DNA from: Oerskovia merdavium | GTDB taxonomy: Bacteria > Actinomycetota > Actinomycetes > Actinomycetales > Cellulomonadaceae | Direction of reading: 5' to 3' | DNA: 38,089 nt | NCBI RefSeq assembly: GCF_014836755.1 | Contig: NZ_JACSQF010000001.1 | Span: 439,994-478,082, forward strand | Translations under genes and position numbers: made by a program | Notes under the pieces: generated by a model | Databases searched by the model: none | Seen by the model: only the letters and a program-made list of their open reading frames with translations | Told to the model about the DNA's origin: nothing | Part shown: positions 1-38,089 of the stretch, in pieces | Layout: the number at the start of each line of letters is the position of its first letter | Numbering within the stretch: the stretch's first letter is position 1

Positions 1-46
1 CGGCTCGCGCCGTGGGCCACACCCCTCGCTCGTCCGACCTCGGCAT
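1..46 (-). CDS. possible 5' end of a leftward gene (ksgA/rsmA expected here)
   Basis: An ATG at 46-44 on the minus strand opens a frame that reads MPRSDERGVWPTARA and leaves the window without a stop. It lies 27 bases downstream of the rpf stop codon, on the same strand. In many actinobacteria the order is metG, tatD, rpf, ksgA, so a 16S rRNA dimethyltransferase would be expected here. The 15 visible residues hold no recognisable motif, and no clear Shine-Dalgarno sequence precedes the ATG. The assignment rests on gene order only, and the real start may lie beyond the edge. Confidence 0.25.
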   Translation of the reverse strand, partial: MPRSDERGVWPTARA

Positions 47-73
47 ATCGCCGCGATCAGGAACCAGGTCCGC

Positions 74-1420
74 TCAGAGCAGACCGAGCTTCCGGGCGCA
101 GGCCGGCCACTGTCCCCAGCCCGAACGGGCCTGGAGGGCCTGCGCACGCTGGGTCTGCTCGGCGGCCGACGCGTCGGACGGGAGGCCGGAGCCACCCATC
201 GCACGCCAGGTGCTGGCCGAGAACTGGTAGAGGCCGTAGTAGCCGTTGCCCGTGTTCGTCGCGGGGTTGCCGCCCGACTCGCACTTGGCCAGCGCGGCCC
301 AGACGTCGCCACCGACCGAGCTCGCCGCGGGAGCGGGCGCCGCTGCCGGCGCGCTCGCCTTGGGTGCAGCAGCAGCGGCCTGGGGAGCCGCCGCGGCCTT
401 GGGTGCAGCCTTGGGCCGCTCCTTGGTGCCCTGCACCACGATCTTGGCGACCGGCTCGGACGTGACGCCGTCCGAGACGACCTCGCGGGACTCCTCTACA
501 CCGTCGACCGTGGTCACGTTCTCGACCTTGGTCGAGGCGCCCTCGACGCCCTCCTGCTTGACGACCGGGGCGAGGTCCGCGAAACGGTTCGCGTCCTGCT
601 CGGTGACCGTCTCGAACGGGATGGGCGTGACGGTCGGGGTCTCGGTCACGGCGACGCGCTGGACGACGAGCGAGACCGCGGGCTGGGTCGTCGTCTCGTC
701 GGCCGAGCTCGCCTCTGCCGTGGTCCCGTCGGTCGTGGGCTCGACCGTGCGAGCGACCGACACGCGGTCGAGCTCGCCCAGGACCACGCCCTGCTGGTCG
801 AGGATCGCGTTGACGCCGATGCTGCCGTCGGGCGCCGTCTTGGTCTGGCCGTCGGCCACGACGTGGACGGGTCCGTCGGCGTCGAGGCGCAGGGAGAGCG
901 CGGCACGGCCGTCGGCTCCCGAGCGCGAGGCCACGAGGCGCACGTCGCTGCCTCGGGCCGCGAGGGTGTCGAGCGCCTCGTCGGCGTCGAGCGCGGTGAG
1001 CCACACGTCGCTCTGGGCGCCGTCGGTCTGGACGGTCACCTGGCGCCCGTAGCGCACGACGACGTCGGCACCGTTCTTCAGGGGCGCGTCGGCCCCGGGG
1101 GCGATCAGGTCGCGGTCGGTCACGCGCACGTCCTGCTCGTCGAGGAAACCCTCGACCGAGCCCGCGAACGTCGAGACCGTGGTGATGTTGCCGTCGACGT
1201 CGAGCTGGACGGTCTTCTTGGCGCTGCCGTAGGCGACTGCTCCGGTCGCGACGAGCGCGATGGCCGTCGCACCGGCGATCAGGGGCCAGCGGCGGCGCTT
1301 GGTGGCTGTGGGGGCGGAGGCCTGTGCCTCGACGCCGTCGAGAGAAGGAGAGGTCTGGGGGGTGTTGGCTGCGCTGTCGGCGCTGGCCGCGTGAGCGGTC
1401 CGGTCAATGGGGTTGTTCAC
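74..1420 (-). CDS. rpfB: RpfB-type resuscitation-promoting factor (DUF348, G5, Rpf domain)
   Basis: This is a predicted membrane-anchored, extracellular peptidoglycan hydrolase of 448 residues, of the kind that wakes dormant cells and helps daughter cells separate. A short basic cytoplasmic start is followed by one membrane segment (about residues 45-65). Next come DUF348 repeats beginning at KKTVQLDVDG, a G5 domain (about 245-325), an Ala/Pro-rich spacer, and a C-terminal Rpf transglycosylase-like domain from about 375. The Rpf core is visible: AKCESGGN with the catalytic Glu near residue 381, then TGNGYYGLYQFSASTW. The GTG at 1420 is chosen because it starts the basic N-terminus; upstream in-frame sequence looks non-coding. 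The only ribosome-binding-like GGGAGG is about 18 bases away, so the start is somewhat uncertain. A promoter 255 bases upstream suggests a long leader. Confidence 0.93.
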   Translation of the reverse strand: MNNPIDRTAHAASADSAANTPQTSPSLDGVEAQASAPTATKRRRWPLIAGATAIALVATGAVAYGSAKKTVQLDVDGNITTVSTFAGSVEGFLDEQDVRVTDRDLIAPGADAPLKNGADVVVRYGRQVTVQTDGAQSDVWLTALDADEALDTLAARGSDVRLVASRSGADGRAALSLRLDADGPVHVVADGQTKTAPDGSIGVNAILDQQGVVLGELDRVSVARTVEPTTDGTTAEASSADETTTQPAVSLVVQRVAVTETPTVTPIPFETVTEQDANRFADLAPVVKQEGVEGASTKVENVTTVDGVEESREVVSDGVTSEPVAKIVVQGTKERPKAAPKAAAAPQAAAAAPKASAPAAAPAPAASSVGGDVWAALAKCESGGNPATNTGNGYYGLYQFSASTWRAMGGSGLPSDASAAEQTQRAQALQARSGWGQWPACARKLGLL

Positions 1421-1668
1421 TCGAGTCCAGTCGTCGAGCCTCCCGGGCACGGGCTTCGGGCGACGCAGCGCGCCACCGACGGACCCTGCGCTCCGAGGAG
1501 CATCGGGACGGGCGTCCGAGGACGTCCTACCGCTGGTTCCGAACGACCGATCCGGCTGTCGTCTACCACCGACGGACCAGTTCTCCGGCCGACAGCAGGA
1601 CGCGCACCCTCCGTCCGTCTCGCCCCCGGTGATGAGCGGGTGGCGGCAGGGCGGGCTGCAGTGCGCGA
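1421..1668 (-). other. long 5' leader of rpfB; no gene in 1421-1811
   Basis: The predicted start of transcription near 1668 gives the rpfB mRNA an untranslated leader of about 248 bases. I see several possible stems, for example GCTGTCG pairing with CGACAGC, and a 13-base direct repeat GGTCCGTCGGTGG (minus strand; plus positions 1566-1578 and 1473-1485). Actinobacterial rpf genes are known targets of the c-di-AMP (ydaO/yuaA) riboswitch, but I could not align its conserved core here. The rest of 1421-1811 holds the promoter and the end of the preceding transcript, and I see no coding frame in it. Confidence 0.4.
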
Positions 1669-1674
1669 CAGTTG

Positions 1675-1703
1675 ACCGTAACCGATCCGTTATCGAGTGC
1701 CAA
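1675..1703 (-). promoter_or_regulatory. rpfB promoter
   Basis: On the minus strand there is a -35 TTGGCA (1698-1703), a spacer of exactly 17 bases, and a -10 TACGGT (1675-1680). Both hexamers fit the actinobacterial housekeeping sigma pattern. It reads toward rpfB and would start transcription near 1668. Confidence 0.6.
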
Positions 1704-1789
1704 CCCCGTCCGGGCGCGACGCCACCGTCCTGTCCGGTTTTCTCCACCTATGTCGGGGCGTTGAGGGCCCCTGTCGAGAGAACCCTCAC

Positions 1790-1808
1790 AGGGCCTCCGC
1801 ACGGCCCT
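1790..1808 (-). terminator. weak hairpin after the 392-residue transglycosylase gene
   Basis: AGGGCC (1790-1795) and GGCCCT (1803-1808) form a 6-bp stem with a 7-base loop, starting 4 bases past the stop codon. It is followed downstream on the minus strand by more GC-rich dyads. There is no U-tract, which is common in this phylum. Confidence 0.35.
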
Positions 1809-1811
1809 CGC

Positions 1812-2990
1812 TCAGTACCAGCCCTTGGCCTGCGAGTGGCTCCACGCGCCGCACGGTGTGCCGTAGCGGCCCTCGATGTACCCCAGACCCCACGTGATCT
1901 GGGTCGCCGGGTTGGTCCGCCAGTCGGCTCCCGCACTGGCCATCTTGGAGCCCGGGAGCGCCTGCGGGATCCCGTACGCACCGCTCGACGTGTTCTCCGC
2001 GGTCGCGTTCCACCGGCTCTCCTTCATCCAGAGCAGGTCGAGGCACGCGAACTGGTCGTCGCCCCAGCCGCGCTGGGCCGCGAGGGACTTGGCGATCGCC
2101 TTGGACGACCCCGGGTCGACCTTGATGGTCGACGGGTCGAGCGAACCGACCACGACGACCTCGGTACGGGGCTCGCGCGTGACCGAACGGTCGACCACGG
2201 TCCGCGAGATCTCGGTGCCGCCGACCGTCTGGATGGCGTACGTCGTCACGGCCTCGCCGACCTTGCCCGACGTGCGGACCTTGCGCTGCCCCTGCGGGAG
2301 GTAGGGGTCCTTGACCTCCTCTGTCGCGAACGGGAGGGTCTCCGTGACCGTCGCCGCGCCGCTCGCCGCGCGGGTGACGAGGACGAGCATCCCGTCGACC
2401 GCGGCGGCACCGAGCGGGACCGACGCCGCGTCACCCACCGACAGCGTGATCCCCGCGTGCTCCAGGACCCCCTCGACCGACGCCTCGGAGGTCGTGGCGG
2501 TCACGACCGCCCCGTCCACGGCGACGTGGACGGTCTTGAGGGTCGAGACCCGGATCTGCTCGCGGCCGAGCGACTGCGACCTGGACGCCGAGGTCATGGC
2601 CCCCTCGGCGCGCGGCCCCAGGGCAGTGAGCAGCTCCCCGACGGTGCGGGCCGTCGTGACGAACGTCTGCGACTTCCCGTCGAGCTCGAGCGAGATCTCC
2701 TGGCTGGTCCGGACGACGATGGTGCTCCCGTCGGTCGCGGGCTCGTCCGCGGCGGGCTCCACGAGGTCGGTGTCCTTGATCGCGACGTCCTGGAAGGCGA
2801 GCAGTTCCCCGACGGTCGAGCCGTACGCGCTGACCGTCCTGACCTCGCCGTCCAGGTCGAGAGTCACGGACTTGTGGGCCACCGCGAAGACTCCGGTCGC
2901 CCCGACCACGGTCGCCAGGATCGCGGCCTGCGCTGCGAGGCGCCACCTACCCGTCAGGGAGCTCCTGCGCACCCCGTCGCCACCGACCAC
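1812..2990 (-). CDS. DUF348/G5 protein with lytic-transglycosylase-like C-terminus
   Basis: This 392-residue relative of the neighbouring Rpf has the same front half but a different catalytic end. A membrane segment (about residues 16-38) is followed by DUF348 repeats (SVTLDLDGEVRTVSAYGST and two more) and a G5 domain (about 225-300). The C-terminal 90 residues lack the Rpf signature. They read WMKESRWNATAENTSSGAYGIPQ, the SLT-like motif set, with the probable catalytic Glu near residue 324. Two cysteines (FACLDL and GTPCGAW) could form a disulphide outside the cell. The GTG at 2990 is preceded by GGAAGG four bases away; a more upstream ATG at 3038 has no ribosome binding site. It likely cleaves cell-wall glycan. 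A promoter of its own is possible (-10 TACGGT at 3052-3057). Confidence 0.88.
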   Translation of the reverse strand: MVGGDGVRRSSLTGRWRLAAQAAILATVVGATGVFAVAHKSVTLDLDGEVRTVSAYGSTVGELLAFQDVAIKDTDLVEPAADEPATDGSTIVVRTSQEISLELDGKSQTFVTTARTVGELLTALGPRAEGAMTSASRSQSLGREQIRVSTLKTVHVAVDGAVVTATTSEASVEGVLEHAGITLSVGDAASVPLGAAAVDGMLVLVTRAASGAATVTETLPFATEEVKDPYLPQGQRKVRTSGKVGEAVTTYAIQTVGGTEISRTVVDRSVTREPRTEVVVVGSLDPSTIKVDPGSSKAIAKSLAAQRGWGDDQFACLDLLWMKESRWNATAENTSSGAYGIPQALPGSKMASAGADWRTNPATQITWGLGYIEGRYGTPCGAWSHSQAKGWY

Positions 2991-3051
2991 GTGACCTTCC
3001 GTTCCTGTCTCGACCTGCGTACGCGACGCTCCGGGCATCACGGACAAGCAG

Positions 3052-3057
3052 ACCGTA
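3052..3057 (-). promoter_or_regulatory. possible -10 element of the transglycosylase gene
   Basis: TACGGT on the minus strand, identical to the -10 of the downstream rpfB promoter and about 60 bases before the GTG start. I see no convincing -35, so this gene may also simply be read through from metG-tatD. Confidence 0.3.
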
Positions 3058-3125
3058 GTGGAAACGTGACCTCCGGGGAAAGCCCGTCCGGCGCGCCGCC
3101 CGGGACTCACCGGTCGGGCGAGGAC

Positions 3126-4055
3126 TCACCAGGGGCCGTAGACCTGCTCGGCCGTGCCGCTCAGCCGGGCGCAGACCTCCTCGAGCGAGGTCCCCGTCAC
3201 CTCGGCCACCTTCCGCACGGTGTGGGGCAGGAGGTACGGCGCGTTGGGCCGTCCGCGGTAGGGGTGCGGCGTGAGATAGGGCGCGTCCGTCTCGACCAGG
3301 ACCTGTCCCAGCGGCACGGCCGCGAGGGCCGCGCGCAGCTCGTCGTTGGCGCCGAACGTCACCGGCCCGGCGAACGACAGGTACCAACCCTGCGCGGCAC
3401 ACAGCCTCGCCATCTCGGCGTCGCCCGAGAAGCAGTGGAACACGGTCCGCTCGGGGGCGCCGTCGGCGAGGAGGACCTCGATGACCTCGGCGTGCGCGTC
3501 ACGGTCGTGGATCTGGAGCGGTAGGCCGAGCTCCTTGGCGAGCGCGACGTGCGCGCGGAACGACTCCCGCTGGACGGCCGCGCCCTGCGGGCCGGTGCGG
3601 AAGAGGTCCATGCCGGTCTCGCCGATCGCCCGGATGCGGTCGTTGCCGCGTGCGATCGCGGCGATCTCCGCGATGGCGTCGTCGAGCCCGACGGCGTGGC
3701 GAGGCTCGGGGGTCGGGGTCAGCCCGTCGGGGCCCACCTCGGTCACGCCCGCGTGCAGGGTCGCCTCGTTGGGGTGGATCGCGATCGCGCCGACGAGCGC
3801 CCGGTGCTCGCGCACCAGGGCGTCCGTCAGGCGGGCCGAGGGCAGGTCGCAGCCGACCTGGACCATGCGGTCCACGCCGACCCGGGCCGCGTCCTCGACG
3901 TGCTGCGCGACCGTCGGTACGGGGACGGGGTGCCCCTCCTCGTCGACGTCGGGCAGGACACCCGCGATCGACTCGAGGTGGGTGTGGTCGTCGACCACGG
4001 GCAGCGGCAGCGCCTCGGGGGCGGGCGGCCACCCGCGCTCACGCTTGCGGGCCAC
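3126..4055 (-). CDS. tatD: TatD-family metal-dependent hydrolase (DNase)
   Basis: A 309-residue TIM-barrel hydrolase of the TatD family, cytosolic, using two metal ions to hydrolyse DNA or other phosphoesters. The metal-ligand motifs appear in order: DHTH (residues 23-26), the GETGMD motif, the IHDRDAH motif, FHCFSG, and the C-terminal ETDAPYLTP, which also carries the family's usual PYRGRPNAP. The GTG start lies 2 bases after the metG stop codon, so translation is probably coupled. The metG-tatD pairing is very common in bacteria. An insertion (PDGLTPTPEPRHAVGLD) around residue 110 lengthens the region before the GETGMD motif compared with E. coli TatD. That insertion is typical of actinobacterial members as far as I know. 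Confidence 0.93.
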   Translation of the reverse strand: MARKRERGWPPAPEALPLPVVDDHTHLESIAGVLPDVDEEGHPVPVPTVAQHVEDAARVGVDRMVQVGCDLPSARLTDALVREHRALVGAIAIHPNEATLHAGVTEVGPDGLTPTPEPRHAVGLDDAIAEIAAIARGNDRIRAIGETGMDLFRTGPQGAAVQRESFRAHVALAKELGLPLQIHDRDAHAEVIEVLLADGAPERTVFHCFSGDAEMARLCAAQGWYLSFAGPVTFGANDELRAALAAVPLGQVLVETDAPYLTPHPYRGRPNAPYLLPHTVRKVAEVTGTSLEEVCARLSGTAEQVYGPW

Positions 4056-4057
4056 CG

Positions 4058-5704
4058 TCAGGCGCCCTCGACGACCGGGTCCTCGAGCCGCGGGAACAGC
4101 GACGCACCCTTGGTGACCGTGGTCCCTGCGGGAAGCGCGCCGAAGCGAGCGGCACCGTCGACCGGCTGGACCGCGAGCGCACCCAGCGGCGCCTCGGCGC
4201 CGAGGGACTCCCAGAGCGCCTGGGCGGCCTTCGGGGTGATCGGGTGCAGCAGGACGGCGAGCGAGCGCAGGGCCTCGGCGGCCGTGACGAGGATCGTGGC
4301 GAGGCGGCCCTCCTGGACCGAGACGGCGTCGGACCCCGTGCCGTCACGTTCCTCGTCGAGCTTGGCGACCTTCCACGGCTCCTGCTCCGTGAGGTACAGG
4401 TTCGTGGCGTCGACCAGCGTCCACACCGCGTTGATCGCCTCGTGGATCGCGAGCGCGTCGATCGCCTTCTCGGCTGCCTGGACCGCCTGCGCAGCGACCT
4501 GCTCGAGCGCCTGCTCGGCCGGCCCGGCCGGGCCTGCCTGCGGGAGAACGCCCCCGTAGTACTTGCCGACCATGGCCGCGACGCGCGAGGCCAGGTTGCC
4601 GAACCCGTTCGCGAGCTCGGCGTTGTAGCGCGCCGAGAGGTCCTCCCACGAGAACGAACCGTCCTGGCCGAACGCGATGGCTCGCATGAAGTAGTAGCGG
4701 AACGCGTCGGAACCGAAGTGGTCGATGATCTGGCTCGGCGCGATGCCCGTGAGCTTCGACTTGCTCATCTTCTCGCCGCCGACCAGGAGCCAGCCGTGCG
4801 CGAACACGGTCTTGGGCAGGGGCAGGCCCGCGGCCATGAGCATCGCGGGCCAGATCACCGCGTGGAAGCGCAGGATGTCCTTGCCGACCAGGTGCACGCT
4901 CGCAGGCCACGTGGCCGCGAACTTGGCCTGCTGCTCGGGGTCGTCGCTGTCCAGCCCGACGGCGGTCGCGTAGTTGAGCAGCGCGTCGAACCACACGTAG
5001 AGCACGTGCGTGGTGTCCCACGGGATGGGGATGCCCCAGTCGAACGTGTTGCGCGAGATCGAGAGGTCCTGCAGACCACCCTTGACGAACGCGAGCACCT
5101 CGTTGCGTGCGCTGGCGGGCTGGACGAACTCGGGGTGCGCCTCGTAGAGCGCGAGCAGACGGTCCTGGTACGCGCTCATCTTGAAGAAGTAGTTCTGCTC
5201 GGAGAGCATCTCCACGGGCTTGCTGTGGATGGGGCAGAGCTTCTGGCCCTCGAACTCGCCCGTGCCGTCGATCAGGTCGCCCGGGAGCTTGTACTCCTCG
5301 CACCCCACGCAGTACGGGCCCTCGTACGAGCCCGCGTAGATCTCACCCTCGTTGTACAGGTCCTGGATGAAGGCCTGTACGCGCTCGGTGTGGCGGGGCT
5401 GCGTGGTGCGGATGAAGTCGTCGTTGAGCGCGTCGAGCGTGTGCAGCACGGGCTTCCACGAGCTCTCGACCAGGCGGTCCGCCCACTCCTGGGGGGTCAC
5501 GCCGTTGGCCTCTGCCGTGCGCATGACCTTCTGCCCGTGCTCGTCCGTCCCCGTCAGGAACCACACCGGCTCCTGGCGCTGGCGGTGCCAGCGGGTGACG
5601 ACGTCGGCCGCGACCGTCGTGTACGCGTGCCCGATGTGCGGGGCGTCGTTCACGTAGTAGATCGGGGTGGTGAGGTAGAAGGTCTCCGGGGCTGCGTCAG
5701 GCAT
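4058..5704 (-). CDS. metG: methionyl-tRNA synthetase
   Basis: Class Ia methionyl-tRNA synthetase, which charges initiator and elongator tRNA-Met. The nucleotide-binding HIGH motif sits at residues 23-26 (DAPHIGHAYTT) and KMSKS near 312-316 (GGEKMSKSKLTG). A single zinc-knuckle-like set is seen (CVGC and later CPIH). At 548 residues it lacks the C-terminal tRNA-binding EMAP-like domain found in E. coli, as in mycobacterial enzymes. I chose the ATG at 5704 over the in-frame ATG at 5713. A TACCAT hexamer (5712-5717) ends 7 bases before 5704 and overlaps the other ATG, which fits a leaderless mRNA starting at the 5704 ATG. It heads the metG-tatD-transglycosylase-rpf cluster. Confidence 0.95.
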   Translation of the reverse strand: MPDAAPETFYLTTPIYYVNDAPHIGHAYTTVAADVVTRWHRQRQEPVWFLTGTDEHGQKVMRTAEANGVTPQEWADRLVESSWKPVLHTLDALNDDFIRTTQPRHTERVQAFIQDLYNEGEIYAGSYEGPYCVGCEEYKLPGDLIDGTGEFEGQKLCPIHSKPVEMLSEQNYFFKMSAYQDRLLALYEAHPEFVQPASARNEVLAFVKGGLQDLSISRNTFDWGIPIPWDTTHVLYVWFDALLNYATAVGLDSDDPEQQAKFAATWPASVHLVGKDILRFHAVIWPAMLMAAGLPLPKTVFAHGWLLVGGEKMSKSKLTGIAPSQIIDHFGSDAFRYYFMRAIAFGQDGSFSWEDLSARYNAELANGFGNLASRVAAMVGKYYGGVLPQAGPAGPAEQALEQVAAQAVQAAEKAIDALAIHEAINAVWTLVDATNLYLTEQEPWKVAKLDEERDGTGSDAVSVQEGRLATILVTAAEALRSLAVLLHPITPKAAQALWESLGAEAPLGALAVQPVDGAARFGALPAGTTVTKGASLFPRLEDPVVEGA

Positions 5705-5711
5705 GGTCCTC

Positions 5712-5717
5712 ATGGTA
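5712..5717 (-). promoter_or_regulatory. metG -10 element, leaderless start
   Basis: TACCAT on the minus strand followed by 7 bases (GAGGACC) and the metG ATG. This spacing places the transcription start at or one base from the A of the ATG. The -35 region is not recognisable. Confidence 0.5.
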
Positions 5718-5836
5718 GTTGTCCGGACCCGGCCGGTGCGCCGCGATGTCAGGTTTCGCCGACGACGACCACACCGCCCAGCGAGGGTGACCGGAACCGT
5801 CGACCAGAGTCACCGTCGCGACCGACGACGACGACC

Positions 5837-7084
5837 TCAGCCCGTCGAGAGCTCGACCCGCAGGAGGTGGTCGTCCCCCTGCGCGGGACTCCCCCGCCCG
5901 TCCGTCTCGTTCGTCAGGACGAGCAACGACACCCCGCCCCCACCCGTCGCCCCGTCCCCGGCACCGCTCCCAGGGTCTACGACGACCGCCCGCAGGCGCC
6001 CCCACTCACCCGTGAGCAACGCCTGCGGTGCGCCGAACGCGGCGGGCGACGCTCCGCCGTCGGGCGCCGGGCTCGCCTCACCCTCCAGGGCCGCCGCGCC
6101 GCCCGCGAACGGGACGCGCCACAGGCGCTCGCCCCGCAGCCCCGCGACGTACACGCCGTCCGACCCGACCGCGAGGCCGCTGGGGCTCGCGTCCGACGTG
6201 GGCCACGTCGCGACCGGGTCGACGAACGCCGTGCCGTCCGGGGCGGCCGCCTCCCCGAGCGTCCCCTCGCGGTCCGGCCAGCCGTAGTTGCCGCCCGGGA
6301 CGATCACGTTGAGCTCGTCGAGCGTGTTCTGCCCGAACTCGGACGCGAACATCCGCCCCGAGGCGTCCCAGCCCAGGCCCTGGACATTGCGGTGGCCCAG
6401 GCTCCACACGCGCGAGCCGTCGGGGTTGCCCGGCGCGGCCTCGCCGTCGAGCCCGACCCGCAGGATCTTGCCCGCGAGCGAGCCCGGGTCCTGCGCGGCG
6501 CCCGACTCGGTCGCGTCCCCCGTCGAGACGTAGAGGAAGCCGTCGGGACCGAACGCGACCTGCCCGCCGTTGTGGTTGCTCGCCTTCGGGATGCCGTCGA
6601 GCACGGTCGTGAGCGCTCCCAGGCGCGCCTCGTCCAGGTCGAGGCGCCCCCGCAGCACCTCGTTGCCGTCCTCGCCCGTCCGGTAGACCACGACGGTCCC
6701 GTCCTCGGAGAACGTCGGCGCGACCGCGATACCCAGCAAGCCCCCTTCGCCGCCGTGGTCGGTCCCCGACGCGAGCTCGGCGGCCCCTTCGCCCGTCACG
6801 GCCGTGACGGAGCCCGCGTCCGGGTCCAGGACGCTGACCGTGCCCTCGTCGCGCGAGGTGCTCAGCAGACGGCCGTCGGGGAGCGCCGCGAGGCCCCACG
6901 GCGAGGGCAGGTCGTCGATCAGGGACGTCGCGCTCGCCCGGACCGTCGGGACGCCCGGGGCCGGCTCGACGACCTGGCCGTCGAGCCCGGGGCTCGGGGC
7001 GGGGTCGGGCCCGCCCGAGCAGGCCCCCGCGAGCAGCACCGTGAGCGCGACGAGGGCACCGGGCAGGACGTGCGCTGCTCTCAT
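5837..7084 (-). CDS. PQQ-dependent sugar dehydrogenase-like lipoprotein (glucose/sorbosone dehydrogenase family)
   Basis: A 415-residue secreted lipoprotein. The N-terminus has a signal peptide ending LLAGAC, with Cys22 as the predicted lipid-bearing residue, then a Gly/Pro linker. The body is the six-bladed propeller typical of soluble glucose/sorbosone dehydrogenases. Visible family motifs are LPSPWGLAALPDGRLLSTSRDEG, GGEGGLLGIAVAP, NHNGGQVAFGPDGFLYVSTGD, GHRNVQGLGWD and NYGWPDREG. Such proteins oxidise aldose sugars with pyrroloquinoline quinone, though many actinobacterial members have unknown substrates and no PQQ synthesis genes are seen nearby. The ATG at 7084 has AGAGAGG six bases upstream, so the start is well supported. 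The gene is divergent from the holin-like gene. Confidence 0.9.
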   Translation of the reverse strand: MRAAHVLPGALVALTVLLAGACSGGPDPAPSPGLDGQVVEPAPGVPTVRASATSLIDDLPSPWGLAALPDGRLLSTSRDEGTVSVLDPDAGSVTAVTGEGAAELASGTDHGGEGGLLGIAVAPTFSEDGTVVVYRTGEDGNEVLRGRLDLDEARLGALTTVLDGIPKASNHNGGQVAFGPDGFLYVSTGDATESGAAQDPGSLAGKILRVGLDGEAAPGNPDGSRVWSLGHRNVQGLGWDASGRMFASEFGQNTLDELNVIVPGGNYGWPDREGTLGEAAAPDGTAFVDPVATWPTSDASPSGLAVGSDGVYVAGLRGERLWRVPFAGGAAALEGEASPAPDGGASPAAFGAPQALLTGEWGRLRAVVVDPGSGAGDGATGGGGVSLLVLTNETDGRGSPAQGDDHLLRVELSTG

Positions 7085-7163
7085 GGCGACCTCTCTGCGT
7101 GGCGGCGGTGCCCCGCGACGCGTGCGCACGAACCCGCGCGCTGTCACACTCGAAGGAGCACTC

Positions 7164-7199
7164 ATGTTCCAGGGATCCGAGCGAAGGTGCCGATCATGA
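7164..7199 (+). CDS. 11-codon leader ORF overlapping the next start codon
   Basis: ATG at 7164 is preceded by GAAGGAG with ideal spacing (7152-7158), the best ribosome binding site in this stretch. It encodes MFQGSERRCRS and stops with a TGA at 7197-7199 that overlaps the ATG of the holin-like gene at 7196-7198 (ATGA). The overlap suggests that ribosomes terminating on the short ORF reinitiate on the membrane-protein gene. No homologue can be judged from 11 residues. It could be a translational-coupling leader, or this ATG and its ribosome binding site could be chance. Confidence 0.45.
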   Translation: MFQGSERRCRS

Positions 7200-7633
7200 A
7201 CCCGAAAGTGCTCAGCTTCATCGTCGCAGCGATCGCCTACGGCGTCACGCTGGTCGTCGCGAACCTCGTGCTCGAGGGCATGCACATCGGCTGGCTGTGG
7301 GGGCTCGTCGCGGTGGCCCTGTTCACGGTCACGATCACGCTCCTGCGACCTGTGGTCTCGAGGTTCCTGGGCAAGCACGTCCACGGCTGGACGTGGGTCC
7401 TGGGACTCGTGACGGTCCTGGGGTCCCTCGTCGTGACGACGCTGCTCTCGCCGTCGAGCGGGTTCGACATCGACGGGTTCTGGACCTGGGTGTGGGCGAC
7501 GCTCATCGTGTGGGTCGGCACGATCGTCTACGACCTGGTCGACGAGAAGGCCGTCGCGACCGCCGCGTCGCACGTCGACCGGTACCAGCAGCGCCCGGGG
7601 GCCACGCCCCCGACCCCGGCCGCGCCGGCCTGA
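7196..7633 (+). CDS. holin-like (phage holin 4_2 type) small membrane protein
   Basis: A 145-residue integral membrane protein with four hydrophobic segments (about residues 5-28, 33-52, 65-83 and 93-112) and a short hydrophilic tail rich in Pro and Ala. The pattern and length match the actinobacterial phage holin family membrane proteins, which despite the name are chromosomal and of unknown function. GAAGG lies 8 bases before the ATG, and an 11-codon ORF with a stronger site overlaps the start by the ATGA arrangement. It converges on the alpha-galactosidase gene with only 49 bases between stops. There is no phage gene nearby, so a lysis role is not implied. Confidence 0.75.
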   Translation: MNPKVLSFIVAAIAYGVTLVVANLVLEGMHIGWLWGLVAVALFTVTITLLRPVVSRFLGKHVHGWTWVLGLVTVLGSLVVTTLLSPSSGFDIDGFWTWVWATLIVWVGTIVYDLVDEKAVATAASHVDRYQQRPGATPPTPAAPA

Positions 7634-7682
7634 GCCGTCGCGGCCCGAGCAGAGGTAACCGTCCGCGGCGCGCACGCGTCGA

Positions 7683-9824
7683 TCACTCCGCCGTCAGGTG
7701 CCACAGGACCCCGCGGTCCGGGTCGAGCGAGGTGGCCTCGATCCCGACCTGGGAGAGGACGACGCCCGGGAGCACGACGCCCTCCTCGACCGCGGTCCAC
7801 GGCGGCAGCACCCCGGAACCTGACCTCTCGACCGGGCTGACCTGACGGACCCGGTACCGGCGCTCCGGGTCGAGCCCCGGCACGGCGACACGTCCCGGGG
7901 GCCAGGTGATCGGTCGGTCGACCACGGCGAGCTGGAAGATCGCCTCGCTGCGGTTGGTCGCGACGACCCCCTCCAGGCGCAGCGCGGGGTCCCCGAGGTC
8001 CGCGTGGACCACGTCGCCCGAGTGCAGCAGGGACCGGTGCGCCTGGTGGAACGCCACCCAGGCCCGGACCTCGTCGAGCTCGTCCGGTGAGGCCTCGAGG
8101 AGGTTCGTCTCGATCCCCAGGTGCCCCCACAGCGCGACCTGCGCGCGGAAGTCGAGCGGGTGGACCCGGTGCGTGGTGTGCGACTCGCGCGCTCCGATGT
8201 GCGTCCCCTGGAGCTCCGGCGGCACGAGCAGGCGGGTCCAGCGCTGGATCTCGAGCCGGTCGTGCGGGTCGTTGCAGTCCGAGGCCCACACCCGGTCGGT
8301 GAGCTGGAGCACGCCGAGGTCCACGCGACCTCCGCCGCTGGCGCACGACTCGATCTCGAGGCCCGGGTGCCGCTCCTTGAGCTCGGCCATGAGCGCGTAG
8401 GCGGCCAGGGTCTGCTCCCGGACCCCGGCCCTGCCCGTGGGCGTGTGCCCGGCGTCGAGCAGGTACCGGTTGTGGTCCCACTTCACGTACGCGACGCCCA
8501 GACGGTCGACGACCTCGGACATCGCGTCGCGGACGTGACGGTACGCCTCGGGGTGGGCCAGGTCGAGGACGTGCTGGTGGCGCGAGGCCATGCCCGGGCC
8601 GTGCCCGGCGTCGAAGACCCACTCGGGGTGGTTCCGTGCGAGGTCGGAGTCGAGGTTGACCATCTCTGGCTCGAACCAGATCCCGAAGTCCATGCCCAGC
8701 TCGCGCACCCGGTCGGCGAGCGCGTCGATCCCGTCGGGCCAGACGGTCGAGTCCACGGTCCAGTCGCCGAGCGAGGTGGTGTCGTCCCGGCGACCGGTGA
8801 ACCAGCCGTCGTCGAGGACGAAGCGTTCCACCCCGACCGCCGCGCCGGCCTCGGCGAGACGTTCGAGCGTCGCGAGGTCGTGCTGGAAGTAGACGGCCTC
8901 CCAGGTGTTGAGCAGCACGGGCCGCGGCGCGCGGGGGTGCGTCGGGCGCGACCTCATCCAGCGGTGCACCCGGTGCGAGAGGTCGTCGAGGCCCTCGCCC
9001 CACGAGCCGTAGAGCCACGGCGTCGTGCTCGACGTCCCCGGCTCGAGGACCAGCTCGCCGGGCCACGGGAGCTCGCCGCCCGAGAGCCGGCGGCTCCCGG
9101 CCGGGGTGCGCTCCGCGACGAGCGCGTGGTTGCCGCTCCAGCCCAGGTGGACGCCCCACACCCGCCCCGAGCGGTTGGCGAAGCCCTGCTCGCCCGCGAG
9201 CATCATGAACGCGTGCTCGAGCCCTGGCTTGCCGCCCCGGCTCTCGCGCACCCAGGTCCCGACGTCGAAGGGCCGCCGCTGAGGGACCCTCTCGAGGGCC
9301 CAGCGTCCGGCGAGGTCGCACAGCTCGGTCGCGGTCGGCGGGACGGGCAGGCCCAGCTCGAGCGCGCGGACCTCGTAGGGCGCGCCGCCCCGGTTCCCCA
9401 CCTCGGCCCGGACCCGGACGAGCCCCGACGCGAGAACCTCGAGCTCGACGCCCAGCGTCAGGGCGTAGGCGTCGTCGGACGAGGCGACCCGCAGGCGCTG
9501 GACGTCGCTCGCACGCTCGACCACGACGTCGTCGACCACGAACCGAGGAGCCCAGTGGGCGCCGGAACGGTCGCCCACGACACCGGGCCGCCCGAGCCAC
9601 CCCTCGGCGAGCTGCGCCACGACCGGCACCGGCTGGGGGTACGTCACGGCCGAGTCCCCGATCGCGGGCGACGCGGTGGTCTCCATGGTCGCGAGGTCGG
9701 CGTCGGTCAGGTCGCCGAGGTCGGGCCCCCAGTGGAGGACGCGGGGCAGCCGCGCGCCGCTCGTCGTCACGACGAGGCTCGTCCCGCCCCCTCGGAGGTG
9801 GACGACTGGTGTCTCGACGGTCAT
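7683..9824 (-). CDS. GH36 alpha-galactosidase
   Basis: A 713-residue glycoside hydrolase family 36 enzyme that removes terminal alpha-1,6-galactose from raffinose-type sugars or galactomannan. The N-terminal beta-sandwich (about 1-320) is followed by the TIM barrel. Signature motifs are LLNTWEAVYF, VLDDGWFTGRRDD, GIWFEPEMVN, YVKWDHNR with the nucleophile Asp near residue 449, IESCASGGGRVDLG, and WASDCNDP with the acid/base Asp near 516. No signal peptide is present, so it should act in the cytoplasm on imported oligosaccharides. The ATG at 9824 has GAAGGGA about 8 bases upstream and is preferred to an upstream in-frame ATG. No transporter or regulator gene lies beside it, so its sugar uptake system must be elsewhere. 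Confidence 0.95.
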   Translation of the reverse strand: MTVETPVVHLRGGGTSLVVTTSGARLPRVLHWGPDLGDLTDADLATMETTASPAIGDSAVTYPQPVPVVAQLAEGWLGRPGVVGDRSGAHWAPRFVVDDVVVERASDVQRLRVASSDDAYALTLGVELEVLASGLVRVRAEVGNRGGAPYEVRALELGLPVPPTATELCDLAGRWALERVPQRRPFDVGTWVRESRGGKPGLEHAFMMLAGEQGFANRSGRVWGVHLGWSGNHALVAERTPAGSRRLSGGELPWPGELVLEPGTSSTTPWLYGSWGEGLDDLSHRVHRWMRSRPTHPRAPRPVLLNTWEAVYFQHDLATLERLAEAGAAVGVERFVLDDGWFTGRRDDTTSLGDWTVDSTVWPDGIDALADRVRELGMDFGIWFEPEMVNLDSDLARNHPEWVFDAGHGPGMASRHQHVLDLAHPEAYRHVRDAMSEVVDRLGVAYVKWDHNRYLLDAGHTPTGRAGVREQTLAAYALMAELKERHPGLEIESCASGGGRVDLGVLQLTDRVWASDCNDPHDRLEIQRWTRLLVPPELQGTHIGARESHTTHRVHPLDFRAQVALWGHLGIETNLLEASPDELDEVRAWVAFHQAHRSLLHSGDVVHADLGDPALRLEGVVATNRSEAIFQLAVVDRPITWPPGRVAVPGLDPERRYRVRQVSPVERSGSGVLPPWTAVEEGVVLPGVVLSQVGIEATSLDPDRGVLWHLTAE

Positions 9825-9959
9825 CTGCACTTTCCCTTCACGCCGCTGGTCGAAGCCATCCTGCCCGACGCGGGCCGGGGCGCGGGAAGCGTCCACCGGA
9901 GGGCTCGGTCGTACCCACGGCGCGCGTCGACCGCGCCCGGACGTCGGTCCACCTGCCCT

Positions 9960-10009
9960 GCCCGACGGCGGGGCGCACCCGAGCGCTCAGGTGCGCCCCG
10001 TCGTCGGGC
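9960..10009 (-). terminator. strong hairpin terminator of the aminotransferase gene
   Basis: Arms 9960-9979 and 9990-10009 pair over 20 bases with one mismatch around a 10-base loop, starting 8 bases past the stop codon of the aminotransferase gene (minus strand). The stem begins GCCCGACG at the outer end and closes with GGTGCGCC at the loop. There is no U-tract. It separates the aminotransferase from the alpha-galactosidase gene. Confidence 0.75.
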
Positions 10010-10017
10010 GGCTCACG

Positions 10018-11214
10018 CTACTGCAACCGCGTCAGGCCCTTCTTGAGGTTCCGGATCGCCTGCCCCGTCCGCTGCTCGTTCTCGATGAGCGCGAACCGCA
10101 CGAACCCGTCGCCGCCCGGCCCGAACCCCACGCCCGGCGAGACCGCGACGTCGCAGCTCTCGATCACGTGCGTCGCGAACTCGATCGAGCCCATCTCGCG
10201 GTACGGCTCGGGGATGCGCGCCCACGCGAACATGGTGCCCTTGGGCCGGTGGATGTCCCAGCCGATGCGGTCCAGCCCGTCGCACAGCGTGTTGCGCCGC
10301 GACTCGTAGACCGCCGAGACCTCCGTGGGGAAGTCGAGGGCCTCGTTGAGCGTCACGGTCGCCGCGATCTGGATGGGCTGGAACGTGCCGTAGTCGAGGT
10401 ACGACTTGAGCTTGGCGAGCGCCCCCACGACGTCCGGCCGGCCCACGAGGAACGCGACGCGCCACCCGGCCATCGAGTACGACTTGGTCATCGAGTAGAG
10501 CTCGACCGCGACCTCCTTGGCCCCGTCGCACTCCATGATCGAGGGCGGGCGCCAGCCGTCGAACGTCATGTCGGCGTACGCGAGGTCGTGCACCAGGACC
10601 ACGTCGCGCTCGCGCGCCCAGTCGACCAGGCGCTGGAGGTCCTCCTTGGTCGCGATGGTCGTGGTCGGGTTGTGCGGGAACGACAGCACGACGACGCGCG
10701 GCTTGGGCCACCCGTACTCCCACGCCTCCATGACGCGGTCGATGTACCCCGAGGCGTCCGTGCCGTCGCCGATCGCGACCTGCCGGGCGTCGGCCCCCGC
10801 GAAGTAGGGCCCCCAGATGTGGATGGGGTAGCTCGGCGTGGGGACGATCGCCGCGTCACCCGGCTGCAGCAGCACCCACATGAGGTGGCTGAAGCCCTCC
10901 TTGGCGCCGATGGTCGAGATGATCTCGGTCTCCGGGTCGAGCGTCACGCCGAACCGGCGCTGGTACATGTCCGCGGCCGCCTGCCGGAGCTTGGGGATGC
11001 CGCGAGACGCCGAGTACCGGTGGTTGCGCGTGTTGTGGACCGCCTCCGCGAGCTTGTCGACCGCGATCTGCGGGCTCGGCAGGTCGGGGTTGCCGAAGCC
11101 CAGGTCGATCACGTCGCGCCCGGCGCGGCGCGCCTCGAGCTTGAGCGAGTCGATGATCGTGAAGACGTACGGGGGCAGGCCGGGGATCCGGCGGAACTCC
11201 ATCTCGCGTGGCAT
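10018..11214 (-). CDS. PLP-dependent class I/II aminotransferase (alanine-transaminase AlaC/YfdZ-like)
   Basis: A 398-residue cytosolic fold-type I aminotransferase. The closest family by motif is the alanine-transaminase AlaC/YfdZ group, which transfers amino groups between alanine and 2-oxoglutarate and is related to LL-diaminopimelate aminotransferase. Visible motifs are LGFGNPDLPSP near the N-terminus, TIGAKEGFSHLM, PTPSYPIH, FPHNPTTT, DLAYADMTFDG with the cofactor-contacting Asp and Tyr, and SMTKSYSMAGWRVAF carrying the PLP lysine near residue 243. It ends with the substrate-binding Arg region GGDGFVRFALIENEQR. The ATG at 11214 has no ribosome binding site. TACCCT ends 6 bases before it, so the transcript is probably leaderless. 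The exact substrate cannot be read from sequence. Confidence 0.9.
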   Translation of the reverse strand: MPREMEFRRIPGLPPYVFTIIDSLKLEARRAGRDVIDLGFGNPDLPSPQIAVDKLAEAVHNTRNHRYSASRGIPKLRQAAADMYQRRFGVTLDPETEIISTIGAKEGFSHLMWVLLQPGDAAIVPTPSYPIHIWGPYFAGADARQVAIGDGTDASGYIDRVMEAWEYGWPKPRVVVLSFPHNPTTTIATKEDLQRLVDWARERDVVLVHDLAYADMTFDGWRPPSIMECDGAKEVAVELYSMTKSYSMAGWRVAFLVGRPDVVGALAKLKSYLDYGTFQPIQIAATVTLNEALDFPTEVSAVYESRRNTLCDGLDRIGWDIHRPKGTMFAWARIPEPYREMGSIEFATHVIESCDVAVSPGVGFGPGGDGFVRFALIENEQRTGQAIRNLKKGLTRLQ

Positions 11215-11220
11215 GGAGGC

Positions 11221-11226
11221 AGGGTA
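11221..11226 (-). promoter_or_regulatory. aminotransferase -10 element, leaderless start
   Basis: TACCCT on the minus strand, then 6 bases (GCCTCC), then the ATG. It fits TANNNT with transcription starting at the first base of the start codon. Confidence 0.5.
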
Positions 11227-11324
11227 CGCCTGCGGTGCGCGGGCCGTCGTCCGGTCCGGGGGCAGGTCCGAGGGGCAGGTCCGTCGCCCCGTCCGGGCGC
11301 TCGGGCGGGCCCCGGGCAGCGCCG

Positions 11325-12524
11325 TCAGACGGACGTGCCCTCGATCGCCTGCGCGAGCGCCTGCGCGTCGCTCCAGTCCCCGGCCCACCGCTCGCCGTCG
11401 ATCACGATCGTCGGCGTGCCGAAACCTTGCGGGCCCGCGAGCGCCGGGTCGCTCGTCGCGGCCTGCGTGGCTGCGGCGACCCAGGGCGCGAACTCGGCCG
11501 CCCCGCCGTCGGCCAGCTCGGCGACGACGTCCGCCGGGACGCCCGCCGCGCGGGCGACGTCAGCGATCTGGGCGTCGCTCAGGCCTGCCGTCCCCTCCTG
11601 GGGCTGGTGCGCGAGCAGCCCCGCGTGGAAGGCCTGGAACGTGTCGGGGGCGCGGTCGGCCACGAGCGCGGCCGACGACGCGGCGCGCGTCGAGTACGCC
11701 GTGCCCTGCGAGTACCGGTCGAGGATCGCGATGGGGTGGAAGACGACCCGCACGCTCCCGGCCTCGCGCAGCTTCGTGAGGCTCTCGCCGTTGACGGCCT
11801 CGAACCGACCGCAGACCGGGCACATGTAGTCGACGTAGACCTCGACCGTCACCGGCGCGGACTCGTCGCCCGCGCCCGCGAGCAGGCCGTGCTCGGGAGT
11901 CGCCGTCCCGGGCGCGACGGCGTCCTGCCCCGATCCCTCGGGCGCGCCCGCCACCCCCTGGCCGACGGGCTCGGCGGACGGCGCCCCGCTGCCGACCGCG
12001 AGGAAGGCGGCGACCCCCACGAGAAGCAGCAGGACGAGTCCTGCGAGCACCGAGACCAGGGTCACGCGGGCGCGCCGCTGCGCGGTGGGCCGCCCCTGGA
12101 CCGCCGCGACCTGCGGCCCGACGGCGTAGCCCGCCCCGGGCGCGTACGTCGCGTCGGGAGAGGGGTACGGCTGGGGGTGGTGCGCTGCGTGGCCGCCCGG
12201 GGCGTAGGGCTGCTGGGTGTGCGGCTGCTGGGCGGCGTACGCGGGGGCGAGGTGTGCCGCCGAGGAAGGTCCCGGCGCGTACGGGTGCGGCGTGTACGGC
12301 GGGGTCGGGGCACCGTAGCCCGCCGGGGCGGCCCGGCGGGCCGCGAGCGCCGCGTCGACCGCGGGGTCGTCGCCGGCGGCGAGCCACGAGAGCAGCCCCG
12401 GATAGGCGCCGCGGTGCGCGGCGACCTGGGGGCGCAGGTCGGGGAACTCGCCGGCGACCTGGGCGAGCACGGTCGGCGGGGCGGTCGGGTCCTGCACGGC
12501 GCGGAGGGCCTCGTCACGGAGCAT
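11325..12524 (-). CDS. membrane-anchored DsbA-like thioredoxin-fold protein with N-terminal LRV domain
   Basis: A 399-residue protein with three parts. Residues 1-65 resemble the actinobacterial variant leucine-rich repeat domain (DPTAPPTVLAQVAGEFPDL, then AYPGLLSWLAAGDDPAVDAAL). Residues 66-150 are a low-complexity Pro/Tyr/His/Ala linker. A membrane segment at 153-178 leads to an external DsbA/thioredoxin-4 domain containing CPVC (235-238), the FHPIAILD region and a GTPTIVIDG cis-proline loop. The external domain should form or shuffle disulphides in secreted proteins, like actinobacterial DsbA/MdbA homologues. The LRV part would be in the cytoplasm and probably binds another protein. The ATG at 12524 has GAGGA about 11 bases upstream, a loose fit. 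The gene lies alone between the aminotransferase and the MarR-like gene. Confidence 0.85.
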   Translation of the reverse strand: MLRDEALRAVQDPTAPPTVLAQVAGEFPDLRPQVAAHRGAYPGLLSWLAAGDDPAVDAALAARRAAPAGYGAPTPPYTPHPYAPGPSSAAHLAPAYAAQQPHTQQPYAPGGHAAHHPQPYPSPDATYAPGAGYAVGPQVAAVQGRPTAQRRARVTLVSVLAGLVLLLLVGVAAFLAVGSGAPSAEPVGQGVAGAPEGSGQDAVAPGTATPEHGLLAGAGDESAPVTVEVYVDYMCPVCGRFEAVNGESLTKLREAGSVRVVFHPIAILDRYSQGTAYSTRAASSAALVADRAPDTFQAFHAGLLAHQPQEGTAGLSDAQIADVARAAGVPADVVAELADGGAAEFAPWVAAATQAATSDPALAGPQGFGTPTIVIDGERWAGDWSDAQALAQAIEGTSV

Positions 12525-12670
12525 GGGTCGTCGGTCCTCGGGTCTCGCGGCGGGCGCTGGCGGCGCGAGACCCACCGCCGGACGGACGCCCGGCACGTCG
12601 AGGACTCGCGCACGCCAGGGTACGCGGCCCCCGAGCGGCCGACGCCGCCGCGCCCGATCCCGGGGCGGGA

Positions 12671-13198
12671 TCAGGCCCCCGGCGACCACCCGAGGTTGCG
12701 CGCCATCTGCTCGAGCGTCGCGATCGTCCGGTCGTACTGCTCGCGCGTGATCCCCTCCGCGAGGCGCTCGCGCGAGAGCGAGACCGCGTCGAGGAGGTCG
12801 TGGTACGCGTGCTGCCCCGCGACGGTCACCTCCCACCCGGCCCCGCCCTGGGCCACCCACCCCCGGGCCTGGAGGTCGGAGATCTCCGCGCTGACCGCGG
12901 GTGCGTGGCCCCCGGGCCGCGCACCCCCGGCCGTGAACGGTGACAGGACGCTGTCGACCGTCGTGACGTCCGAGACACCGTCCCTGACCATGTTGAGGAC
13001 CTGCCAGTGGCGTCGCGTCAGGCCCGTGCGCAGGAAGACCTCGTCGACGTCCTGGTCGATCAACCGGTCGACCAGCTTGAGCCAGTAGCCGATGGGCCGC
13101 TCGCCCGGGTCTCGCTCGGTCGTCGTGCCCGCCGCGCTCGCGCCCTTCACCGACCTCTCGTCGCCTGCCGGGTCGTCGATCCTCTCGGACGCGCTCAT
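12671..13198 (-). CDS. MarR-like winged-helix regulator
   Basis: A 175-residue protein. The N-terminal 35 residues are hydrophilic and disordered-looking. The rest is a winged-helix fold of MarR type: YWLKLVDRLIDQDVDEVF, then TGLTRRHWQVLNMVRDGVSDVTTVD, ISDLQARGWVAQGGAGWEVTVAGQHAYHDLL, and a C-terminal helix pair with EGITREQYDRTIATLEQMARNLGW. The start ATG at 13198 has a strong GAAGGAG six bases upstream. It is divergent from a nicotinamidase-like gene with 130 bases between them, which makes that gene a likely target, but this is inferred from position. The effector ligand is unknown. Confidence 0.75.
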   Translation of the reverse strand: MSASERIDDPAGDERSVKGASAAGTTTERDPGERPIGYWLKLVDRLIDQDVDEVFLRTGLTRRHWQVLNMVRDGVSDVTTVDSVLSPFTAGGARPGGHAPAVSAEISDLQARGWVAQGGAGWEVTVAGQHAYHDLLDAVSLSRERLAEGITREQYDRTIATLEQMARNLGWSPGA

Positions 13199-13271
13199 GG
13201 TCGGCTCCTTCGCTCGGCCTCCCGGCGTGCGGTACGCCCGCCGGCGGATGCTTCGTCTGGTGACCCAGCGT

Positions 13272-13305
13272 ACGAACGACCGGGCCCGGGCGCTCCACGA
13301 ACGAC
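13272..13305. promoter_or_regulatory. direct repeats flanking a palindrome between regulator and nicotinamidase genes
   Basis: ACGAACGAC occurs at 13272-13280 and again at 13297-13305 in the same orientation, 25 bases apart. The 10-bp palindrome CCGGGCCCGG lies at 13280-13289 between them. The position in the divergent intergenic region makes it a candidate binding site for the MarR-like protein. No promoter hexamers are obvious. Confidence 0.35.
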
Positions 13306-13328
13306 GTCCCCGGTGGCAGAGTGGGGTC

Positions 13329-13934
13329 ATGACCAGCACCGACACGACCGCCAGCGGTCGCGCCCTGATCGTCGTCGACGTCCAGCCCACGTTCTGCGAG
13401 GGCGGTGAGCTCGCGGTCGAGGGCGGGAACGCCGTCGCGGAGGCCATCGCGGCCTTCGCGGCCGAGAGGCGCACGGACTACGACCTCGTGGTGACCACGC
13501 AGGACTGGCACGTCGACCCGGGGCACCACTTCGCGACGGCCCCCGAGGGCCCCGACTTCGTCGACACGTGGCCCCCGCACGGCCTGGCCGGCACGCCCAA
13601 CGCCGAGCTGCACCCGGCGCTCGCGGACCTCGCACCGGACGCGAGCGTCAAGAAGGGCGAGTACCAGGCCGCGTACTCGGGCTTCGAGGGGGTCGACGGC
13701 GAGGGCCGCACCCTCGCGCAGCTCCTCCAGGACGCCGGGGTCTCCTCGGCCGACGTGGTCGGCATCGCGGAGTCGCACTGCGTCCGGGCGACCGCGCTCG
13801 ACGCGCTCGGGCTGGGGCTCGCGACGCGCGTCCTGACCGACCTGACCGTGCCGGTCTCGGAGGACCAGGGCAAGGCGGCGCGCGTGGAGCTCGCGGCGGC
13901 CGGCGTCGAGCTGGTGCGGTCGACCGAGGTCTGA
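13329..13934 (+). CDS. pncA: nicotinamidase/pyrazinamidase-type isochorismatase-family hydrolase
   Basis: A 201-residue cysteine hydrolase that most likely converts nicotinamide to nicotinate for NAD salvage. The catalytic triad is visible as Asp17 (LIVVDVQPTF), a lysine at 108 or 109 (SVKKGEY) and Cys151 (GIAESHCVRATALDAL). Metal-site residues are also present: the QDWH motif (Asp59, His61), His67 and His84 (WPPHGLAGTPNAEL). The usual Thr-Asp before the nucleophile loop is replaced by Glu-Ser, so substrate preference may differ slightly. The start has no good ribosome binding site. CAGAGT six bases upstream could be a weak leaderless -10. It converges with rsmI and is divergent from the MarR-like gene. 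Confidence 0.87.
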   Translation: MTSTDTTASGRALIVVDVQPTFCEGGELAVEGGNAVAEAIAAFAAERRTDYDLVVTTQDWHVDPGHHFATAPEGPDFVDTWPPHGLAGTPNAELHPALADLAPDASVKKGEYQAAYSGFEGVDGEGRTLAQLLQDAGVSSADVVGIAESHCVRATALDALGLGLATRVLTDLTVPVSEDQGKAARVELAAAGVELVRSTEV

Positions 13935-13987
13935 GGGCACCTCGGGGCGAGCACGTCCGCTCGCGCCGACCCGGCCGCGCGCGGAGG

Positions 13988-14992
13988 TCAGCCCTTGCGT
14001 GCCGCGAGCGCTGCGGCGTACAGCTCGCGCTTGGGCACGCCCGTGGCGGTCGCGACCTCGGCGACGGCCTCCTTGAGGCGCTCTCCGGCGTCGACCCGGA
14101 CGAGGACCTCGCTCACGAGCTCCTCGACGGAGACGGCCTCGCGCGCGGGTGCCCCGGCCACGACGATGCAGATCTCGCCGCGCAGCTGCCGCTCGGCGGC
14201 CTCGGCCGCGAGCTCGCCGAGCGTCCCGCGCAGCACCTCCTCGTACGTCTTGGTGAGCTCGCGGCACACGGCCGCGGGGCGGTCGGCGCCGAACCCCTGG
14301 GCCATCGCGGCGAGCGTGTCGTCGATGCGGTGCGGGGCCTCGAAGAAGACCATGGTGCGGGGCTCGCGCGCGAGCGCCTCGAACGTGCGTGCGCGCTCGC
14401 CGGGCTTGCGGGGCGGGAAGCCCTCGAAGCAGAAGCGGTCGGTCGGCAGCCCGGACAGGGCGAGCGCGGTGAGGACCGCGCTGGGCCCGGGGGCCGAGGT
14501 GATGGGCAGGTCGCGCTCGACGGCCCGGGTCACGACGCGGTAACCGGGGTCGGAGACGGACGGCATGCCGGCGTCGGTCACGATCACGACGGTTCCACCG
14601 CCCTCGACGACGTCGAGCAGCTCGTCGGCACGCTCGACCTCGTTGTGCTCGTGGTAGCTCACGACGCGCCCGCCGATCGAGACGCCCATGCGTGCGGCGA
14701 GGGCGTGCAGGCGGCGCGTGTCCTCGGCCGCGACGACCGCGGACTCCGCCAGGAGGCGTCGCAGCCGCGGGCTCGCGTCCTCGACGTTGCCGATGGGGGT
14801 CGCGGCCAGGACGAGGTGTCCGTCGTCGCGCGGGCGGCGACCTGCGGGCGCGTCGTCGTGCGCGTCGAGGGTGTCCTCACCCTCCGGCCCGACGGCGTCG
14901 CTCACCTCGCGCGCCACGTCCTCGCCTTCGCCGGGGGCCTCGGTCGGGTCGGGATCGAGGTGCCGGTCGGAGGTGGGGTGCGCGTGGCTCAT
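13988..14992 (-). CDS. rsmI: 16S rRNA (cytidine1402-2'-O)-methyltransferase
   Basis: RsmI methylates the ribose of C1402 in the decoding centre of 16S rRNA using S-adenosylmethionine. The 334-residue protein has an acidic extension of about 55 residues (PDPTEAPGEGEDVAREV and on), then the tetrapyrrole-methylase fold. Motifs are LVLAATPIGNVEDASPR, EDTRRLHAL, SYHEHNE, VIVTDAGMPSVSDPGYR, SAPGPSAVLTALALSGLPTDRF, FEGFPPRK and FFEAPHRI. The acidic N-terminal extension is longer than in E. coli. The ATG at 14992 is the only sensible start. AGGGGG sits almost against it, too close for a normal ribosome binding site. It is divergent from the mannosyltransferase gene with 34 bases between starts, an arrangement common in actinobacteria. 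Confidence 0.95.
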   Translation of the reverse strand: MSHAHPTSDRHLDPDPTEAPGEGEDVAREVSDAVGPEGEDTLDAHDDAPAGRRPRDDGHLVLAATPIGNVEDASPRLRRLLAESAVVAAEDTRRLHALAARMGVSIGGRVVSYHEHNEVERADELLDVVEGGGTVVIVTDAGMPSVSDPGYRVVTRAVERDLPITSAPGPSAVLTALALSGLPTDRFCFEGFPPRKPGERARTFEALAREPRTMVFFEAPHRIDDTLAAMAQGFGADRPAAVCRELTKTYEEVLRGTLGELAAEAAERQLRGEICIVVAGAPAREAVSVEELVSEVLVRVDAGERLKEAVAEVATATGVPKRELYAAALAARKG

Positions 14993-15013
14993 ACCCCCTA
15001 GCGTTCCACGTCC

Positions 15014-15019
15014 TACGAT
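15014..15019 (+). promoter_or_regulatory. mannosyltransferase -10 element, leaderless start
   Basis: TACGAT followed by 7 bases and the GTG at 15027. The hexamer overlaps the in-frame ATG at 15018, which argues that translation starts at the GTG. Confidence 0.5.
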
Positions 15020-15026
15020 GGCCGAC

Positions 15027-16706
15027 GTGCCCCAGCCCTCCACCGACCCCACGCCCGTAGCCCCCGGTCCCGTTCCGGGCGACGACTTCCCGTTCCCGGT
15101 GGCCGAGGTCGAGATCGGGGAGGACGCCGGGCTGTCGGTGCGTGACCGTCTCCTGCTCAAGCTCCTGGGAGCACGCCGCCTCGCCCTGGGGTCCACGTCC
15201 AAGGACCGCCTGTGGGGGTGGCTCGGACCTGCGCTGGTCGCGCTGCTGGCGGGCGGTCTGCGCCTGTGGGACCTGGGCCGTCCCGGCAACCTCGTGTTCG
15301 ACGAGACGTACTACGTCAAGCAGGCGTACACGCTCCTGCGGGTGGGCTTCGAGGCCAAGTGGCCCGACGACCCCAACCCCGCGTTCGAGGCCGGGAACGT
15401 CGACACGTTCCTGAGCACCGCCGACTACGTCGTCCACCCTCCCCTGGGCAAGTGGATGATCGCGGGCGGCATGCAGCTCTTCGGCGGTGCCGAGAACCCC
15501 TGGTCGTGGCGCATCTCGACAGCGCTCGTCGGGATCCTCGCGGTGTTCCTGCTCGCCCGGATCGCGCGCCGCCTGTTCGCCTCGACCGCGATGGGCGTCC
15601 TGGCGGGCGGGCTGCTCGCGATCGACGGCATGGCGATCGTGCACTCGCGCACGGGGCTGCTCGACAACTTCCTCATGTTCTGGGTGCTCGTCGCGTTCGG
15701 GTTCCTCCTGCTGGACCGCGAGCAGGCCCGACGCCGGCTCGCGGACCGGGTCGCCGCCCTCGTGGACTCGGGCCGGGAGATCGGCCGCTACGGCCCGCGG
15801 CTCGGCTGGCGCTGGTGGCGCTTCGCGGCGGCCGTCTCGCTGGGGCTCGCGTGCGGGGTCAAGTGGTCGGGCCTGTACTTCCTCGCGGTCTTCGCTCTGC
15901 TGTCGGTGGTGTGGGACGCGACGGCGCGCCGCGCCGTCGGGATCAAGCGGTGGTGGGAGGACGCGCTGCTCGCCGACGCGATTCCGGCCGCGCTCGTCAT
16001 GCTGCCCACCGCGGCGCTCACCTATCTCGCGACCTGGTTCTCGTGGTTCCGCTCACCGAGCTCGTACATGCGCGACTGGGCCGCCGAGCACCCGGGCGAG
16101 GGCGTGCAGTGGCTCCCCGAGGCCCTGCGCTCGCTGTGGGCGTACCACCAGAAGATGTGGGACTTCCACACGGGGCTCAGCGCCGAGCACTCGTACGCGT
16201 CGAAGCCCATCGGCTGGATCGTGCAGTGGCGGCCCACGTCCTTCTACTACCGCGACGGGTCCGACGGCGTGACGGGATGCGGCTACGACGAGTGCGCGCG
16301 GGTCATCACGTCGCTGGGCAACCCGGTCCTGTGGTGGTCGGCCGCGCTCGCGATCGTGGCCACGGTCGTGCTCCTGGTGTGGCGCAAGGACTGGCGCGCG
16401 ACGGCCGTGCTGAGCGGGCTGGTCGCGGGCTGGCTCCCCTGGTTCGCGTACCCGGACCGCACGATCTTCACGTTCTACGCGATCGTGTTCACCCCGTGGG
16501 TCGTCCTCGCGCTCGTCTACGTCGTGACGGTCCTGCTCGAGGCCACCGAACGGGACCGCACGGCCCGCGGCTGGGTGATCTGGGCCGTGACCGCGCTGTT
16601 CACCGTGATCGTCGTGATGAGCATCTTCTTCTACCCGATCTGGACGGCCATGAACGTCCCCGAGTGGTTCTGGCGACTGCACATGTGGCTGCCCAGCTGG
16701 ATCTGA
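15027..16706 (+). CDS. pmt: GT39 dolichyl/polyprenyl-phosphate-mannose protein mannosyltransferase
   Basis: A 559-residue integral membrane glycosyltransferase of the PMT family. It transfers mannose from polyprenyl-phosphate-mannose to Ser/Thr of secreted proteins during export. The conserved acidic pair is in the first outer loop (NLVFDETYYVKQ; Asp92, Glu93). Further family motifs are VHPPLGKWMIAGGMQLFG, the DGMAIVHSRTGLLDNFLMFW segment, CGVKWSGLYFLAVF, and a C-terminal multi-span region. About ten to eleven hydrophobic segments can be counted. The GTG at 15027 is preferred to the ATG at 15018 because TACGAT lies 7 bases before it and no ribosome binding site precedes either. It is divergent from rsmI and ends at a bidirectional terminator. 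Confidence 0.93.
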   Translation: MPQPSTDPTPVAPGPVPGDDFPFPVAEVEIGEDAGLSVRDRLLLKLLGARRLALGSTSKDRLWGWLGPALVALLAGGLRLWDLGRPGNLVFDETYYVKQAYTLLRVGFEAKWPDDPNPAFEAGNVDTFLSTADYVVHPPLGKWMIAGGMQLFGGAENPWSWRISTALVGILAVFLLARIARRLFASTAMGVLAGGLLAIDGMAIVHSRTGLLDNFLMFWVLVAFGFLLLDREQARRRLADRVAALVDSGREIGRYGPRLGWRWWRFAAAVSLGLACGVKWSGLYFLAVFALLSVVWDATARRAVGIKRWWEDALLADAIPAALVMLPTAALTYLATWFSWFRSPSSYMRDWAAEHPGEGVQWLPEALRSLWAYHQKMWDFHTGLSAEHSYASKPIGWIVQWRPTSFYYRDGSDGVTGCGYDECARVITSLGNPVLWWSAALAIVATVVLLVWRKDWRATAVLSGLVAGWLPWFAYPDRTIFTFYAIVFTPWVVLALVYVVTVLLEATERDRTARGWVIWAVTALFTVIVVMSIFFYPIWTAMNVPEWFWRLHMWLPSWI

Positions 16707-16733
16707 CCGGCACCGGTCGGGTGCGGTCTCCCC

Positions 16734-16773
16734 GTGCCGAGCATGCGGTGGCGGTCGGTCGCATGCTCGGCAC
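16734..16773. terminator. bidirectional hairpin between mannosyltransferase and hexosaminidase genes
   Basis: Perfect 14-bp arms (16734-16747 and 16760-16773; GTGCCGAGCATGCG and its complement) with a 12-base loop. It lies midway between the stop codons of the two convergent genes and can serve both strands. There is no U-tract. Confidence 0.8.
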
Positions 16774-16788
16774 CGGAGGGCGGACGGA

Positions 16789-18252
16789 CTACGCCCAGTC
16801 GACCTGCGGCGTCTCGTGGAACGGCAGGCCCTCGCGACGCCACGTCGCGGACTCGGCCACGACACGGGCGCGGTAGCCCTCCCAGTCCTTGCGCTCGGGT
16901 GCGGTCCAGGCGACCTCGGCGACCGCGGACAGGCGCGGCAGGAGCATGAGGAAGAGCTCCTCCTGGGTCGAGAGGGTCTCGGTCCACACCGCGGCCTCGA
17001 CGCCCTCGATCTGGTCGGCGGGCAGACCCTCGATGACCTCGGCCGGGTCCCAGTCGTACGCGGTGCGCAGCTCGATGAGGCCCGCCCAGTCCTGTCCCAG
17101 GGGGTACTCGGCGGTGTACTTCATGTCCAGGTAGGCGCGGTTGCCCGGAGACATGATGAAGCGCGAGCCGCGGGCCGCCGCCGCGAGGAAGGGCGCGCTG
17201 TCGACGCGGTTGTCCCAGTACTGCAGGAGCGTGTCCGGGCGCGTCCCGGCCTGGGCCGCCTCCTGCCAGGTGATGGCCTTCTTGCCCGTCTCTGCCACGA
17301 TCTGCTCGAGCAGCACGATGAACTGCCCGTACTCCTCGGCGCCCAGCGTGAGCGCCTCGTCACCGCCCACGTGGAGGTACTCGCCGTCGGTGATCGCGGC
17401 GACGTCCGCGAGGACCTCGCGCAGGAACGGCTCGGTCGCAGGGAGGTCGTACGTGAGCTGCGAGAACCCGACCTCGATGCCCTCGTACGGCGCCGTGCGC
17501 TGACCGTCGGCTCGCAGCTCGCCGTAGACCGAGGTGGCGGCGTTGGTGTGCCCGGGGAGGTCGATCTCGGGGACGATCGTGACGAAGCGGTCCGCGGCGT
17601 AGTCCTGCAGGTGGCGGAAGTCGGCGAGGCTCAGGTGCCCGCCGGCCCTGCCGCTCGTCGAGGTCTCGGACGCGAGCTTCGCGAGCTCGGGCCGCGACGG
17701 CGTCTCGATGCGCCAGCCCTGGTCGTCGGTCAGGTGCAGGTGCAGGACGTTGAGCTTGTAGGCCGCAAGGACGTCGATCACGAGCTCGATCTGCCGCACG
17801 GGGAAGAAGTTGCGGGCCACGTCGAACGAGAGGCCGCGCCAGGCGTAGCGCGGGGCGTCGTGCACGACGACGGCGCTCACCTCGGGGCCGTGCTCGCCCT
17901 CGGTCACGAGCTGGCGGAGCGTCTGGACCGCGTCGAACAGGCCGACCGGCGCTGCGGCCGTCAGGACGGCCCCCGAGCCGCTCACCTCGAGCGTGTAGCG
18001 CTCGGGGCTGTCCGAGCCCGCGGGGCCCGCGACGTCGGCGAGCCGCAGCGCGATGGAGGGGGCGCCGTCGGGCACGGAGCCCACGACGGTGACCTGCGTG
18101 CCCGCGGCACGCGTCAGGAGGTCCGCGGCGTGGGCCGCGATCCGCTGCTCGGCCTCGGTGGGCCCGGCCACGAGGACGGCACCCTCGAGCGGGAGCGCGC
18201 CACCGTCCACCGGGGACTCGACGTGCAGGGGCTGGGGGATGATGGCGACCAT
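16789..18252 (-). CDS. GH20 beta-N-acetylhexosaminidase (intracellular type)
   Basis: A 487-residue family 20 glycoside hydrolase that releases N-acetylglucosamine or N-acetylgalactosamine from the non-reducing end of oligosaccharides such as chitobiose. An N-terminal GH20b domain (residues 1-135) precedes the catalytic barrel. Motifs are WRGLSFDVARNFFPV, LNVLHLHLTDDQGWRIE, IVPEIDLPGHTNAA, and YLHVGGDEALTLG, which holds the catalytic Asp-Glu pair near residues 298-299. Later come WQEAAQAG, LLQYWDNR and GVEAAVWTET. No signal peptide is visible, so it probably works inside the cell on imported GlcNAc oligomers from chitin or cell-wall turnover. GAGG lies about 9 bases before the ATG. Palindromic operator-like sequences lie just upstream. 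Confidence 0.94.
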   Translation of the reverse strand: MVAIIPQPLHVESPVDGGALPLEGAVLVAGPTEAEQRIAAHAADLLTRAAGTQVTVVGSVPDGAPSIALRLADVAGPAGSDSPERYTLEVSGSGAVLTAAAPVGLFDAVQTLRQLVTEGEHGPEVSAVVVHDAPRYAWRGLSFDVARNFFPVRQIELVIDVLAAYKLNVLHLHLTDDQGWRIETPSRPELAKLASETSTSGRAGGHLSLADFRHLQDYAADRFVTIVPEIDLPGHTNAATSVYGELRADGQRTAPYEGIEVGFSQLTYDLPATEPFLREVLADVAAITDGEYLHVGGDEALTLGAEEYGQFIVLLEQIVAETGKKAITWQEAAQAGTRPDTLLQYWDNRVDSAPFLAAAARGSRFIMSPGNRAYLDMKYTAEYPLGQDWAGLIELRTAYDWDPAEVIEGLPADQIEGVEAAVWTETLSTQEELFLMLLPRLSAVAEVAWTAPERKDWEGYRARVVAESATWRREGLPFHETPQVDWA

Positions 18253-18272
18253 CGGGGGAACCTCGTCGTCGT

Positions 18273-18335
18273 GGTATCTCGACCCGACCGTGTCGAATCG
18301 ATTCGTCTGTACTGGTCGACATACCGTAACCGCCC
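18273..18335 (-). promoter_or_regulatory. palindromic operator candidates upstream of the hexosaminidase gene
   Basis: Two dyads are present. CGAATCGATTCG (18294-18305) is a perfect 12-bp palindrome with a central CG, the style of LacI-family operators. Around it, GGTATCTCGACC (18273-18284) and GGTCGACATACC (18324-18335) form a 12-base inverted repeat with one mismatch. Both lie within 85 bases of the hexosaminidase start. Neither matches the DasR site as I know it. A sugar-responsive repressor encoded elsewhere is the natural guess. Confidence 0.5.
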
Positions 18336-18377
18336 CGGCAGGCGCGAACAAGCGGCCCCTGCGCAGGCGCCGGAGCC

Positions 18378-20057
18378 CTACTCGACGACGACGACGAGCG
18401 GCGAGGGAGCCGCGTCGCCTGCGGCGACGGGGCCGGCGGTCGCTTCGCCCACCGCGTCCGTCCAGCCCCACCACGACGCCGCCGGGACGGCCTTGGTGAG
18501 CTCGTTCCAGGCCTTCTCGCGCGCCGCGAACGCACCCGCGACGTCCGAGTGCAGCACCACGGCCACGGCGTCCTCGGTCGTCGACAGCGACTGCGCCTCG
18601 GTCAGCGCACCCGGCCGCGAGACGTGCACCACGAGCATCTTCTGCGGCAGGGCCTTGCCCTCCACGACGCCGGCGAGGTAGTCCACGACCGCGTCGATCT
18701 CCTGCGCGGGGACGACCCCGTCCTTCTTGACCGCACCGCTCGCCCGGCGCGCGTCGAGGTCGAGCGAGACCCCGACCCCCGGCAGCGACAGCAGCTCGGC
18801 GTACTGGCGGACCTGCTCGACGAACGTCGCCTTCCCCGGCTGGAACTCGAGAAGGACGTGCTGCCCCGCGGCGAGGGCGGCGTCGACCGCTGGGCGCACG
18901 GCCTCGACCGTGAGCTCGGTCGAGTAGTTCCCGTCCTTGCCCGCAGCGCCCGAGGACTCCGTGACGACCAGCTCGAGGGTCGGGACCGTCACGGTCGGGT
19001 CGGTCTCGCCCGACTCCCCCGCGACCGCGACGTACGGCTCGGCACGAGCGGCGGTCCGCTCGACCGCGTCGGCGATCTTTGCGGCCGTCGCCGGGACCGT
19101 GGTCCCCGGCAGGACGACGTAGCGCTTGCCCGCCGTGACGAGCTGTCCGCCGCCCGTGAGCTCGACCCCCGTCTCGGCCGCCCGCACCCGCGCCGTCAGC
19201 TGTTCGACCGTCCCGAACGACTCGCCGATCCCGACGACCGCGAGCGCCTTGGCCTGGGCCATGGCCTGGACCGAGACGCTCGAGGCCCGGGGGTCGCCGC
19301 CGGGGACGGCGAGCGGGACCACTCCCGCGGCCTGCGCCGTGGCGAGCGCGGCCACGTGGCCGTCCTCCTCGTCGACCAGGGCCAGCACCTCGGTCAGGAG
19401 CTGCGGCGACCCGGTCTCGGGGAGCTGCTCCTGGACCTCCGCGAGGTCCCTCTCGTCGATCTCCGTCCCGCCGTCCACGGTCTCCACGAGCGACTCCGCC
19501 CCGAGGACCACGGTCTGCAGGTCCGGGTCGATCGCCTCGACGCTCGCGCGGGCGTCGTCCTCGAGGTCCTCGGCCGAGGCGACGGACGAGACTGCGGCGA
19601 CCCCGGCCGCGCCCGAGGCGCCTCCCTTGCCCGACGCCACGGCCCGCGGGGCCGGGTCCGGCGTCACGACGACGGCCGTGACCGCGCCGAGCCGGGCGAT
19701 CTCCTTGGTGAGGCCGCTGCCGGCGATCGCCCCGCCCGTGAGCAGGACCGGGGCGTGGAGCGGCAGCGCGGCGGCCGCGGCCGCCTTCTGCGCGGTCTCG
19801 TCCTCCGCGTCGGCCAGGATCACCACCGGTGCGGACGCGAAGAACGCCTGGCTCGCGGTGAGCGTGAGCTCGACAGGGTCGGTCGAGCCGAGGACGACGA
19901 CGGGCGCGACCTCGTCGGCCGCGACGACACGCAGTCCGCCGTCGGGAACCTCGGCCGTGCTCGCTGGACCAGCCTCCTCCCCACAACCGGCCAGCAGCGG
20001 GGTCGCCACCAGGACAGAGGCAGCAAGAGCGACGATTCGGACCTTCCGTGAATTCAC
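18378..20057 (-). CDS. secreted lipoprotein with CWB2-like repeats
   Basis: A 559-residue lipoprotein. The signal peptide ends in a perfect lipobox LLAGC, giving lipidated Cys25. The N-terminal half carries alternating hydrophobic strands such as EVAPVVVLGSTDPVELTLTA and APVLLTGGAIAGSGLTKEI, followed by LGAVTAVVV. These resemble cell-wall-binding repeat 2 modules. The C-terminal third (LLEFQPGKATFVEQVRQYAEL, VGVSLDLDARR, LPQKMLVVHVSRP) resembles a barrel-like domain seen in other actinobacterial lipoproteins of unknown function. It is therefore an envelope protein on the outer face of the membrane. The GTG at 20057 is chosen because it begins the basic n-region; GATGAT six bases upstream could be a non-canonical leaderless -10. 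It is divergent from the first DUF4190 gene. The function is not known to me. Confidence 0.75.
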   Translation of the reverse strand: MNSRKVRIVALAASVLVATPLLAGCGEEAGPASTAEVPDGGLRVVAADEVAPVVVLGSTDPVELTLTASQAFFASAPVVILADAEDETAQKAAAAAALPLHAPVLLTGGAIAGSGLTKEIARLGAVTAVVVTPDPAPRAVASGKGGASGAAGVAAVSSVASAEDLEDDARASVEAIDPDLQTVVLGAESLVETVDGGTEIDERDLAEVQEQLPETGSPQLLTEVLALVDEEDGHVAALATAQAAGVVPLAVPGGDPRASSVSVQAMAQAKALAVVGIGESFGTVEQLTARVRAAETGVELTGGGQLVTAGKRYVVLPGTTVPATAAKIADAVERTAARAEPYVAVAGESGETDPTVTVPTLELVVTESSGAAGKDGNYSTELTVEAVRPAVDAALAAGQHVLLEFQPGKATFVEQVRQYAELLSLPGVGVSLDLDARRASGAVKKDGVVPAQEIDAVVDYLAGVVEGKALPQKMLVVHVSRPGALTEAQSLSTTEDAVAVVLHSDVAGAFAAREKAWNELTKAVPAASWWGWTDAVGEATAGPVAAGDAAPSPLVVVVE

Positions 20058-20180
20058 GTCTCTATCATCGCCTACCTGGTCTGTCGCGCCGAGTCGTGGG
20101 CGAGTCGTGGACGTCGGGGGTGGTCCGCGCACCCCAGGGAGGCCCGACGACGCCACGCCCGACACGGGGTGTCCTCACCA

Positions 20181-20209
20181 TTGTCGCGGGTCATCCCGCA
20201 GGACATACT
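20181..20209 (+). promoter_or_regulatory. promoter of the first DUF4190 gene
   Basis: TTGTCG at 20181-20186, a 17-base spacer, and CATACT at 20204-20209. Transcription would start near 20216, giving a leader of about 28 bases that contains the GAGGAG ribosome binding site. Confidence 0.6.
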
Positions 20210-20243
20210 GGCGGCGATCATCGACCGCACCACGAGGAGTGAC

Positions 20244-20771
20244 ATGTCCTACCCCGAGCAGCCTGAGCAGAACCCGTCAGGAACGCCGAACCCGTCCGGT
20301 CAGCCGAACCCGTACACCGGCCCCCAGGACCCCGCTGCCGGCCAGGCACCCCAGGCTCCCCAGTACGGCGCGCCCCAGGCTCCGCAGGCCCCGCAGTACG
20401 GCGCGCCCGCGCCAGGCTCGCCCTACGGTGCGGCTGCACCGCAGGCGCCGTACACGCCCGGTGGCGTCCCCGGCGCCCCGGCCGAGGACCCGGGCAAGAC
20501 GCTCGGCATCGTCGGGCTCGTCCTGTCGATCATCGGCTGCACGTCGCTCATCGGCCTGATCCTGAGCATCGTCGCGCTCAACAAGTCCAAGAAGGCGGGC
20601 TACAAGAACGGGATCGCGCTCGCCGGCATCATCGTCGGTGCGGTGCTGCTCGTCGGTGCCATCATCTTCGGCATCATCGCCGGCATCGGCGCGATGGAGC
20701 TCATCGAGAAGTGCTCCGAGCTCGGCCCCGGGGTCTGGGAAGAGAACGGCATCACGTACACCTGCTCCTGA
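20244..20771 (+). CDS. DUF4190 membrane protein with Pro/Gln-rich N-terminus
   Basis: A 175-residue protein. The first 90 residues are low-complexity Pro/Gln/Ala/Tyr sequence with repeated APQAPQYGAP units and should be cytoplasmic and disordered. Then comes PGKTLGIVGLVLSIIGCTSLIGLILSIVALNKS, a positively charged turn, and a second hydrophobic hairpin, which is the DUF4190 pattern. A short external tail holds two cysteines (KCSEL and YTCS), a likely disulphide pair. Family function is unknown. GAGGAG five bases before the ATG makes the start secure. The next gene downstream encodes a shorter relative, so the two look like a local duplication. A long hairpin terminator directly follows. Confidence 0.8.
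   Translation: MSYPEQPEQNPSGTPNPSGQPNPYTGPQDPAAGQAPQAPQYGAPQAPQAPQYGAPAPGSPYGAAAPQAPYTPGGVPGAPAEDPGKTLGIVGLVLSIIGCTSLIGLILSIVALNKSKKAGYKNGIALAGIIVGAVLLVGAIIFGIIAGIGAMELIEKCSELGPGVWEENGITYTCS
20361..20408 (+). repeat. short in-gene repeat of the APQYGAP coding unit
   Basis: CAGTACGGCGCGCCC occurs at 20361-20375 and again at 20394-20408, 33 bases apart in frame. It encodes the repeated QYGAP segment of the DUF4190 protein. Confidence 0.6.
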
Positions 20772-20784
20772 CCTCGTCGCACCA

Positions 20785-20826
20785 CGCCCGTGGGCCCCGC
20801 CGTCTGCCGGTCGGGGCCCACGGGCG
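20785..20826 (+). terminator. long hairpin terminator after the first DUF4190 gene
   Basis: A perfect 15-bp stem (20785-20799 with 20812-20826; left arm CGCCCGTGGGCCCCG) and a 12-base loop, 13 bases past the stop codon. A second small hairpin (CGCTCC, TG, GGAGCG) overlaps its end. There is no U-tract. Confidence 0.8.
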
Positions 20827-21013
20827 CTCCTGGGAGCGACCGCCTGGCAGGCGCTCCGCTCGGCGGCCCGGCCGACTCGGCGATACTGGACGGTGCCGAC
20901 CACCCGGACGATCCCCGTCGACCGGCATCCGGCCCGCAGCAGCCGCAGGTCGAGCCGAGCCCGGGCACCCCGCCCGGCGAACGCCGACCCGACACCGACC
21001 CGTGAGGACCCCC

Positions 21014-21322
21014 GTGACCGAGACCGAGCCGATCACCACCAACCCCGGCAAGACTCTGGGCGTCGTCGCGCTCGTGCTGTCGATCCCTCTGTCGCTGGTC
21101 GGGCTGGTCCTGGGGATCGTGGGACTGGTCAGGTCACGCCGGGCGCGCCAGCACAACTGGTGGGCCGTGGCCGCGATCGCGGTCTCGTTCCTCGTCATCG
21201 TGGCCGTGGTGATCTGGGCTGCGACCCTCGTCTGGCTCATGGGCGAGTGCGCGGAGCTCGGGGTCGGGACCCATGTCGTCGACGGGCGCGCGATCGAGTG
21301 CGTCGCACCCGCCGGGTCCTGA
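21014..21322 (+). CDS. small DUF4190-like membrane protein
   Basis: A 102-residue protein made of the DUF4190 core alone: TNPGKTLGVVALVLSIPLSLVG, a basic loop (RSRRARQHNWW), then a second hydrophobic segment (WAVAAIAVSFLVIVAVVIWAATLVWL). It shares the GKTLG(I/V)V opening and the external tail of the preceding gene's product, again with two cysteines (GECAEL and IECVAP). It lacks the Pro/Gln-rich front. The GTG at 21014 has GAGGA five to six bases upstream. The strong terminator between the two genes implies separate transcription. Function is unknown. Confidence 0.7.
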   Translation: MTETEPITTNPGKTLGVVALVLSIPLSLVGLVLGIVGLVRSRRARQHNWWAVAAIAVSFLVIVAVVIWAATLVWLMGECAELGVGTHVVDGRAIECVAPAGS

Positions 21323-21379
21323 CCGTCCACGACCTACCGGGTCGGCCCAGGGCCACGGCCCAGCCCGCCCGCGGCTCCC

Positions 21380-22243
21380 TCAGACCGTTGGCGCGAGGTC
21401 CGGGCTCTGCACGCACAGCGCGCCGCGGACCGCACCGGCGGACAAGGCCTCGGCGACCGTGGCGCCCGACAGGTGCGCGTCGAGGAAGCCCGCGAAGAAC
21501 GCGTCTCCCGCCCCGTTGGTGTCCACGACGTGCTCGACCGTGACCGCCGGAACGTCGAACCACTCGCCGTCGGCCGTGAGGGCGCTCGCTCCCCTGGCCC
21601 CGTGCGTGCAGACCACGAGACGTGCGCCGGCCGCGACCCGCTCCTCCATGAACGCGCGGTATCCCGGCAACCGGTCCGAGCTGAGGAAGAGGAACGTCGC
21701 GGCGTCGAGGAACTCGCGGTGGAACGCGGCCTCCCCGTCGTAGTCGTGCACGTCGCACCACACGTCCTTGCCCAGGCGTCGCGCCTCGCGCAGCAACGGC
21801 AGCGCCGGGACCGCGAGGTCGATCACGACCGCCTGAGCATCGCCCAGGGCCGTAACCGCGGCCTCCCACGTCTCCCCGCGCGGCACGTCCCCCGGCGCCT
21901 GGAGGTAGATCGACAACCGCTCGCCCGACGCACCCATGAGGTTGAGGTGCCGCTCGGTCCGGCCGTCCGGGTCCGGTTCCACGAGGAGCGCGACCCCCGC
22001 TGCCCGCAGGACGTCCTCGACGCGGGGGGCGACGTCGTCGGACCCCAGGACCGTGCGCAGCGTGACCGCACGCCCCAGCGCACGCAGGTTGAGCGCCTTG
22101 CCCGCCGACGTGCCGCCCACCGTGGCCAGGTGGCGTCGCGCGAAGAGCGTCTGCGAGCGGGGCTCGGGCAGGGCGTCGAGGTAGACGAGCTCGTTCCACG
22201 ACGCGGGGCCGGCGACGAAGACCGGGGCAGGCTGATGTTCCAT
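21380..22243 (-). CDS. PfkB/ribokinase-family sugar kinase
   Basis: A 287-residue carbohydrate kinase of the ribokinase superfamily, which phosphorylates a sugar or nucleoside with ATP. The N-terminal strand is VFVAGPASWNELVYLD. The Gly-rich region (VGGTSAGKALNLRALG) matches the family's substrate-lid signature. The C-terminal signature DTNGAGDAFFAGFLDAHL carries the catalytic Asp. The substrate cannot be told from sequence. It starts 11 bases after the stop of the ABC exporter gene, so the two form an operon. This pairing of an exporter-type ABC protein with a sugar kinase is not a familiar one. The ribosome binding site is weak (GGGCGGC), consistent with translation coupled to the upstream gene. 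Confidence 0.88.
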   Translation of the reverse strand: MEHQPAPVFVAGPASWNELVYLDALPEPRSQTLFARRHLATVGGTSAGKALNLRALGRAVTLRTVLGSDDVAPRVEDVLRAAGVALLVEPDPDGRTERHLNLMGASGERLSIYLQAPGDVPRGETWEAAVTALGDAQAVVIDLAVPALPLLREARRLGKDVWCDVHDYDGEAAFHREFLDAATFLFLSSDRLPGYRAFMEERVAAGARLVVCTHGARGASALTADGEWFDVPAVTVEHVVDTNGAGDAFFAGFLDAHLSGATVAEALSAGAVRGALCVQSPDLAPTV

Positions 22244-22254
22244 GCCGCCCGACG

Positions 22255-24159
22255 CTACTCGGCGTCGCCTGCCGCGACGGTCGGCTCGGGCGCGGGACGC
22301 TCCGGCGAGTCGTCGACGTCCGTGTCCTGCTCGCGGTCCCGGTCCGAGAGCTGGGCCTCGAACATCGTGTAGTACCGCCCGCGCAGCGCCACGAGCTCGC
22401 CATGCGTCCCCTGCTCGGCGACCACGCCGTCCGCGAGCATGTAGATCACGTCGGCCTTCTCGATCGTCGCGAGCCGGTGGCTGATCGCGATGATGGTGCG
22501 CGACCTGTCCGCGAACAGGCGACGGAAGATGTGCGCCTCGGCCAGGGCGTCGATCGCCGACGTCGGCTCGTCCATGATGACCACGGGTGCCGCCCGGTAG
22601 AAGTTGCGCGCGAGCGCGAGGCGCTGCCACTGGCCCCCAGAGAGCTGCGTGCCGCGCTTGCGGCTGCCCTTCTCCTCCATCCAGTTGCTCAGGTACGAGT
22701 CGATCCCGCGCGGGAGCTTCTCGAGGAACTCCTTGGCCTCGGCGTCGTGGGCCGCCGCCAGGGCGCGCTCGCGGCTGGGTGGGTCGTTGATGTCGCCGTA
22801 CTGGATGTTCTCGAGGGCCGTCGCGAAGTCGTACTTGAGGTAGTCCTGCTGGAGCACCGCGAGCTGCTCGTGCCAGGAGTTCACGTCCAGGTCCTGGAGG
22901 TCCACGCCGTCGAGCCGCACGGCTCCCGTGGTGGGTGCGTACAGGCCCACGATGATCTTGACGAGCGTCGACTTGCCCGCGCCGTTCTCCCCGACGATCG
23001 CGACGTGCCTGCCGCGGTGGATGGTCAGCGACACGCCCTTGAGGACGTCGACGTCCGAGCCCGTGTAGCGGAACGTGACGTCCTCGACCGCGATGGTCTC
23101 CGGGGCCGCGGCGAGCTGGCGCTCGCGCTCCCCTCGCACGGGCAGCGCCATGAACGCCTCGTAGTCGAACAGGTTCGCGAGGTCCTCGTCGATGCTGCTG
23201 AGCGAGTCCACGAGGCCGTTCGCGCTGCTGAGCGCGCGCGAGACGACCTGCTGGACCAGCACGAACTGCCCGACGGGCTGGGTGTGCAGCACGATCTGTC
23301 GCACGACCCAGACCAGGGCCGTGACCTCGGCCGCGGCCTGGAGCCCGTCGCCCAGGAGCTGCTTGGGGATGTACGTCTTCTCGAACTCCATGCGGCGCTT
23401 CTCGTCCTCGTCGCGCAGCTCCCGTCGCAATCCCAGCAGGTGCCGGACCATGCCGTAGACGCGCAGCTCGGAGATGTACTGGGGCTGGAGCATGCCGCGC
23501 TCGATCATCCCGCGCCGACGCCGCACCTCGATGTGGGAGTTCCAGTGCGCGATCTGGGCCCGTGACAGCTTGAACTGCAGGTACACGCTCGGCAGGATCG
23601 CGACGAGCACGATCAGCGCGATCCACCAGCTCACGAAGAACAGCGTCACGACCGACAGGATCACCGAGACGACCTGCGTGAAGATCGTCGCGAGCCGGTC
23701 CAGCACGCGCGGGTAGGCCTCGGAGAAGCGCTTGGCGCGGTCGAACAGGTCGACCGTGTCCTTGTCGTCGTACCGCCAGAACTCGAGCGACAGGAAGCGC
23801 TCGAACATCATGTCGGAGACCTTGGCGCCCACCTTGTACTGCATCGAGCGCTGGATGTAGCGGTCGATGCTGTTGAAGGCGACCATGAACAGCCCCAGGA
23901 CCGCCGTGATGATCACGTAGACGATGGCCCGGTTGCCCGCGCCGTCCGTGCCCGCGTACGCGTCCGCGAGGGCCGTGGTGGTCAGGGCCGCGAAGAAGGT
24001 CGTCACGAGCGGGAGCGCAGCCGCGACGATCGACCCGACGATCTTCATGGTGACCGCGAGCGGCGACGTGCGCGCCGAGAGCCGGACGATCTCCGAGAGT
24101 GCTCGCGCGTACTGTGCGGGCTCGAGCCTCCTGGGCCGGGCAGCGCTCTCGGTCGTCAT
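22255..24159 (-). CDS. ABC exporter half-transporter (fused membrane and ATPase domains)
   Basis: A 634-residue type IV (exporter-fold) ABC protein. Residues 1-345 hold the transmembrane domain with segments near VGSIVAAALPLVTTFFAAL, IVYVIITAVLGLFMVAF, VVSVILSVVTLFFVSWWIALIV and further. The ATPase domain has Walker A GENGAGKST (about 388-396), the Q-loop VLQQDY, signature LSGGQ (about 505), Walker B VVIMDEPTSAID and the switch His in ISHR. It should act as a homodimer. The cargo is unknown; peptides, lipids or drugs are all possible. The ATG at 24159 lacks a ribosome binding site. TACGAT ends 6 bases before it, so the mRNA is predicted leaderless. The pfkB-type kinase gene follows in the same operon. 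Confidence 0.93.
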   Translation of the reverse strand: MTTESAARPRRLEPAQYARALSEIVRLSARTSPLAVTMKIVGSIVAAALPLVTTFFAALTTTALADAYAGTDGAGNRAIVYVIITAVLGLFMVAFNSIDRYIQRSMQYKVGAKVSDMMFERFLSLEFWRYDDKDTVDLFDRAKRFSEAYPRVLDRLATIFTQVVSVILSVVTLFFVSWWIALIVLVAILPSVYLQFKLSRAQIAHWNSHIEVRRRRGMIERGMLQPQYISELRVYGMVRHLLGLRRELRDEDEKRRMEFEKTYIPKQLLGDGLQAAAEVTALVWVVRQIVLHTQPVGQFVLVQQVVSRALSSANGLVDSLSSIDEDLANLFDYEAFMALPVRGERERQLAAAPETIAVEDVTFRYTGSDVDVLKGVSLTIHRGRHVAIVGENGAGKSTLVKIIVGLYAPTTGAVRLDGVDLQDLDVNSWHEQLAVLQQDYLKYDFATALENIQYGDINDPPSRERALAAAHDAEAKEFLEKLPRGIDSYLSNWMEEKGSRKRGTQLSGGQWQRLALARNFYRAAPVVIMDEPTSAIDALAEAHIFRRLFADRSRTIIAISHRLATIEKADVIYMLADGVVAEQGTHGELVALRGRYYTMFEAQLSDRDREQDTDVDDSPERPAPEPTVAAGDAE

Positions 24160-24165
24160 CCGACC

Positions 24166-24171
24166 ATCGTA
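24166..24171 (-). promoter_or_regulatory. ABC exporter -10 element, leaderless start
   Basis: TACGAT on the minus strand, then 6 bases (GGTCGG), then the ATG at 24159. Confidence 0.5.
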
Positions 24172-24204
24172 GGAAGCGAGGCGCGGATCAGCCTGGGCTG
24201 TGCG

Positions 24205-24831
24205 TCAGGACTCGTACTGGGCGGGAAGCAGCCTCGGGGCGTCGGTCGGGCCCTGCAGGCCGTTGAGCACGAAGAACCGGTGCCCCGGCTCGGGCGTCAC
24301 GACCGGGCGCAGCGTGCGCCCGTCGGCGAGGGTCACGAGCCGGTCCGACGCGAGCATCTCGTCGACGCCCCCGACGCGGAACCCGAGCCGTTCCCAGAAG
24401 CCCGCGGCCTCGGGCGGCGTCTGGCCGTAGAGCGTCGAGACGCCCGCGGCCCGCGCCTGCTCGACGACCTTGCGGACCAGGTACGAACCCAGCCCGGCGC
24501 CCGAGCGGTCGCCCGAGACCGCGATCGCGTTGAGGCACCACCACGGCTCGGCGACGCCGGCCTGCTCGTCGAGCGCTGCGTCGACCCAGGCGAACGCGAC
24601 GACACGCTCGTCACGGACGTCCGAGCGCTCGCCCTGCTCGCGCAGGACCGGGAAGTACCGGTCCCGCGGGTGGAAGCCCGGACCGAACCGGTAGGTCGTG
24701 CTCCAGAGCTCCTCGTCGTGCAGGTGAGGCATGGAGGGCAGGCGTGCACGCGAGAGGTCCGCCAGGCCGGGTCCGTCGTGGTGGCACCCGATGGCGAGCG
24801 CGAGGGAGTCAGGAAGGAGCGGCTCGGTCAT
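24205..24831 (-). CDS. GNAT-family N-acetyltransferase
   Basis: A 208-residue GNAT-fold protein. The acetyl-CoA-binding core is visible as LNAIAVSGDRSGAGLGSYLVRKVVEQARAAG, a variant of the R/Q-x-x-G-x-G/A loop, followed by LYGQTPPEAAGFWERLGFRVGG. It resembles GNATs that act on small molecules, but the substrate is unknown. The ATG at 24831 has no ribosome binding site; TACTGT ends exactly 6 bases before it, so a leaderless transcript is likely. Its stop is 45 bases upstream of the ABC exporter start, so the -10 of that operon lies in this gene's 3' flank. The two may be partly co-transcribed. Confidence 0.8.
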   Translation of the reverse strand: MTEPLLPDSLALAIGCHHDGPGLADLSRARLPSMPHLHDEELWSTTYRFGPGFHPRDRYFPVLREQGERSDVRDERVVAFAWVDAALDEQAGVAEPWWCLNAIAVSGDRSGAGLGSYLVRKVVEQARAAGVSTLYGQTPPEAAGFWERLGFRVGGVDEMLASDRLVTLADGRTLRPVVTPEPGHRFFVLNGLQGPTDAPRLLPAQYES

Positions 24832-24837
24832 CCCGCG

Positions 24838-24843
24838 ACAGTA
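24838..24843 (-). promoter_or_regulatory. GNAT gene -10 element, leaderless start
   Basis: TACTGT on the minus strand, then 6 bases (CGCGGG), then the ATG at 24831. Confidence 0.5.
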
Positions 24844-24926
24844 CCCGAGCGGGGCACGTGGGCCGCGGTCGGTCTTCCTGCGCAGCTTCTCGTCGGGTGA
24901 CCGCCCCATGCTCGCCAGCAACGACG

Positions 24927-24956
24927 AAGGCCCGGAACCGTGAGGTTCCGGGCCTT
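24927..24956 (-). terminator. terminator of the tRNA-Ala gene
   Basis: A perfect 13-bp stem (24927-24939 with 24944-24956) closed by a 4-base loop, starting 5 bases beyond the tRNA 3' end. On the minus strand it runs into TTCGTCGTT, giving a modest T-rich tail. Confidence 0.88.
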
Positions 24957-24961
24957 GTGCC

Positions 24962-25037
24962 TGGTGGAGCTAGGGGGATTCGAACCCCCGACCTTCTCAT
25001 TGCGAACGAGACGCGCTACCAACTGCGCCATAGCCCC
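24962..25037 (-). tRNA. tRNA-Ala, anticodon CGC
   Basis: A 76-base cloverleaf including an encoded CCA end. The acceptor stem GGGGCTA pairs with TAGCTCC and contains the G3:U70 wobble pair that marks alanine tRNAs. The D arm has GCGCAGTTGGTAGCGC and the T arm has GGTTCGAATCC. The anticodon loop is TTCGCAA, giving anticodon CGC, which reads GCG. GCG is a heavily used alanine codon in this GC-rich genome. Confidence 0.97.
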
Positions 25038-25049
25038 AGAACGAGGTCA

Positions 25050-25080
25050 ACATTAACACCTGACCTGCGCTCTTCGACAA
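25050..25080 (-). promoter_or_regulatory. tRNA-Ala promoter
   Basis: On the minus strand, -35 TTGTCG (25075-25080) and -10 TTAATG or TAATGT (about 25050-25056) are spaced 18-19 bases apart. The tRNA begins 12 bases after the -10, so the precursor has only a short 5' extension. Confidence 0.55.
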
Positions 25081-25115
25081 ATCCGCTCCCCTCGGCAGGG
25101 CGAACGGCCCAGGAG

Positions 25116-26585
25116 CTACTGTCCCGAGACGCGTCGACGGGCCAGGATCTCGTTGAGGTCCAGGCCCAGCGTCTCGGTCCGGGGCTTCTTCTCGTCGCCG
25201 GGCGCGGGCACCGGCACGGGCTGGTCGCCCTGAGGAGCCCCGACGCCCGACGGCGTCCCCTCCGACACCTCGGACCACGCCTGGTCCTGGGTGGGCTGGG
25301 CGAGCGGGGCGGTCGGGACGGCCACCTGGACGGGCGGCACGCCCGTCTCCTCAGCCGTGGGCTTCATGGTGTAGGTCGGTCGTGGCACGGGCACCGGGTC
25401 CCAGGCCCCGCCGATCTCGGCCTCGGGGGTCTCCGGACGGCCCGCGGGCACGACCGGGGTCGGTGCGGACGCCGGGGAGAGGTGCACCGCGGTCGCGCCG
25501 AGGTCAGCAGGCGTGCCGGGTGCCGTCCCCGCACGGGGTGCGTCGCCGGCCGTCGAGCCCGCCGGGCCTGCCGACCGGTCGCGGTCGTCGAACAGGTCGC
25601 CGCCGCTCGCGCCCGTCCGGGGCCGAGCTTGGTCGGGCTCCGTCGAGGACTCGACGCGCGCTGTCGACCCGGTCGCCGGGCGCTGGTCCCTGCCGCGCGC
25701 GGCACCGCGGGCCAGGTCCTCGGCGGTCACGCGCGGGATCATCTGGGTGCTCGTCTGCGACGAGCGGACGGCGTGGCCCGTCACGCGCGAGGGGTGGACG
25801 TTGCGGGGCGCGACCGGGCTGCCCGCCACGGGTCCCCGTGCGGCCCGGGCAGCGTCGCGCGCAGCCGTGCGGCGGTCCGCATGCCAGCTGGCATCGGCCC
25901 GCTTCCCGGCGAGCGCCGCCTGGCGGCCGAGGACGAGGACCAGGGCGAGGACCGCCGTCGGGCCTGCTGCGGCGTACCAGGGCACCAGCCCGTACCCGAA
26001 GGCCACCCACGCCCCCACGCTCGCGAGGAGCAGCACGACCGTGAGCGCCAGCCGGCGACGCGCGGCCTTGGCGCGGCGTTCCAGCATCGCGATCCGCGAC
26101 GGGGACGCGACCTTGCGCGGGGGGAAGGGGTCGTCGAACCCTCCGCCCGCCGGTTGACGGCGCGGCGGGATGCTCGGGCGAGGATCGCTCGCGCGGACGT
26201 CTGTCTCCATGGTCTGCGGCTCCTCCTCCGACGATGGCCGGCGGTCGGTGGTGACCCCGGTCGTGACCTGCAGGACGCGTGACGTCGACCCGGACGCGTC
26301 GGACGCCCTCGACATCAGGGCGACGTCCGGCTCGCTGACCGGGACCGGACCGAGGAGCAGCGAACGCCCCTCGCCCGACGACGCGTGCTCCGCGCCCTCC
26401 CCCGGTGCCCCGCGCCGACGTCCCGAGACGACCGCGAGGACACGCAAGGACCCCGAGAACCTGTCCTCGACCCGGGCGTCCTGCAGCTGCTGGCGCTGCT
26501 TGACCCGGTGCGGGACGTAGTAGGCGAACCACAGGACGAACAGCGCAAGGACCGCCACGCCTCCTGAGCCCGTCGTCGAATCCAC
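25116..26585 (-). CDS. sepX: SepX/GLPR-type divisome membrane protein
   Basis: A 489-residue protein that I assign to the actinobacterial SepX (Streptomyces) / GLPR (Corynebacterium) family, which helps stabilise the FtsZ ring and links to the gephyrin-like protein Glp. Support comes from the N-terminal membrane segment VLALFVLWFAYYVPHRVKQRQQL followed by ARVEDRFSGSLRVLAV. A central hairpin of two membrane segments follows (LALTVVLLLASVGAWVAFGYG and the next hydrophobic stretch), then a long disordered Pro/Ala tail. It sits next to rimJ as in other genera. The protein ends with LGLDLNEILARRRVSGQ, a conserved-looking helix. The GTG at 26585 has TACGGT ending 6 bases upstream, so leaderless translation is likely. 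Confidence 0.7.
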   Translation of the reverse strand: MDSTTGSGGVAVLALFVLWFAYYVPHRVKQRQQLQDARVEDRFSGSLRVLAVVSGRRRGAPGEGAEHASSGEGRSLLLGPVPVSEPDVALMSRASDASGSTSRVLQVTTGVTTDRRPSSEEEPQTMETDVRASDPRPSIPPRRQPAGGGFDDPFPPRKVASPSRIAMLERRAKAARRRLALTVVLLLASVGAWVAFGYGLVPWYAAAGPTAVLALVLVLGRQAALAGKRADASWHADRRTAARDAARAARGPVAGSPVAPRNVHPSRVTGHAVRSSQTSTQMIPRVTAEDLARGAARGRDQRPATGSTARVESSTEPDQARPRTGASGGDLFDDRDRSAGPAGSTAGDAPRAGTAPGTPADLGATAVHLSPASAPTPVVPAGRPETPEAEIGGAWDPVPVPRPTYTMKPTAEETGVPPVQVAVPTAPLAQPTQDQAWSEVSEGTPSGVGAPQGDQPVPVPAPGDEKKPRTETLGLDLNEILARRRVSGQ

Positions 26586-26591
26586 ATCCCG

Positions 26592-26597
26592 ACCGTA
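26592..26597 (-). promoter_or_regulatory. sepX -10 element, leaderless start
   Basis: TACGGT on the minus strand, then 6 bases (CGGGAT), then the GTG at 26585. This gives sepX its own promoter inside the rimJ-sepX gap of 81 bases. Confidence 0.5.
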
Positions 26598-26666
26598 GGC
26601 GAGGGCCCTGGCGGTCGACCGGACGCCGGGCGGCGTGTCGGTCCTTTTCGCGGTCGCGTCCGTGCG

Positions 26667-27290
26667 CTAGGAGGCCGCGCGGCGCGTCTCCTGCCACCGC
26701 GCGAGCAGGCCGTCGGGGACCTCCTCAGCCGTGATCGCGAACGTCCGGTGGTCGCACCAGTGGCCCTGGATGTGCAGGTACCTCTCGCGCAGCCCCTCGT
26801 CACGCAGCCCGAGCTTCTCGACGACCCGGATGCTGGGGCCGTTCTCCGGGCGGATGTTGATCTCGATGCGGTGCAGGCCCAGCACCTGGAAGCAGTAGTC
26901 CGTGGCCATCGCGACCGCGGTCGGGATCACGCCGCGCCCCGCGACGTGCTCCCCGACCCAGTAGCCGATGCTCGCCGAGCAGAGCGACCCGTAGGTGATG
27001 CTCGAGACCGTGAGCTGGCCGACCAGCTCGCCGTCGAGCTCGACCGCGAACGGCAACGACGTGCCGGCGCGCGCCTGGGCGGCGAGGATGCGCGCGTACT
27101 CGCCGAACGTCGGCGGGCCGCCGGCTCCCGTGCCGGGTCGGGGCGAGGTCGCCTCCCAGCGCTCGAGCCACGACGCGTTGCGGGCCCGCAGCGTCATCCA
27201 GTCGTGGCCGTCACGACGGTGCAGCGGGCGCAGCACCACGCTGCCGTCCACCGCGTCCTCGCGCAGCGTGACCGGCCAGGGCTTCGACAT
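26667..27290 (-). CDS. rimJ: RimJ/RimL-type ribosomal-protein or protein N-acetyltransferase (GNAT)
   Basis: A 207-residue GNAT of the RimJ/RimL group, which acetylates N-terminal amines of proteins such as ribosomal S5. The opening WPVTLREDAVDGSVVLRPLHRRDGHDW and the core SIGYWVGEHVAGRGVIPTAVAMATDYCF with LHRIEINIRPEN and SIRVVEKLGLRDEGLRERYL are typical. The gene order rimJ-sepX is conserved in actinobacteria. In-frame ATGs also exist at 27320 and 27341. I choose 27290 because the family usually begins just before the WPVTLR segment, but no start has a clear ribosome binding site. A possible promoter (TTGTCG at 27438-27443 and TACACC at 27416-27421, 16 bases apart) would leave a leader of about 120 bases. 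Confidence 0.87.
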   Translation of the reverse strand: MSKPWPVTLREDAVDGSVVLRPLHRRDGHDWMTLRARNASWLERWEATSPRPGTGAGGPPTFGEYARILAAQARAGTSLPFAVELDGELVGQLTVSSITYGSLCSASIGYWVGEHVAGRGVIPTAVAMATDYCFQVLGLHRIEINIRPENGPSIRVVEKLGLRDEGLRERYLHIQGHWCDHRTFAITAEEVPDGLLARWQETRRAAS

Positions 27291-27597
27291 GCTCCATGCT
27301 CGTGCGATCTTGTTCGTCATCGTCGTGCGCCCATCGATCATCCGTTCCCGGCAGCAGAGCCCGAGACGTCCTGCCTCCGAGCACCAGGATCACTGACGTG
27401 AGGCCCGGTGGACAGGGTGTATCACGATCTGGCGCACCGACAATAGCGCCGCCGGCCGGGTCGCGCACCACGCGGGACACCTGCTCGCGCACGCCACCGC
27501 CCTCACGTGTCCGTGCGAACGCCCCGCGTTCCGGACCTTTCCGTCCGACGACGGGACCCCGGACACTTCTTGCCCGAACCTTTGCGACAATAGGCGC
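27291..27597. other. divergent intergenic region between rimJ and 5-FCL genes
   Basis: About 300 bases with no convincing coding frame. It holds a possible leftward promoter (-35 27438-27443, -10 27416-27421). A 9-base direct repeat CGACAATAG occurs at 27438-27446 and 27585-27593. The second copy contains GACAAT ending 6 bases before the 5-FCL ATG, which may be its -10. In other actinobacteria galU and glp (moeA-like) usually lie here; I find no remnant of either. Confidence 0.5.
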
Positions 27598-28236
27598 ATG
27601 AGTGGCCCGGTTCAGCCCTACCCCTTGCACGGAAGCATCGAACCCGAGGACGCGAAGGAGATCCTCCGAAAAGCCATCCGCACCGCCCGATCCACGCGCA
27701 GCGAGAGGCGCCGCGACGAAGCGGCCCTCGCGATCGCGGACGTGATCGAGACCATCCCCGAGGTCCTGACGGCGCGCTGCGTCGCGACCTACGCCGCACG
27801 CCCCACGGAGCCCGGCACGACCGCGATGCTCGACCGGCTCGCCGCACGCGGCGTCCGCGTCCTGCTCCCCGTGCTGGGCGCGGGCCTGCAGCGGGACTGG
27901 GCCGAGTACGCGGGCTCGCACGACCTGCGTGAGCGTGCGCCCGGCCGCCCGCCCGAGCCGAGCGGACCCGCCCTGGGTGCGGCAGCGCTCGTCGACGCCG
28001 ACGTCGTCATCGCCCCGGCCCTCGCGGTCGACACGCGCGGTGTCCGGCTGGGTCAGGGTGGCGGCTGGTACGACCGCGCCCTGGAGCACATGCGCCCCGG
28101 CACCAAGGTCATCGCCGTGGTGTTCCCCGACGAGGTCTACGACGCCGACGAGCGTCCCCTCCCCCTCGAGAAGCACGACCGGACGATCGACGGCGTCGCG
28201 ACCCCGCAGGGCTGGCGCTGGCTCGTCCAGGACTGA
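27598..28236 (+). CDS. 5-formyltetrahydrofolate cyclo-ligase
   Basis: A 212-residue enzyme that converts 5-formyl-THF to 5,10-methenyl-THF with ATP, returning stored folate to one-carbon metabolism. The family marks are the N-terminal helix AKEILRKAIRTARSTRS, the central strand VRVLLPVLG, VVIAPALAVDTRGVRLGQGGGWYDRAL (the phosphate- and folate-binding loop) and the C-terminal VVFPDEVYD and LPLEKHDRTIDGVATP. No ribosome binding site precedes the ATG; GACAAT ends 6 bases upstream, a weak candidate for a leaderless -10. In M. tuberculosis the corresponding gene lies beside fmdB and galU, which matches the neighbourhood on the right side here but not on the left. Confidence 0.93.
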   Translation: MSGPVQPYPLHGSIEPEDAKEILRKAIRTARSTRSERRRDEAALAIADVIETIPEVLTARCVATYAARPTEPGTTAMLDRLAARGVRVLLPVLGAGLQRDWAEYAGSHDLRERAPGRPPEPSGPALGAAALVDADVVIAPALAVDTRGVRLGQGGGWYDRALEHMRPGTKVIAVVFPDEVYDADERPLPLEKHDRTIDGVATPQGWRWLVQD

Positions 28237-28267
28237 CCTCACGACTCCTCGACGACGAAGGGGGCCG

Positions 28268-28313
28268 GCCCGCCGGGGGGCCCGGGGGGGGCGGGTGCGG
28301 GGCGCCGGCGGGC
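28268..28313. terminator. GC-rich hairpin between 5-FCL and penicillin acylase genes, with a G-quadruplex motif in its loop
   Basis: GCCCGCCGG (28268-28276) and CCGGCGGGC (28305-28313) pair over 9 bases between two convergent genes. The enclosed plus strand has four G-runs (28275-28280, 28284-28291, 28293-28295, 28299-28302) with loops of 3, 1 and 3 bases. That is a canonical G-quadruplex pattern. It may serve as a terminator for either strand. Confidence 0.45.
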
Positions 28314-28340
28314 AGGCGGTGCCCGACGGCGGAGCGCCCG

Positions 28341-31043
28341 TCACGGGACGAGGCGGAGCTCGTCCTTCGTCTGGGCCGCCACGGCCGAGACCGAGAACGG
28401 CCACGCGTACGTCTCGCCCGCGGCCCAGGTGCCCAGCTGGTCCTCGTAGTGCTTCGAGGCCGGGTGACCCGAGGCGCCCGTCACGGTGACCCAGGTCGAG
28501 GAGTCCAGGTCGTCGAGGTCGACGACCATGCGCATCGACGGCCCCGAGGTGACCTCGAAGTTCCCCGACGCGGCGTCCCACGAGGTGGCGTTGACGATCG
28601 AGGACCCGCCCGGCATGCTCACCGTGCGCGGGTTCATGTACGACCGGACGAAGCCCGGGACGGCGTCGTTGTCCAGGACGAGGTGCCCCAGGGACAGCGT
28701 GTGCAGCTTGCCCCACTCCCAGTCCGTCGTCTTCTTGGACAGCTCGGTCGTGAGGTCGAGGCGGGCCGAGACGAGCGCCTGGTTGAGGACCTCGTCACGG
28801 GTCTCCACGACGCTCACGGTCTGCCGGTCGTCCCAGAACGCGTTGGTCTCGTCCAGGAGCATGTTCTGGACCACCGCGAGCCACCGGCTGCCGCCCGCGG
28901 GGCGGATGTCCTCGGGCAGGTCGTCCCAGAACGTGATCTCGAGCAGGTTGCGCCACACGGCCGCGAAGTAGGCCGCCGCCGCGGAGTCCATGTCCATCGA
29001 GCGGTCCCAGTCGGTCAGCAGGTCCTGTCCCTCGGCGGCGAAGTCGTTGCGGACGCCCTTGCTGTTCTCGATGTCCTGGTCGAGCAGGGACGGGAGCAGG
29101 GCATCGGCGAACGGGCTCCAGTCGTCGTTCTGGATGGTGTTCATCATCTCGACGTCGATCTTGCGGCCCGAGTCGATCTCGGACTGCAGGAGCGTCCGGA
29201 TGCGCTGCGAGCGGTAGCCGTAGTCCCAGTCGGTCGTGAGGAACGGGGTGGTCCCGGCGGGCAGCACGGCCTGGTTCGCCGCGACGATGAACCCCTCCTC
29301 GGGGTCGACGACCCCGGGCATCTGCTTGGCGGGCACGTAGCCCGTCCAGTCGAAGCGCTCGTCCCAGCCCGGACGGGGCCAGGTGCCGTCCGAGGGCACC
29401 GGTCCCTCGACGACCTGACGCACCGGGATCTTGCCCGGAGCCTGGTAGCCGATGTGGCCGTCGGTCGTCGCGAAGACGACGTTCTGCGCGGGCACCTCGA
29501 AGAGCGCGGCGGCCTCGCGCATGTCGTCGGCGCTCGCCGCGAGGTCGAACGCGAAGACCGCGTCGGCCGTACGGCCGGGCTCGAGCGCGGTCCACTGGAG
29601 CGCGACCTCGTAGTCCCCGAGCGGGGTGCCTTCGGTCGGGGCCTCCGCGACCCTGTCGAGCGGCAGCACGGTCGAGACGATCGGGCCGTGGAGCGTCGAC
29701 GAGACCTCGAGCTCGACGTCCTGGCCCCCGTTGACCTTGATGGTCTCCGTGCGGGTCTCGAGCGGCACCCAGTCGTCGCCCCGCAGGTACGTCTCGTCAC
29801 GGACGCGCTCGATGAAGAAGTCGGTGACGTCCGCGCCCATGTTGGTCAGGCCCCAGGCGACGTCGGCGTTGTGGCCGATGATGACGCCCGGGAACCCGGC
29901 GAACGAGAAGCCCGCGACGTCGAACCCGCACGAGGAGCTCAAGGTGTTGCAGTGGAGCCCGACCTGGGCCCAGACGCCGGGGGCCTGGAGCGCGAGGTGC
30001 GGGTCGTTCGCGAGGAGCGGCTTGCCGCTCTCGGTGTGCTCACCGGAGACGGCCCACGAGTTGGAGCCCGTCCCCTCACCGCGCCCGACGAGGACGGGGA
30101 CGGCCGCGAGCGCCCGGTCCGCGGCACCGACCGCGGACTGGAGCTCGCTCCCAGCGAGGGTCGGCATGTAGCTCGTCTGCTCGACGTCCTCGACGTCGAC
30201 CTCTGCCGGAGCGGTGGCCGTCGGGACCTCGGCGGGGTCGAGGACGGGAAGGTTCGTGTCCGAGACGTAGGCCGGGAAGAGCGTCGCGACCCGGGCGACG
30301 TCCTGTGCGACGCGGGCGGGGTCCTCGGTGCCCGTCGCCGTGCCGGCGAAGCTGCCGTAGGCGATGGCGCGCTCGAGCTCGTCGTCGTAGTTGCCGCGCA
30401 GGTCCCAGGCCATGGCCTTGAGCCAGGCGAGCGAGTCGATCGGGTCCCACGGCTCGGGGTCGGCGACGCTCACGCTCGTGCCGAGCACGGTGTACTCGAG
30501 CGCGATCTCGCTCGGGTCGCGGTCCTCGAGGTAGGCGTTCACGCCGTCCGCGTAGGCCTGGAGGTACGCCTTGGTCTCCGGCGCGATGATCTTCCACTCC
30601 TCCTCGGCGACGAGGCGCCAGCCGAAGGTGCGCGTGACCTTGTCCGCGTCGATCGCCTCCTTGCTGTCCCCGACCAGCTCTGCCAGGCGGCCCGAGGTGA
30701 CGTGGCGGCGGTAGTCCATCTCGAAGAAGCGGTCCTGCGCCTGGACGTAGCCCTGCGCGCGGAACAGGTCCTCGGGTGTGTCCGCGTAGATCTGCGGCAC
30801 GCCCTGCGCGTCGCGGAGCACGCTGACCTCGCCGTCCAGGCCGGGGACCGTGAGGGTGCCGTCGGTCTGCGGGAGAGGGCGGCGGACGGTCACGAACGTG
30901 AAGATCGACACCCCGACCAGCAGCACGACCAGCAGCGCGGCGATCGCGATCGTGGCCCGGCGGGCTCGAGAACCTCCCCGTCGGGACAGGTGGGCGGGCG
31001 GCGACGGGTCGCCGTGGACTCCGGCAGGGACTTCAGCAGACAC
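28341..31043 (-). CDS. penicillin acylase-family Ntn hydrolase, membrane-anchored
   Basis: A 900-residue amidohydrolase of the penicillin acylase family (S45), made as a precursor that cuts itself into two chains. An N-terminal membrane segment (about 30-55) suggests an exported, anchored enzyme. The alpha part has the family's GVPQIYADTPEDLFRAQGYVQAQDRFFEMDYRR. The self-cleavage site is GTGSNSWAVSG, with the nucleophile Ser near residue 327 as the first residue of the beta chain. It is followed by KPLLANDPHLALQAP and the ADVAWGLTN motif. Natural substrates may be acyl-homoserine lactones, lipopeptides or other amides; this cannot be told from sequence. TAGTCT ends 6 bases before the GTG at 31043, so the mRNA is predicted leaderless. 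It is divergent from the fmdB-like gene. Confidence 0.93.
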   Translation of the reverse strand: MSAEVPAGVHGDPSPPAHLSRRGGSRARRATIAIAALLVVLLVGVSIFTFVTVRRPLPQTDGTLTVPGLDGEVSVLRDAQGVPQIYADTPEDLFRAQGYVQAQDRFFEMDYRRHVTSGRLAELVGDSKEAIDADKVTRTFGWRLVAEEEWKIIAPETKAYLQAYADGVNAYLEDRDPSEIALEYTVLGTSVSVADPEPWDPIDSLAWLKAMAWDLRGNYDDELERAIAYGSFAGTATGTEDPARVAQDVARVATLFPAYVSDTNLPVLDPAEVPTATAPAEVDVEDVEQTSYMPTLAGSELQSAVGAADRALAAVPVLVGRGEGTGSNSWAVSGEHTESGKPLLANDPHLALQAPGVWAQVGLHCNTLSSSCGFDVAGFSFAGFPGVIIGHNADVAWGLTNMGADVTDFFIERVRDETYLRGDDWVPLETRTETIKVNGGQDVELEVSSTLHGPIVSTVLPLDRVAEAPTEGTPLGDYEVALQWTALEPGRTADAVFAFDLAASADDMREAAALFEVPAQNVVFATTDGHIGYQAPGKIPVRQVVEGPVPSDGTWPRPGWDERFDWTGYVPAKQMPGVVDPEEGFIVAANQAVLPAGTTPFLTTDWDYGYRSQRIRTLLQSEIDSGRKIDVEMMNTIQNDDWSPFADALLPSLLDQDIENSKGVRNDFAAEGQDLLTDWDRSMDMDSAAAAYFAAVWRNLLEITFWDDLPEDIRPAGGSRWLAVVQNMLLDETNAFWDDRQTVSVVETRDEVLNQALVSARLDLTTELSKKTTDWEWGKLHTLSLGHLVLDNDAVPGFVRSYMNPRTVSMPGGSSIVNATSWDAASGNFEVTSGPSMRMVVDLDDLDSSTWVTVTGASGHPASKHYEDQLGTWAAGETYAWPFSVSAVAAQTKDELRLVP

Positions 31044-31049
31044 GGTGCG

Positions 31050-31055
31050 AGACTA
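31050..31055 (-). promoter_or_regulatory. penicillin acylase -10 element, leaderless start
   Basis: TAGTCT on the minus strand, then 6 bases (CGCACC), then the GTG at 31043. It lies only 19 bases from the opposing -10 of the fmdB-like gene, so the two promoters are back to back. Confidence 0.5.
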
Positions 31056-31073
31056 CCCCGGGCGGGCCAGGCG

Positions 31074-31105
31074 TATGATTAGCACTCAGAAGCCCCGAGT
31101 GCCAG
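31074..31105 (+). promoter_or_regulatory. CIRCE element (HrcA operator) with overlapping -10
   Basis: TATGAT at 31074-31079 is a good -10. Its last base begins TTAGCACTC (31079-31087), followed by 9 bases and GAGTGCCAG (31097-31105). The CIRCE consensus is TTAGCACTC, nine bases, GAGTGCTAA, so 16 of 18 arm positions match. HrcA bound here would cover the transcription start, and heat stress should release it. Confidence 0.85.
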
Positions 31106-31202
31106 TCCGGCCCTGCCTCCGAGCGGGCGTCGGACGCCCGGTCCAGGCTCGCGCCCGGCCCGTGACGACCGCACTCCCCCCGCGACCTCTTGAGGAGAGA
31201 CC

Positions 31203-31553
31203 GTGCCCACCTACGCGTACACGTGCACTGCCTGCGGCCACGCCTTCGACATCCACCAGGCGTTCACCGACGATGCTCTGACGGTGTGCCCGGAGTGCGG
31301 CGGACGCCTGCGCAAGGTCTTCTCGTCGGTCGGGGTGACCTTCAAGGGGTCGGGCTTCTACCGGACGGACTCGCGGTCCTCGAAGTCGTCCAGCATGGGC
31401 GCCGGCAGCTCGTCGACCACGCCCTCCACGGGGTCCAAGTCGTCTGACTCGTCGAGCAGCGGCTCGTCGTCGAGCGGCTCGTCGTCGAGCGGCTCGACGG
31501 GCACGTCGTCGTCGAGCGGTTCGTCTGGTTCGTCGGGCTCTTCCGCGAGCTGA
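31203..31553 (+). CDS. FmdB-family zinc-ribbon protein, Ruc-like stress chaperone
   Basis: A 116-residue protein with an N-terminal zinc ribbon (MPTYAYTCTACGHAF; Cys8, Cys11, Cys29, Cys32) and a C-terminal half of almost only Ser, Gly and Thr. The M. tuberculosis homologue Rv0991c (Ruc) is, as I know it, a redox-regulated chaperone under HrcA control, with a zinc site and a disordered tail. The CIRCE element upstream fits this. The GTG at 31203 has GAGGAGAG seven bases upstream, so the start is secure. The tail (about 58-116) is built from SSSSG-type units encoded by near-identical 15-base repeats and could vary in length between strains. A SAF-domain gene and mscL follow on the same strand. 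Confidence 0.9.
   Translation: MPTYAYTCTACGHAFDIHQAFTDDALTVCPECGGRLRKVFSSVGVTFKGSGFYRTDSRSSKSSSMGAGSSSTTPSTGSKSSDSSSSGSSSSGSSSSGSTGTSSSSGSSGSSGSSAS
31466..31495 (+). repeat. 15-bp tandem repeat in the Ser/Gly tail
   Basis: Two perfect adjacent copies of GTCGTCGAGCGGCTC, with degenerate copies on both sides (about 31449-31524). They encode the SSSSG units of the FmdB-like protein. Confidence 0.75.
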
Positions 31554-31640
31554 CGCGCCTCCTGGCCGTCCACAGGCCGTCAGCGGCGCGAACCGTCCAC
31601 AGCTGAGCCCGAGGTCGCACGCGACACCGCGCGGGCGCTC

Positions 31641-31646
31641 TACGGT
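31641..31646 (+). promoter_or_regulatory. SAF gene -10 element, leaderless start
   Basis: TACGGT, then 6 bases (CGCGCC), then the ATG at 31653. Confidence 0.5.
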
Positions 31647-31652
31647 CGCGCC

Positions 31653-32348
31653 ATGTCTCGTTCCTCAGAGCGCTCCGGGCGCTCGGCCCGTCCGCGGTCC
31701 TCAGCAGCCCGACGGCGCCTGCACGCCCTCGCATGGCGGTCACGTCCCGTCGTGGTCGCCGTGGGGTGCGGCCTCGCGGCCGCGGTCGTCGTGGGCAGGG
31801 TGAGCCCGCCACCCCCCGAGACCAGCCCCGTGGTGGTCGCCGCACGGGACGTGGGGGCCGGGGTCGTGCTGACCGGTCGCGACCTCCGGGTCGAGGACGT
31901 CGTGTCGTCGCTCGCACCGCAGGCCTCCCTGACCAGGGTGAGCGACGCCGTCGGGCGCACGACGTCCGTCGCGCTGACGCGCGCGCAGCCCGTCACCCCG
32001 TCGCTCGTGGCCGCGGGCGACCTCGCTGCCTCGGCTCCCAGCGGGACGGTCGTCGCACCCGTCCGGCTGGCCGACCCTGCGGTGTCGGCCCTGCTGGGCC
32101 CCGGGGACCGGGTGGACCTCCTCGTCGCGGCGTCCGGCACCGACGATCCCACGGGCGGGGCGCCCGGCACGTACGTCGCGCGACGTGCGCTCGTGCTGGC
32201 AGGGGTGCCCGCCGAGGCCGCGGGCGGGCTGCTCGGCGGTGACCCGGCCGAGGACGGCGTGACGCTCGTGGCCGTGCTGCCCGACGAGGCTGCGTCGCTC
32301 GCAGGGCTCGGCCAGTGGGGCGGGCTCTCGGCCGTCCTGGTGCAGTAG
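31653..32348 (+). CDS. SAF-domain protein (CpaB/RcpC-like), membrane-anchored
   Basis: A 231-residue protein with a basic Arg/Ser-rich start, one membrane segment (about residues 32-49, SRPVVVAVGCGLAAAVVVG), and an external SAF domain (VVVAARDVGAGVVLTGRDLRVEDVV, then VGRTTSVALTRAQPVTPSLV). The following region (VRLADPAVSALLGPGDRVDLLVA) is like that in CpaB/RcpC pilus-assembly proteins. No pilus genes are adjacent, so a pilus role is not shown; such stand-alone SAF proteins between fmdB and mscL are common in related genomes, by my recollection. No ribosome binding site precedes the ATG, and TACGGT six bases upstream suggests leaderless translation. The gene may also be read through from fmdB, about 100 bases upstream. 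Confidence 0.8.
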   Translation: MSRSSERSGRSARPRSSAARRRLHALAWRSRPVVVAVGCGLAAAVVVGRVSPPPPETSPVVVAARDVGAGVVLTGRDLRVEDVVSSLAPQASLTRVSDAVGRTTSVALTRAQPVTPSLVAAGDLAASAPSGTVVAPVRLADPAVSALLGPGDRVDLLVAASGTDDPTGGAPGTYVARRALVLAGVPAEAAGGLLGGDPAEDGVTLVAVLPDEAASLAGLGQWGGLSAVLVQ

Positions 32349-32457
32349 TGACGCCCGCCGGCGGCGGCACCTGGACAGGGGGTGGGCCGAGACGCCCAGA
32401 TGCGCGACCGCCTGAGCATGGAAGGATCGCGACGGTACAAATCCGCTGGCCGGACGC

Positions 32458-32491
32458 CGCCGAGAGATCGGCGCGCAGACCGGGTCTGCGC
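32458..32491 (+). promoter_or_regulatory. two stacked hairpins in the mscL leader
   Basis: CGCCGA (32458-32463) and TCGGCG (32468-32473) close a GAGA (GNRA-type) tetraloop. Immediately after, GCGCAGAC (32473-32480) and GTCTGCGC (32484-32491) close a CGG triloop. They end 8 bases before the AAAGGAA ribosome binding site of mscL. The pairing is dense enough to suggest a structured leader, but no known riboswitch core is recognised. Confidence 0.4.
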
Positions 32492-32512
32492 CCCTCTCGA
32501 AAGGAAACTGGC

Positions 32513-32959
32513 ATGAAGAACGTGTTCAACGGCTTCAAGGAGTTCGTGCTCCGCGGCAACGCGATCGACCTGGCGGTCGGTGTCGTGATCGGCGGAGCGT
32601 TCACGCTCGTCGTCACGTCGATCGTCGACGGCCTGATCACCCCGCTCGTCGCCGCCATCTTCGGCAAGCCGGACCTGACGGGGGTCTGGAACTTCACCAT
32701 CAACGGTGCCGACTTCAGCATCGGCCTCATCCTCGACGCTCTCTTCAAGTTCCTGTGCGTCGCTGCCGCTCTCTACTTCGTCATCGTCATGCCCATGAAC
32801 CACCTGGCCTCGATGCGCAAGAAGGGCGAGGAGTCCGAGCCCGAGGCGCCGGCCGAGGACGTCCTGGTCCTCCAGGAGATCCGCGACCTGCTGGCGGCGC
32901 AGAACGCGCGCGGCGCGGGGCCGGGCTCCGGTCCGGTCGACGGGCCCAGCATCCGCTGA
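32513..32959 (+). CDS. mscL: large-conductance mechanosensitive channel MscL
   Basis: A 148-residue MscL, a pentameric inner-membrane valve that opens under hypo-osmotic stress to release solutes. The conserved N-terminal helix and first membrane segment are clear (FKEFVLRGNAIDLAVGVVIGGAF). They are followed by a periplasmic loop with GVWNFTINGADFSIGLI, the second segment (FLCVAAALYFVIVMPMN) and an acidic cytoplasmic bundle (EDVLVLQEIRDLLAAQ). The length and order match the family. The ATG at 32513 has AAAGGAA eight bases upstream. The leader carries two adjacent hairpins, and a GC-rich hairpin follows the gene. Confidence 0.96.
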   Translation: MKNVFNGFKEFVLRGNAIDLAVGVVIGGAFTLVVTSIVDGLITPLVAAIFGKPDLTGVWNFTINGADFSIGLILDALFKFLCVAAALYFVIVMPMNHLASMRKKGEESEPEAPAEDVLVLQEIRDLLAAQNARGAGPGSGPVDGPSIR

Positions 32960-32979
32960 GCCTCGTGCTCGCGCCGTCA

Positions 32980-33001
32980 GGGCGGCGGCCGCGTGCCGCC
33001 C
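32980..33001 (+). terminator. hairpin after mscL
   Basis: GGGCGGC (32980-32986) and GCCGCCC (32995-33001) pair perfectly around an 8-base loop, 20 bases past the mscL stop codon. Confidence 0.6.
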
Positions 33002-33023
33002 ACCTCACCTGCGGGTAGAGGAA

Positions 33024-33077
33024 GGTGTCGTTTCTGCGTAGCCACCACAATTGTGGTGGCTACGCAGAAACGACACC
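33024..33077. repeat. 54-bp perfect palindrome
   Basis: Positions 33024-33050 and 33051-33077 are exact reverse complements with no spacer. The outer ends are GGTGTCG and CGACACC; the centre is CCACAATTGTGG. It lies 65 bases past the mscL stop codon, beyond a normal terminator hairpin, and far from the stop of the convergent gene. Such length and perfection exceed what a terminator needs. It could be a single copy of a dispersed palindromic element (REP/MITE-like), a cruciform-forming site, or a protein-binding site. Confidence 0.95.
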
Positions 33078-33234
33078 GCCCCCTGGCAACACCGACCCAC
33101 CGGTGGAGCCCGCCGTGGCACCCGGCCATTCGGGCGGCCTGTCTGACCATCCGGGCCGCTCTCGGGCAGCCCGCCGACAGCTGCAGCCATGGCCCGCTCT
33201 CGACATCAGCGGACACCGCCGAGCAGCGGACGAC

Positions 33235-33498
33235 TCAGGACCAGTGCGGCGGGACGTCTCGCAGGAGCTCGGCGTCGTGACTGCTCCCCGCAGCCCCCGG
33301 GCGCGCGTCACCCCAGGTCACGGCGTCGTCGTCAGACCCCAGGCCCGCGACCCCCGCCTGCTCGGTACCTCGCCGCACGACTCGGCGGGACCTGCGCCGC
33401 GGATGCCCGGCCGGCGCGCCGACCGCAGGGACGTCGCCCGCAGCGTCGCCCGCAGGGGCCGAGGCATCAGGACGGGAAGCTGGATCGTCGGGGAGCAC
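33235..33498 (-). CDS. possible small Asp/Ala-rich protein downstream of the helicase-like gene
   Basis: An 87-residue frame starting with GTG at 33498, 19 bases after the stop of the helicase-like gene and on the same strand. About 80 percent of codons end in G or C, lower than its neighbours but coding-like. The product is acidic at both ends (MLPDDPASRPDA; LGSDDDAVTWGDARPG) with a basic patch (HPRRRSRRVVRRGTE) in the middle, and it ends DAELLRDVPPHWS. Similar small actinobacterial proteins with a GWGD-like motif and a terminal PPHW exist in my memory, but I cannot confirm a family. The ribosome binding site is weak (GAGAGA). It could also be a non-coding stretch of GC-rich DNA. Confidence 0.45.
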   Translation of the reverse strand: MLPDDPASRPDASAPAGDAAGDVPAVGAPAGHPRRRSRRVVRRGTEQAGVAGLGSDDDAVTWGDARPGAAGSSHDAELLRDVPPHWS

Positions 33499-33517
33499 CC
33501 GTCCATTCTCTCAGCCG

Positions 33518-36500
33518 TCAGTCCGTGCCGAACTCGTCGTCCGCGACCACGGGCACCACCACGATCCGGTCGCCGCCACCCGTCTGCGCGATCCCGCCCC
33601 GCTCGGGCAGCCGCGCGTCGCGCACCGACTGGACGACGCGGCGGATGCGCTCGGCCTCCTTGGCCGGGTCGAGGAACGCCGCAGCGGACCACACCTGCGC
33701 CACGACCCATCCCGCGGCCTCGAGCCGCTCCGCGATCTGCCGGTCGCGGACGCGGACGCTGCGCTCGGCGACGTACGCGTCGTCGTCGGTCAGCACGGCC
33801 ACGAGAAGCTCGCCCGGGATGTCAGGGTGCCCCACGACCAGCGGGATCCGGTCGCCGCCGGCCACGCCGTAGTCGGTCTCGACCACGAGGCCCGCACGCC
33901 ACAGGCGCTCGGCCAGGTCGATCACGAGGCGGTCCGGGTTCCCCCCGACGTCCACACCGTTGCCCAGGGTGACCTGGTCCGCGCGACCGTTGCGCTGCTC
34001 GGCGAGGTCCAGCACCTCCGCGAGGAGCTTCGCACCGTGCCCACGCAGCCTCTCGGGATCGAGGTCGGCCGCGGTGAAGCACGTGACCACGTGCAGACGA
34101 CGACGCGCCGACCCCAGCGTGTCGAGGAGCATCGCGTCCCCACCCGCAGCGTTCAGCACACCGAACCGGTGCAGGACCCGCCCGTGCGGGGTGCGGCCGT
34201 AGCCGACCGACAGGACGATCGCGTCGCGCGCGAGCCCCGCGACCCCCGAGACCTCGGCCACCACGACCGGCTCGGCCCGCGCACCCGAGAAGAACGCGGC
34301 GAGGGCCGGGTTCTGCCGGACCTCGGCGAGCAGCGCGTCCCGGATCCGGTCGGCGTGCACCGCGCTCACCGTGACGATCGCGAGCGACTCCTCGGGGCGC
34401 GTCATGGCGTGCTCGATCGCGATCTCCACGACCCGGTCGACCTCGGCCTGCGTGCTCTCGACCGCGCCCGACGTCGGGTCCGGCATCCCGGCGCCGTCGA
34501 CCAGGTCGAGATGGACCAGTGGTTCGGCGCGCGGCAGGGGGCTCGGGCGGAGCACGCCCGCGTACCCGTGCGCGACCAGGAAGGCCGTGAGGTACGGGTC
34601 GCGTCGAGCGCCGCCCGCCGACAGCGCGACCGTGGGCAGGACCGCGGCGAGCTCCTTGACCGTCGACCCGGACGCCGCGCGCGGGTCCCCGACGACGACG
34701 ACCTGACGGCCACGGGCGAGCGCCGACAGCACGAGCTCGACAGGCAGGTGCTGCACGGCGTCGAGGATCACGAGGTCGACCGTGCGCGCCGGGGTGAACA
34801 GGTGCGGCACGAGCGTGGGTGAGGCGACGACGCACGGGCGCAACCGGCGCAGGACCTCGGGGTAGAGCTCGTGCGCGTCGCGCAGGCTCGTGAGCCGCCC
34901 CTCCAGGAGCTCGGTGAACAAGGCTTCCGCCTCGGACCGGTGATCACGCATCGCACCGCCGAGGTGCTCTCGCACCGCGACCCGCACAGGGGCCGAGAGC
35001 GCCGTGATGTGGGTCCGGTCGAGCTCGCGGAACCGGCCCGCGAGAGCCTCGAGGCCCGCACCGTCCTGCCCGGCCAGCGCAGGGTCCTGCGCGAGGATCT
35101 GCTCGAACACCGAGCTCCACCACGCGAGGTCGAGCTCAGGGCCCACGAGCTCCTTCTCGACCCGGCGGGCCGAGAGGTCGTCGAGGAGATCGCCGAGCCC
35201 CTCGTCTCGCAGCGACCGGAGTGCCGCGGTGCGCGCCGGCAGGTGCTCGAGGGCGTCCTTCTCCTCGCTCAGGCTCGCGAGACGTGCCGCGAGCTCGGGG
35301 AGGGGAAGGTCCATCAGGTCCGAGCCGACGGGAGTCGTGGACAGGACGGGGTCGAGATATTCGAGGTCGAGACGCACCGCCTCGAACGTGTCCTCGATCG
35401 CGGCGAGCCCCTCCGGGAGGGTGGGCCAGCCACCGCGGGGGCACTGCGCCTGCCAGACCGCACGCTGCGCCTGGACCTCGACGAGAGCCGCGTGGAGGTC
35501 GGCGACCCGGACCCCGGGGCGGAGCATGTCCTTGGCCTGCTTGCGCAGCCGCCGCCGGTGGGCCCACCCCATGTCGATCCCGTTGTCCGCGCGCCACTGG
35601 CGCGTGCCGGTGGCCTCGACGAGGTCGGTCGCGGTGCGTTCGAAGATCAGGGGCTGGAACGCGTCGAGGGTGCCGCGCATCCCGCCGAGCATGGTGAGCT
35701 GCTCGCCCCACTGGCGGACCGACGTGGCGGGTGTCAGGCCCGTGGTCCGGGCGACCGACTCGACCTGCTCGCGGAGCTCGGGCAGGGTCCGGCCCGTGAG
35801 CCGCTCGACCCGGACCAGCGCGTCCTGGGCGCCTTCGGTGCTCGTGATGTCCGCACCGAACCAGGGGGTGGACGTCGAACGGAGCGTGAACGCGCCGACG
35901 TCGGCCGCGCCCTCGAGGCGCGCCGCAAGCTCGCCACGGCGCTCGGCACCGATGCGGAGCGTGACCTCGGGTCCGAGGCGGACGGTCGTCGCGGGCGCAG
36001 GGCGCTGCGCGGTGAGGCGTGCGAGCGCCTGCAGGGCCGCGTACGCGGACACCCCCCAGGGCTCGCGCACCAGGTGCAGCGACTCGACGTAGCCCGAGAG
36101 CTGGGCGCGTGCTCCCAGCAGCCCGTCGCGCACGCGGGCGACCGCGTCGGTGTCCACGACCTCGGCCTCCGCGGCCATGGCCGAGAGCAGTCGGTGCGAG
36201 GCCGTGGCCCGCCACGTCGGCTCGGGCTCGATGTCGAGGATCAGACCGTCCAGGCCGAGCGTCTCGAGCCGGTGGGTCAGCGAGTCCGCCGCCCGGCGGT
36301 GCCCGGGGACGTACAGGATGCTCCGCCCGCTGGCTGCCGCCTCGGCCACGACGGCCGCGAGGGTGCCCGCGACGTCGGACCCCGCGGGAGCGTCGACGAA
36401 CAGGTGGCTGCCGGTCGCGAGGGTGTCGATCACGTGGCGCTGGGCGGGGTCGAGGTCGCCCACGCCGCGCTCCTGGGTGGGGTCCGCGTCCCCGACGCGC

Positions 36501-37666
36501 GGGGTCGGGAGCTCGCGCTCGAGCGCGGTCGCGGCCTCGTCGGAGCCGGCGAGCGCCGCGACGACCTCGTGCCGCTCGAGCCCGGAGGCCAGCTCGTCGA
36601 GGTCGTCGACGAGCACCTGGCCGGGGTGGACGAAGGTCCCGACGAGCACGCGCTGGGTCATCTCGAAGTCGCCGAGCACCGCCCGGCCCACGGCCGTGAT
36701 CCGCGCGAGCGCGTCCGAGGGGTCGAAGCCTGCGGGCGTGAACGCGCTGCGAGCGAGCGTCACGGGGTCGATCAGCCCGCCGTGGGCGCGCAGCGTGCGA
36801 GCGAGCAGGGGGTTGATCTCGACGGTCGGTTCGAGCGTCAGGTCGTAGTCGGTCTCGCTGTCGCCGCGCGGGGTGAGCGTGAGTGGTCGCAGTAGGACCG
36901 GGGCGCGCACGGTGCGCGGGAGGCTCGGGTCGGGCGCAGGGGCCTCACCGGCCGGGCTCGCGGTGCCGCCGTCGGGCCCGCCGGCGCCGCTTGCCCCGCG
37001 CGGCGTGCTCGCGGTGGCGTCGTGGTCGCCCTGGGGGGTCTGGGCCGGGTCGGTCGCCGACGGTTCGTGGGCCGGGTCCGCGGGGTCGGCCGGCAGGCCG
37101 GTCGCACCGTCGATGGTCCGGCCGTGCGTCGAGCCGGCGACGTGCGCGAGCGCCGCGACGTCGTCGGTGGGGAGCCGGGAGGGCTCTTCCTCGGTCCAGG
37201 TCGTGACGCCGATCGCGAGGTAGGTCGGAGCGACGCCGTAGCGCTGGGCGTGCTCCTGCGACCGGACGACCACAGCGCGGGCCCTGCGGCGCGCAGCTGG
37301 CAGCGACGCGCCCTCACGGAAGAGGTTGGACAACCGGGTCGGACGACCGGCGAAGAGCTGTGCGACCCCTGACGGGTGGGCGGCGGTGAGGTCGATGACG
37401 GCGTCACCCAGGAGCCCGATGTCCGCGAGCGAGGAACCACCCGCGAGCTCGACGAGCGAGGCTCGCCAGGACCGGACCGCGTCCTCGACGAGCTCGGCGG
37501 TCGTGGGGGGCTCGACGAGCACCGGTGGCGACGCGACGGGCGTGCCGTCGGCTCCGTTCGGCGAGGCACCGGCTGATGCGCCGTCGGGCGCGGTCTGGTC
37601 GGTGAGCGGCCGAGCGGGATCGGCCACGGACTCGTGGGCAGATGAGGTGCGGGCGGCTGCGTTCAC
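33518..37666 (-). CDS. SF1 helicase-like protein with degenerate ATPase motifs and C-terminal REase-like domain
   Basis: A 1382-residue protein. After a low-complexity start, a globular region (about 55-400) leads to a superfamily-1 helicase-like core and a C-terminal domain (about 1255-1380) resembling the MTES_1575/Vsr-type nuclease fold (LVVETDYGVAGG, ELLVAVLTDDDAYVAERSVRVRDRQIAERLEAAGW, VAQVWSAAAF). The place of Walker A (HLFVDAPAGSDVAGTL, near 424) lacks the Gly-Lys-Ser/Thr. The Walker B region (VDLVILDAVQHLP, near 964) has Ala where the catalytic Glu should be. Later helicase motifs (VVVVGDPRAASG, DAIVLSVGYGRTPHGRV, LGSARRRLHVVTCF) keep their outline. It is probably not an active ATPase, perhaps a DNA-binding scaffold. 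The GTG at 37666 has TAGCGT ending 6 bases upstream, so a leaderless transcript is likely. Confidence 0.8.
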   Translation of the reverse strand: MNAAARTSSAHESVADPARPLTDQTAPDGASAGASPNGADGTPVASPPVLVEPPTTAELVEDAVRSWRASLVELAGGSSLADIGLLGDAVIDLTAAHPSGVAQLFAGRPTRLSNLFREGASLPAARRRARAVVVRSQEHAQRYGVAPTYLAIGVTTWTEEEPSRLPTDDVAALAHVAGSTHGRTIDGATGLPADPADPAHEPSATDPAQTPQGDHDATASTPRGASGAGGPDGGTASPAGEAPAPDPSLPRTVRAPVLLRPLTLTPRGDSETDYDLTLEPTVEINPLLARTLRAHGGLIDPVTLARSAFTPAGFDPSDALARITAVGRAVLGDFEMTQRVLVGTFVHPGQVLVDDLDELASGLERHEVVAALAGSDEAATALERELPTPRVGDADPTQERGVGDLDPAQRHVIDTLATGSHLFVDAPAGSDVAGTLAAVVAEAAASGRSILYVPGHRRAADSLTHRLETLGLDGLILDIEPEPTWRATASHRLLSAMAAEAEVVDTDAVARVRDGLLGARAQLSGYVESLHLVREPWGVSAYAALQALARLTAQRPAPATTVRLGPEVTLRIGAERRGELAARLEGAADVGAFTLRSTSTPWFGADITSTEGAQDALVRVERLTGRTLPELREQVESVARTTGLTPATSVRQWGEQLTMLGGMRGTLDAFQPLIFERTATDLVEATGTRQWRADNGIDMGWAHRRRLRKQAKDMLRPGVRVADLHAALVEVQAQRAVWQAQCPRGGWPTLPEGLAAIEDTFEAVRLDLEYLDPVLSTTPVGSDLMDLPLPELAARLASLSEEKDALEHLPARTAALRSLRDEGLGDLLDDLSARRVEKELVGPELDLAWWSSVFEQILAQDPALAGQDGAGLEALAGRFRELDRTHITALSAPVRVAVREHLGGAMRDHRSEAEALFTELLEGRLTSLRDAHELYPEVLRRLRPCVVASPTLVPHLFTPARTVDLVILDAVQHLPVELVLSALARGRQVVVVGDPRAASGSTVKELAAVLPTVALSAGGARRDPYLTAFLVAHGYAGVLRPSPLPRAEPLVHLDLVDGAGMPDPTSGAVESTQAEVDRVVEIAIEHAMTRPEESLAIVTVSAVHADRIRDALLAEVRQNPALAAFFSGARAEPVVVAEVSGVAGLARDAIVLSVGYGRTPHGRVLHRFGVLNAAGGDAMLLDTLGSARRRLHVVTCFTAADLDPERLRGHGAKLLAEVLDLAEQRNGRADQVTLGNGVDVGGNPDRLVIDLAERLWRAGLVVETDYGVAGGDRIPLVVGHPDIPGELLVAVLTDDDAYVAERSVRVRDRQIAERLEAAGWVVAQVWSAAAFLDPAKEAERIRRVVQSVRDARLPERGGIAQTGGGDRIVVVPVVADDEFGTD

Positions 37667-37672
37667 TCTGGA

Positions 37673-37695
37673 ACGCTAACCGTCACGGGTGACGG
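37673..37695 (-). promoter_or_regulatory. helicase-like gene -10 with adjacent operator-like dyad
   Basis: TAGCGT (37673-37678, minus strand) is followed by 6 bases (TCCAGA) and the GTG at 37666. Directly upstream, CCGTCAC (37680-37686) and GTGACGG (37689-37695) form a perfect 7-base inverted repeat with a 2-base centre. It lies where RNA polymerase would need the -35 and spacer, so a protein bound there would block or help it. Confidence 0.5.
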
Positions 37696-37812
37696 AACCG
37701 GCACCGGCACGCCGTGAGCGGCCGTTTCGGGTTGCTCGGGGCGACGAGGCGGGCCACCAGGGCCATTGATCGGGAAGAAGTCCGGCTCCTGTGAACTCGC
37801 TGTGAGCGTCAT

Positions 37813-37883
37813 TGCGCACCGAGAACGGGCCGAGAAAGTGTGAGGACGGTGCGCACCGCGCAGGGGGCAGGCGATACGCACCG
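37813..37883. promoter_or_regulatory. three GCGCACCG-type repeats, one inside a palindrome
   Basis: TGCGCACCG occurs at 37813-37821 and 37850-37858; the second copy is half of a perfect 12-bp palindrome CGGTGCGCACCG (37847-37858). A related ACGCACCG lies at 37876-37883. Starts are 37 and 26 bases apart. This looks like an operator array for a rightward gene outside the window. Confidence 0.4.
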
Positions 37884-38042
37884 TCAGAGATGATTCTGCA
37901 AGGTCTTCTACCGTTCGTCAAACCTGTGGGAGAGGGACACCGGGTGAAAGTGGACGCCCGTCCAGTTCGTCGTGGCGGATTCTTCCTGGACGGCCGTCAA
38001 CGTGGCATTCGGTGCCACATCGTGTGCCGACGCACAGGCGGG

Positions 38043-38052
38043 CCCCCCCCCC
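38043..38052. repeat. run of ten C
   Basis: A homopolymer of ten C between GGCGGG and GCCGGG near the window end. It is prone to replication slippage and to sequencing error. Confidence 0.9.
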
Positions 38053-38089
38053 GCCGGGCGCAGCACCCGTCCCGGTCCGGTCTCGTGCA

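Follow-up and report, generated by a model that had tools for sequence, protein, structure and literature searches.

The perfect 54-bp palindrome at 33024-33077, downstream of mscL, is one copy of a dispersed family of intergenic palindromes, about 54-70 bp long and restricted to the genus Oerskovia, which we call family A. The copies lie between genes, lean toward gene ends and keep their positions across species. On balance, we favour the reading that they serve as bidirectional, U-tract-free hairpins at gene 3' ends, acting as terminators or as barriers at RNA ends. A search of titles and abstract openings, with subscription journals mostly outside it, found no description of such a palindrome family.

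We analysed the palindrome within the window, that is, the whole stretch of DNA under study (38,089 nucleotides). Each of its two 27-base arms (33024-33050 and 33051-33077) is the exact reverse complement of the other, and they meet at a central AATT with no spacer, as the sequence-only reading had described. The symmetry continues imperfectly over 33017-33084 (34-nt arms, 91% complementary; inverted-repeat search), and the core AGCCACCACAATTGTGGTGGCT, common to further family A copies by approximate pattern counts, occupies 33040-33061; none of these three features has a strand. When the arm was sought with up to 3 mismatches, its own two places were the only matches in the window, and 100 dinucleotide-preserving shuffles gave a mean of 0.00. 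The palindrome is also AT-richer than its surroundings, with a GC fraction of 0.556 vs 0.778 and 0.759 in the flanking 54-bp tiles, and two tiles within mscL are low as well (0.574 and 0.593). The RNA fold of the palindrome reached -59.7 kcal/mol against a shuffle mean of -25.1 (z -9.9). An Rfam search of the window at gathering score found no match over 33024-33077, a tRNA elsewhere being the sole match. Two more strong inverted repeats lie in the window, at 9960-10009 and 20785-20826, the former being an ordinary gene-end hairpin by its sequence.

The gene named mscL by the sequence-only reading (32513-32959, + strand, 148 aa) matched once per genome in 19 genomes, and the palindrome begins 64 nt downstream of its stop codon. 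A short 7-bp GC hairpin (32980-33001, + strand) stands between the two. Beyond the palindrome, a simple codon-usage gene caller placed a convergent gene (33518-37522, - strand), whose stop codon is 440 nt from the palindrome. A separate assembly of a congener (G004) carries the palindrome in this position, its arms there being 25 bp long; an assembly artefact, for which a check had been advised, is therefore unlikely.

Approximate counting of the core AGCCACCACAATTGTGGTGGCT (up to 3 mismatches) in 39 genomes gave 13 copies in the window's own genome (G000), 9 in G004 and 2 in G006, with none in the remaining 36 genomes and none in a reversed-sequence control. The exact 20-mer TGTCGTTTCTGCGTAGCCAC was absent from the genome_contigs set, which may leave out the window's own genome, and scanning the collection for a degenerate version of the core gave 8 stretches: 5 from Oerskovia enterophila, 2 from O. 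douganii and 1 from a Clostridia metagenome bin (L040). A first covariance model, built from 21 copies (E up to 1, strands merged, best 150 of 755-924 candidates scored per genome), found at least 49 places in all seven Oerskovia genomes, four of them weaker than 0.001. There were at least 16 places in G000, 10 in G004, 7 in G001, 5 each in G006 and G005, 4 in G003 and 2 in G002. None of the 49 overlapped a called gene, and the suggestion of a dispersed element was thus borne out. In an order sample of 396 genomes, with the best 12 candidates per genome scored, this model gave at least 8 matches at E up to 0.001, 2 in Oerskovia and 6 in others; four of these six (L079, L080, L082 and L083) were rejected, having only short core-like bits in common. 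A second, broader model, built from 45 copies and run with strict filters on the best 22 candidates per genome, matched in 7/7 Oerskovia genomes, adding one further G003 copy outside the fetched copies, and in 0/214 other Cellulomonadaceae genomes. The 45 aligned copies have the common sequence GGTGTGTTTTCTGCGNAGCC...CACAATTGTG...GGCTNCGCAGAAAACACACC, and both arms carry variants specific to individual loci. Five core positions were invariant and 10 were conserved at 90% or more, and the core varied by locus group (CCACCACAATTGTGGTGG, CCAACAATTGTTGG and CCCACAATTGTGGG).

We assigned the neighbours of the 49 family A places with the simple codon-usage gene caller. The results showed 18 convergent, 23 tandem and 6 divergent places and 2 at contig edges, counts that treat orthologous, and hence non-independent, copies separately. 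With the group at tRNA-Ser(CGA) included, 44 of the 47 copies with both neighbours known lie beyond at least one gene end. Lying beyond some gene end is weak evidence alone, because tandem and convergent gaps already make up 446 of the 580 in 1.0 Mb of the own genome, compared with 41 of 47 copies. The convergent share (18/47 copies vs 109/580 of the same gaps), together with an upstream stop codon nearer than the next gene in 18 of the 23 tandem copies, says more than gene-end placement alone. Two ortholog groups were divergent. One (L089, L105 and the weak hit L133) lies 3' of a tRNA-Ser(CGA) gene; the other (L086, L103 and L113) has as neighbours a chitinase-like gene and a called gene that matches no Pfam family, and stays divergent. 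A role of the palindrome as a recombination breakpoint was rejected from the comparison of L086 with L113, where the identity profile has no sharp break at the element. Among eight family-member loci scanned, SAM-IV riboswitches were found at L092 (3499-3618) and L086 (177-294), and at L092 the palindrome separates the riboswitch from the called gene that comes next.

Flank comparison showed that most copies fall into orthologous sites across species, with 14 groups common between species. At two sites, L091 and mscL, an ordinary hairpin takes the palindrome's place in relatives. Downstream of mscL, the palindrome is present in G000 and G004, imperfect in G003 and, by eye, relict-like in G002; G001 and G005 have an ordinary 15-16-bp hairpin there, and G006 has neither type. 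In other genera (G008, G009 and G012), long hairpins of different sequence follow mscL. At the L091 site, as inspected by eye, a GCCCGACGG-type hairpin closely follows the stop codon in 6/6 relatives, and the own genome has the palindrome with no GCCCGACGG-type hairpin; the gene beyond is farther away in some relatives. At L093, the own genome keeps an ordinary hairpin and carries the palindrome as well, and G004 is without the palindrome, through either a gain here or a loss in G004. The right outer arm of L093 reads as if the left host flank TCCCGGGCAGAC had been copied in inverted orientation (one site, by eye). L093 against G004 is the single candidate empty site for family A, and comparison with G004 revealed no clear target duplication. 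No fetched copy was orthologous to any of three own-genome copies (L087, L091 and L093); in the case of L091 and L093, the palindrome is missing from the relatives' sites.

Other long hairpins of the own genome occur in the same kind of place. A census of hairpins with at least 13 net pairs in 1.0 Mb gave 128, among which a few family A copies may remain, the sequence test for their removal having caught 6. Of these, 113 lie in tandem or convergent gaps (38 of 42 with arms of at least 24, 75 of 86 with shorter arms), 4 in divergent gaps and 11 in called genes; in an earlier hairpin census, two mononucleotide-shuffled 200-kb controls yielded 1 and 0 hairpins. Because hairpins of at least 13 net pairs are common at gene ends here, the earlier statement that the palindrome is not needed as a terminator for mscL does not follow, although the 7-bp hairpin on which it was based is present. 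For 18 hairpins scoring at least 17, the syntenic position falls in the fetched part of G004; a hairpin is present at 16 of these positions, and a 17th has related sequence on alignment. In the own-genome assembly, runs of 10 N lie within long hairpins (L098 3001-3076 and L100 3001-3070), in some cases with poly-C behind them, and such runs in hairpins also occur on G000 contigs C11, C8 and C3, which suggests sequencing dropouts at hairpins.

A sister family with GAGAAGTGAGTAGATGCCCC arms was also detected. With up to 3 mismatches, the own genome gives 17 hits in forward and 20 in reverse orientation, and these make up 17 pairs plus 3 single arms; the forward/reverse hits were 17/16 in G004, 16/17 in G001, 19/18 in G005, 7/6 in G003, 5/3 in G002 and 0/2 in G006. 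The palindromes of this sister family (GCCGAGAAGTGAGTAGATGCCCC...) have arms of about 30 bp, for example at G000:C11:363357, G000:C11:364405 and G000:C41:32398. One sister palindrome, at G004:C1:26031, lies about 5 nt after an apparent stop codon (by eye) and is cleanly missing at G000:C3:47413, which has a short version without a hairpin. Further sister families exist, several of them in G012, which belongs to another genus; contig C3 of G012 (L203-L212) has its own repeated long palindromes, whose CGGGGTGTGTTGCTGTGC... type resembles the outer arm of family A.

We compared the arms within and between copies. Among the 45 aligned copies, 86.0% of cells were paired, and 176 double changes were counted vs 67 in shuffles. 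In the 14 ortholog groups, the mean difference was 4.68 between the arms of one copy vs 3.90 between orthologous arms, with 7 groups each way, and in close orthologs most changes fall on one arm. The exceptions, O2, O13 and O14, have 4-7 concerted changes between some species pairs, which look more like replacement by another near-perfect palindrome. In the sense orientation, the 23 copies whose single sense strand is known had 30 G-U pairs vs 21 A-C mismatches, compared with 21 vs 10 in ordinary hairpins and 17 vs 20 in other long palindromes. Judging from their sequences, the copies look as if they were born near-perfect and then decayed one arm at a time. Covariation is therefore no proof of selection on RNA pairing, and that interpretation was withdrawn, the changes within ortholog groups being mostly one-armed. 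The complementarity of the arms seems to have been made at birth or through DNA-level correction and not by steady RNA-level selection.

How the palindrome might work at a 3' end can be outlined as follows. RNA of either strand folds into a stem of 25 bp closed by an AAUU loop, and this stem should halt RNA polymerase or make it pause with no U-tract present, as an 'I-shaped' terminator; alternatively, it should block 3' exonucleases following Rho-dependent termination. In either case the palindrome would insulate mscL from the convergent gene. Copies seem to arise, or to be replaced, as near-perfect palindromes and then to decay, possible routes being template switching or some enzyme. A classical L-shaped intrinsic terminator, in which a GC hairpin precedes a U-tract, was rejected: no U-tract terminator site was detected at 32300-33800 (0.3 in shuffles), and the 3' arm is A-rich, the opposite of a classical terminator. 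The hairpin is stable and U-less like an I-shaped terminator, but it lies 64 nt from the stop codon vs the 50 bp given in a review (PMC12288462). For mycobacteria, that review reports hairpins near stop codons (within 50 bp) that are mainly U-less, as well as dominance of Rho, and it cites a study whose title states a U-tract requirement. Since U-less termination is thus disputed (PMC12288462), we infer rather than assert that the palindrome ends or protects transcripts. Also counted against the 3'-end reading are the one always-divergent site, the G-U pairs hardly above A-C mismatches, the mostly one-armed changes between close orthologs, and the ordinary hairpin that L093 keeps.

It is conceivable, but rather unlikely, that family A is a REP- or MITE-like selfish palindrome, spread among intergenic gaps by some enzyme, with gene ends merely being safe places. 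The likeness of the cores across unrelated loci is far above terminator needs, and the three copies without a fetched ortholog, two of them lacking a palindrome at the relatives' sites, point the same way. So do the range of copy number among congeners, from 1-2 to 16 (lower bounds), the clean absence of the G004:C1:26031 palindrome at the matching own-genome site, and the 17 paired sister copies in the own genome vs 2 weak single arms in G006. An enzyme of the RAYT type, however, was not encountered: the Pfam domain Y1_Tnp was found in 0/7 Oerskovia genomes and, as a control, in 5/14 well-known genomes, so the RAYT option raised by the sequence-only reading was rejected. The MITE option was unsupported. 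Arm-like sequences in 1.59 Mb were paired in palindromes apart from three weak lookalikes, no convincing lone arms being among them. With four arm patterns, each allowed up to 4 mismatches, the same 1.59 Mb, about 1.0 Mb of it from the own genome, yielded no lone arm pair around a gene, as a MITE parent would be; the remaining own genome was covered by one 19-mer pattern. The absence of a clear target duplication at L093 and the sharing of most long hairpins between the own genome and G004 also argue against a selfish element, as do searches of plasmids, phages and viral contigs, which gave no family A match at the sensitivities used. We regard with similar doubt the wider idea that several families of long perfect palindromes in Oerskovia and its relatives copy themselves, RAYT-free, to gene 3' ends and displace ordinary terminators, by which a fraction of terminators would be dispersed, renewing elements.

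The symmetry of the palindrome, its invariant and highly conserved core positions and the lack of preference for G-U over A-C would also suit a double-strand binding site for a sequence-specific protein, be it a nucleoid, recombination or regulatory protein. We consider this improbable, given that the core varies by locus group and the copies lean to gene ends; moreover, protein binding sites are usually shorter than 27-bp arms. Replication template switching, which in E. coli turns imperfect inverted repeats perfect according to PMC7202029, might have produced family A as a mutational by-product with no function beyond. The inverted flank at L093 and the missing clear G-U preference agree with such an origin, but it leaves both the one common sequence at about 20 unrelated sites and the gene-end lean unexplained, and its likelihood is small. 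The 3'-end reading, if true, would make family A a natural system for asking whether long hairpins that lack a U-tract really make actinobacterial RNA polymerase terminate, and also how short palindromic repeats spread in genomes without a REP-associated transposase. Matched sites, with the palindrome in one species and an ordinary hairpin in its relatives, make both questions directly testable.

Among known systems, family A is like REP elements and REPINs in consisting of short, dispersed, intergenic palindromic repeats that can form hairpins and occur in several copies; in PMC8049555, REP elements are linked to termination and RNA stability, and a REPIN is defined as two REPs around a diverse spacer. 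In contrast, the arms of family A meet without a spacer and no two REPs surround one, no RAYT (Y1_Tnp) gene occurs in the seven host-genus genomes, and the family is confined, under strict filters, to one genus of Cellulomonadaceae. It is small, dispersed and made of inverted repeats like a MITE, but it has no internal sequence, the part scanned contained no parent transposon, and the one candidate site shows no clear target duplication. The ordinary Oerskovia gene-end hairpins (GCCCGACGGCGGAGC... type), whose role in termination is likewise inferred, occur in the same kind of place, and at L091 one of them takes up the corresponding 3' end in relatives, but they differ in their mostly shorter stem, usually small loop, GC-richness and sequence. 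With the I-shaped actinobacterial terminators, as presented in PMC12288462, family A has in common a U-less hairpin soon after a stop codon, but its stem is 25-27 bp long and its sequence is common to unrelated loci. Family A is thus REP-like in its distribution, and its placement recalls that of I-shaped terminators.
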